From positions 1 through 34,319 of the IMG/VR virus record IMGVR_UViG_3300031521_003269: 34,319 nt of DNA. One strand, given 5' to 3'. Origin of the DNA: a virus. The position numbers were made by a program, and so were the translations under genes. This document shows positions 1 to 34,319 of the stretch, piece after piece (the first letter of the stretch is position 1; each line of letters begins with the position of its first letter). The notes below the pieces were generated by a model. It did not search any database. It saw only the letters and a list, made by a program, of their open reading frames with translations, and was not told the DNA's origin.

Positions 1-1395
1 ATGCCTGCACACAAAAAAATAATTGCCATCGTGTTGCTTATCACGGCAATGTCAGGAGTCAGCTCAATGGCATATGCCGCGCATACCGGGGAAAAACTAT
101 ATGTGTCCAGCGGGATTGCCGACGAGGTTGCCATTCCATTGTTCCAGTCACAGCACATAGGTGTTACCGTGACAATCGAGCCTGTTACGCCGTTGTATTC
201 AGAGCTGGCGAATCGGTTCATTGCCAGAGACAGTCATATCGATTTGTATAGGTTGAATTCGAATTTGGGCATCCTTCAGCATCTGCGTGAAAAGGGTTAC
301 TTTTATGATTTGTCCGAGGATGCGGTCATTAAGGGTTTTACTGAGCGGCTTGCCCCCGTTTTCCAGCAACAGCTATGCAGGGATGGTGAGATTCTGGGGG
401 TTCCATCCTTCTTGATACTGGATTATCCATTTTACATCAATCGTGATGTTGCGAAGGCCATCGGACTGGCAGACGAAGAGATACCTACCAACCTTCTTGA
501 TTTGTTCCAATTTGTGAACGACTGGGCTGAGCGTTACGGAGATACGTTTCCTGAGTATGCGCCACTGCGCGCTGACGAAGCCTCATCCTATACACTTATG
601 AACCGAAATCCCTATATCGGTCTGGTGTTGGACATGTATAAAGACACATTGCTTGCGCAGGGACAAGTGCTTATATACGATACACCACTGTTTTATAATC
701 TGCTTTTGGCAATTGAGGACTGGACATTTGCAGATGAGGCCGCATATGAGACATGGCAGCAGAACGTGCCTGATAGAGCTCATTGCCTATTTTACACTTG
801 CCAGACCTTTGATGATGAAGTGTTTTCAGTACTCAGTAAAAACAATGGCTATATTGATATGCCGCTGACGGGTGATAGCCCGATCGTCCAAGGCTATGAA
901 CTGGAGTGTGCTGTTGTAAATCCGTTCACAACATCACCGGAACTTGCTATAGCACTGGCGCGCTGTTATGTGGAGGATTGCCAACCAGCCCTGTTGCGGA
1001 TATTGTGTCCCGATGTCAGTGAGCCGTATCAAGCCCCCGATTATCAACAGGTATTGGCGGAACTTCAGGAATGGCGGGAAGAAGAATCGCAAGCCTTCGC
1101 ATCCGCGCAGGGGAGCGACAAAGTAAGCCACCAAACGACGTTGGATATGATCGACGGGTTGATTCAGGAAGCCTTGGACAATCCATATGAGATATCAGAA
1201 AGCGCGATGGCTGTGTACCGCACGCATATCGCCCCTTACCTTGTTCCCAAAGGTGAAGGGGTGTACGACAGTGAAGAGATTTACGCAGAAACGATGTCTT
1301 TCTCTGATCGTTGGTTAAGTGGAGCTATCAGTGCGGAGAAATATGCAAAGGGATTGGATGATTTTCTGCAAATCGCAGTTGTAGAAGACCGCTAA
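1..1395 (+). CDS. Secreted ABC-type extracellular solute-binding-like protein
   Basis: The 464-residue protein begins with a positively charged start, a hydrophobic segment (about residues 8-24) and an AYA-A cleavage site, so it is probably exported. No lipobox cysteine is visible, which is unusual for a Gram-positive binding protein. The mature part resembles family 1 (sugar-type) ABC substrate-binding proteins: an early strand, a stretch reading HIDLYRLNSN that looks like the substrate-loop region, and a middle part of the form 'GVPSFLILDYPFYINRDV' typical of the hinge. The function would be capture of a sugar or oligosaccharide outside the membrane. The gene starts at the first base of the window, so upstream signals and any permease genes cannot be seen, and no permease follows it. 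It is host-like, not phage. The fold assignment is by pattern only; substrate unknown. Confidence 0.6.
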   Translation: MPAHKKIIAIVLLITAMSGVSSMAYAAHTGEKLYVSSGIADEVAIPLFQSQHIGVTVTIEPVTPLYSELANRFIARDSHIDLYRLNSNLGILQHLREKGYFYDLSEDAVIKGFTERLAPVFQQQLCRDGEILGVPSFLILDYPFYINRDVAKAIGLADEEIPTNLLDLFQFVNDWAERYGDTFPEYAPLRADEASSYTLMNRNPYIGLVLDMYKDTLLAQGQVLIYDTPLFYNLLLAIEDWTFADEAAYETWQQNVPDRAHCLFYTCQTFDDEVFSVLSKNNGYIDMPLTGDSPIVQGYELECAVVNPFTTSPELAIALARCYVEDCQPALLRILCPDVSEPYQAPDYQQVLAELQEWREEESQAFASAQGSDKVSHQTTLDMIDGLIQEALDNPYEISESAMAVYRTHIAPYLVPKGEGVYDSEEIYAETMSFSDRWLSGAISAEKYAKGLDDFLQIAVVEDR

Positions 1396-1433
1396 CGCAA
1401 AGGTAAGGATGAAAACAGTTTCCTTACAAATGC

Positions 1434-1637
1434 CGTGAGGAGTCAGTCGAAGAAGCGCTGATCGATATGTATTTAGCTGGGGTATCGGTTCGCCGGGTGG
1501 AGGATGTAACCGATGCACTCTGGGGTGCGAAGGTATCCCCCGGAAAGGTCAGCGAACTGGACAAAAAGGTCTATGTCCTGTTTCCCGCACCAAACAAGAG
1601 AGCGGCCAGCGATGGCCGTTTTCTTGTTATTCTTTGA
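1434..1637 (+). pseudogene. IS256/Mutator-family transposase remnant
   Basis: Translating from 1434 gives a short open frame with the pattern EEALIDMYLAGVSVRRVEDV, followed by WGAKVSPGKVSELDKKVY. This is the conserved central segment of IS256-type (Mutator, PF00872) transposases. Only about 50 recognisable residues remain of a protein of roughly 400. There is no start, no DDE catalytic region and no visible terminal inverted repeat. The frame stops at 1635-1637 inside a terminator-like hairpin. I infer a relic left by an old insertion, meaning that this flank has been rearranged. Confidence 0.75.
1593..1628. terminator. Bidirectional intrinsic terminator-like hairpin
   Basis: An almost perfectly paired stem: AACAAGA at 1593-1599 pairs with TCTTGTT at 1622-1628, GAG with TTT through wobble pairs, and CGGCCA (1603-1608) with TGGCCG (1613-1618) around a GCGA loop. 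T-rich sequence follows on the plus strand. It lies in the 3' part of the transposase relic and could end transcription from the solute-binding gene. Confidence 0.55.
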
Positions 1638-1985
1638 TTTATAAGGGTTTTCGAGCTTTCGCTTTGTTTGTTTTCATAACAATATTTTCACTTCGATGTT
1701 ACCGTTTTAGATAAAATGTACCACGAAATGTGACACGGTTTTTGTTAAAGTGGGCAGGTTTTCATAAAGTATATTCTCCGGGAATGTGACATGGGAAATC
1801 AGCGTATACTTTGTATGGATATCGCAATGATTTGTAATAACTAGCGATGCGGGGGAAGTGATGTTTCAACACCTCCTCATCTCTACCAGTTGAACACGTT
1901 GAAAAGTAAGAGTTTCATCGTGTTTCTATATTGATAGGTATACGCTAAAGTATATGTTGAACCTTTAGTTCCACAGATATTTTAA

Positions 1986-2030
1986 CTACGAATCAAAAGG
2001 TCGTGGGTTCGAATCCCGCCGGGCTCACCA
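1986..2030 (+). other. 3'-half tRNA-Arg(ACG) relic (integration scar)
   Basis: CTACGAA at 1986-1992 is the anticodon loop of tRNA-Arg with anticodon ACG at 1988-1990. It is followed by a five-base variable loop, a T arm GTGGG-TTCGAAT-CCCGC, the acceptor strand CGGGCTC and ACCA ending at 2030. The upstream bases give only a poor anticodon stem, and there is no D arm and no matching GAGCCCG 5' acceptor strand. It is therefore a fragment and not a working tRNA. Such 3' halves are classic products of tyrosine-recombinase insertion into tRNA genes. The polarity does not fit the present prophage lying to its right (see findings). Confidence 0.8.
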
Positions 2031-2331
2031 ATCAAAATCGCTTGGAATTATGGTATTCAGGTGGTTTTACATTTCCTGAATCAATGTTTATTTTAAATAT
2101 TCGTGCTTATTTTATCCGCTCAGGTAGTCAAATTCGATATTCATGTTTAAGCATACCCTGTTACCCGAGTGTTGAACTTGCAATTGTAATTTACAATCAA
2201 TTCACAAACATGAGATTTTTATAGAAATTCCCTTGGAATGTATTTACATTTGTTGATTGATGATGTATTGTTTCATTGGGAATATTTGAATACTGAGTAT
2301 GGCATCTGATTGAATATTAGGAGGGATAATC

Positions 2332-2985
2332 ATGAAAAAAGCTGCTCGGAATATAATCACGATACTTTTTATTATACTGTTAATCTCTTCTACTTTCCCA
2401 GCTTATGCGACTTCGAAAGCGGCAACAAAATCAGCGCTTCAGACAATTTGTAATGTTCTTACCAATAACAAACTACCTTTAACCTGTGAAACCCTATCCC
2501 ATGCGTTTAATAGCAAAAGTGATTTGGTTTATGGGTATCATGAGATAAAAGGCATTTGCAAACTTGGAGAGAAAGCACTGCCGGACTCTATTGTCAATGC
2601 AATAAAGTCCAATAGCAGTTTAGCTAGTCATCTGATTGCCATCAAGGCATTGGCTAAAAAAAATGGAACCATTGTTACCTTTTGGAATGATGTTGTTCTG
2701 AATAATACTCTTGATTTGAAACTCACGATCAATAAATGCAGGATTGATGTAACCATGCAATACATCCCAGCCACTAAACGTTATGCGACATATCTTCGCA
2801 TTTCGGATATTTATGATTTTGATTACAAGAGCTTAAAGACGAGCTGTTCGGTATTCAGCAGCAATCGGTCTGCATTAGATTGCTTAATTACAATCGCTAA
2901 TAACGATGCGTATGCTGGTGATGTACTGGGCATTATGAATAAATACAGTATCGTATTAAGCATTGATTACTATATTTTTAGCTGA
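2332..2985 (+). CDS. Small secreted protein of unknown function
   Basis: A 217-residue protein with a strong ribosome binding site (AGGAGGG ending nine bases before the ATG) and a clear signal peptide: KK start, hydrophobic residues 9-22 and an AYA-T cleavage site. I do not recognise a family. The mature part has a WNDVVLNNTLDLKLTI segment and a YDFDYKS segment, and it ends in alternating hydrophobic residues (SIVLSIDYYIF), which suggests a small beta-rich exported domain. It is AT-rich compared with the phage genes and sits between the tRNA relic and the prophage, with no partner gene close by. It might be cargo of an older element, or a host surface or toxin-like protein; nothing decides between these. 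Confidence 0.65.
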   Translation: MKKAARNIITILFIILLISSTFPAYATSKAATKSALQTICNVLTNNKLPLTCETLSHAFNSKSDLVYGYHEIKGICKLGEKALPDSIVNAIKSNSSLASHLIAIKALAKKNGTIVTFWNDVVLNNTLDLKLTINKCRIDVTMQYIPATKRYATYLRISDIYDFDYKSLKTSCSVFSSNRSALDCLITIANNDAYAGDVLGIMNKYSIVLSIDYYIFS

Positions 2986-3341
2986 TTTTCGTTTTACGTG
3001 TTAAAATTTGCTTTAGCAATTTACGAAAGGTATTTTATTGCATGTAGTGTAATATTGATTATTGGGAAAGCCTATCAGCATCTACATTTATTAGACGGTA
3101 GTATCAAGAATTATGCGCAAAAAGGTTTGCAGACTCCGGGAGATGAAGTCAACCGTCAACGGAGGCATCTTCGCAGCCAGCCTTCTGATGCTTTATGACA
3201 GTTGAACTGAAATATACTGACAATAAAGCCATCAGCACTCGTTGTTTTCTTGTTTTTCTTTGATTCAAAGAGAATCCTTGTTTCACTTTGTACATGTTCA
3301 ATTTTTATGTTTGTGTCTTATAACTATACTAATATTTTACA
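2986..3341. other. AT-rich intergenic region with diverged repeat
   Basis: There is no convincing gene in these 356 bases. Short frames lack ribosome binding sites. Positions 3244-3265 match 1618-1639 in 21 of 22 bases, with weaker similarity continuing to about 3300. This may be a second relic of the same element end or a copied terminator tail. The left boundary of the prophage probably lies here or slightly further left, but I see no attachment core that can be checked against the right end, which is outside the window. Confidence 0.4.
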
Positions 3342-4277
3342 TTAAGGCTTCAGCGAAAATCTAACTTGAGACAAATCACGATAGTCTGCAATATAGTCTG
3401 CCACATTCTTTCCTTTTAAACGATTATCAGCAAAAACTAGGCTAGACTTGATGATCTTTTTGTTGCCAAATAGATTTGTCAGATAATCTTTTGCTCTTAC
3501 AATTGTCCTTCCTTTTCGGGAAAAACTATCAACCACTAATATATTACTATACATGTTACCAGATAGTATATCTAATAGATACATGTTGTTAATGGGAGCA
3601 TCAACAGAATTGAAGATTCCACCTTGTCGCAAACGTCTATCTGCAAAGAGCGACAATATCGGCATGTTATGTCCATATTCTCTAGATATGAGATCTCCAG
3701 TCATGAGTCCCCCACGATTTACTCCAATGATACAGTCAAGATTAAATCCACCTAATGCCAGTGGCTGTTTAAGAAAATCAATCAATCTGCCAGTTTGATA
3801 ACAATAATCATTCCAGTCAATAATTTGTTTATCAGTTTCTACGGGGGTTTGCCTGATATAGCTAACTAGATTTGCACAAACTGATCCTGCTACAACCTCA
3901 AAATTGTTCATCATGACATAATTACACGATGCGATTCCGTCCAGATCAGAGGGTAAATGCAGGTCATCCGGCTTAACAATAAAAACCCTATCCAATCCGA
4001 ATTGACCAATACAAAGACCCAATTCAAAAATTATATTATCTCTTGGTATAAAGAACTTTTTGCCCCGCGACATAATCAAATCATCTTTTGTAAGTAATAT
4101 AATAGCATAGTCAAAGCTGTTTTCCATACTACTAAAATTACTAATGAAAGATTTAGAAAACCTAAAAAACCCATTCGTCCATAATTGAACGGCATATTCT
4201 TTTGGATATAAATTCTTTTGAATATACTGAGCTAACGTTAAACCTTCGGATGAAGAGAATATTATCAATCTATGCAC
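3342..4277 (-). CDS. TIR-like domain / phosphoribosyltransferase fusion (putative defence effector)
   Basis: A 311-residue soluble protein. Residues 1-115 match the predicted nucleotide-binding TIR-like family (PF10137, the domain of CBASS Cap12 TIR effectors): IIFSSSEG at the start, AIILLTKDD at 58-66, DNIIFELG at 80-87 holding the expected catalytic glutamate E85, then GLDRVFIV and LPSDLDGI. Residues about 155-300 are a type I phosphoribosyltransferase: CIIGVNRGG at 182-190 and a PRPP-loop ILVVDSFSRKGRTI at 246-259. The canonical acidic pair of the loop is D-S instead of D-D. Known TIR domains of this group cleave NAD+ or bind nucleotide signals; the PRTase could salvage or consume PRPP or bases. 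The joint function is inferred, not known. The start is GTG with AGGAG eight bases upstream. The gene is clearly more AT-rich than the phage late genes, has its own promoter, and lies past the late terminator, a typical cargo (moron) position. Confidence 0.8.
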   Translation of the reverse strand: MHRLIIFSSSEGLTLAQYIQKNLYPKEYAVQLWTNGFFRFSKSFISNFSSMENSFDYAIILLTKDDLIMSRGKKFFIPRDNIIFELGLCIGQFGLDRVFIVKPDDLHLPSDLDGIASCNYVMMNNFEVVAGSVCANLVSYIRQTPVETDKQIIDWNDYCYQTGRLIDFLKQPLALGGFNLDCIIGVNRGGLMTGDLISREYGHNMPILSLFADRRLRQGGIFNSVDAPINNMYLLDILSGNMYSNILVVDSFSRKGRTIVRAKDYLTNLFGNKKIIKSSLVFADNRLKGKNVADYIADYRDLSQVRFSLKP

Positions 4278-4388
4278 CTTTTTTTGCTCCTAACTAAAAC
4301 ATTTTCTAGTTTTGCAATCTATAGTCTAACGTCAAAATGAGTGCAATTGAGCTTTGTGTTATAGATATTAGCATCAGAATATATTCAT

Positions 4389-4416
4389 ATTTTAAACCTC
4401 TGTAATGATTTGTCAA
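4389..4416 (-). promoter_or_regulatory. Sigma-70 promoter for the TIR-PRTase gene
   Basis: On the minus strand a consensus -35 TTGACA (4411-4416) is separated by 16 bases from a -10 TAAAAT (4389-4394). The start point would be near 4382, giving a leader of about 105 bases before the GTG. The promoter lies downstream of the late-operon terminator, so the gene can be expressed in the lysogen independently of phage late transcription. Confidence 0.65.
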
Positions 4417-4442
4417 TGCCTCTTATCCAAGATCATTACTAT

Positions 4443-4492
4443 ACAAAAAAATAATGAAACAGTTGCCCCGACGTTTGAACATCAGGGCAACT
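4443..4492 (-). terminator. Intrinsic terminator of the phage late operon
   Basis: AGTTGCCC (4461-4468) pairs with GGGCAACT (4485-4492) around a partly paired loop. On the minus strand the hairpin is followed by GTTTCATTATTTTTTT. It lies 50-100 bases after the stop of the last holin gene and separates the lysis genes from the TIR-PRTase unit. Confidence 0.75.
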
Positions 4493-4541
4493 TTCAATAT
4501 CATAACTGATTACTTTCTCACCCATGTGTTACAATTCTCGT

Positions 4542-4976
4542 TTATTTCTTCATCACATCTTTTATTCCAGCCATAATCTGCTGCAAGTCCAGCTCCAGCC
4601 ACTTAGCCTTCAGCGCCTGCAGTACCTCGTCGCTCTTGATCCAGCCTCTGCTTTCCATAATCGTCAAGGCCAGCTGCAGCTTCTCCTCGCCGTCAAACCG
4701 TCCCACCACCGCCTCGGCGTATTCCACGGCTACCTTTGCAGCCTCCAGCAGGTTGTTCTGTTTGAGCCAGGGCACCGCTACATCTTTCAGCCAAGGCACC
4801 ACATAACTTTTCGCGACCCACGTGGCCAGCGCGCCCAGTGCGGACAGGATGCCGCACAGTACCCAGATCACCACCTGCGTGCCAGCCTCGGCTTTATCAA
4901 TGGCCGTTTCAGCCAAAGCAGTAGCGCAGATCAGCACCATCACCAAACAAAGCGCCCCGGCAATAACCTTCTTCAT
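4542..4976 (-). CDS. LLH-family phage holin-like protein
   Basis: A 144-residue protein with an N-terminal hydrophobic signal or membrane segment (residues 3-22), a second membrane segment (about 33-58), then a soluble part. The segment AAKVAVEYAEAVVGRFDGEE followed by KLQLALTIMESRG resembles the conserved end of LLH-family holins (PF09682). Its role would be to open or signal across the cytoplasmic membrane during lysis, working with the endolysin and the second holin gene just upstream (two bases apart, so co-translated). It is the last gene of the late operon. The family call is by pattern; an accessory lysis protein is the alternative. Confidence 0.7.
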   Translation of the reverse strand: MKKVIAGALCLVMVLICATALAETAIDKAEAGTQVVIWVLCGILSALGALATWVAKSYVVPWLKDVAVPWLKQNNLLEAAKVAVEYAEAVVGRFDGEEKLQLALTIMESRGWIKSDEVLQALKAKWLELDLQQIMAGIKDVMKK

Positions 4977-4978
4977 AA

Positions 4979-5449
4979 TTACCCTTCTTTCTTTTCGTTG
5001 TTCTGGTCATCCTCTTCGGTGGAACCCGTTTTGCTGCTCTTGTCCCGCAGCCGTTTCAGCATATCCAGCAGTCCCGGCGGGAACGGAACCCCCATGGCGC
5101 TGGCATTCTCGATAATCGACATGCCTTCATTCGCCACATAAAACCCGATGGCAGCGATCCGGCACACCCCATCCGTGCCCACCAGCCGATCCAGCATGGT
5201 GGCCACCATGACGATCACCAGCATCATCATTTTCTTGGTTAGCCCTGCAAAAGCCACCGAGGATCTGAACGTGCCCGTTTCCGTCTTGGTGCTTTTCCCC
5301 ATCAGCGCCACCAGAATGCCTGTCAGGTAGTCAAGCGCCATGGCCAGAAACATTATGCCCAGCGCTGCATCCCACCCACCCAGAAGGTACGCCAGCCATA
5401 CCCCCAGCGTACCGACCGCAGCGCAAACCCATCTCCATACAGAATCCAT
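4979..5449 (-). CDS. Phage holin, toxin secretion/lysis family (PF05105-like)
   Basis: A 156-residue protein with three or four hydrophobic segments (about 8-23, 28-46, 70-88 and 95-110) and a charged hydrophilic tail rich in K, E and D. The segments ALDYLTGILVAL and TFRSSVAFAGLTKKMMML match the 'holin family 4' pattern, in which DxxTG follows the second membrane segment. It would form the membrane lesion that releases or activates the endolysin encoded just upstream. It is separated by two bases from the second holin-like gene; the pair may act as holin and modulator. Confidence 0.85.
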   Translation of the reverse strand: MDSVWRWVCAAVGTLGVWLAYLLGGWDAALGIMFLAMALDYLTGILVALMGKSTKTETGTFRSSVAFAGLTKKMMMLVIVMVATMLDRLVGTDGVCRIAAIGFYVANEGMSIIENASAMGVPFPPGLLDMLKRLRDKSSKTGSTEEDDQNNEKKEG

Positions 5450-5486
5450 CTATGTCACCCATCCTTTTCAAATCTTTCGTTTGGTG

Positions 5487-6296
5487 TTACTCGCCAGCGT
5501 TTGCGGATGCCGCAACCTCCCGCGCCTCCGCCAGTGCAGCCCACGTCTTCTGACCGACAATACCGTCCACGGACAGACCCTTTGCCTGTTGGAACGCCTT
5601 CACCGCTGTATCGGTCGCCGCGCCGAAGTCACCATCTGAGCCGTAGGTACCCAGATCATAGCCAAGATCGAGGAGCCACGTTTGCAGCCTGCGCACCGCG
5701 CCACCCTTGCAGCCACGCTTCACAGTGTAAAACGCCGTCACGTCCACGGCAGCCGATGTAACATCAGCATCGGTTTCGCTATCAGTGCTTTCAGTAAGCG
5801 CTTCCTGTTGTTCGCTGGAAAGGCAATAGTCTACCCACGGAAACAGCCCAATGCTGTTCCAACCGCCATTGGGTACGCTTTTCTTGCCATTGAATTTGGT
5901 GGATTCGCATACACCGCCGTTTTTCTCCGAGGAGTTGATTGTGCTGGATCCACCGAGGTATACGCCCATATGGGTAGCATCCTTCATGCCATCCCCACGG
6001 TATTTTGCAGGCGTACTGTCGCTTTGCTCCTCCACGATGAACACCCCGGCTCCACCGGGCACGCAGCCAAACTGCTTTACGCATTCCTCCGGAGAGCCGC
6101 GCCACACGCATTTACGCCAGTGGGCATTTCTGCCGGACAGGTTGCACTCCTTTTCTGGTACCCCGCATTCGATCAGCAGCGCCTCCACCAGCGCCTGACA
6201 ATCCATCTGAGCGTAGGAGATAGGTGCGGTTTTCACAGATTCGAGCTTTCGTTTCCCAGCAGCAACCAGCGCCGCGTTGGTAATCATAGTAGCCAT
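5487..6296 (-). CDS. Endolysin: NlpC/P60-type cysteine peptidase with PG-binding domain
   Basis: The 269-residue protein has an N-terminal NlpC/P60-like peptidase with the probable nucleophile Cys33 in YAQMDCQALVEAL and His109 in DATHMGVYLG. After a Ser/Thr/Asp linker (about 165-190) comes a PG_binding_1 domain (about 195-260: GCKGGAVRRLQTWLLDLGY ... DFGAATDTAVKAFQ ... VDGIVGQKTWAAL). It should cut peptide links of the cell wall at lysis. I chose the ATG at 6296 because AAAGGGG lies seven bases upstream; the upstream TTG at 6320 sits inside a terminator stem. There is no signal peptide, so release depends on the holins. Confidence 0.9.
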   Translation of the reverse strand: MATMITNAALVAAGKRKLESVKTAPISYAQMDCQALVEALLIECGVPEKECNLSGRNAHWRKCVWRGSPEECVKQFGCVPGGAGVFIVEEQSDSTPAKYRGDGMKDATHMGVYLGGSSTINSSEKNGGVCESTKFNGKKSVPNGGWNSIGLFPWVDYCLSSEQQEALTESTDSETDADVTSAAVDVTAFYTVKRGCKGGAVRRLQTWLLDLGYDLGTYGSDGDFGAATDTAVKAFQQAKGLSVDGIVGQKTWAALAEAREVAASANAGE

Positions 6297-6318
6297 AGGT
6301 TTTCCCCTTTCTGTACTC

Positions 6319-6348
6319 AAAAAGGCGAGCCATCCTGCCCGCCTTTTT
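6319..6348. terminator. Strong intrinsic terminator between tail and lysis genes
   Basis: AAAAAGGCGAGC (6319-6330) pairs with GCCCGCCTTTTT (6337-6348) around a six-base loop, giving a 12-bp stem with an A-tract and T-tract on opposite sides, so it works in both directions. It lies just before the endolysin start, so lysis genes would be reduced unless transcription reads through or is antiterminated. Confidence 0.8.
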
Positions 6349-6356
6349 GGTATTCC

Positions 6357-6494
6357 TTACATCGGTAACTGTTCACATAGCGCCTGATACTGTTCCTCAG
6401 TGATCCGCCCGAGGACATATAGCGTATCGACCTTTTCCCGTAGTCCCTCTGTCCGGCCACGGGAGATCAACAGTTGCAAGGTATTATAGAGCAT
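6357..6494 (-). CDS. XkdX-like small phage protein
   Basis: A 45-residue protein that reads MLYNTLQLLISRGR, then LREKVDTLYVLGRITEEQYQAL, the pattern of the XkdX family (PF09693) found after tail fibre genes in Bacillus and Clostridium phages. Its role is unknown. GGAGGTGATATCA precedes the ATG, and the gene overlaps the 3' end of its upstream neighbour by 11 bases. The terminator hairpin follows directly. Confidence 0.75.
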   Translation of the reverse strand: MLYNTLQLLISRGRTEGLREKVDTLYVLGRITEEQYQALCEQLPM

Positions 6495-6759
6495 TGATAT
6501 CACCTCCCAACTCAAGCGTAGCGATCTGAATATCCTGATCTACTAGCTTTTCGGCCATGTCGCACATTTGTGCGATCAGTGTCTCCGTCTCGGAAAGCAC
6601 AGGCTGCCCGTCCCGGTAGAATCGATTTCCATCGTAAGTGTCACCGATACCAGCCGGGACTTCACCTATTGGCACTGCTTCCGGGAAATCACTTGCATTG
6701 CCTGGCAGCAGTTCAATGACATTTGTTACAATGCCATCTTGCACGATTGCATATGTCAT
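6484..6759 (-). CDS. Small tail-tip/fibre-associated protein
   Basis: A 91-residue protein starting MTYAIVQDGIVTNVIELLPG, the short beta-hairpin start common to small proteins encoded next to phage fibres. The second half (SETETLIAQMCDMAEKLVDQDIQIATLE) is helical and may be a coiled coil. It lies between the fibre gene and XkdX and is co-translated with XkdX. I infer a fibre assembly or tail-tip accessory role; no catalytic features are seen. Confidence 0.7.
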   Translation of the reverse strand: MTYAIVQDGIVTNVIELLPGNASDFPEAVPIGEVPAGIGDTYDGNRFYRDGQPVLSETETLIAQMCDMAEKLVDQDIQIATLELGGDINAL

Positions 6760-6778
6760 AATGCCCTCTCCTTAATGC

Positions 6779-7882
6779 CTATCGATGGTCGCGGATAACA
6801 ACAATACCCGAGCCACCATTTCCACCTGCACCAGAATATGTACCGCCTCCTCCGCCACCACCGCCAGTATTTGCAGAAGCGCTAGAACCAGATACGGAAT
6901 CAGCACCGCCATTCGCGCCACCGCCTGCGCCGCCTACAGCACCAGCTCCGCTTCCTGCGGTGCCACCACCGCCACCACCACAATAAAGAGCACCAGTAGT
7001 CTCTCCAAACTCTTTCGTCGTTGTTCCTTGCCCGGTGCCTCCATAATGTGTACCAGCTCCAGAAATTTGATTCGCAGCCATACCACCATTACTGGCACCA
7101 CTTCCGCCAACGCCCTGGAACATTTGGCACCCGCCTCCAGAACCACCGTTGATACTTGCGCCTCCAGAAGCACTGAACCCAAATGCGCTAGAAGCTCCGC
7201 CCGGATTATTAGGCGCAAAAGTGCTAGCTTGCGGCGCGCTTCCAGCTCCTCCTGCACCAATAACAATTGAATACGGTGTGCTAGCCTGAATCCCACTGAT
7301 CGCCAGTTGCGTACGCGTGTACCCACCACCACCACCACCGCCACTGAAGTTATGATTGGTACCAACCCCACCTGCACCACCAGCTCCGCCGCCAGCGATA
7401 AACAAATCAACCGTCGTTGCTGGTGCTTGAAGGAATGTTAGTACACCACTTGTAAGAAGCTTCATGCGCCAATGACCACTTCCGTCGTCAATCAAAGTGG
7501 AAGCCCCTGTATAGGTGATATCCGTGGCTGGATTGAAAGTGTTTGAAATTTGGTACCAAATATCAGTGAAATAATACGCTGCCCGGGATACCCACGCAGT
7601 CCCATTGTATTGCTTCACCCGCAACACATTGATATTCGCAACAGCGCCAGTTTTCTTTAGCAGCCTTATAATATTGGAACTTGCTCCATCCGTCTGCATC
7701 CATACGTCACCTGTCGCGGGGCTTGACGGCTCAGCAACTGAGGCCGTCCACTTGTTTATCGTGACTGCAGTGTTAATCCATATCAGCCCCGAAACCCCTG
7801 TCGGCTGCACAGTGCCGCCGACCACACTGATAGCCAGCTCACCCACACCGCCACCGCCGTGATTAAAGATCGTTACACTCAT
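6779..7882 (-). CDS. Glycine-rich tail fibre / receptor-binding protein
   Basis: A 367-residue protein. The N-terminal 170 residues hold a carbohydrate-module-like pattern (TGDVWMQTDG, KQYNGTAWVSRAAYYF). From about residue 168 it is extremely Gly/Ala/Ser rich (runs such as AGGGAGGAGG and SGGGGGGGY), ending GGNGGSGIVVIRDHR. Such glycine-rich regions (polyglycine-helix sandwiches) occur at the tips of phage adhesins, where they bind the host surface. The stop codon is TAG, showing that amber is a normal stop in this phage. The start overlaps the end of the baseplate gene by four bases. Host specificity cannot be read from the sequence. Confidence 0.8.
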   Translation of the reverse strand: MSVTIFNHGGGGVGELAISVVGGTVQPTGVSGLIWINTAVTINKWTASVAEPSSPATGDVWMQTDGASSNIIRLLKKTGAVANINVLRVKQYNGTAWVSRAAYYFTDIWYQISNTFNPATDITYTGASTLIDDGSGHWRMKLLTSGVLTFLQAPATTVDLFIAGGGAGGAGGVGTNHNFSGGGGGGGYTRTQLAISGIQASTPYSIVIGAGGAGSAPQASTFAPNNPGGASSAFGFSASGGASINGGSGGGCQMFQGVGGSGASNGGMAANQISGAGTHYGGTGQGTTTKEFGETTGALYCGGGGGGTAGSGAGAVGGAGGGANGGADSVSGSSASANTGGGGGGGGTYSGAGGNGGSGIVVIRDHR

Positions 7883-8802
7883 GCGCTCACCTCCGATACA
7901 GACAAACTGACCGTCAGATCAACCGTTGGCAAACTGGCGGCAGTGAACGTGACGGATCCAGCCGATGCAGCGGAGATGTGGACATCCGCCTCGGTGTAGA
8001 CCTTTCGACTCGCTTCGAGCGCCCCGCCATGCAGCACACAGTTAGCAGGGACAATAGCGACTGACAGCGTCTGTGTGTACACCGTCCCGCTAAACGTCCA
8101 TCCGGAAGCGAGCAGCGTCGCTGTCGCTGCCCTGGCACGGTACTGGGTGATCAGGTTGAGCAGGTTCCCCGCCACATCCGCACCAAGCGTATTCTGAATG
8201 GTTGCAAACCAAGTAGTGAAATCAGCCTGCCGCGCGGTTCGCCAACCGGAAAAGCTGCTCTGCTGCTGATCCTTGTAATCATTCAGCGCACCAACCACCT
8301 GTGCGATCCAAGCCTCAATGTTGCTGGGTACCACCATGCCGCTGACCGGACGTTCATCGATAATGACCGCCTGAGAGAGGGACGCGGCTGTCCGGCTGAC
8401 TGCTATCCGTGCGAGCGAGATGTCGAAGCCGTCCGAATCGTTCTTGAGCGCAGGTGCGACCGGTGTGCTGCCGGGGCTGCCCTGTATATAAAGCAGGATG
8501 GTCTTTCGATTGCTGTAACCCGCTCTGACCACAATCCGGTCGATGCGGTCGGCTCCTGCATAGGGAGCGGCTATAGTCATGCTCTTGTCCGAACCATTGA
8601 CCCCGATCCGGCCTTCAATCACGCAGGTGCCCGCCTTCACGGTCACGTTGAAATCACCGACCGCCAGCACCTGCAGAGCGGTCGCACTCTTCATGGCCAC
8701 GCCGGTGGTGATCAGCGCCTTCAGGATTCTGGCCAGATCATCCGCATCGTGCAGCCGGTCGCCTCCCACGCTGTTATAGGGATAGTATTTATCCATATCC
8801 AT
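7879..8802 (-). CDS. Baseplate/upper tail-tip structural protein
   Basis: A 307-residue protein starting with a YYPYNSVGGDRLHDADDLA segment and a following beta-rich region (VKAGTCVIEGRIG, RIDRIVVRAGYSNRKTILL). This is the pattern of phage baseplate proteins that join fibres to the tail tip in Clostridia prophages. The middle (about 160-210) is helical with many Gln, and the C-terminal 70 residues form a repetitive beta domain. The start has GAGGTG eight bases upstream. It lies between the Gp37-like protein and the fibre, fitting a connector role. No enzymatic motif is seen. Confidence 0.75.
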   Translation of the reverse strand: MDMDKYYPYNSVGGDRLHDADDLARILKALITTGVAMKSATALQVLAVGDFNVTVKAGTCVIEGRIGVNGSDKSMTIAAPYAGADRIDRIVVRAGYSNRKTILLYIQGSPGSTPVAPALKNDSDGFDISLARIAVSRTAASLSQAVIIDERPVSGMVVPSNIEAWIAQVVGALNDYKDQQQSSFSGWRTARQADFTTWFATIQNTLGADVAGNLLNLITQYRARAATATLLASGWTFSGTVYTQTLSVAIVPANCVLHGGALEASRKVYTEADVHISAASAGSVTFTAASLPTVDLTVSLSVSEVSA

Positions 8803-8806
8803 GGTT

Positions 8807-9901
8807 TCACCTCATTTTGATGCGTTCTGCAATGGTGGGGAGCGGGCTGCCAATGGTCAGTTTCCGGGGGAGTAATCCATTTTTCTGCTGCCGGACTTCC
8901 TCGGTGATCCGCACACTCACATCCATCGCCCAGCTTGCCTTGCGAACGGTCACCACATCCCCGAGGGTATAATCCACACCGTAAGCCAGCAGCTGCTCGC
9001 TCCCCGGCAGATCGCCCGTGGCGCTCTTCACCGGGCGCGCTTTGTCCAGTTCCTTCTGTGCCGCCTCGATTTTCTTCTGCCGGTACTGGTCATCGGTGAG
9101 CGTGGTCGTGCTGCCGTCCGCGTTGGTAACCTCTTTCCCGCCGCTGTCGCTCGTGCAATCCTCAAAACGCTGAAAACCGGTGCTGGCGGTTTCACCAACC
9201 TCCAGCACCGTATCGTCGGAATCCGAAATGTACATGACGTTTTTGCTGTCCGCGATGCTCTCGGTGTACTCAATGTTCTGGATGGTTTCCAGTGTTTCAT
9301 CAAACAGGATGGGCACATTGCCGGCTGCGTTGCCGACACTGCGGTCATGCCCGGCGCTGACGGTGAGCACCATCGTGCGCTCTGTACTTTGAAATAGTAC
9401 CTGCATGTTCAGGCTGCTAGCCTCACAGATCGCCTGAAATGTGGTCAGATAGGCATCCGCTGTCGCCTCCATGGTGATGTCATCGCCCATTGCAGAAGAT
9501 ATCTGCCACGTGAAACGCGGGAAAGCCCGTCTGCTGTCCGAAAAAAGTCCGGTAAGCATTTGGTTCATCACCGCGCCGGACTTGCCCTGATATACCTTGG
9601 CAAGCGCCAGCACACGCTGGTTGAGCAGCCATTTCAGGCATGCACCCTTGACCGTAATCACCTCTTCGCCGCTAGGCTCCGTATGCTTTTCACAAGTGGT
9701 TACCAGATAAGCCGTTTCATCACCCTGTGGCCACAGCAGCGCGTCCGTCCGGATGAGCTTTGTGGTATCGTTCAGCGGACACTCAAACTCAATCGCGCCG
9801 GGCTTGACCGCCTTGTGGGTAATCCCCAGCCCGCTGTAACTGTCGATCACCCCACAGGGGATATGGTCGTAGGGAGTATAGAGCCATAGCTGCATTTTCA
9901 C
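8807..9901 (-). CDS. Tail protein, siphovirus ReqiPepy6 Gp37-like (tail hub/Tal N-domain)
   Basis: A 364-residue protein that matches the Gp37-like family (PF14594): start MQLWLYTPYDHIPCGVIDSY, a middle of KGACLKWLLNQRV, and the C-terminal YGVDYTLGDVVTVRKASWAMDVSVRITE strand typical of baseplate hub proteins. It should form the trimeric hub at the tip of the tail beneath the distal tail protein. GGAGGTG precedes the start, which overlaps the stop of the Dit-like gene by four bases. The position after Dit is canonical. Confidence 0.85.
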   Translation of the reverse strand: MKMQLWLYTPYDHIPCGVIDSYSGLGITHKAVKPGAIEFECPLNDTTKLIRTDALLWPQGDETAYLVTTCEKHTEPSGEEVITVKGACLKWLLNQRVLALAKVYQGKSGAVMNQMLTGLFSDSRRAFPRFTWQISSAMGDDITMEATADAYLTTFQAICEASSLNMQVLFQSTERTMVLTVSAGHDRSVGNAAGNVPILFDETLETIQNIEYTESIADSKNVMYISDSDDTVLEVGETASTGFQRFEDCTSDSGGKEVTNADGSTTTLTDDQYRQKKIEAAQKELDKARPVKSATGDLPGSEQLLAYGVDYTLGDVVTVRKASWAMDVSVRITEEVRQQKNGLLPRKLTIGSPLPTIAERIKMR

Positions 9902-10767
9902 ACCTCCAGATAGCAGGAATAATAGAAAACAGCAACGGTCAAAGCGCTTTCGCCGCTCTCCGCGCTGTAAGCCAGATAGTTGTCCCCGGGCGAAAGCTGC
10001 AGGAAGGTAATGTTTGCGATATCCAAAAGGCTAAACGCATTGCTCTCCACGCCGCCCACCGCCCGGTAGACCGTTGCCTTCTTTTCACCCACACCCGTCT
10101 GAAGCGTCAGGATATCGCCGTCATGAAGCGTGGTCTTCACCAGCATAGACTGCGCCCGGTTCATGGCGTTGGCAATCTTGGGGTTGATCACCTCGCTTCG
10201 GGCTGTGAACACCACCCGCATCCCTGCAGGCGCGGTACCGAGGTTTTGCACGTTAATCACACGCTCCTCGGTACGCTGACCAAACAGAAATCCCACGCCC
10301 TGCTCAACTGTAAGCGGATAGCCAAACATCGGCTTCCACGTGGCGATGTTCACCCTGCTTTCGCTTTCTTCCCGCCAATAGGGGTTGGGGCAGAGAAAGA
10401 ACAGATTCACAATGGAGCCGTCCGAGGTGTTGACGCTCACCTTTTCCACAACACAGCGAATGTCCCGCGTGAGCGACCCGCGTATGAGTCGCAGCGTGCC
10501 TAACGATTTCGGGTTCATCGTGCGTATGATCTGATTGCGCACATTCACCACGTCGGAAAGAAGCTTGAGTGTCAAGCCGATGCGCCTCGCAGATAGCTTG
10601 GAACCGACATAGGTGCTGCCGTCCTGTCCGCTTTGGTCACTGACATACACGCTGTTTTCATAGCCGAACAGCCCGTCCTGCTCCGTCAGCAGGATCTCCG
10701 GCAGGGGAGGCGAGGTATTGGTACACACAAACTGTGCACCGTTGTCGCCCAGATAAAGGATTTTCAT
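9898..10767 (-). CDS. Distal tail protein (Dit-like, phage tail family)
   Basis: A 289-residue protein with the N-terminal strand pattern of siphovirus distal tail proteins: SDQSGQDGSTYVGSKLSAR followed by RIGLTLKLLSDVVNVRNQI. The C-terminal half is a galectin-like beta domain (VINVQNLGTAPAGMRVVFTA ... GDNYLAYSAESGES). It forms the ring joining the tail tube to the tip. The start has GGAGG eight bases upstream. The order tape measure - Dit - hub is conserved in siphophages. Confidence 0.85.
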   Translation of the reverse strand: MKILYLGDNGAQFVCTNTSPPLPEILLTEQDGLFGYENSVYVSDQSGQDGSTYVGSKLSARRIGLTLKLLSDVVNVRNQIIRTMNPKSLGTLRLIRGSLTRDIRCVVEKVSVNTSDGSIVNLFFLCPNPYWREESESRVNIATWKPMFGYPLTVEQGVGFLFGQRTEERVINVQNLGTAPAGMRVVFTARSEVINPKIANAMNRAQSMLVKTTLHDGDILTLQTGVGEKKATVYRAVGGVESNAFSLLDIANITFLQLSPGDNYLAYSAESGESALTVAVFYYSCYLEV

Positions 10768-10779
10768 ATATCGCCTCCA

Positions 10780-13700
10780 TTACAGCCCGATCTGCTGGCT
10801 CAGTTTTTTGGTGGAAGCATCGGTATAGGTTAGCCGCACCGGAATCTTGATGCCGTTGTTGGCAATCAGCTGCGCAGCGTCCATCGCCCTGCGGATGCTG
10901 TTACGGATCGCCGTTTTGAGGGTTTCAGAGCGCGACTGTATCCCGCTGATCAGGCCATCCATCATGGACTGACCAATCTGCGGGAATTCTGTTGTAAGCG
11001 TCTGGAAGGGTGTTGTGAGCAGGCCAATGTTTTCATTGACCCCCTGCGCGCCGCCGAGGATGACGTTTTTATAGATTTCTTTCATGACCGTGGAGGGCGA
11101 CTGAATACCCCATGTGGCTTTCACCTGAGCTATCAGGTCTTTGGAGGCGGTATCCATCGCGCCGCCTGCAATCCCGTAGTTTTCCGTTAGTCCGTCCGCC
11201 AAGCCCTGCCAGATGTCCGTGGAAACCTCACCACCGCTGGGTTTGAAGTCAATCATCGCAAACAGGCCTTTCACATTGTCACCCAGCTTGCTGGTGTCCA
11301 CCTGACTCAAATCCACGCCATCCATGGAGCTTTTGAGCATTTCCATGACAGGGTTAAAATCGCCGGTCTCCATTTCGCCGGTGATCTGTTTTCCCAGCTC
11401 GGTTTTATACTTGTCCAGCAGGATGTCAAGTGTTCCGTCCTCCACCATGCTGGCCACATCCACCTTCGAAGGATCCACCTTCATGAGGCCAGCAAGCATC
11501 GTCTGCAGCTTTGTCCGAAACTCCGGATTGGAGGTGCTCATATCGGCACTCTTGTCCACACCATTCAGGAAGCCCAGCTTCACATAGTTGTCCAGCAGCG
11601 TGCCCAGACGGTTTTCGCCGCCCTCCACGCTCTGAGCAGCAGCGGTTACGCCATCGTTGAGGATGGCAACGATCTTAGCCTGATAATCCTTTTTCGCCTG
11701 CTCCTCGTCCTTGAACTCGGTTGTGATGCCTTCCTTGATAATGACAACCGCACTGTCATCGCCGGTTTCATCCGCCGCTGCCTGCGCAGCCTCCAGCGCT
11801 TTCTGTTTTTGGGCAATGGTGGTTTTGCGCGCCTGCTCTTTGGTGGCATAATCATTGCCTGCGATTTTCAAGCCTAGCGTGGTATAAGCCTGCGCCTGCT
11901 CCGGAGAAGCCTCTCCGCTTTGGATGTACACCTGCTGCGCTTTGTAGTATTCGGCCAGCCCTTCATTGGCAGCGGCGATCTCGCCCTTCATGGTGGCAAT
12001 CAGGGTGAGCAGCTCGTTATACCGCGCGATTTTATCGGCGGTAATGCTCTCGGTACCCCCTTTCATGGCATCCAGCAGCGTGTTCAGCTCGGTCTGGTAG
12101 CCCTGAAGCTCGGCAATCTGCTTGTCGCCGCTGGTTTCAGCAGCTGCAACGATCTTCGTTTTACTCTCATCGGATAGCCCGGCAATCCCGTCCAGTGCGG
12201 CAGCGATCTCCGCCGCCTTAGTCGCGGTATCCGTTTTCACACCGGCAATGGCATCGTCCACCCAGGCATCAATGGTTTTACGGAGCTTGTTTCCTTCGCC
12301 CTTGGTAAGCTTGCCGTCCGCGATGGCGCTTTCCAGATCGCTGGCCAGATCGGTTTTTTCCACATCCACTTTAGCCTGAATTTCCATGACCTTTTTGGTA
12401 TTGGTCAAAACGTCGTTCACCTTCGCGTCGAAGTCAGCCTTGCTGTTATCGTCCAGCTCAATGCCAACGCTGATAATGCGGTTTTTGAGTTTCGCCTGAT
12501 CGCTGTTCGCTTCCGCGATCTTGCTGATCAAGCTGAAAATCACAAGCCCGGCAGCGCCCGCCGCCAGCGGCAGACCCACCAGACCCAGCGCGCCGGACAG
12601 CCCTCCGGCCTTCCCGATGACCGTCACCAGCTTCGCAATACCGGATACGGTGCTGACAATGCCGCCCAGCGCCTTGGTGGTCGGACCCACCAGCGCCAGT
12701 GCTCCGGCTCCAAACAGAAGGTTGGTACGCGCGGTATCATCCAGCGTGCTCAACCCTGTAACCAACCCGTCCACTTTATCCAGAATGTTGCCGATGGCCG
12801 GAAGCATCGTGTCGCCAAACTGCAACGCGCTGTTCTTCAGCCGGTTCAACATCGCAGCCAGTTTATTGCCCCGTGTGTTGCTAATCGTTTCAAACGCCTG
12901 ATCGACCGCACCGGCGCTGTTACTCATAGCATCCAGCGTCTTGGTAAACGTTTCGCTCTGCGCACCGGCCAGCGAAGCGACCGCCTTATAGGCTTCGACG
13001 CTGCCAAACAACCGGGCAAGCGCCTCCTCGTTGCCATTCGCCTTTACCCCAATATCCGCAATGAATCTCGCCAGCCCTTTGCTCTTGATGGCTGTCGCAT
13101 CGAACTCAATCCCCAGCTCCTTAGCGGTTTTCTTGGCTTCAGCAGAAGGCTTGAGCACACTGGCCAGCACCTGATTGAGCATGGTCATGCTCTGGCTGGT
13201 GGAGATACCGCCCATGGTCATCGCAGCGGACGCTGCCAGCACCTCGCCGTAACTGACCTTCAGGCCGCTTGCGGTTGCCGCCACCAGACCGATGCTGCCT
13301 GCGATCTCGCCCAGCGTGGTTTTACCAAGATTCTGGGCTACGATCATTTTGTTGTATATATCGGTCGCCGCGCTCGCATCGAGATTCCACGCGTTGAGCA
13401 CGGACGTACTGCCATTAACCGCCGTGGTCAGATCGGAAAAACCGCCCTTGGCCGCCTTGGCACTGACCCCCATATACTGCGTGGATTGCGAAGTGGCAAC
13501 GCCAGCGGAGATCGCCTGGTACTCTGCTTCGGAAAGGTCGCCGATGGCCGTATTGGTATCGTCGCTGATCTGTAAAAGCTCGGTGCCGATGCTGGCAAGG
13601 TTTTTCTTACTGGTATCCGCAACGGTTGCGATCTTTGCCAGCCGATCCTCAAAGTCCAGCGCCGCATCAGAAGCCAGATAAAGCCCCGCCGTGATCGGCG

Positions 13701-14400
13701 CGGTCAGCCCGATCGTCGCCTTATTACCGAAGGAATTGAGCGATTTTCCGGCTGTACCGAAACGCTTTTCTGTTTTCTCTGCCGCCGCTTCCAGCTTGCC
13801 CCATGCACTGGACTGTTTCTTGATCTCGGTCTCAGTGCGATTCAGCTCCTGCCGGGTCTGGGCGGTCTGGGTACGCATGCCGTTGTAAGCGGCTTCTGTG
13901 CTGGAGATTTTCCCCTGCAGGGTCGCCATGTTGCTGGAAACCTGCTTTTGCTGATCTGTCAGGGATTTATACTCGGTTTTCAGCTGCTCAACACGATCCG
14001 CCAGCTGCTTCATTTCATCCCCAGCGAGATCACCGGCTTTTTGATGCGCCTTGAGTTCCTGCCTTGCCTGCTCATACGCCACCTTCGCGTCGGACACCTT
14101 GTCCTTCAGCTCAGTTTGAGCAGAACCAAGGCTGGTCATTTTCCCGCGCAACTGCTCCAGCTGACTGCGATAGGCAACCGTTGCAGATTGTTGTACAGTA
14201 AGCTTTTGAGCAAGAGCAATCTGCTTTTGACCCAGCGTATCGTACTTCTGCCCGGCAGCGGCAGCCTCGGCGGCACTGGCCTTAAAGCTGCTGTCGATGG
14301 CCTTCAGCTCCGTGCCCACGCGTTTCATACCCGTGTCAAAACTGCCGGACGATAGCGCCAGCTTGACCGCAAGCGAGCCTACAACCTCCTCCGCCGCCAT
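10780..14400 (-). CDS. Tail tape measure protein (TP901 family)
   Basis: The longest gene of the window, 1206 residues. Residues 1-200 form a long coiled coil (many Q, K and E heptads), followed by a TP901-type core from about 235 (FEDRLAKIATVADTSKKNLASIG ... LGEIAGSIGLVAATASGLKVSYGEVLAASAAM). Hydrophobic segments lie at about 555-650, a long helical part at 650-950, and a C-terminal domain with WGIQSPSTVMKEIYKN and GLISGIQSRSETLK. It sets tail length and may help DNA enter the cell. AGGAGGTGAGG precedes the start, and that site overlaps the stop of the T reading frame. Confidence 0.95.
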   Translation of the reverse strand: MAAEEVVGSLAVKLALSSGSFDTGMKRVGTELKAIDSSFKASAAEAAAAGQKYDTLGQKQIALAQKLTVQQSATVAYRSQLEQLRGKMTSLGSAQTELKDKVSDAKVAYEQARQELKAHQKAGDLAGDEMKQLADRVEQLKTEYKSLTDQQKQVSSNMATLQGKISSTEAAYNGMRTQTAQTRQELNRTETEIKKQSSAWGKLEAAAEKTEKRFGTAGKSLNSFGNKATIGLTAPITAGLYLASDAALDFEDRLAKIATVADTSKKNLASIGTELLQISDDTNTAIGDLSEAEYQAISAGVATSQSTQYMGVSAKAAKGGFSDLTTAVNGSTSVLNAWNLDASAATDIYNKMIVAQNLGKTTLGEIAGSIGLVAATASGLKVSYGEVLAASAAMTMGGISTSQSMTMLNQVLASVLKPSAEAKKTAKELGIEFDATAIKSKGLARFIADIGVKANGNEEALARLFGSVEAYKAVASLAGAQSETFTKTLDAMSNSAGAVDQAFETISNTRGNKLAAMLNRLKNSALQFGDTMLPAIGNILDKVDGLVTGLSTLDDTARTNLLFGAGALALVGPTTKALGGIVSTVSGIAKLVTVIGKAGGLSGALGLVGLPLAAGAAGLVIFSLISKIAEANSDQAKLKNRIISVGIELDDNSKADFDAKVNDVLTNTKKVMEIQAKVDVEKTDLASDLESAIADGKLTKGEGNKLRKTIDAWVDDAIAGVKTDTATKAAEIAAALDGIAGLSDESKTKIVAAAETSGDKQIAELQGYQTELNTLLDAMKGGTESITADKIARYNELLTLIATMKGEIAAANEGLAEYYKAQQVYIQSGEASPEQAQAYTTLGLKIAGNDYATKEQARKTTIAQKQKALEAAQAAADETGDDSAVVIIKEGITTEFKDEEQAKKDYQAKIVAILNDGVTAAAQSVEGGENRLGTLLDNYVKLGFLNGVDKSADMSTSNPEFRTKLQTMLAGLMKVDPSKVDVASMVEDGTLDILLDKYKTELGKQITGEMETGDFNPVMEMLKSSMDGVDLSQVDTSKLGDNVKGLFAMIDFKPSGGEVSTDIWQGLADGLTENYGIAGGAMDTASKDLIAQVKATWGIQSPSTVMKEIYKNVILGGAQGVNENIGLLTTPFQTLTTEFPQIGQSMMDGLISGIQSRSETLKTAIRNSIRRAMDAAQLIANNGIKIPVRLTYTDASTKKLSQQIGL

Positions 14401-14413
14401 GGTTCCTCACCTC

Positions 14414-14656
14414 CTAAAAAATGCCGAACTGATCGATATACAAGCCTTTGTTGCCATGCTCGTCGGTTACCAGCGGAGTGGCCGTTTGTTCATGGTTGCT
14501 CTTGGACTTGGGCGAATACCCCAGCAGCCGGATGTAGTAGCACACATCCATTCCGTCAATCTCCGGCATCGTCCAACCCTTCTCCATAAGCGAAAGATAG
14601 GTTTCCGCAAAGAAATCGCCCCAGTCGGCTATTTCGCCGTCTGGGGCTGCGGGTTT
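14414..14656 (-). CDS. Tail assembly chaperone T part (frameshift extension of G)
   Basis: An 80-codon open frame without its own start, in the +1 (or -2) frame relative to the G gene. It reads through DWGDFFAETYLSLMEKGWTM, then MDVCYYIRLLGYSPK, and ends in TAG at 14414-14416, inside the ribosome binding site of the tape measure gene. The position between G and the tape measure and the YYIRLLGY motif fit the T half of a lambda-type GT chaperone. The frame is open only from 14656, directly at the run AAAAACCC, where shifting must occur around Lys102 of G. The fused product would be about 180 residues. A sequencing indel in the homopolymer would give the same picture. Confidence 0.65.
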   Translation of the reverse strand, partial: KPAAPDGEIADWGDFFAETYLSLMEKGWTMPEIDGMDVCYYIRLLGYSPKSKSNHEQTATPLVTDEHGNKGLYIDQFGIF

Positions 14657-14960
14657 TTATCAGGAAGCCCTCCGCAAGATCATCGGCTACGTCGTTCATG
14701 ACGGCGTCGATGATCTTTTGTGCATCGAAGAACCACCCCTGATAGCCGTCCAGATACTCCTGCGCGGTAAACTGGTTGTCAAATGCCTTCACCACAAAAC
14801 CAGTCATTTCGTCCATCAGGTCATCAGGATAATCGCCGCCGCTTTCCGTGAGCACCGTTACGATTTTCTTTTTGAGGGTATAGGCCTCGCGGCCTTTGCG
14901 GGCGGTCGTACTGGCGAAGTAATCGCAGGATTTACCTTTGATTTGAAGTGTGATTTTCAC
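14556..14960 (-). CDS. Tail assembly chaperone G-like protein
   Basis: A 134-residue protein in the conserved place between the major tail protein and the tape measure. It starts MKITLQIKGKSCDYFASTTA and has a helical core (DDLMDEMTGFVVKAFDNQFT, DGYQGWFFDAQKIIDAVMND). The last 32 residues (from about TRSPRRRN) are basic and low in sense, as expected for sequence read past a shift site. The natural product probably ends soon after residue 102 in one form and is extended into T in the other. It wraps the tape measure during tail assembly. Confidence 0.75.
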   Translation of the reverse strand: MKITLQIKGKSCDYFASTTARKGREAYTLKKKIVTVLTESGGDYPDDLMDEMTGFVVKAFDNQFTAQEYLDGYQGWFFDAQKIIDAVMNDVADDLAEGFLIKTRSPRRRNSRLGRFLCGNLSFAYGEGLDDAGD

Positions 14961-15034
14961 AGGAGAGCCTCCTCATCGTCAGGAAAGGCGTACCGGTATC
15001 GGCACGTATCTCCTGTATTCATTTCAAGGAACAT

Positions 15035-15646
15035 TTACGCAGGGGTTTTCACGGTAGCCGGTTCGTAAACAGCCTTTGTCCAGTTGGCGACCACCGTAGG
15101 CGAGAGGCCAACGGTGTTGCTGTCGATGGCGATCTTCATGTTTTTATCGGAAGAACGCTGGGTCGCCTTGAACTTGATCTTGCGGTTCTGAATGGTAACA
15201 TTGCTGCCTTCCTGCCCTTTGAAGGAACTCTCCGGAGAGGAAGGGGTGAATTTGTACAACCACACCAGCTTGTCGGCCCCGTCGCTTTTACGGGCGCGGA
15301 AGCCCAACGCAATATCGCTGGCGTGATCATTGCTGCCCATCACCACCGCGCCGTTGGCGTCCAGCTTCCGGCCAAACCAGTCCACTTCCATCTCGGGCGG
15401 AATAATGTTCACTTCTACCTCGCCGTCCGCGTCGCCGTTGGCGTTGACGATACAGAAGGTGCCATCGTCACCAAAGCTCTGCGCCTGATTGCTGCTGGGT
15501 GTAAAACCAAGGCTCTGTACGCCGATCAGCTGCTTCACCTCGTCATAGACGGTACCGTCTACGCTGTCCGACAGAATCTTCGCATACACCAGATCGCGCA
15601 TGCCTACGACTGGTAGCACCTTACCAAGGATAATGGGTTCATTCAT
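15035..15646 (-). CDS. Major tail protein (tail tube)
   Basis: A 203-residue protein with the pattern of Gram-positive siphovirus tube proteins: KILSDSVDGTVYDEVKQLIG near the start, QAQSFGDDGTFCIVNANGD, and the beta segment IALGFRARKSDGADKLVWLYK. It polymerises around the tape measure into the tail tube. The position between the tail-completion gene and the chaperone is canonical, and the start overlaps the preceding gene by four bases. No C-terminal Ig-like decoration domain is present, as the length is short. Confidence 0.85.
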   Translation of the reverse strand: MNEPIILGKVLPVVGMRDLVYAKILSDSVDGTVYDEVKQLIGVQSLGFTPSSNQAQSFGDDGTFCIVNANGDADGEVEVNIIPPEMEVDWFGRKLDANGAVVMGSNDHASDIALGFRARKSDGADKLVWLYKFTPSSPESSFKGQEGSNVTIQNRKIKFKATQRSSDKNMKIAIDSNTVGLSPTVVANWTKAVYEPATVKTPA

Positions 15647-15972
15647 GGATGATTTTCCTCCAGTTTCAAAAGTCTGATTTCTACATGTTGACGGTCATTG
15701 AGGTAATCGTCGCTCCGGCCACGGTACAGATAGCCATCAGCCATGGCTGCGTTCATAACGATGCGTGCCTTGGTGTCCGCATCGGCAGTCGTGAACAGAT
15801 CCACCTGCATGTATGCGCCAAAGAGGATGGGCTGATCGTCACCGCTCATTTCTGGCTGGTGGGTGAGCATACGCACAATCGCGTAAGTTGCCGTAGCCTG
15901 TGGCAGCGCCAGCGCGCTGCAGCTGATGCCAAGACTTTCGACAATGCCCTTGAGTTCGCTATAGGTGCTCAC
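15643..15972 (-). CDS. Tail terminator/completion protein (DUF3168-like)
   Basis: A 109-residue protein with an N-terminal helix (YSELKGIVESLGISCSALAL) and beta strands (YAIVRML, AYMQVDLFTTADADTKARI, HVEIRLLKLEE), the pattern of tail terminator proteins that cap the tail tube. GTG start, with GTGA overlapping the stop of the HK97 gp10-like gene, so translation is coupled. The role is inferred from fold pattern and gene order. Confidence 0.7.
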   Translation of the reverse strand: MSTYSELKGIVESLGISCSALALPQATATYAIVRMLTHQPEMSGDDQPILFGAYMQVDLFTTADADTKARIVMNAAMADGYLYRGRSDDYLNDRQHVEIRLLKLEENHP

Positions 15973-16382
15973 CGATGCTTCACCACCTGTGCCACCGCGC
16001 TCTTGATCTTTTCATACGCAGCCTTCTTCTGTTCCTCGAAGGCCGGGTAAAGGTAGGGTCGGGGCATAACGTACTTGTCGCCCTTGTTCCAGCCGCCCGG
16101 CGCATGGCCGTACTCCACCAGATGGTCATGAGCGCCGCCAGCACCGTGGTGGACGGTTGTGACGGTTTTGTACTTGCCGACCGTGGTGCTGGTTTGGAGG
16201 CTGTCAGCCAGATCGCCAGTCTGCGAGTGAATCCGTCGCCTGGCAGCGTCGATCACCAGCCCGCCGCCCTGCTCCAGCGCGGACGCGATTTCCCGGCGCT
16301 CTGCCACGGTGGACGGTTGATCAAAGAACTGCTGCACCTCTTCCATGCCGGTTAAACTCAGGTCGACAATGCCGTATCCCAT
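15969..16382 (-). CDS. HK97 gp10-like head-tail joining protein
   Basis: A 137-residue protein with the gp10 pattern (PF04883): an N-terminal helix (MEEVQQFFDQ), ALEQGGGLVIDAARRRIHSQTGDLADSL in the middle, HDHLVEYGHAPGG and a C-terminal MPRPYLYPAFEEQKKAAYEKI. It acts at the neck, joining the tail to the head. GGAGGTGGAGGC precedes the ATG, and the start overlaps the upstream gene. Confidence 0.85.
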   Translation of the reverse strand: MGYGIVDLSLTGMEEVQQFFDQPSTVAERREIASALEQGGGLVIDAARRRIHSQTGDLADSLQTSTTVGKYKTVTTVHHGAGGAHDHLVEYGHAPGGWNKGDKYVMPRPYLYPAFEEQKKAAYEKIKSAVAQVVKHR

Positions 16383-16993
16383 GCCTCCACCTCCTTGCAG
16401 ACAAGCTCGTATTTAAGACCATTCTTGGTACGATTCTGAATGCTGTAGAGCAAGCCATCCAGCATAACAAAGGGTTCATCGCCGTAGTCATCCGCGTAGA
16501 TGAACGCCTTCATTTCGGGTTTCTGGATATAAGCCATACCCTGATACTGCTCCGAAACGCCAAGGGAGCGCACCTCCGCCGCCACGGTGCGCCGGTTGGC
16601 AGCGCCGGGTCGGTTGGTTTTCGCACCCATGCTGTCGGTACCCATAACGCCCGGCACCAGTTTGAGCGGCTCGGTCATGAGCGATGCGGTCAGGGTCAGG
16701 TCGGAAATCGGCTGGCCATTGTCATCGTCCTGTCCGTGAAACGCGCGGATGATCTCATAAGAGGGTTCGAAATCCGAAAGCGTATTCGTATTTCGCAGGA
16801 CCACCGCGTCGCCCTTTTCAAGGGAGCGCGACTGACAGACCCTTACACGGGCATTGGTTTGCACTCCCTCGCTCTCATTTTCCTTGGAGGGCTGGGTCTC
16901 AAACGAAAGCTCCTTATACCATGACTGATACACTGGTACAAAGACACGGTCGTTTCTTCGCAGAACGGTACATATCCCGCTGTCAAGGATCAT
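16358..16993 (-). CDS. Head-tail stopper/adaptor-like neck protein
   Basis: I place the start at the ATG at 16993 (MILDSGICTVLRRNDRVFVP), which has AGGTGG upstream and overlaps the end of the connector gene; the open frame extends further upstream only as a shadow of that gene. The 211-residue product has a beta-rich N-terminal part and a C-terminal region (MKAFIYADDYGDEPFVMLDG ... LYSIQNRTKNGLKYELVCKE) that resembles stopper proteins of the head-tail interface. It is longer than the usual 110-residue stopper. The position between connector and gp10 supports a neck role. Confidence 0.7.
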   Translation of the reverse strand: MILDSGICTVLRRNDRVFVPVYQSWYKELSFETQPSKENESEGVQTNARVRVCQSRSLEKGDAVVLRNTNTLSDFEPSYEIIRAFHGQDDDNGQPISDLTLTASLMTEPLKLVPGVMGTDSMGAKTNRPGAANRRTVAAEVRSLGVSEQYQGMAYIQKPEMKAFIYADDYGDEPFVMLDGLLYSIQNRTKNGLKYELVCKEVEAWDTALST

Positions 16994-17264
16994 GCTGTTG
17001 CAACCACCTTTCCCGCCTGCGCAAGCGGAGCCAGTCGGGCATGGCTCCGCTTGCGTCGCGGTTTTGGTATTGCCAAACGACGTAGTCAGCACAGAACATG
17101 AGGTCATCCGGTTTTGTGGAATCCAGCACAATGCCGGATCTCGCCAGCTCGGCGACCGCCGCCTCAATGCGTTTTGTCAGGTAGTCATCCAGCGTCGTGT
17201 CGGACGCAAGCCGGTTGAGTCTGGCTTTCACCAGCGCCAGTGTGGTTGTCTGATCGTATGCCAT
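16983..17264 (-). CDS. Head-tail connector (gp6-like)
   Basis: A 93-residue helical protein, MAYDQTTTLALVKARLNRLA followed by DDYLTKRIEAAVAELARSG and DLMFCADYVVWQYQNRD. This is the pattern of phage gp6-like DNA-packaging/connector proteins that form a ring below the portal. I chose the ATG at 17264 because GAGGAGGG lies nine bases upstream; a GTG two codons earlier is possible but too close to that site. Confidence 0.8.
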   Translation of the reverse strand: MAYDQTTTLALVKARLNRLASDTTLDDYLTKRIEAAVAELARSGIVLDSTKPDDLMFCADYVVWQYQNRDASGAMPDWLRLRRRERWLQQHDP

Positions 17265-17289
17265 CCGCACGCGCCCTCCTCATGGTGGA

Positions 17290-17442
17290 TTACTCGTTGC
17301 CCAGCAACGTTGGATAATCGTGTTTACCGACAATCCCTGTTTCGGGTAGACGCTTCTGACGCTGCAACTGCTGCACCGCGCGCACGGTGCGCAGGTCGTA
17401 TACCCCGCTGACCGCCACGTCAAGGCCAGAGGAGGAAAGCGC
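17290..17442 (-). other. In-frame PG-binding half after an amber codon
   Basis: Directly after the TAG at 17443-17445 the frame remains open for 50 codons to a TAA at 17290. It completes a PG_binding_1 pattern begun upstream: GLDVAVSGVYDLRTVRAVQQ, then ETGIVGKHDYPTLLG. This half has no ribosome binding site or start, so it is either lost from the protein or made by readthrough or suppression of the amber codon. Confidence 0.6.
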
Positions 17443-17712
17443 CTATTGCAATGCCTTCACATCCTCGCCGTCCGCACCGAATTTCAGCGTGCGATTATAC
17501 GGGTATGCTGCTGCCTTCCGATTTCCCTTCGCAAGTTTGGTCTCTGTAACCTGCGCGGCATCTTCCACGGGTTCAACCGCCGCTGTCTGTTCAGTGACTT
17601 CCACAGGTTCAACCACCGCCGCTTGTTCGGCGGTTTCTATGGGTTCAATCGCTGCCGCCTGTTCGGTGGTTTCGGTGGGTTCAACCACCGTATTTTTCTT
17701 TCTGGTTGCCAT
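17443..17712 (-). CDS. Pro/Glu-repeat protein with truncated peptidoglycan-binding-like domain
   Basis: An 89-residue product. After a basic start (MATRKKN) it carries about four copies of a repeat close to VEPVETTEQAA (residues 9-52), a flexible acidic linker, then the first third of a PG_binding_1 domain (NRTLKFGADGEDVKALQ). The TAG that ends it splits the domain; the rest follows in frame. The gene lies just after the major capsid gene, where some phages encode head-decorating or fibre proteins, so a capsid surface protein is a reasonable guess. Two nearby genes use TAG as a true stop, so recoding of amber across the phage is unlikely. Confidence 0.6.
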   Translation of the reverse strand: MATRKKNTVVEPTETTEQAAAIEPIETAEQAAVVEPVEVTEQTAAVEPVEDAAQVTETKLAKGNRKAAAYPYNRTLKFGADGEDVKALQ

Positions 17713-17726
17713 CTTTCACACCGCAC

Positions 17727-19187
17727 TTACGCGTTGGCCGTGTCGGCCACGAAAGTCACGCTGATGGTGGGCGTACCGCCGCCGATGGCGATGGCCGCAA
17801 ATCCCTCGGCAATCACCAGCAGACCGTCATAGCGCGCGGTGCCTTTATACAGCGTGATATCCTCAAGAAACAGCACATGTTCGGACATGGCCAGCTGAAC
17901 GCCCTTGCGCTCCGCCAGCAGGTATTCGTCGGCGTAGCCGTAGACGATATCGCCGTCCGGGATGAAGTCCAGCTCGATAATCTTACCGCCGATGACCGGC
18001 ATGGTATTCTGAATACCCGACACGATCGCGCCGCTGGCGTTGATGCTCATGGCTTCGATGTTAATCGTCTGGTGGGTGGATTCGTTCATGAGCCACACCT
18101 TCACGCCACGGCTGTACTTGCCCTTGGCGACCTTCGTAGCTTTAGCAATGCCCTTGAACAGCTCAATGCCCGTAAGCTGGGTATAGTTGCCTGCCGTACC
18201 GCCGCGCACGGCTAGAATGTTTTTCGTGTGCAGATCCACCCACTGACGGGCGTTCTCACCGTAGCCGTCAGGCTCGGCGGTCTGCGCCAGCCGGGCTACA
18301 ATGCCCAGCGGCATTTTGATGCCGGTGCCGTAGACAATGGCCTTGTCCAATGCGTAGCCGATAGCCTGACCGATAGCGTTTAGAATCTCGGTAGCCAGCG
18401 AAAGGTCGCTGTCCTCCAGCAGGCTGTTGTTGATCGGGATGTAACCCGCCACCTTGTAGCCATCCACCTCGACCTGCGAAAAGGAAAGGCCGATCTCGTT
18501 GATCTTGCCCTTCATTTCCGTCCATACGGCTTCAGGAATGCTGCCCGCAACGTTCTGACGGGCGGTACCCTTCACCGCCTTGAAGTAAACCTTGGAAATG
18601 AGCTTGGAAAACTTGTCGATGTTCTCGCGGATCAGGGGAAGCACATTATCGGGAATGTTCAGCTCCGCGCCGGTGACCGCGCGCTGCTGGCGACCGAGGT
18701 CACGTACACGCTGCAGGAAGTCCTTCACATCCTGCCGGGCGAGGAACGAATCGCGCTCCTGAAGGTTCATGCCGAAGAACCGGTTACGGTTTGCCATAGG
18801 GTGTTCATCCTCTCTTTCATGGGTCGGGTTGGAAGCGGGTGCGGCAGGCGGCGCGGGGTTCGCCGCTCGGGCGTTGAGATCGTCCAGCTCCTGCTGGAGC
18901 GTGCGAATCTGTTCCTCAATACCCGCCACCTGCTGGTTGTGGGTATCCTGTTCCTGAGTGAGCGCCGCGCGGTCGGTTTCCAGCAAAGTCACGTCGCCTT
19001 CGACTGTCTGCCGGTCCTTCTCCGCCGTTTCCGCCGTCATTTCATTAAGCGCAGCGGTCAACTCCGCCTCGCGGGTATCCAGCGCAGCGGCGCGGGTAGC
19101 AAAATCTGCGTCGCCGGTGCGTAAGGCATCCCGCTGCGCGGTCAGGGCTTGAATCTTCTTACCGAGAATCAGTTGTCTGAGTGCCAT
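17727..19187 (-). CDS. Major capsid protein, HK97 fold, with N-terminal delta (scaffold) domain
   Basis: A 486-residue protein. Residues 1-105 form a coiled-coil delta domain rich in Q, E, A and D that acts as internal scaffold. A Pro/Ala linker (about 108-125) leads to MANRNRFFGM at 131, near where the protease probably cuts. The rest is the HK97 shell (PF05065): IPDNVLPLIRENIDKFSKLI, VDGYKVAGYIPINNSLLEDS, AIGYALDKAIVYGTG, MPLGIVARLAQ and the late ADEYLLAERKGVQLAMSEH. It builds the icosahedral head. It overlaps the protease gene by 29 bases, so the two are co-translated. A lysine for HK97-type crosslinking cannot be assigned. Confidence 0.95.
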   Translation of the reverse strand: MALRQLILGKKIQALTAQRDALRTGDADFATRAAALDTREAELTAALNEMTAETAEKDRQTVEGDVTLLETDRAALTQEQDTHNQQVAGIEEQIRTLQQELDDLNARAANPAPPAAPASNPTHEREDEHPMANRNRFFGMNLQERDSFLARQDVKDFLQRVRDLGRQQRAVTGAELNIPDNVLPLIRENIDKFSKLISKVYFKAVKGTARQNVAGSIPEAVWTEMKGKINEIGLSFSQVEVDGYKVAGYIPINNSLLEDSDLSLATEILNAIGQAIGYALDKAIVYGTGIKMPLGIVARLAQTAEPDGYGENARQWVDLHTKNILAVRGGTAGNYTQLTGIELFKGIAKATKVAKGKYSRGVKVWLMNESTHQTINIEAMSINASGAIVSGIQNTMPVIGGKIIELDFIPDGDIVYGYADEYLLAERKGVQLAMSEHVLFLEDITLYKGTARYDGLLVIAEGFAAIAIGGGTPTISVTFVADTANA

Positions 19188-19761
19188 GGTGTTCGATCCT
19201 TCCTTTCATGCGCGCTTTCCATTCGTCCAGCGCACGCTTCTTGATCTGTGCCAAATCGCCTTTTCGGGCGGAAATGGAGGTGTCTGCATAGGCAGGGAAC
19301 GTCACACAGGACACCTCATAGAGTTTGACCTTGAGCAATATCCAGTGGATGGAGCCATCCTCGCGGTATTCGGTTTTTTCATCGAGGATTTCAAAGCCGA
19401 AGGAACACTGATCTACATCGCCGCGCTGAACGCGGGAGTAGAGGTTCATCGCGTCGGAATCCTCTGCGTTGACGTGGATACGCCCCCACAGGCCGTGTTC
19501 ATCCACGCGCAGTTCCAACGTGCCTGCCTTCGTGCGCCCCAGCACCAGCCGGGTCTCGTGGTCGATCAGGGCACGGATATCGTCGGCAAGCGTACCGTCA
19601 AACGCATGAGGGTCAACGCTTTCCGTAGCCCCCGGCCACAGCTCGTAGGTACCTGTGAAGGTGGCAAAGTATCCCTCGATGTACTTTTCCGCGCCCTGCT
19701 CCACAGCGCGAAAGCTGGTCGGATAGCAGTGCGACCTGCGGAATCCGGGTTCATTGGGCAT
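19159..19761 (-). CDS. HK97-family prohead protease
   Basis: A 200-residue protein with the caudovirus prohead protease pattern (PF04586): YIEGYFATFTGTYELWPGAT, DIRALIDHETRLVLGRTKAG with the catalytic His in the LIDHE motif, DVDQCSFGFEI with the catalytic Ser in QCSFGF, and VKLYEVSCVTFPAYADTSI. It cleaves the delta domain from the capsid protein during maturation. The ATG at 19761 has GGAGG eight bases upstream and overlaps the portal stop by 11 bases. Confidence 0.92.
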   Translation of the reverse strand: MPNEPGFRRSHCYPTSFRAVEQGAEKYIEGYFATFTGTYELWPGATESVDPHAFDGTLADDIRALIDHETRLVLGRTKAGTLELRVDEHGLWGRIHVNAEDSDAMNLYSRVQRGDVDQCSFGFEILDEKTEYREDGSIHWILLKVKLYEVSCVTFPAYADTSISARKGDLAQIKKRALDEWKARMKGRIEHHGTQTTDSR

Positions 19762-21016
19762 TATCATCACCTCCATCCTTAGGTTTCTTTGCAGGCTTGT
19801 TTTCTGCACCGGCGCTTACGAGCTTTTTCTGATTGCCCAGCTCATCTGCGGGCAGGTAGTTCTCCAATGCCAGCAGCTCATCCATTTCATCATCCGGCGA
19901 CATGCCGATCCAGTCGCGCCATTCGTTGCGACGCATGGCCATGCGGTCGACCATTTCAGATCCGGCCTGCACAATCTCGGATAAATCGTAGGCATACAGA
20001 CTGCGCGGGTTAAACCGCCAGTACAGATCCGGCGAGATCAGGATTTTGCGCGTCAGTTCCTGCTCAATGAGCTTTGCCCTGGGCATTACGCGCGTTTTGA
20101 CAAAGGCGTTGAATTCATCCTTCTTGAAGTCGCCTACGCCGACCAGAAATGGAGGAACGCCGAAGATAGCCGCAACCGAACGTTTATCCAGTTCCAGGTT
20201 GGACTTGATCGCCAGATCGTTGAGCGTCAGCGGCTTCACCTGTTCCACCGTGAACGCCTCGGAGGGGATGAACCACGGTCGGCCGTGATCTGTTTCATCC
20301 AGATACTGATTCGCAATCTTTCGGCGACCCTCCGCATTTTGGTACTCTTCCTTCAGACCATCCACCTTGACGATCAGGGAAGGGGTAGGCGATTCGAGCA
20401 GCGCGCGCTTGGTCTGGTTCGCCTGCCGGATGCATTTCACCACGTCGTTCAGGGCCACGTTGTACCCGGTGCCGTGCCACGGCTCCTCCGGATCCGGACG
20501 TAGCACAAAGTGCAGCACCTCATCCGGCTGCAGCGTTTCTGCGCCATAACGGATCAGGTAGCTGTTACCGTTCGCCATAAAGGACAAGCGGCTCGGTTTG
20601 AGCGGTACCAGTTCGTCCAAAAAGCCGTCCGGTGTGAATTTCGGATATGTCACCTGGTTACCCGCGCCATCCAGCAGCAGCGTCCATACGATGAGCGACA
20701 CCAGCGCCTGCCGGGTCATGTACCGGTTGGGTTCAACGTCGAGCTTGCGTGCCAACCCGTCCTTCACACGCACGTCGCCCTGCGCCGTGTTTCGCATCAG
20801 GTGCAGCGTCATCGCACCGATGAGGTCGGCATAGACCGAGGCACACATTTGCACCTCCGGACATTGGGTGAGCGGCCTGTAGCCCTCCTCGGAGCAGAAA
20901 AAATCCCATGCAGCGTTGCTGCACAGGAGAGAACCCGTATTCACTTGCATTTCCCGCTTTTGCGCGATGGGAGCGTCACGGCTCTTTGGACTGGCATATC
21001 TGCGCTTTTTACTCAA
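19751..21016 (-). CDS. Portal protein, HK97 family
   Basis: A 421-residue protein with the portal pattern (PF04860): CPEVQMCASVYADLIGAMTL, the stem-helix region LVSLIVWTLLLDGAGNQVTY, DEVLHFVLRPDPEEPWHGTG, and EQVKPLTLNDLAIKSNLELD then RSVAAIFGVPPFLVG. A Lys/Pro/Asp-rich tail follows. It forms the 12-subunit DNA gate of the head. The gene overlaps the large terminase by eight bases and the protease by eleven. Confidence 0.93.
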   Translation of the reverse strand: MSKKRRYASPKSRDAPIAQKREMQVNTGSLLCSNAAWDFFCSEEGYRPLTQCPEVQMCASVYADLIGAMTLHLMRNTAQGDVRVKDGLARKLDVEPNRYMTRQALVSLIVWTLLLDGAGNQVTYPKFTPDGFLDELVPLKPSRLSFMANGNSYLIRYGAETLQPDEVLHFVLRPDPEEPWHGTGYNVALNDVVKCIRQANQTKRALLESPTPSLIVKVDGLKEEYQNAEGRRKIANQYLDETDHGRPWFIPSEAFTVEQVKPLTLNDLAIKSNLELDKRSVAAIFGVPPFLVGVGDFKKDEFNAFVKTRVMPRAKLIEQELTRKILISPDLYWRFNPRSLYAYDLSEIVQAGSEMVDRMAMRRNEWRDWIGMSPDDEMDELLALENYLPADELGNQKKLVSAGAENKPAKKPKDGGDDNAQ

Positions 21017-22796
21017 GATAATCCCATCCCTTCGTATTACCTGCTTTTTCCATATCCTCTTTCATTCGCACGACGGCGAACACATCCGCGTCGAAGATAT
21101 CGATGCGGTGAGTATCTTCCACCTTTTCATACTGGATCATGTCATCCGTCTTTTCAATGGCGGCGACATTCTGTACACAGTACTCGTAGGCTTCGGAACC
21201 GAGGTAATTAAGCTGGTTGTTCTTGGCTTTGTTTTCAATGTGCCGGAAGCCCTCCGACTTGCGATAGAAGTACTGGGTCTGGTCAATGATCTTGAAACCT
21301 GCTTTTTTCATACCGAGGAAATACTCGCGGCAGAACTTGCGGTCATGACCGACCTGTACGATTTTGAAACCGAGCTTTTTCATGGCAATAAACCAGTTTA
21401 CAATCTCTGCGTGGTTGGTGGTAGGTGCGTTGCTCATATCCAGCCAACCGTCATCTTTCCAGCCAAACAGCGGAATGTTATCCTCCTCCGCCTTGACAGA
21501 AGCAGCCACAATGGGAAACCACGCATGGGAAATGGCAATGTCGATATCCCCGTACTGGCCATGCAGAACACCAGCGGTAAGATCATACAGTTTGGCAAGG
21601 TCAGCGCCGCCATACCACCGGATGTTTAGCCCTGCCAGGTGCTTGAGTTTTTTAGCCAGCGGCCATGCCGGATCGATCTCCAGCGCTTCCCCGGCTATGC
21701 GATTGCTGGTTCTAAACTCGGCGATATTGAAGTACGCTTTGACAGAAGCCGTGAAGATATTGAGCGACTTAGCAAGAAAGTCCTTACGCTGCTGGGGATC
21801 GTTAGCCGCCTGCTCCGCGTCGTTCATGATATCAGCCGGTCGGATGGTCACGCCATAATTGGGATTCGCCTTCTGGTGCTGGATGGGATTGATGTAATCG
21901 ACGTTCCCTTTTTCATCCTGATCCGCTGCGCAGACGAAAATGAAATAGGCCCAGTTGGTAACGGAGCCGTTGAGGATCTTCCGGCAATAGGCAAGGCGCT
22001 GTGCACAGAAGGACGTACCATCATCACCGGCTGTGGTAATGCCGATGACCAGCTTATTGGTATACGCTTTTGTAGCTTCCTTAAGGATGTTGTACTGCTT
22101 AGGGGATTTGTACGCGTGGATTTCATCAGCCACCACAATATTGCAATTGAATGAATCCTGCGCATCCGGATTGCTGGCTAGCGCAACCAGATGCAGGGAG
22201 CCTCCGCCGATGTCCTCGTTGGCGACCGAGTGCTCCATGTTGTTATCGAGGATCCGCCAGCCGTCGATTTGCGCTTCCTTGCGGCTGCCGTACTGCACCT
22301 GTTCGATGTTGTACGACCAGTTACCGAAGGTTTCCATAGCCTGCTTGAGCGCAGCGCCGACTACGTATACCTTGGAACCGCTCAAACGCTGGAGGAGGCC
22401 AAGCGCCCACGACAGCGCTGAAACGAAAATCGTTTTGCCGTTTTTACGCGGAATGAAGATAAATGCCTCTTTTACCACACGCTCATTGGTGCTAGGGTAA
22501 AAGAAGATGAGCATGCCATAGACGCAGAACTTCTCCCAAGGTTCCAACAGAAACGGCTTCCCACGCAGCGGGGTCGTGTCCAGCGTTTCGCCCTGCCGGT
22601 GCTTGAACGTCGCCTCGATGATGCCGATCACGAAATCCGCGTCCTTGGTACGCACCTCGAACATGGGAGAGTGGATCATATCCAGAAACCGCTGACAGCC
22701 GAGGATACGATCCTCTCCGGCGACGATGCTCCCGTCCACAACACCTCGCGCGTATTGCAGCACCGTATTAGCGTACTTCCCCTTGATCTCAGCCAC
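21009..22796 (-). CDS. Terminase large subunit
   Basis: A 595-residue two-domain packaging enzyme (Terminase_1, PF03354). The ATPase domain carries Walker A IPRKNGKT at about 115-122 and Walker B NIVVADEIH at about 219-227. The C-terminal nuclease domain includes IRWYGGADLAKLYDLTAGVL with an expected metal-binding Asp. It pumps DNA into the prohead through the portal and cuts it. The gene overlaps the small-subunit gene by eight bases, and both ends overlap neighbours, the typical compact packaging block. Confidence 0.95.
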   Translation of the reverse strand: MAEIKGKYANTVLQYARGVVDGSIVAGEDRILGCQRFLDMIHSPMFEVRTKDADFVIGIIEATFKHRQGETLDTTPLRGKPFLLEPWEKFCVYGMLIFFYPSTNERVVKEAFIFIPRKNGKTIFVSALSWALGLLQRLSGSKVYVVGAALKQAMETFGNWSYNIEQVQYGSRKEAQIDGWRILDNNMEHSVANEDIGGGSLHLVALASNPDAQDSFNCNIVVADEIHAYKSPKQYNILKEATKAYTNKLVIGITTAGDDGTSFCAQRLAYCRKILNGSVTNWAYFIFVCAADQDEKGNVDYINPIQHQKANPNYGVTIRPADIMNDAEQAANDPQQRKDFLAKSLNIFTASVKAYFNIAEFRTSNRIAGEALEIDPAWPLAKKLKHLAGLNIRWYGGADLAKLYDLTAGVLHGQYGDIDIAISHAWFPIVAASVKAEEDNIPLFGWKDDGWLDMSNAPTTNHAEIVNWFIAMKKLGFKIVQVGHDRKFCREYFLGMKKAGFKIIDQTQYFYRKSEGFRHIENKAKNNQLNYLGSEAYEYCVQNVAAIEKTDDMIQYEKVEDTHRIDIFDADVFAVVRMKEDMEKAGNTKGWDYLE

Positions 22797-23169
22797 CGAA
22801 AGCCTTAAGCGCCTCCGCCAGCGCCGATGCCTTCACCGGACGCATGGAAGCCTCGTTGATTTTCTTTAAGCCCGATGGCGTTAATCCCAGCTCGCGCGAG
22901 TAAGCAAGGATATCCTCGCGCATCCCCTCCAGCGCGAGGTAGTAGGGATTTTTTGTGACATTGGTCGCGCCTGACTTGTTGGTATACCGGATGACTACGT
23001 TACCGCCCGACTCCTCAAAGCTTTTGAGGGTACGGTCATAGTCGTACAGGGTACGCGCCAGCGTATCGACGGTATGAGAGAACTCTACATGATAAACGCC
23101 CAACGCTTTCATTTTTTTGATGATATCGTTGCGGTAATGCTGCTCGGTTTGGGGTTGCTTTTTAATCAA
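22789..23169 (-). CDS. Terminase small subunit, P27 family
   Basis: A helical DNA-binding protein that matches the P27-family pattern (PF05119): DIIKKMKALGVYHVEFSHTV, LARTLYDYDRTLKSFEESGG, NPYYLALEGMREDILAYSRELGL and TPSGLKKI. It recognises the packaging site and hands DNA to the large subunit. I prefer the TTG start at 23169, which overlaps the methylase stop (CTTGATTAA); a longer frame from another TTG at 23214 has no ribosome binding site. The GGGAGGG upstream is a little far (14 bases), so the start is uncertain. Confidence 0.88.
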   Translation of the reverse strand: MIKKQPQTEQHYRNDIIKKMKALGVYHVEFSHTVDTLARTLYDYDRTLKSFEESGGNVVIRYTNKSGATNVTKNPYYLALEGMREDILAYSRELGLTPSGLKKINEASMRPVKASALAEALKAFGG

Positions 23170-24493
23170 GCCAGACCGCACTCCCTCCCGTGAACTTCTC
23201 CCAACGCTCGACAATTACGTCGCAGTAGCGCGGATCCAGCTCCATCATGTAGCAGACACGCTCCAGCTGCTCGGCCGCCATAAGCGTGGAGCCACTGCCG
23301 CCAAAGAAGTCGGCAACGATCTCGCCGCGCCGGGAGGAATTTTTGATGCCGCGACCGCATAGTTTGATGGGCTTCATAGTAGGGTGCTCGGCATTGCGTG
23401 CTGGTTTGTTCTCCAGAATGACGGAGCTTTGCTCAGTACGGGCGACCACCTCATAGGCAGGCACGCGAATCCGGATCGCTTCAAAACCGACATTCAGGGA
23501 AAGCAGGAAACCGTCGCCGTCCGGCTCCACCGACACAACATCCTCTGGACGGATGACCGTTGACTGTTTGCGATCGCCGCACCAGTTATGCTTTGCGCCT
23601 GGCTTCCAGCCATAGAGGATCGGCTCATGCTGCCAGTGGTAATCCTGCCGTCCCAGAACCAGCGCGTTTTTGACCCACACCAGGCATTGCTTGAGGGATA
23701 GACCGGCATCCTGAAACGCGCGCCGGAACTTCACGCCCTCGCTGTCCGCGTGGCAAACGTAAACCGCGCCCCCACTTTTCAGGTGCGCGGTCATGTTGGT
23801 GAAGGCTTCCAGCAGGAATTTGAAGAAGGTATCCTCCGCCATTTTATCGTTCAGGATGGAGAGCTTCTCGCCGGTGCCGCCGTGGTAGTCCACGTTGTAA
23901 GGCGGATCCGTAAAGATCATGTCGGCTACCCTTCCGGCAAACAGCCGCTCGGCATCTGCCGTCAGGGTGGCGCTGCCGCACATCAGACGATGGTCGCCAA
24001 GCTGAATAATGTCGCCGGTCTTTGTTCGCGGCTCTTCATGGGAGGCTAGCGATTCCTCCACATCGAAATCATCCTCCTGAAGCTCATCTTCGCGGTCATA
24101 CAGCGCCTGCAGGTCTTTGGGATCGAAGTTGGCGGCGCTGACTTCCTCTGGTGTAAACTCCGAAATCAGTTCTGCCAGCTTGTCATAGTTCCACACGCCT
24201 TTGATGCTGTTGAGCCGGACATTCGCCTGCTTTTCCTGCTCAGGCGAAAGATCCACCACGAAGCAGGGAGCGGTCGTATAGCCAAGATCAACCAGTACGG
24301 TCAGCCGCTGGTGGCCGCCGACCACAGTACCGGTGCGCTCATTCCACACGATAGGATCGATCATCCCAAGCTCGACAATGGACTTTTTAAGCGCCTCGTA
24401 TTCAGGGTCATTTTTTTGCAGGTTTTTACGCGGATTATACCCCGCTTTTTGTAGGTTTTCCAGAGCGATTTCCTTGAGAATACTGGGTTTCAT
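23162..24493 (-). CDS. ParB-N domain / beta-class DNA methyltransferase fusion
   Basis: A 443-residue protein. Residues 1-100 are a ParB/Srx-like domain with VVGGHQRLTVL at 57-67. The rest is an N4-cytosine/N6-adenine methyltransferase (PF01555): motif IV DPPYN at 196-200, then motif I FFGGSGST at about 396-403 near the C-terminus. That order (IV before I) is the beta class. It transfers a methyl group from SAM to DNA. There is no restriction partner, as usual for phage orphan methylases; it could protect phage DNA or mark packaging. It is embedded between HNH and the small terminase, with AGGGGGG before the ATG. Target site cannot be read. Confidence 0.9.
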   Translation of the reverse strand: MKPSILKEIALENLQKAGYNPRKNLQKNDPEYEALKKSIVELGMIDPIVWNERTGTVVGGHQRLTVLVDLGYTTAPCFVVDLSPEQEKQANVRLNSIKGVWNYDKLAELISEFTPEEVSAANFDPKDLQALYDREDELQEDDFDVEESLASHEEPRTKTGDIIQLGDHRLMCGSATLTADAERLFAGRVADMIFTDPPYNVDYHGGTGEKLSILNDKMAEDTFFKFLLEAFTNMTAHLKSGGAVYVCHADSEGVKFRRAFQDAGLSLKQCLVWVKNALVLGRQDYHWQHEPILYGWKPGAKHNWCGDRKQSTVIRPEDVVSVEPDGDGFLLSLNVGFEAIRIRVPAYEVVARTEQSSVILENKPARNAEHPTMKPIKLCGRGIKNSSRRGEIVADFFGGSGSTLMAAEQLERVCYMMELDPRYCDVIVERWEKFTGGSAVWLD

Positions 24494-24593
24494 GCGTTAC
24501 CCCCCTTTTCCTTTTTTTCACCTTGGAGGGAAGAGGCGATCCCTCCCGGTCGGCAAAGCGTCTCAAAGCCTTATGCCATAAGGGGGGGATCAC
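24435..24593 (-). CDS. Small basic protein overlapping HNH and methylase genes
   Basis: A 52-codon frame starting GTG at 24593, overlapping the HNH stop as GTGA, with GGGAGGA nine bases upstream. It reads VIPPLWHKALRRFADREGSP followed by a lysine/arginine-rich stretch, and overlaps the start of the methylase gene by 59 bases. The good ribosome binding site, coupled start and sensible first 30 residues suggest a real small phage protein. I recognise no family, and the C-terminal part is dictated by the overlapping gene. Confidence 0.45.
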   Translation of the reverse strand: MIPPLWHKALRRFADREGSPLPSKVKKRKRGVTHETQYSQGNRSGKPTKSGV

Positions 24594-24853
24594 CTTTTTA
24601 TTCCTCCCTTTTCAGGGTGCCTGGCATTGTGGCATGCTGCGCAAAGCGCCTCGCCGTTGTTCACGTCGAGGCGCAGTTCAGGATGATCTTCTACGGGCTT
24701 GATGTGATGCGCGATGGTTGCTGACACAGGCAAGCCCTGCGGCGTGCGCCTGCCGTACCTTGCGCACTCTTGACAGAGGTACTTGGCTCGGCGAAGCACG
24801 GCTGCACGCCAGCGCTTGTGTTTGGCTGTATCGTAGTGCTTGATGGCTGACAA
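24590..24853 (-). CDS. HNH endonuclease (packaging-associated)
   Basis: An 87-residue protein with the HNH pattern (PF01844): CQECARYG (first zinc pair), ATIAHHIKPVEDHPELRLDV with the catalytic His, NNGEALCAACHNARH with the second Cys pair. Small HNH proteins directly upstream of P27-type small terminases take part in cos cleavage with the terminase in HK97-like phages. It is the first gene after the late promoter and terminator at 24884-24963. Confidence 0.92.
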   Translation of the reverse strand: MSAIKHYDTAKHKRWRAAVLRRAKYLCQECARYGRRTPQGLPVSATIAHHIKPVEDHPELRLDVNNGEALCAACHNARHPEKGGIKR

Positions 24854-24883
24854 AAGACACCCTCTTTACTTTTTACTACATAG

Positions 24884-24910
24884 AAAAAGCGCCCGCATGA
24901 TCGCGAACGC
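24884..24910 (-). terminator. Terminator just after the late promoter
   Basis: GCGTTCGC and GCGGGCGC (24903-24910 and 24889-24896 on the minus strand) form an eight-pair stem with two wobbles around a six-base loop, followed by TTTTTC. It ends transcription of the TPR-repeat gene and also lies less than 40 bases after the next promoter, so it may act as an antitermination switch for the late genes. Confidence 0.75.
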
Positions 24911-24934
24911 CTTTGCATATATTTCCTTGTACTT

Positions 24935-24963
24935 ATTATAGTTTGTTAGAAAGGGATCGTCAA
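24935..24963 (-). promoter_or_regulatory. Candidate phage late promoter
   Basis: Minus strand TTGACG (24958-24963), exactly 17 bases, then a perfect TATAAT (24935-24940). The start would be near 24928, upstream of the HNH gene and the whole packaging-to-lysis operon. Because a terminator follows at once, expression probably needs a regulator such as the ArpU-like protein. Confidence 0.75.
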
Positions 24964-24994
24964 GGGCATGGAAAAAGCGTGATTCGTGCATTTG

Positions 24995-26881
24995 TCAAGA
25001 AGCTGATGACTTTCCTGCTATATTCATATATAACGGTGTGATCTCCTTGTTTTGAGAGTGCGCCTCCACAAACAAGCGTAACCGTTCCAGAGTCTCCTGT
25101 TGATCATCGGCTCCCTGCTTCTTGTAAAGGTTGGATAAACCTCTAGCATACCTTAATTCGATATCTTCGTTATTAGGGTATTGCGCAACGAGCAAACGCA
25201 ATAGTGCGATCGTTGTATCAGAGCCTTCAACATCCTGAGCATCACTCAGGTTGACCAGCCCTTTTGCATACTCCAGTGCGATCTCTTCGTTCTGTTGATG
25301 AGCCTCCAAGAGATGGTGCAACTGCTCTACTGTCGTCTGGCAAGCTTCCCTGCTTTGTTTGGCACTCAGGTTTACCAAACCCATGGCATACAGATGCGCG
25401 ATATCTTCATTCTGTGGATAGGATTCCCAGAAATGGCGCAACTGCGTCACCGCCGTCTGGCAAGCATCTCCACTCTGTTCGAAGCTCAGGTTGACCAAGC
25501 CCATAGCATATAGATGCGTGATCTCTTCATTGTACGAATAGTTTTCCCAGAAATGGCGCAACTGCCTCACCGTCGTCTGGCAAGCTTCCCCGCTTTGTTC
25601 GACGCTCAAGTTGACCAAGCACTTTGCATACTGAAGCGCGATCTCATCGTTCTGTGGATGGGCTTCCAAGAGAAGGCGCACTTGCTCCAAGGTTGTCTGG
25701 CGTTCTTTTCCGCGTTGTTCGATGCTCAGTTTAAGCAGGCACATAGCATATGTAATTGCGATCCCTTCATGCTTCGGATGGGCGTCCAAGAGAATGTGCA
25801 CTTGCTCTACAATCGCCTGACGAGCGTCCCCGCTTTGTTCGAAGCACAGGTTGAACAAACCCTTTGCATACTGAGACGCAACCAATTCGTTCTGCGGATG
25901 GGCTTCATAAAGAAGGCGCATCTGCGTCATCGTCGCCTGACGAGCCTCTCCGCTTTGCTTGAAGGTTAGGTTGAACAAGCCCGTTGCGTACTCAAACGCG
26001 ATAATTTTGCTCTGCGGATGGGTCTCCAGCAGAAGGCGCACTTGTTCCATTGTTGTCTGATGAGCTTCCGCGTTTTGTTCGATGCTCAGATTTAATAAAC
26101 CAATAGCAAATATAAGAGTGATTTCTTCGCTTTGCGGATGTGCTTCCCAGAAAACGCGCAACTTCTCCACTGTTGCTTGGCGAGCTTCCCCGCTTTGCAC
26201 GCCACATAGGTTGAGCAACCCTTGAGAATACTCCAGCGCGATCATCTGATCATAGGGATACTGTTCTGTAAGCGAATGTAGAAGAGCAATCTGGGCTGCC
26301 CCTTTCTCGGCATCCTGCTCCAAGCTCAGGTAGAATAGCCCTTTTGCATATGTCAGCTTTATCTTTTTATCGCTAGGGAACTTTTCTGTAAGTGAACACA
26401 GGATAGTAATTGTGGCTGCACAATTCTCAGCATCCCGCTCAAGGCTTGGGAAGTATAGTCCATTTGCATATTCCAGCGCGATCTTTTGATTGTTGGGGTA
26501 TTTTTCCGTGAGTGAACGCAGGAGAGCAATCGTAATTGCACAGTTCTCGGCATCTTGCTCCAAACTCAGATTAGACAGTCCCTTTGCATATACCAGCGCG
26601 ATCTTTTGATCATCGGGATATTTTTCAGTGAGCGAACGCAGGAGAGCAAACGTGGCTGCACAGTTCTCGTCATCTTGCTCCAAACTCAGATTGGACAGCC
26701 CTTTTGCATATTCTAACGCGATCACATGACTATCGGGGTATCGTTCTGCGAGCGAACGCAGGCGCGCCACTATGTCTATGCCTTTTTCAGTATCTTGTCT
26801 ATTGATCAGTTTGACCAGTCTTTGTGCATATGTCAACGCGATCTTCTGATCACCTAAGGCTATGACATCTTCATACTTCAT
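24995..26881 (-). CDS. 40-residue-repeat TPR-like protein (cargo gene)
   Basis: A 628-residue protein made almost only of about 15.5 helical repeats of 40 residues, each of the form IALEYAKGLxNLSxEQ, then a linker and TTxxLLRxLxExYPxN. This is a tetratricopeptide-like helix pair, longer than the standard 34 residues; such proteins build scaffolds that bind other proteins. There is no signal peptide, membrane segment or enzyme domain. Repeats 1-6 (EQDAENCA type) and 7-14 (QSGEARQ type) form two subfamilies. I chose the ATG at 26881 with GAGG eight bases upstream; an ATG six codons earlier has no site. The gene has its own promoter and terminator and splits the regulator from the late operon, so it looks like inserted cargo. 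A role in defence or host interaction is only a guess. Confidence 0.8.
   Translation of the reverse strand: MKYEDVIALGDQKIALTYAQRLVKLINRQDTEKGIDIVARLRSLAERYPDSHVIALEYAKGLSNLSLEQDDENCAATFALLRSLTEKYPDDQKIALVYAKGLSNLSLEQDAENCAITIALLRSLTEKYPNNQKIALEYANGLYFPSLERDAENCAATITILCSLTEKFPSDKKIKLTYAKGLFYLSLEQDAEKGAAQIALLHSLTEQYPYDQMIALEYSQGLLNLCGVQSGEARQATVEKLRVFWEAHPQSEEITLIFAIGLLNLSIEQNAEAHQTTMEQVRLLLETHPQSKIIAFEYATGLFNLTFKQSGEARQATMTQMRLLYEAHPQNELVASQYAKGLFNLCFEQSGDARQAIVEQVHILLDAHPKHEGIAITYAMCLLKLSIEQRGKERQTTLEQVRLLLEAHPQNDEIALQYAKCLVNLSVEQSGEACQTTVRQLRHFWENYSYNEEITHLYAMGLVNLSFEQSGDACQTAVTQLRHFWESYPQNEDIAHLYAMGLVNLSAKQSREACQTTVEQLHHLLEAHQQNEEIALEYAKGLVNLSDAQDVEGSDTTIALLRLLVAQYPNNEDIELRYARGLSNLYKKQGADDQQETLERLRLFVEAHSQNKEITPLYMNIAGKSSAS
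25010..26870. repeat. About 15 tandem 120-bp coding repeats
   Basis: At the DNA level the TPR-like gene repeats with a 120-base period, visible as recurring 'TTTGCATAC/ATA' and 'GCGATCT' words every 120 bases. Copies near 25,380-25,620 are nearly the same, while those near the gene start form another group. Such arrays gain and lose copies by recombination. Confidence 0.85.
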
Positions 26882-26914
26882 TGAGATATCCTCATACATT
26901 CATATTTTTAAATC

Positions 26915-26943
26915 AATATATGCTTTCTCGTCTATTTCGTCAA
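26915..26943 (-). promoter_or_regulatory. Promoter of the TPR-repeat gene
   Basis: Minus strand TTGACG (26938-26943), 17 bases, TATATT (26915-26920); the start is near 26908, about 27 bases before the ATG at 26881. This lets the gene be expressed without phage early or late transcription. Confidence 0.65.
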
Positions 26944-26981
26944 TGGCAGTCGCAGTAATATGGACTACCTTAATATATATA

Positions 26982-27019
26982 CACAAAATGCTTGCATCTT
27001 ATAAGTGCAGGCATTTGTG
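26982..27019. terminator. Long stem-loop after the ArpU-like gene
   Basis: CACAAAATGCTTGCA (26982-26996) pairs with TGCAGGCATTTGTG (27006-27019) with a small bulge and a nine-base loop. It lies nine bases after the stop of the ArpU-like gene. The T-tract is weak (TATATATATT), so it may be a poor terminator or a transcript end structure. Confidence 0.5.
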
Positions 27020-27028
27020 TTAATGAAA

Positions 27029-27592
27029 TTAAGAACCCAATTTCTTGTCTTTCTTATACACTGTGGCTTGCATGGCTGCTCGTAAATTAAACATGCACAC
27101 GCTCATATCGTTGACAATGTTATTCCGCCAGCGCCTGACACTGCCAGCATCCATGCCCATATGACTGGCAATATCGTCCATCGTATATTTATGACCGCCA
27201 CTTCCGTCTTTTGGGCTTTCTCCAAAATAGTACATGCGAACGACCGCAAATTCTTTGTTATTGGCGAAGCTTTCCACCACCCGCGCTATGCGGGAGAATT
27301 CATCACGCGTTTTCAAATATTCTCGCGCCTTCTGTTCTGCCACATCCTCCAATACCTCTTCTCGTGTGCGGTAGACAGGGCTACCACTAGGTGCACTCAC
27401 AATGCCACGGCTGCGCTCCTGAAGCTCGACACGCTTGTATTCGTCCTCCGCCTGCACAATCTTTTGCATGCGGCGGTAATTATACAGGCAGCGTTCCATT
27501 GCCTGAAAGTAATTCACGGTGTCGCTTTTTGGCAAGGTGTTATAAAGCAGGTCAACCTTATCAATCAATTCCCTGAGTTCGTCGTTCGGCAT
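27029..27592 (-). CDS. ArpU-like / sigma-like phage late transcription regulator
   Basis: A 187-residue helical protein with a C-terminal helix-turn-helix of sigma-region-4 type: FAVVRMYYFGESPKDG, then TMDDIASHMGMDAGSVRRWR. The N-terminal half is a helical bundle with charged residues. It resembles ArpU and related regulators encoded before the terminase in phages of Firmicutes, which switch on late genes. GGAGGCG precedes the ATG. The late promoter with its early terminator at 24884-24963 is the obvious target. Only the HTH can be seen; an antiterminator role is inferred. Confidence 0.75.
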   Translation of the reverse strand: MPNDELRELIDKVDLLYNTLPKSDTVNYFQAMERCLYNYRRMQKIVQAEDEYKRVELQERSRGIVSAPSGSPVYRTREEVLEDVAEQKAREYLKTRDEFSRIARVVESFANNKEFAVVRMYYFGESPKDGSGGHKYTMDDIASHMGMDAGSVRRWRNNIVNDMSVCMFNLRAAMQATVYKKDKKLGS

Positions 27593-27810
27593 GCTGTATC
27601 GCCTCCAGTTTTGTAGTTATGTGTAATGTTTGCCTTGCTTTCGTGCGCTTCACAGGCACTGACCATCGGTGCGCGCTCCCGACTGTAGAAAGGGCTACCT
27701 TCGTTATAGCAAACCCGTTTGGGATTATTCGCATCGTGAATATCCGGCCAGCACCATAGGCAGGTTGAGCAGCGTTTTCTGCATTCCCGTTGTTGGTTAC
27801 TCTTCATCAT
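27565..27810 (-). CDS. Small cysteine-rich protein
   Basis: An 81-residue protein with CRKRCSTCLWCW near the start and further Cys at about residues 34, 53 and 74, suggesting zinc binding. The start overlaps the end of the VRR-NUC gene (stop TAA inside ATGAAGAGTAA), so translation is coupled, and the end overlaps the ArpU-like start by 28 bases. Family unknown; small zinc proteins of this kind are common in phage early regions. Confidence 0.6.
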   Translation of the reverse strand: MMKSNQQRECRKRCSTCLWCWPDIHDANNPKRVCYNEGSPFYSRERAPMVSACEAHESKANITHNYKTGGDTACRTTNSGN

Positions 27811-28201
27811 TGCGCTTACCCCTCAGGTAGTTCATGATCACATCACAGGCCATTTCCCAGCCCTGGCACAAAGCCACCATGTACCCCTCTACTTTAAGTG
27901 CTTCTATCCAGCCCAACTGCTCCGGCGAAACGCGGCCACCTTTCAGGCGCTTCATTTCGATATAAAGCCCATGGCAACCGTCTCTGGCTACAGGCAGACA
28001 GAGATCAGGCACGCCTGCACGCACGCCCTGTTGCTTCAGGTGGATCGCCTCCAGCTTATGACGACTGCCACCGTTTGGAATGTGATAAAGTAAGCGCAAC
28101 TCCGGCCAGCGTGCCTGCTGCATCCGAGCCCATTGAAACAATCTCGACTGCTCAACGCTTTCGCTCGGAATAGGAGTAGCATCCATTACTCCTCGCGGCA
28201 T
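27797..28201 (-). CDS. VRR-NUC domain nuclease
   Basis: A 134-residue protein matching the VRR-NUC family (PF08774): EQSRLFQWARMQQARWPELR, LLYHIPNGGSRHKLEAIHLK, GVRAGVPDLCLPVARDG with the catalytic Asp in GVPDL, and GLYIEMKRLKGG with the E-x-K motif. These stand-alone nucleases act on DNA junctions in phage replication or recombination. The start is ATG at 28201 or, five codons later, at 28186; neither has an ideally spaced site. Confidence 0.9.
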   Translation of the reverse strand: MPRGVMDATPIPSESVEQSRLFQWARMQQARWPELRLLYHIPNGGSRHKLEAIHLKQQGVRAGVPDLCLPVARDGCHGLYIEMKRLKGGRVSPEQLGWIEALKVEGYMVALCQGWEMACDVIMNYLRGKRNDEE

Positions 28202-28246
28202 CCTCCGCCACCACCTTTCTCACATGGGTACAAGGCAAAACTTGAT

Positions 28247-28693
28247 TCATTTCGCATCCAGATCGCCACCTTCATTTTCCTCATAGAGTTTTGCGTTTTC
28301 CATATATTTTCCATAGTTCTCCGCATTCCCCTCAGACTGAGAGGTAGCCTCTGGATGATCACCGGTTAAGTCCTGCATCTGCTTATTCCGACGAATGAAA
28401 TCCACATAATCCACCGCCGTTTTGCCCCATTGGCGACACAGCACGCGCTCCCGCACTGCGGACAGGTTCTTCTCCCACCCTGGCAGGAAGCACACAAGAT
28501 CGCAAATGCTCAATGCTGCATTACCGAAACGCTGCATTTCTGCATGTCTAAGGCCTTTATTTCGCGGAAGATCATACTGATCCAGCGTGACGTACCCAAG
28601 CTCTTGCAGAACCATCGTGGCTGAAAAGCCCAGATTCTCATCCGCATGCTCATCCAGACACCCGGCGATATACACAATTGGCTTGTCCCTCAT
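28247..28693 (-). CDS. DUF4406-like (nucleoside deoxyribosyltransferase-fold) protein
   Basis: The ATG at 28693 has AAGGAG nine bases upstream and overlaps the preceding stop as ATGA; the longer frame upstream is a shadow of neighbouring genes. The 148-residue product starts KPIVYIAGCLDE, has a middle with RHAEMQRFGNAALSICDLVC followed by FLPGWEKNLSAVRERVL, and matches DUF4406, a nucleoside 2-deoxyribosyltransferase-like fold common in phages. A nucleotide-handling role is likely but unproven. The last 35 residues are hydrophilic and disordered. Confidence 0.85.
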   Translation of the reverse strand: MRDKPIVYIAGCLDEHADENLGFSATMVLQELGYVTLDQYDLPRNKGLRHAEMQRFGNAALSICDLVCFLPGWEKNLSAVRERVLCRQWGKTAVDYVDFIRRNKQMQDLTGDHPEATSQSEGNAENYGKYMENAKLYEENEGGDLDAK

Positions 28694-28917
28694 ATCCCGA
28701 TTCTCCTTATATTCATCCTTTGTGCCATGGCGCGCGCGGCCTTCAATGATCGACACAGGCGGTACCATGGAATGTCGTGCAGGCTTTCCTGCCGGATTAG
28801 GTCGAACACCCGGTACCGCCAGAATCGTCCGCCTACGATCCGGACCTCGATCGGATACCACCGCTCCCAGTAGTCCGTGACCGTCCAGCAGACCGTGGCT
28901 TTCCTCCGCCAGAACAT
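28690..28917 (-). CDS. Small conserved-type phage protein
   Basis: A 75-residue basic protein rich in Trp and Arg (ERWYPIEVRIVGGRFWRYRV). GGAGGGATAGATC precedes the ATG, and the stop overlaps the next start as ATGA. It overlaps the 3' end of the Rep gene by 85 bases. The pattern of alternating strands suggests a small beta domain. Function unknown. Confidence 0.65.
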   Translation of the reverse strand: MFWRRKATVCWTVTDYWERWYPIEVRIVGGRFWRYRVFDLIRQESLHDIPWYRLCRSLKAARAMAQRMNIRRIGI

Positions 28918-29789
28918 GATCTATCCCTCCGCTCCATTTTGGGTTCCCGTTTTCGTAACCGGACGCTGATGTACACCCAGGCAACAAAGTCGTTGCGCTT
29001 CACCTGACAGTCCAGAAACTCGCAACCCTTGTACAGCTGCCGGAAGATCGCCGGTGCACTTTCCTCCGCCGCCTGCGCAATGCGCTCCGCTTTGCGAATG
29101 CTAAGCTTCGTATCCGAAATAGTGACCGTTGGTTCCTTGAGGTTTCGGCTGCAAAAATACCGCTTCGCGCCTTCCGGCTCTTTCATCAGATATTTTGCAA
29201 GGGCTGTGTATCCGAACCGATCCGCCTGCAGGTGATCCGTCCGAACGCGTCCATTTTTCCAGATCGATTCCAGCTCATCACGTGAAAGGCCACAACAGAT
29301 CACGATGTGGTGATGCACGCGCTTCTGGCGGCTGCCTTCCCGCTTGCCTTCCGATACGCCCATGTAGCGCGGCTGGGGTAACCCGGCTTTGCGGCAGGCA
29401 TACTTGACGCGCCGGAGGTAGTTCTGCACATCCACCCGCGCCTGTCCGGCATCCGGCAGGAAGTCATCCGCATAGGTGAGATCAATGCGGTAATCCAGAT
29501 CGCAGAAGTTGGTGTTCATTTTCCGCTCGAAATGCTTCCGGGCATTCTCGGCATTCGCCCGGGCGATAGCCGCCGTCGATTTCTTCACCGGCGTGCCATC
29601 CGGCATCGTGGGTGCGGTCGACCAGATCGGATATACCATTACTTCGATCTGCTCACCTGCCCGGATGGTTTTCACCCGGTATCCGAGCACCGAGCCTTCC
29701 GACTTCATCACCCTGGGTGGCATCCGGTCCTCCGGTGATGTGCACTCAATATCAAAAAGCTCCAGCCAGTTTTCCGATGAATACCGCAT
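28833..29789 (-). CDS. HUH-type replication initiator (Rep, ORF2/G2P-like)
   Basis: A 318-residue protein with rolling-circle Rep motifs: DLTYADDFLPD (motif 1, about 103-113), the metal-binding HHHIVI (159-164) and a catalytic-tyrosine region YTALAKYLMKEP with Tyr194 and Lys199. It would nick a specific site in the phage origin and stay joined to the 5' end. Rep proteins of this type are known from small Gram-positive elements and some Clostridia prophages. The last 35 residues, in the overlap with the next gene, are an Arg/Ser/Gly-rich tail. GGAGGGG precedes the ATG. No helicase is seen nearby, so the host would provide it. Confidence 0.85.
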   Translation of the reverse strand: MRYSSENWLELFDIECTSPEDRMPPRVMKSEGSVLGYRVKTIRAGEQIEVMVYPIWSTAPTMPDGTPVKKSTAAIARANAENARKHFERKMNTNFCDLDYRIDLTYADDFLPDAGQARVDVQNYLRRVKYACRKAGLPQPRYMGVSEGKREGSRQKRVHHHIVICCGLSRDELESIWKNGRVRTDHLQADRFGYTALAKYLMKEPEGAKRYFCSRNLKEPTVTISDTKLSIRKAERIAQAAEESAPAIFRQLYKGCEFLDCQVKRNDFVAWVYISVRLRKREPKMERRDRSCSGGGKPRSAGRSRTTGSGGIRSRSGS

Positions 29790-30122
29790 GGTACCCCTCC
29801 CCAGCTTATCAGGGGGCGCTGCCCCTCACCCCGCTGGGGCTTCTTCGGCCCCAGACCCCATCAGTACGGCTGCTCGCGCCTGCGGCGCGTGGGGCGGCTG
29901 TGCCGCCTGCCTGACTGCGTATTGATGGGATGAAGAATGCTCCTCCGGAGTGCGGGGTTCGCCGCAAATCTAATACCTATTACGAGGCCGCATACGCGCT
30001 CGAAAGCGCCTGTGATTGACACACCACGCTCCTTTTGCTAAAATAGAAGCGTGGTCAGGTTGTGTGATTGACCGTAAGCCTTTGGTTAGGCGCTGCCGGG
30101 TGTAAGCCGACAGCGCCTTGTT
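29790..30122. other. Non-coding region next to Rep: origin candidate and small RNA locus
   Basis: These 333 bases contain no convincing gene. They hold, in order, GC-rich sequence with inverted repeats (GCCCCTCACCCCGCTGGGGC near 29820-29840 and CGCGCCTGCGGCGCG near 29875-29889), a plus-strand promoter, a CCACGCT/AGCGTGG dyad, two copies of TGTGATTGAC (30011-30020 and 30063-30072) and a terminator hairpin. The position beside an HUH Rep gene makes it the best place for the nicking origin. Confidence 0.5.
30016..30044 (+). promoter_or_regulatory. Plus-strand promoter for a small RNA
   Basis: A perfect -35 TTGACA (30016-30021), 17 bases, and a -10 TAAAAT (30039-30044), facing against all neighbouring genes. 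The dyad CCACGCT (30024-30030) / AGCGTGG (30048-30054) surrounds the -10 and the start, a typical place for a repressor operator. Confidence 0.7.
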
Positions 30123-30125
30123 TTA
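30051..30125 (+). ncRNA. Predicted ~75-nt small RNA
   Basis: The start near 30051 follows the promoter; the end is the terminator hairpin, in which AGGCGCTG (30088-30095) pairs with CAGCGCCT (30111-30118), extended by CGG/CCG around a seven-base loop and followed by TGTTTTA. No open frame with a ribosome binding site lies inside. It faces convergent to the minus-strand gene ending at 30123 and so may also end that transcript or act on it. A replication-control RNA is a natural guess next to Rep. No homology can be claimed. Confidence 0.5.
30088..30125 (+). terminator. Terminator of the small RNA
   Basis: An eight-pair GC-rich stem (30088-30095 with 30111-30118), a mismatch and three more pairs, then TTGTTTTA. 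On the minus strand no T-tract follows the hairpin, so it acts mainly on plus-strand transcripts. Confidence 0.65.
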
Positions 30126-30323
30126 TGCTCTGGTTTGCTCTCTGATTACCTTTACATAAGCCTCCACCATACTGGGCGGATCCACCAGAACCAGCTGCAC
30201 CGTATTGGATGGATTCATGCCGTACCGATCACACAGATAGCTCCACAGGTTGCTGGAGCACTCACTGCAGCTGATCACCAGTGAACCTGGCTTCTGCAGC
30301 GGAACGATTATCCTTTGAATCAA
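30123..30323 (-). CDS. Small phage protein of unknown function
   Basis: A 66-residue product if started at the TTG at 30323, which has AGGGAG nine bases upstream. The sequence IVPLQKPGSLVISCSECSSN, then LWSYLCDRYGMNPSNTV and VEAYVKVIREQTRA, looks like a real folded protein. A longer frame upstream overlaps the zinc-binding gene in another frame and is probably a shadow. Family unknown. The start choice is uncertain. Confidence 0.5.
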   Translation of the reverse strand: MIQRIIVPLQKPGSLVISCSECSSNLWSYLCDRYGMNPSNTVQLVLVDPPSMVEAYVKVIREQTRA

Positions 30324-30474
30324 TTGTGGAAGCTCCCTTCCGTACCAGCGGAGGACACCGCATCCCACACTCCTCCACTTCCGTGCATTTGATAAAGGCT
30401 GCGTACTCACGCCCGATGACGTTGTAGTGTTGCGGCAGATGATAATCGCAGCCGGTGCAAATCTTTGCAGCCAT
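30262..30474 (-). CDS. Small zinc-ribbon-like protein
   Basis: A 70-residue protein: MAAKICTGCDYHLPQHYNVI, then FIKCTEVEECGMRCPPLV. The CxxC pair and the later cysteines suggest a zinc site. GGAGTGAT precedes the ATG, and the start overlaps the stop of the SH3 gene region. Found in the early operon; role unknown. Confidence 0.6.
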   Translation of the reverse strand: MAAKICTGCDYHLPQHYNVIGREYAAFIKCTEVEECGMRCPPLVRKGASTIDSKDNRSAAEARFTGDQLQ

Positions 30475-30475
30475 A

Positions 30476-31057
30476 TCACTCCACCGCCGATAAATAACCA
30501 GCCATGATAAAGCCACTCTCAACACGCGCCCAGCGTTCACCATCCATGGTGACGAAGCCAAGCACAGACACTGTCGCGCCTTTACGAAGCTTCCTCACCG
30601 CCATCGCATGATCGCTTGGAAGTTTACGTACACGAAGATGATTAACCGTCGTGGTATATTCGACCAGCTCGCTGGGGAGGGTGTCCAGCAGATACTCCAC
30701 CCGGCAGTAACCGGAATCACCAGCTCGGCCAATCTCCGCCCAGCCGTTCTTGTCTACCGAGTACACATCCAGCGCGTCGCCACGCTCCATGCGGATTGTC
30801 ACCGGCGCGTCTCCGGAGGGGCGCTCACGGATGTTGAGCCAGCTCTCCTCCGCCACATACACCACCATGCCTGTCGGTGACTGCTCCTCCTCGGCATTGG
30901 CAGCAGACACGATCAACAGCAAGGCAAGCATCACCACAATGGCAAGTGCCGTGACCGCGACGCAGATGCGGCTGGTGAACGGACGCATAATCACCTCTGT
31001 CATGGTGCGCATCCTGCGCTTCTCGGCGCGGCAACGTTGCCAGTATTTAAACAACAT
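30476..31057 (-). CDS. Membrane-anchored or secreted protein with two SH3b domains
   Basis: A 193-residue protein. The basic start is followed by a hydrophobic segment (about residues 31-53) with an ANA-E site, so it is exported or anchored. Two bacterial SH3 domains follow: MVVYVAEESWLNIRERPSGD (about 63-120) and YTTTVNHLRVRKLPSDHAMA (about 133-190). Such domains bind the cell wall. In an early, lysogenic-side operon this could alter the host surface, for example to block superinfection, but that is inference. The ATG at 31057 has GAGGAG eight bases upstream; a GTG three codons earlier is less good. Confidence 0.75.
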   Translation of the reverse strand: MLFKYWQRCRAEKRRMRTMTEVIMRPFTSRICVAVTALAIVVMLALLLIVSAANAEEEQSPTGMVVYVAEESWLNIRERPSGDAPVTIRMERGDALDVYSVDKNGWAEIGRAGDSGYCRVEYLLDTLPSELVEYTTTVNHLRVRKLPSDHAMAVRKLRKGATVSVLGFVTMDGERWARVESGFIMAGYLSAVE

Positions 31058-31074
31058 GAGATACACTCCTCTCG

Positions 31075-31326
31075 TTAGCGGGTCGGTGCATCAGGCAGCT
31101 GCTTGCAGCATTTGGCACAGATGCGCTTGCCCCGAAAGAGCGTCGTACCCTGCGTTTCCCCACAGAAGATGCAGCCAGGCGCATACTTGCGCAGGATGAT
31201 CTGATCGTCCTCCGTGAAAATTTCAATCGAATCCTTCACATCGATGTTCAGCACATGGCGGAGTTCAATGGGAATTACGATACGACCAAGGTTATCGAGT
31301 TTACGCACAATACCGGTGGATTTCAT
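31075..31326 (-). CDS. AbrB-family regulator with C-terminal zinc ribbon
   Basis: An 83-residue protein. Residues 1-50 are a SpoVT/AbrB swapped-hairpin DNA-binding domain (KSTGIVRKLDNLGRIVIPIE, then LRHVLNIDVKDSIEIF). Residues 51-76 add CIFCGETQG and ICAKC, a four-cysteine zinc ribbon. It probably controls early phage or host transition-state genes. The ATG at 31326 has AAGGAA nine bases upstream, and the gene directly follows a small upstream gene. Confidence 0.88.
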   Translation of the reverse strand: MKSTGIVRKLDNLGRIVIPIELRHVLNIDVKDSIEIFTEDDQIILRKYAPGCIFCGETQGTTLFRGKRICAKCCKQLPDAPTR

Positions 31327-31340
31327 AAGAACCATTCCTT

Positions 31341-31622
31341 TCATTCATCGCTTACGGCCCGCAAGCCGCGTACATATTTGGGCGACCGGTATGCCCGGCC
31401 CAGCAGATCATCAATCTCATCCATCACGCGCTCGGGCTTTTCTACTGGCAACACTTCGCCAACCGTAACACCGCGATACTGGACGAAGAACCGACTATGA
31501 TACACTCCGAGCCGATCTGGAAAAAACGTGCCGGATACGCACCAGCCGGGCAGGGATTTGCAAAACCAGTGGAACGAGCCGGTAGCGCGCTCCCAGTGGC
31601 CGTACCGATCAGGAACCATCAT
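31341..31622 (-). CDS. Small hypothetical phage protein
   Basis: A 93-residue protein rich in aromatic residues (GHWERATGSFHWFCKSLPGW, YHSRFFVQYRGVTV) with a helical C-terminus (KPERVMDEIDDLLGRA). GGAGGTG lies before the ATG at 31622. No recognised family; the compact early operon and good site support a real gene. Confidence 0.6.
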   Translation of the reverse strand: MMVPDRYGHWERATGSFHWFCKSLPGWCVSGTFFPDRLGVYHSRFFVQYRGVTVGEVLPVEKPERVMDEIDDLLGRAYRSPKYVRGLRAVSDE

Positions 31623-31690
31623 GCCCATCACCTCCTGTAAGCGACAAACTCCGGGGTCAGCTTCTGATTCTGCCTTTTCTGAGCTGGTTT

Positions 31691-31903
31691 CTACGGCATG
31701 GGGATCACGTTACGCTCATCCAGATTCAGCCGCCCCAGGCAGTAGGCATCCAGCGTATCCTCCGTAACGCGGAGGTTCTGCTTTTTCGCCCCAGCAGGTG
31801 AAAGGTTGATATGCGGCATTCGGCGCATGATCTCAAGGGTTTTGGTGCGACTATGCAGTCGCAGGCGGGTTTGTACTTCGCTGGCATCCAACAGGGTGAC
31901 CAT
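31691..31903 (-). CDS. Excisionase-like / MerR-type HTH protein
   Basis: A 70-residue protein with the pattern of phage excisionases: an N-terminal winged helix reading LLDASEVQTRLRLHSRTKTLEIM, then MPHINLSPAGAKKQNLRVTE and DTLDAYCLGR. AAAGGAG precedes the ATG at a good distance. It follows the Cro-like gene in the lytic direction. Its job would be to help integrase in excision; with a broken integrase this may not work now. Confidence 0.7.
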   Translation of the reverse strand: MVTLLDASEVQTRLRLHSRTKTLEIMRRMPHINLSPAGAKKQNLRVTEDTLDAYCLGRLNLDERNVIPMP

Positions 31904-31921
31904 GTGAAAACTCCTTTCTGC

Positions 31922-32125
31922 TTAGCTGGCTTTGGTTTGAATGAACAGCTCTGCGCTAACCCCAAGCGCCTTACAAATCGCGCTGAGATCGTCGGCATAC
32001 ATGGTTCGTTTTCCATTCAACATTGCATTGAACGTCACGTTGGGAATGTTCGCCGCTTTTGCAATGGAGATTTGCTTCAAATGGTGGTCGTCAATGTAAG
32101 CTCGAACCATTTCATGGACTCGCAT
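31922..32125 (-). CDS. Cro-like XRE-family regulator
   Basis: A 67-residue protein with a lambda-type HTH: MVRAYIDDHHLKQISIAKAA, NIPNVTFNAMLNGKRTMYAD, then LSAICKALGVSAELFI. GAAGGGAGAGG lies before the ATG at 32125. It is transcribed away from the CI-like repressor from a promoter at 32169-32197, as expected for Cro. Confidence 0.85.
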   Translation of the reverse strand: MRVHEMVRAYIDDHHLKQISIAKAANIPNVTFNAMLNGKRTMYADDLSAICKALGVSAELFIQTKAS

Positions 32126-32145
32126 GAATTCCTCTCCCTTCAATT

Positions 32146-32220
32146 CCAGAATTACTGGATTCACGCGCATATTAACACAGATTTTCTGTAAAGTCAACGC
32201 AACATTCAAGAATTTCTGAA
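32146..32220. promoter_or_regulatory. Three phage operators in the CI/Cro intergenic region
   Basis: Three related palindromes: CCAGAATTACTGG (32146-32158), ACAGATTTTCTGT (32177-32189) and TTCAAGAATTTCTGAA (32205-32220). Centres are about 31 and 30 bases apart, that is, three DNA turns each, so the proteins bound would be on one face. The middle site lies in the spacer of the lytic promoter. A weaker fourth copy overlaps the repressor promoter at 32228-32240. Confidence 0.65.
32169..32197 (-). promoter_or_regulatory. Lytic promoter (toward Cro and early genes)
   Basis: Minus strand TTGACT (32192-32197), 17 bases, TAATAT (32169-32174). The second operator fills the spacer, so repressor binding should block RNA polymerase. 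It probably drives the whole early operon down to the ArpU-like gene. Confidence 0.75.
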
Positions 32221-32228
32221 TTTAATTC

Positions 32229-32256
32229 TTGACATTCTGGATTTATTGTTTATACT
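32229..32256 (+). promoter_or_regulatory. Repressor (lysogenic) promoter
   Basis: Plus strand TTGACA (32229-32234), 16 bases, TATACT (32251-32256). It lies just upstream of the GGGGAGGG site and GTG start of the repressor, giving a very short leader. Confidence 0.75.
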
Positions 32257-32277
32257 TGCACTGGGGAGGGATACATT

Positions 32278-32985
32278 GTGAAGTATGAAATAGGGTCGAA
32301 AATTAGGAGGCTTAGAGAAGCCAAAAAGCTTAGTCAGAAAGAGTTTGCCAGCCTATTAGGTGTAAGCAACAGCCGGGTTTCCAACTGGGAGATGGGAATT
32401 AATCGCCCGGATGTGGACATTCTTTCTACCATATGCGATGTTTTAGGAGTATCTGCAGATACTCTACTTGATTTACGCAGCTCTGAAACCGGCGAGTGGA
32501 GCGCCCCGCTCGTATCTGCTTACGCCTCCGCCATCCGCCCCACACAGGAAGCCGCCTGCGCCGTTCTTGGCATCCCACATGTTGAACCTAACCCGCTCTA
32601 TAAACCGGAAGTAGCCACTTGCGATATGCTGGTGTACAGTTTCCCCGCTGCAGCAGGTATCGCGTTGTCGGCGGAGGATGACTACGAGCACATTCAGTTC
32701 CCCGAAAGCGAAGTGCCCACTGGCGCAGATTTTGGCGTTCGCATCCGTGGTGACAGAATGCAGCCGACGATTCAGGATGGAACGATTGTCTTTGTCCGAA
32801 AGCAGCCCGAGATACAAAACGGGCAGATCGGCATATTCATGATCGATGACGGCGCGCTTTGCAAGCGCTTCTACCGTAGGGGTGAACAGATCATCCTACA
32901 ATCGGATAACCCGAAATACAATGAGATCGAAGTCGGCGAATACCAGCGCCTGTTCATTGTCGGAAAGGTGTTGGGCTATCGCTAA
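32278..32985 (+). CDS. CI-like phage repressor: XRE HTH plus S24-type domain lacking catalytic Ser
   Basis: A 235-residue protein. Residues 5-60 are an XRE HTH (KIRRLREAKKLSQKEFASLL, VSNSRVSNWEMGINRPD). Residues about 115-232 are an S24/LexA-type domain with an Ala-Gly bond in SFPAAAGIAL (A126-G127) and Lys196 in CKRFYR. In LexA and CI the Ser of G-D-S-M is the nucleophile; here the motif is GDRMQPTI with Arg160 (codon AGA). Self-cleavage after DNA damage is therefore not expected. It keeps the prophage silent by binding the three operators. GTG start with GGGGAGGG eight bases upstream. Confidence 0.9.
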   Translation: MKYEIGSKIRRLREAKKLSQKEFASLLGVSNSRVSNWEMGINRPDVDILSTICDVLGVSADTLLDLRSSETGEWSAPLVSAYASAIRPTQEAACAVLGIPHVEPNPLYKPEVATCDMLVYSFPAAAGIALSAEDDYEHIQFPESEVPTGADFGVRIRGDRMQPTIQDGTIVFVRKQPEIQNGQIGIFMIDDGALCKRFYRRGEQIILQSDNPKYNEIEVGEYQRLFIVGKVLGYR

Positions 32986-33022
32986 ATTGCTTGCTATTCC
33001 AAGCAAATTGTTGCATGATACT

Positions 33023-33057
33023 AAAAACCCCGCTTCCTGCTAGAACAGGAAACGGGG
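33023..33057 (-). terminator. Terminator between repressor and integrase genes
   Basis: CCCCG-CTTCCTG and CAGGAA-ACGGGG (33028-33057) pair into a 12-bp stem; on the minus strand GGGGTTTTTAG follows. It blocks minus-strand transcription coming from the right into the repressor gene. Confidence 0.7.
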
Positions 33058-33087
33058 CGGGTGCAAAACGACCACTGGCTATCAACA

Positions 33088-33123
33088 AGCGGAGCTTTGC
33101 TATACCATTATATAGCAGCCGCT
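33088..33123. promoter_or_regulatory. Nested dyad upstream of integrase
   Basis: AGCGG (33088-33092) with CCGCT (33119-33123), and inside it GCTATA (33099-33104) with TATAGC (33111-33116). It lies about 35 bases before the integrase start and could be an operator or an integrase/excisionase arm site. The TATA-rich centre might also serve as a -10. Confidence 0.4.
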
Positions 33124-33156
33124 CCATAAACACAATATCGCAAAGGAGCCGCGCCT

Positions 33157-33669
33157 ATGCCCAGACAAACCCTGAAACAGCGTCCGGATGGACGTTACAT
33201 TTGCCGTTGTGATGATCGATACTTTCTTGGCAGCACCCAGAAGGAAGCATTGGCTGCGCGAGATGCTTATAAGCATGCCAAGGCGGATGGGTTGAAAGCC
33301 CAAGCCCGTGGAACCACGGTAAATACCTATGCTGCCAAGTGGCTACCCATTGCCAAGGCGAACGTGAGCAAGAATACCTATAACGAATACGCACGCCTTA
33401 TGAACATCTTTGTTAACCACTTCGCAGGCGTACCGCTACGAAGCATCTGCGCGACCGATATTTCAACCGATTTTAACCGCCTTCAGGGGAAAAGCAAATC
33501 CTACATCCGCAAGTACAAGCAGCTGGTAACCGGCATGTTCCGTTCTGCCTACGAAGATGGCATCATCATTCGCAGCCCTGTCACCAGCAGCGTGTCCATC
33601 CCGGATGGCACTGCCGTTCTCACCGGGCGCTGGCGGAGTGGGAGCGCGATCTGGTGCAGGCTTCCTTGA
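33157..33669 (+). CDS. Tyrosine integrase, N-terminal part (frameshifted)
   Basis: The 170-codon frame begins at an ATG with AAAGGAG eight bases upstream. It holds the arm-binding start (QRPDGRYICRCDDRYFLGST) and the core-binding SAM-like domain (YAAKWLPIAKANVSKNTYNE ... FRSAYEDGIIIRSPVTS). After SVSIPDGTA at about 33615 the sequence becomes senseless and stops at 33667-33669. One missing base near 33612-33622 (no slippery heptamer is visible) separates this half from the catalytic half. A sequencing error is the alternative. Confidence 0.85.
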   Translation: MPRQTLKQRPDGRYICRCDDRYFLGSTQKEALAARDAYKHAKADGLKAQARGTTVNTYAAKWLPIAKANVSKNTYNEYARLMNIFVNHFAGVPLRSICATDISTDFNRLQGKSKSYIRKYKQLVTGMFRSAYEDGIIIRSPVTSSVSIPDGTAVLTGRWRSGSAIWCRLP

Positions 33670-34319
33670 ACCGACACGAATTCGCCCCGGCCGCCATGTT
33701 GATGCTTTATGCTGGCCTCCGCCGTGGTGAAATGCTGGCTTTCAATGTTGATAGGGATGTAGATTTCAAGCGCGGTATCATTCATGTACACGAAGCTGTT
33801 GTGTTTGACGGCAACCGCCCCACGTTGAGCGACCCAAAGACCGAAGCTGGTGTGCGCACCATACCGCTATTTGATCCCCTACGCGCGGCGCTATGGGGCA
33901 AGCATGGCTTGTTGCTGACCACCGGCAAAGGCGGCCACATGACCCGCGTCGGCCTCCGCCGCAAGTGGGCTAGTTACGTACGCTGCTTGGAGGAAATCGC
34001 CAACGGCGATCGCAACCGGCGCTGGTATGGTAAGACGAATGAGGATCTGGCCATCCTCGAAAGCGGTGGCGTGCTGCCGCCCTGGCGAGAAGTGAACATC
34101 CGTACGCACGACTTCCGGCATTCCTTCGCCACCATGCTCTGGGATGCGGACGTGGATCTGAAAACCGCCATGAAGTGGATGGGGCATGCCGACCAGACCA
34201 TGATTTTGAAGGTGTATGCGCACTTGACGGATAAAAAGGAGCAGGAGGCGGCAATTAAGATGGCGGAGAAGATAAACCAGAAACAAATGATGGCCATTGC
34301 CAAGATTAGCTTTCACTGA
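33654..34319 (+). CDS. Tyrosine integrase, catalytic part (frameshifted)
   Basis: The open frame in the -1 register carries the catalytic domain of phage integrases (PF00589): LYAGLRRGEML with the first Arg, the H-x-x-R box in RTHDFRHSFATML, WMGHADQTMI with the third-box His, and the Tyr in KVYAHL. The frame is open upstream to about 33615 (SHRALAEWERDLVQASL), where it joins the N-terminal half. The listed ATG at 33654 is not a natural start. The complete enzyme would be about 387 residues and would integrate at the attachment site, which should lie to the right of this gene, outside the window. Confidence 0.9.
   Translation: MQASLNRHEFAPAAMLMLYAGLRRGEMLAFNVDRDVDFKRGIIHVHEAVVFDGNRPTLSDPKTEAGVRTIPLFDPLRAALWGKHGLLLTTGKGGHMTRVGLRRKWASYVRCLEEIANGDRNRRWYGKTNEDLAILESGGVLPPWREVNIRTHDFRHSFATMLWDADVDLKTAMKWMGHADQTMILKVYAHLTDKKEQEAAIKMAEKINQKQMMAIAKISFH

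Follow-up and report, generated by a model that had tools for sequence, protein, structure and literature searches.

A small RNA of about 70 nt is predicted opposite the rep operon of the prophage analysed here, upstream of rep, and the antisense promoter-terminator module that would produce it recurs beside related initiators in at least 51 of 97 loci. With moderate confidence, we read it as a counter-transcribed RNA with a damping effect on the Rep operon, and our results suggest that a switch of this kind, apparently undescribed so far, is widespread in the control of rolling-circle replication in phages. The window, by which we mean the whole stretch of DNA that was analysed, comprises all 34,319 bases of a virus record, and the early operon of the prophage occupies its minus strand.

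The predicted small RNA and its neighbourhood

By profile and motif, the adjacent Rep is a member of the PF23343 / PHROG 3584 family. Profile searches gave 39.6 bits against Pfam PF23343, above the curated cutoff of 27.8, and 219 bits against PHROG 3584 (replication initiation protein), and the HxH metal motif (H159, H161) and the catalytic tyrosine Y200 show no variation among 24 Rep sequences. The AlphaFold model of Rep (mean pLDDT 81) is matched by predicted structures of viral replication-associated proteins with E down to 3e-24, and structure comparison with solved structures gave no significant match. Phage DNA similar to the window was not found. The features on which the argument rests are as follows:

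28833-29789, minus strand: Rep gene, an HUH-type initiator of PF23343 and PHROG 3584 with H159/H161 and Y200 invariant
29790-30122, minus strand: untranslated leader of 333 bases between the upstream gene and rep, in which no rep-sense promoter was found
29970-29987, minus strand: probable nick motif of the double-strand origin, rep-sense CCTCG/TAATAGGTATTAG, unique in the window
29996-30009: small hairpin GCGC-TCGAAA-GCGC, between the nick motif and the promoter
30011-30020, plus strand: first copy of TGTGATTGAC, overlapping the -35 and part of an extended stem
30016-30044, plus strand: sigma70-type promoter of the small RNA, TTGACA-17-TAAAAT, with an extended -10 TG at 30036-30037
30023-30055: dyad of ACCACGCT (30023-30030) and AGCGTGGT (30048-30055), enclosing the -10
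30051-30124, plus strand: predicted small RNA of about 70-74 nt, antisense to the rep leader, its presumed start placed to within +/-2 nt
30063-30072, plus strand: second copy of TGTGATTGAC, inside the RNA and 52 from the first
30088-30124, plus strand: GC-rich intrinsic terminator, stem 30088-30099/30107-30118 followed by TGTTTT
30123-30479, minus strand: upstream gene of the same early operon, 118 codons, with its stop codon right at the end of the small RNA (overlap about 2 nt)

The first-pass annotation had described a plus-strand promoter followed by a terminator, and both are present. The -35 (TTGACA, 30016-30021) and the -10 (TAAAAT, 30039-30044) are separated by a 17-base spacer and match the consensus at 11 of 12 positions; this was the only sigma70-like site found on either strand from 28000 to 32000, and the exact pattern TTGACA-N16-18-TAAAAT occurs twice in the 34 kb, against 0.01 expected. 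The terminator ends 74 nt past the -10. It is missing from the terminator-scan list; its stem stands in the inverted-repeat listing, and the rule that joins promoters with terminators recovers the pair. The predicted RNA folds with a z of -2.3 and has no Rfam match at gathering thresholds. The best sub-threshold hits are unrelated families, and the weak hits to the R1162 antisense RNA and Burkholderia ncS01 probably reflect the GC hairpin only. It had also been stated that no frame lies between promoter and terminator, which is accurate apart from open reading frames of 25-29 codons, the only ones there, and that the RNA runs opposite to all nearby genes, which holds for about 28.2-32.2 kb and fails for the CI-like repressor and integrase genes, located further right on the plus strand.

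Some other features of the window deserve mention. A second promoter-terminator pair, TTGTGT-17-TATAAT followed by GCCCCGTTTCCTGT..GCAGGAAGCGGGGT-TTTT, is located on the minus strand from ~33135 to 33020, between the CI-like repressor and integrase genes, and judging from its sequence could be another small RNA or merely a two-way terminator. Just upstream of the rep start, a GC-rich block with short hairpins (29795-29900) is well conserved in locus L001, and for a 47-bp part of it there is a further match on a second contig (L010) from that host genome. The minus-strand gene at 24995-26899 encodes a 634-codon protein with many repeats of ~45 residues (EYAKGLxNLS) and is apparently a cargo gene within the prophage, and a 311-codon protein encoded at 3342-4277 on the minus strand, in the low-GC left part, resembles by residues alone a fusion of TIR-like and phosphoribosyltransferase parts and is possibly a defence gene.

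Recurrence of the module and pairing of its arms

Relatives of Rep were gathered from genomes, viral contigs, and phage records; a scan of genome contigs with two peptide patterns gave one locus, and the relatives then came from genome and viral-contig searches. This resulted in 97 non-redundant loci, with Reps that are mostly 30-40% identical. A module was scored where a promoter matching at 8 or more of 12 positions, with a spacer of 16-18, was followed by a terminator ending 45-100 nt further, within 500 bp of rep. By this measure the rep-antisense strand carries a module in at least 51 of the loci, compared with 3 on the sense strand and about 1 (0-2) in ten sets of dinucleotide shuffles, and the density of modules is 0.79 per kb upstream of rep versus 0.021 elsewhere in the same loci, a 37-fold difference. 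Three hits among these 51 (L034, L062, L095) appeared to be spurious, and later tests were run without them. The count of 51 is probably a lower bound, because the module is visible by eye in several loci that scored negative (L029, L072, L082, L059, L012, and L061, among others). The presence of this antisense module in so many relatives supports the original proposal of a small RNA that runs opposite the Rep operon and is linked to rolling-circle replication.

The sequence of the module turns over among relatives and its architecture stays. The distance from the -10 to the end of the terminator is nearly constant, mostly 64-81 nt, and the promoter consensus common to the relatives is TTGACT with an extended TGnTATAAT. 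In the closest relative, Clostridiales bacterium Firm_12 (L001/L008), whose Rep is 83% identical, the leader is the same and every element is present; named phages with the module include Terrisporobacter phage TPDSL_ph2 and the Latilactobacillus phages TMW 1.46 P2 and TMW 1.1381 P1. In TMW 1.46 P2, a phage of Latilactobacillus sakei that was obtained by induction, the promoter reads TTGACT-18-TATAAT and both the terminator and the nick motif described below are present. The distance between the module and the start of rep varies from 100 to 600 nt.

The enclosing dyad and the repeat of TGTGATTGAC were likewise found as described. The left arm of the dyad is in the promoter spacer, the right arm is at the 5' end of the RNA, and the -10 is in the loop; in most modules of the relatives, too, the promoter spacer, sometimes together with the -35, can pair with a stretch inside the RNA body so that the -10 falls between the two arms, and the arm sequences are unrelated between families. 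Lack of conserved stem pairs in relatives had been named as grounds for rejecting the prediction, and the pairing is conserved: in 48 loci, arms paired with their own partners reached a mean of -14.4 kcal/mol versus -8.0 with swapped partners (Wilcoxon p=3e-12, although relatedness of the loci makes this p overstate their independence), and the first set of 19 loci gave p=6e-6. Single loci vary, with own pairing beating at least 95% of the swaps in 23 of the 48. The extended stem of the window also shows a compensatory change, CACAC/GTGTG becoming CGCAC/GTGCG in L001/L008, and further compensatory changes occur in the hairpin arms of alignable groups. The notion that the promoter-like and terminator-like sequences stand together by chance and have no function is refuted as a general explanation by the enrichment of the module and the covariation of the arms in relatives, and for the window itself we consider it extremely improbable.

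Loop size, arm spacing, and offset vary widely among relatives, which suggests that the dyad is probably a hairpin formed in single strands and not an operator. The first-pass annotation had called it operator-like, and a site around the -10 at which CI, a Cro-like or AbrB-like protein, or Rep binds and switches the small RNA would agree with the enclosure of the -10 in the window and with the candidate regulator genes (CI, Cro-like, AbrB-like, by profile searches) encoded next door. However, a dimer site would keep the spacing of its half-sites, and here both spacing and offset differ from relative to relative; moreover, the pairing joins the promoter spacer to the RNA body, as in a hairpin, so that we regard the operator as very improbable. 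Both strands of the dyad pair equally well, and the functional single strand may be either the rep-sense mRNA leader or single-stranded DNA. Wobble pairs give no strand preference once both strands are treated alike; counts from a one-strand consensus fold carry a bias and did not enter this comparison.

A candidate nick site beside the module

Upstream of rep in 70 of the 97 loci there is a rep-sense motif CYTG/TAATRGGTATTA, which is found in 0 cases on the other strand and in 0.1 among shuffles. Its consensus is GnCCTtG-TAatgGgTATTAAc; no other motif next to a hairpin keeps its sequence across the Reps. In the relatives, a small hairpin tends to precede the motif, in the interval between it and the promoter (mean z -1.4, n=38). 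The motif resembles the CTTG/ATA nick sites of phiX174 and pC194, and for this reason we suggest that Rep may cut the rep-sense strand after CTYG, which in the window would fall between 29983 and 29982 of the minus strand. The motif at 29970-29987 is thus the likely nick site of Rep, and since it is separate from the dyads, the earlier suggestion that these form the nicking origin is probably wrong: the motif is outside the 30011-30125 element and inside the 29790-30125 segment that had been put forward for a nicking test. The gap between module and motif is 25-56 bp in most loci (mostly 25-34 or 42-56) and 12 to 56 bp overall, a range that rules out a fixed helical phasing of the nick motif against the promoter.

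This proximity brings in a second reading, which we hold tentatively and consider rather unlikely, in which transcription from the promoter, or the RNA itself, has a direct part in replication, either as an RNA polymerase-primed single-strand origin or because negative supercoiling behind the polymerase opens the nick site. Nick motif, hairpin, promoter, dyad, and terminator might then be one compact origin cassette in which the polymerase controls nicking or the start of the second strand, a possibility that we rate equally low. The RNA would be templated by the displaced strand if the rep-sense CTTG/TAAT site is nicked, and it lies just 5' of that site; the distance from the module to the nick motif is tighter than that to rep, and the hairpin forms equally well on both strands. 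The polymerase-primed single-strand origins ssoA and ssoU and the complementary-strand origin of M13 share the potential for hairpins and, should the rep-sense site be the one that is nicked, also the orientation and the position 5' of the nick site. Unlike these origins, however, the module has a near-consensus promoter suited to ordinary duplex DNA and a discrete, terminated RNA of 70 nt, and it is absent from some relatives. In addition, the folded single strand would hold the -10 in a loop and not in a double-stranded promoter, although other folds are possible. Known primers are about 20 nt long, which a self-terminated 70-nt RNA exceeds. For lambda OOP, a role as primer had at one time been put forward and was later excluded (PMC12197685). 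Several Reps (L090, L096, L098, L102, L106) have the same nick motif without the module, which fits a regulator rather than a core part of the origin.

Against a counter-transcribed RNA stands the fact that the module is nearer to the nick motif than to the rep start and that genes intervene in three loci. A gene separates the module from rep in L012, and the nick motif from rep in L056 and L082, the module of L056 itself not being clear. This closeness and the intervening genes would make more sense if the module had a role at the origin as well. The intervening genes of the three loci have 150-190 codons and encode a conserved ending like 'KKAYxRTALYNxxFE'. We also observed that in L078, ~120 bp upstream of rep, the nick motif, the hairpin, and the terminator-like stem are kept and the antisense promoter is seemingly missing, which from the sequence is possibly a natural loss of the RNA, and that a 34-kb plasmid of Paraclostridium sordellii (unnamed3, L007), perhaps a phage-plasmid, encodes a related Rep and has a TAGTACCTATTACGAGG motif without a clear promoter of the small RNA.

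Possible control of Rep by a counter-transcribed RNA

We propose that the plus-strand promoter yields a self-terminating RNA of ~70 nt which would be complementary over its whole length to the untranslated leader in the early-operon mRNA that carries rep. Between the module and rep, rep-sense promoters show no excess (5 loci versus 9.9 expected). Transcription therefore most likely enters rep from upstream, and the rep mRNA would include the complement of the RNA. Pairing of the RNA with the nascent leader may lead to cleavage or early loss of the mRNA and thereby to a low level of Rep, which would be held low in the lysogen and again as the copy number rises after induction. The leader arm that is complementary to the 5' part of the RNA should also pair with the arm templated by the promoter spacer. 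As the leader hairpin would compete for the target arm, the RNA would have to bind before this hairpin forms, which may leave it a brief interval while the leader is being transcribed. The expected cleavage by Rep lies about 30 bp from the promoter on its rep-proximal side, at CCTCG/TAATAGGTATTA.

Damping by cleavage or loss of the mRNA is favoured because the layout is that of the counter-transcribed RNAs of rolling-circle plasmids and the position and size are those of lambda OOP. Plasmid precedents include the antisense RNAs of pT181 (87 nt) and pSK41 (83 nt) (PMC5703833); RNAI of pT181, RNAII of pMV158, and RNAI of the theta plasmid pSK41 are short RNAs from a promoter opposite rep and complementary to its leader (PMC5703833). 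In contrast to these plasmid systems, the module described here belongs to tailed temperate phages, its hairpin encloses the antisense -10, it is tied to a nick motif, and no downstream attenuator, overlap with the ribosome site, or refolding was seen. Attenuation of the pT181/pIP501 type was considered and rejected, with a rep-sense terminator after the hairpin in 2 of 48 loci versus 0.65 by chance, and so was blocking or refolding of the ribosome site of the pMV158/pSK41 type, as the module is 100-416 nt away from the rep start in the loci measured and the accessibility of the start site was unchanged with the RNA bound (p=0.97, 30 loci). A search for a third pairing partner of either hairpin arm found none. 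With no terminator, accessibility change, or third partner, the known attenuation and ribosome-blocking designs are not visible.

Lambda OOP (pO-oop-tO) is 77 nt long, terminates itself, and is located between cII and O, the initiator gene (PMC3349717), and according to the account given there it acts by RNase III-dependent cleavage of the cII-O mRNA (Krinke and Wulff 1990, via PMC3349717). The likeness covers the length of ~77 nt, the self-termination, the orientation opposite the early operon, the place between an upstream gene and the initiator gene, and the nearness to the origin. There are also differences: lambda uses theta replication by O/P, whereas the window encodes a rolling-circle-type Rep; OOP overlaps cII by 55 nt, whereas the RNA of the window overlaps its upstream gene by about 2 nt; and the two are not joined by an Rfam match. 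Lambda pO lowers transcription from pR (PMC3985674), and in the window, too, a strong promoter faces the operon, so that the act of antisense transcription, and not the RNA, might hinder readthrough into rep. This would leave unexplained the covarying arms that reach into the body of the RNA and its nearly fixed length, and we consider convergent transcription improbable as the main effect of the module.

In the papers searched, mostly from outside the subscription journals, no antisense RNA is described for the rolling-circle initiator of a tailed phage. Rolling-circle and clostridial cases are also absent from a 2025 review on small RNAs of phages, and the records of REP_ORF2-G2P (PF23343) and PHROG 3584 concern the protein only, our searches having brought up no RNA associated with this family. 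What appears to be new here is an antisense replication-control RNA in temperate tailed phages, with a hairpin that encloses its promoter and an attachment to a nick motif. The papers found do not say how Rep is kept in check in temperate tailed phages whose rolling-circle initiators are plasmid-like, and a conserved antisense RNA together with a candidate nick motif in dozens of related prophages would give this initiator family both its control element and its origin. If the module is part of the origin, it would represent a type of phage origin in which an antisense RNA and a nick site form one unit. Our reading of the RNA as a counter-transcribed regulator of Rep predicts that such phages use plasmid-style copy control.
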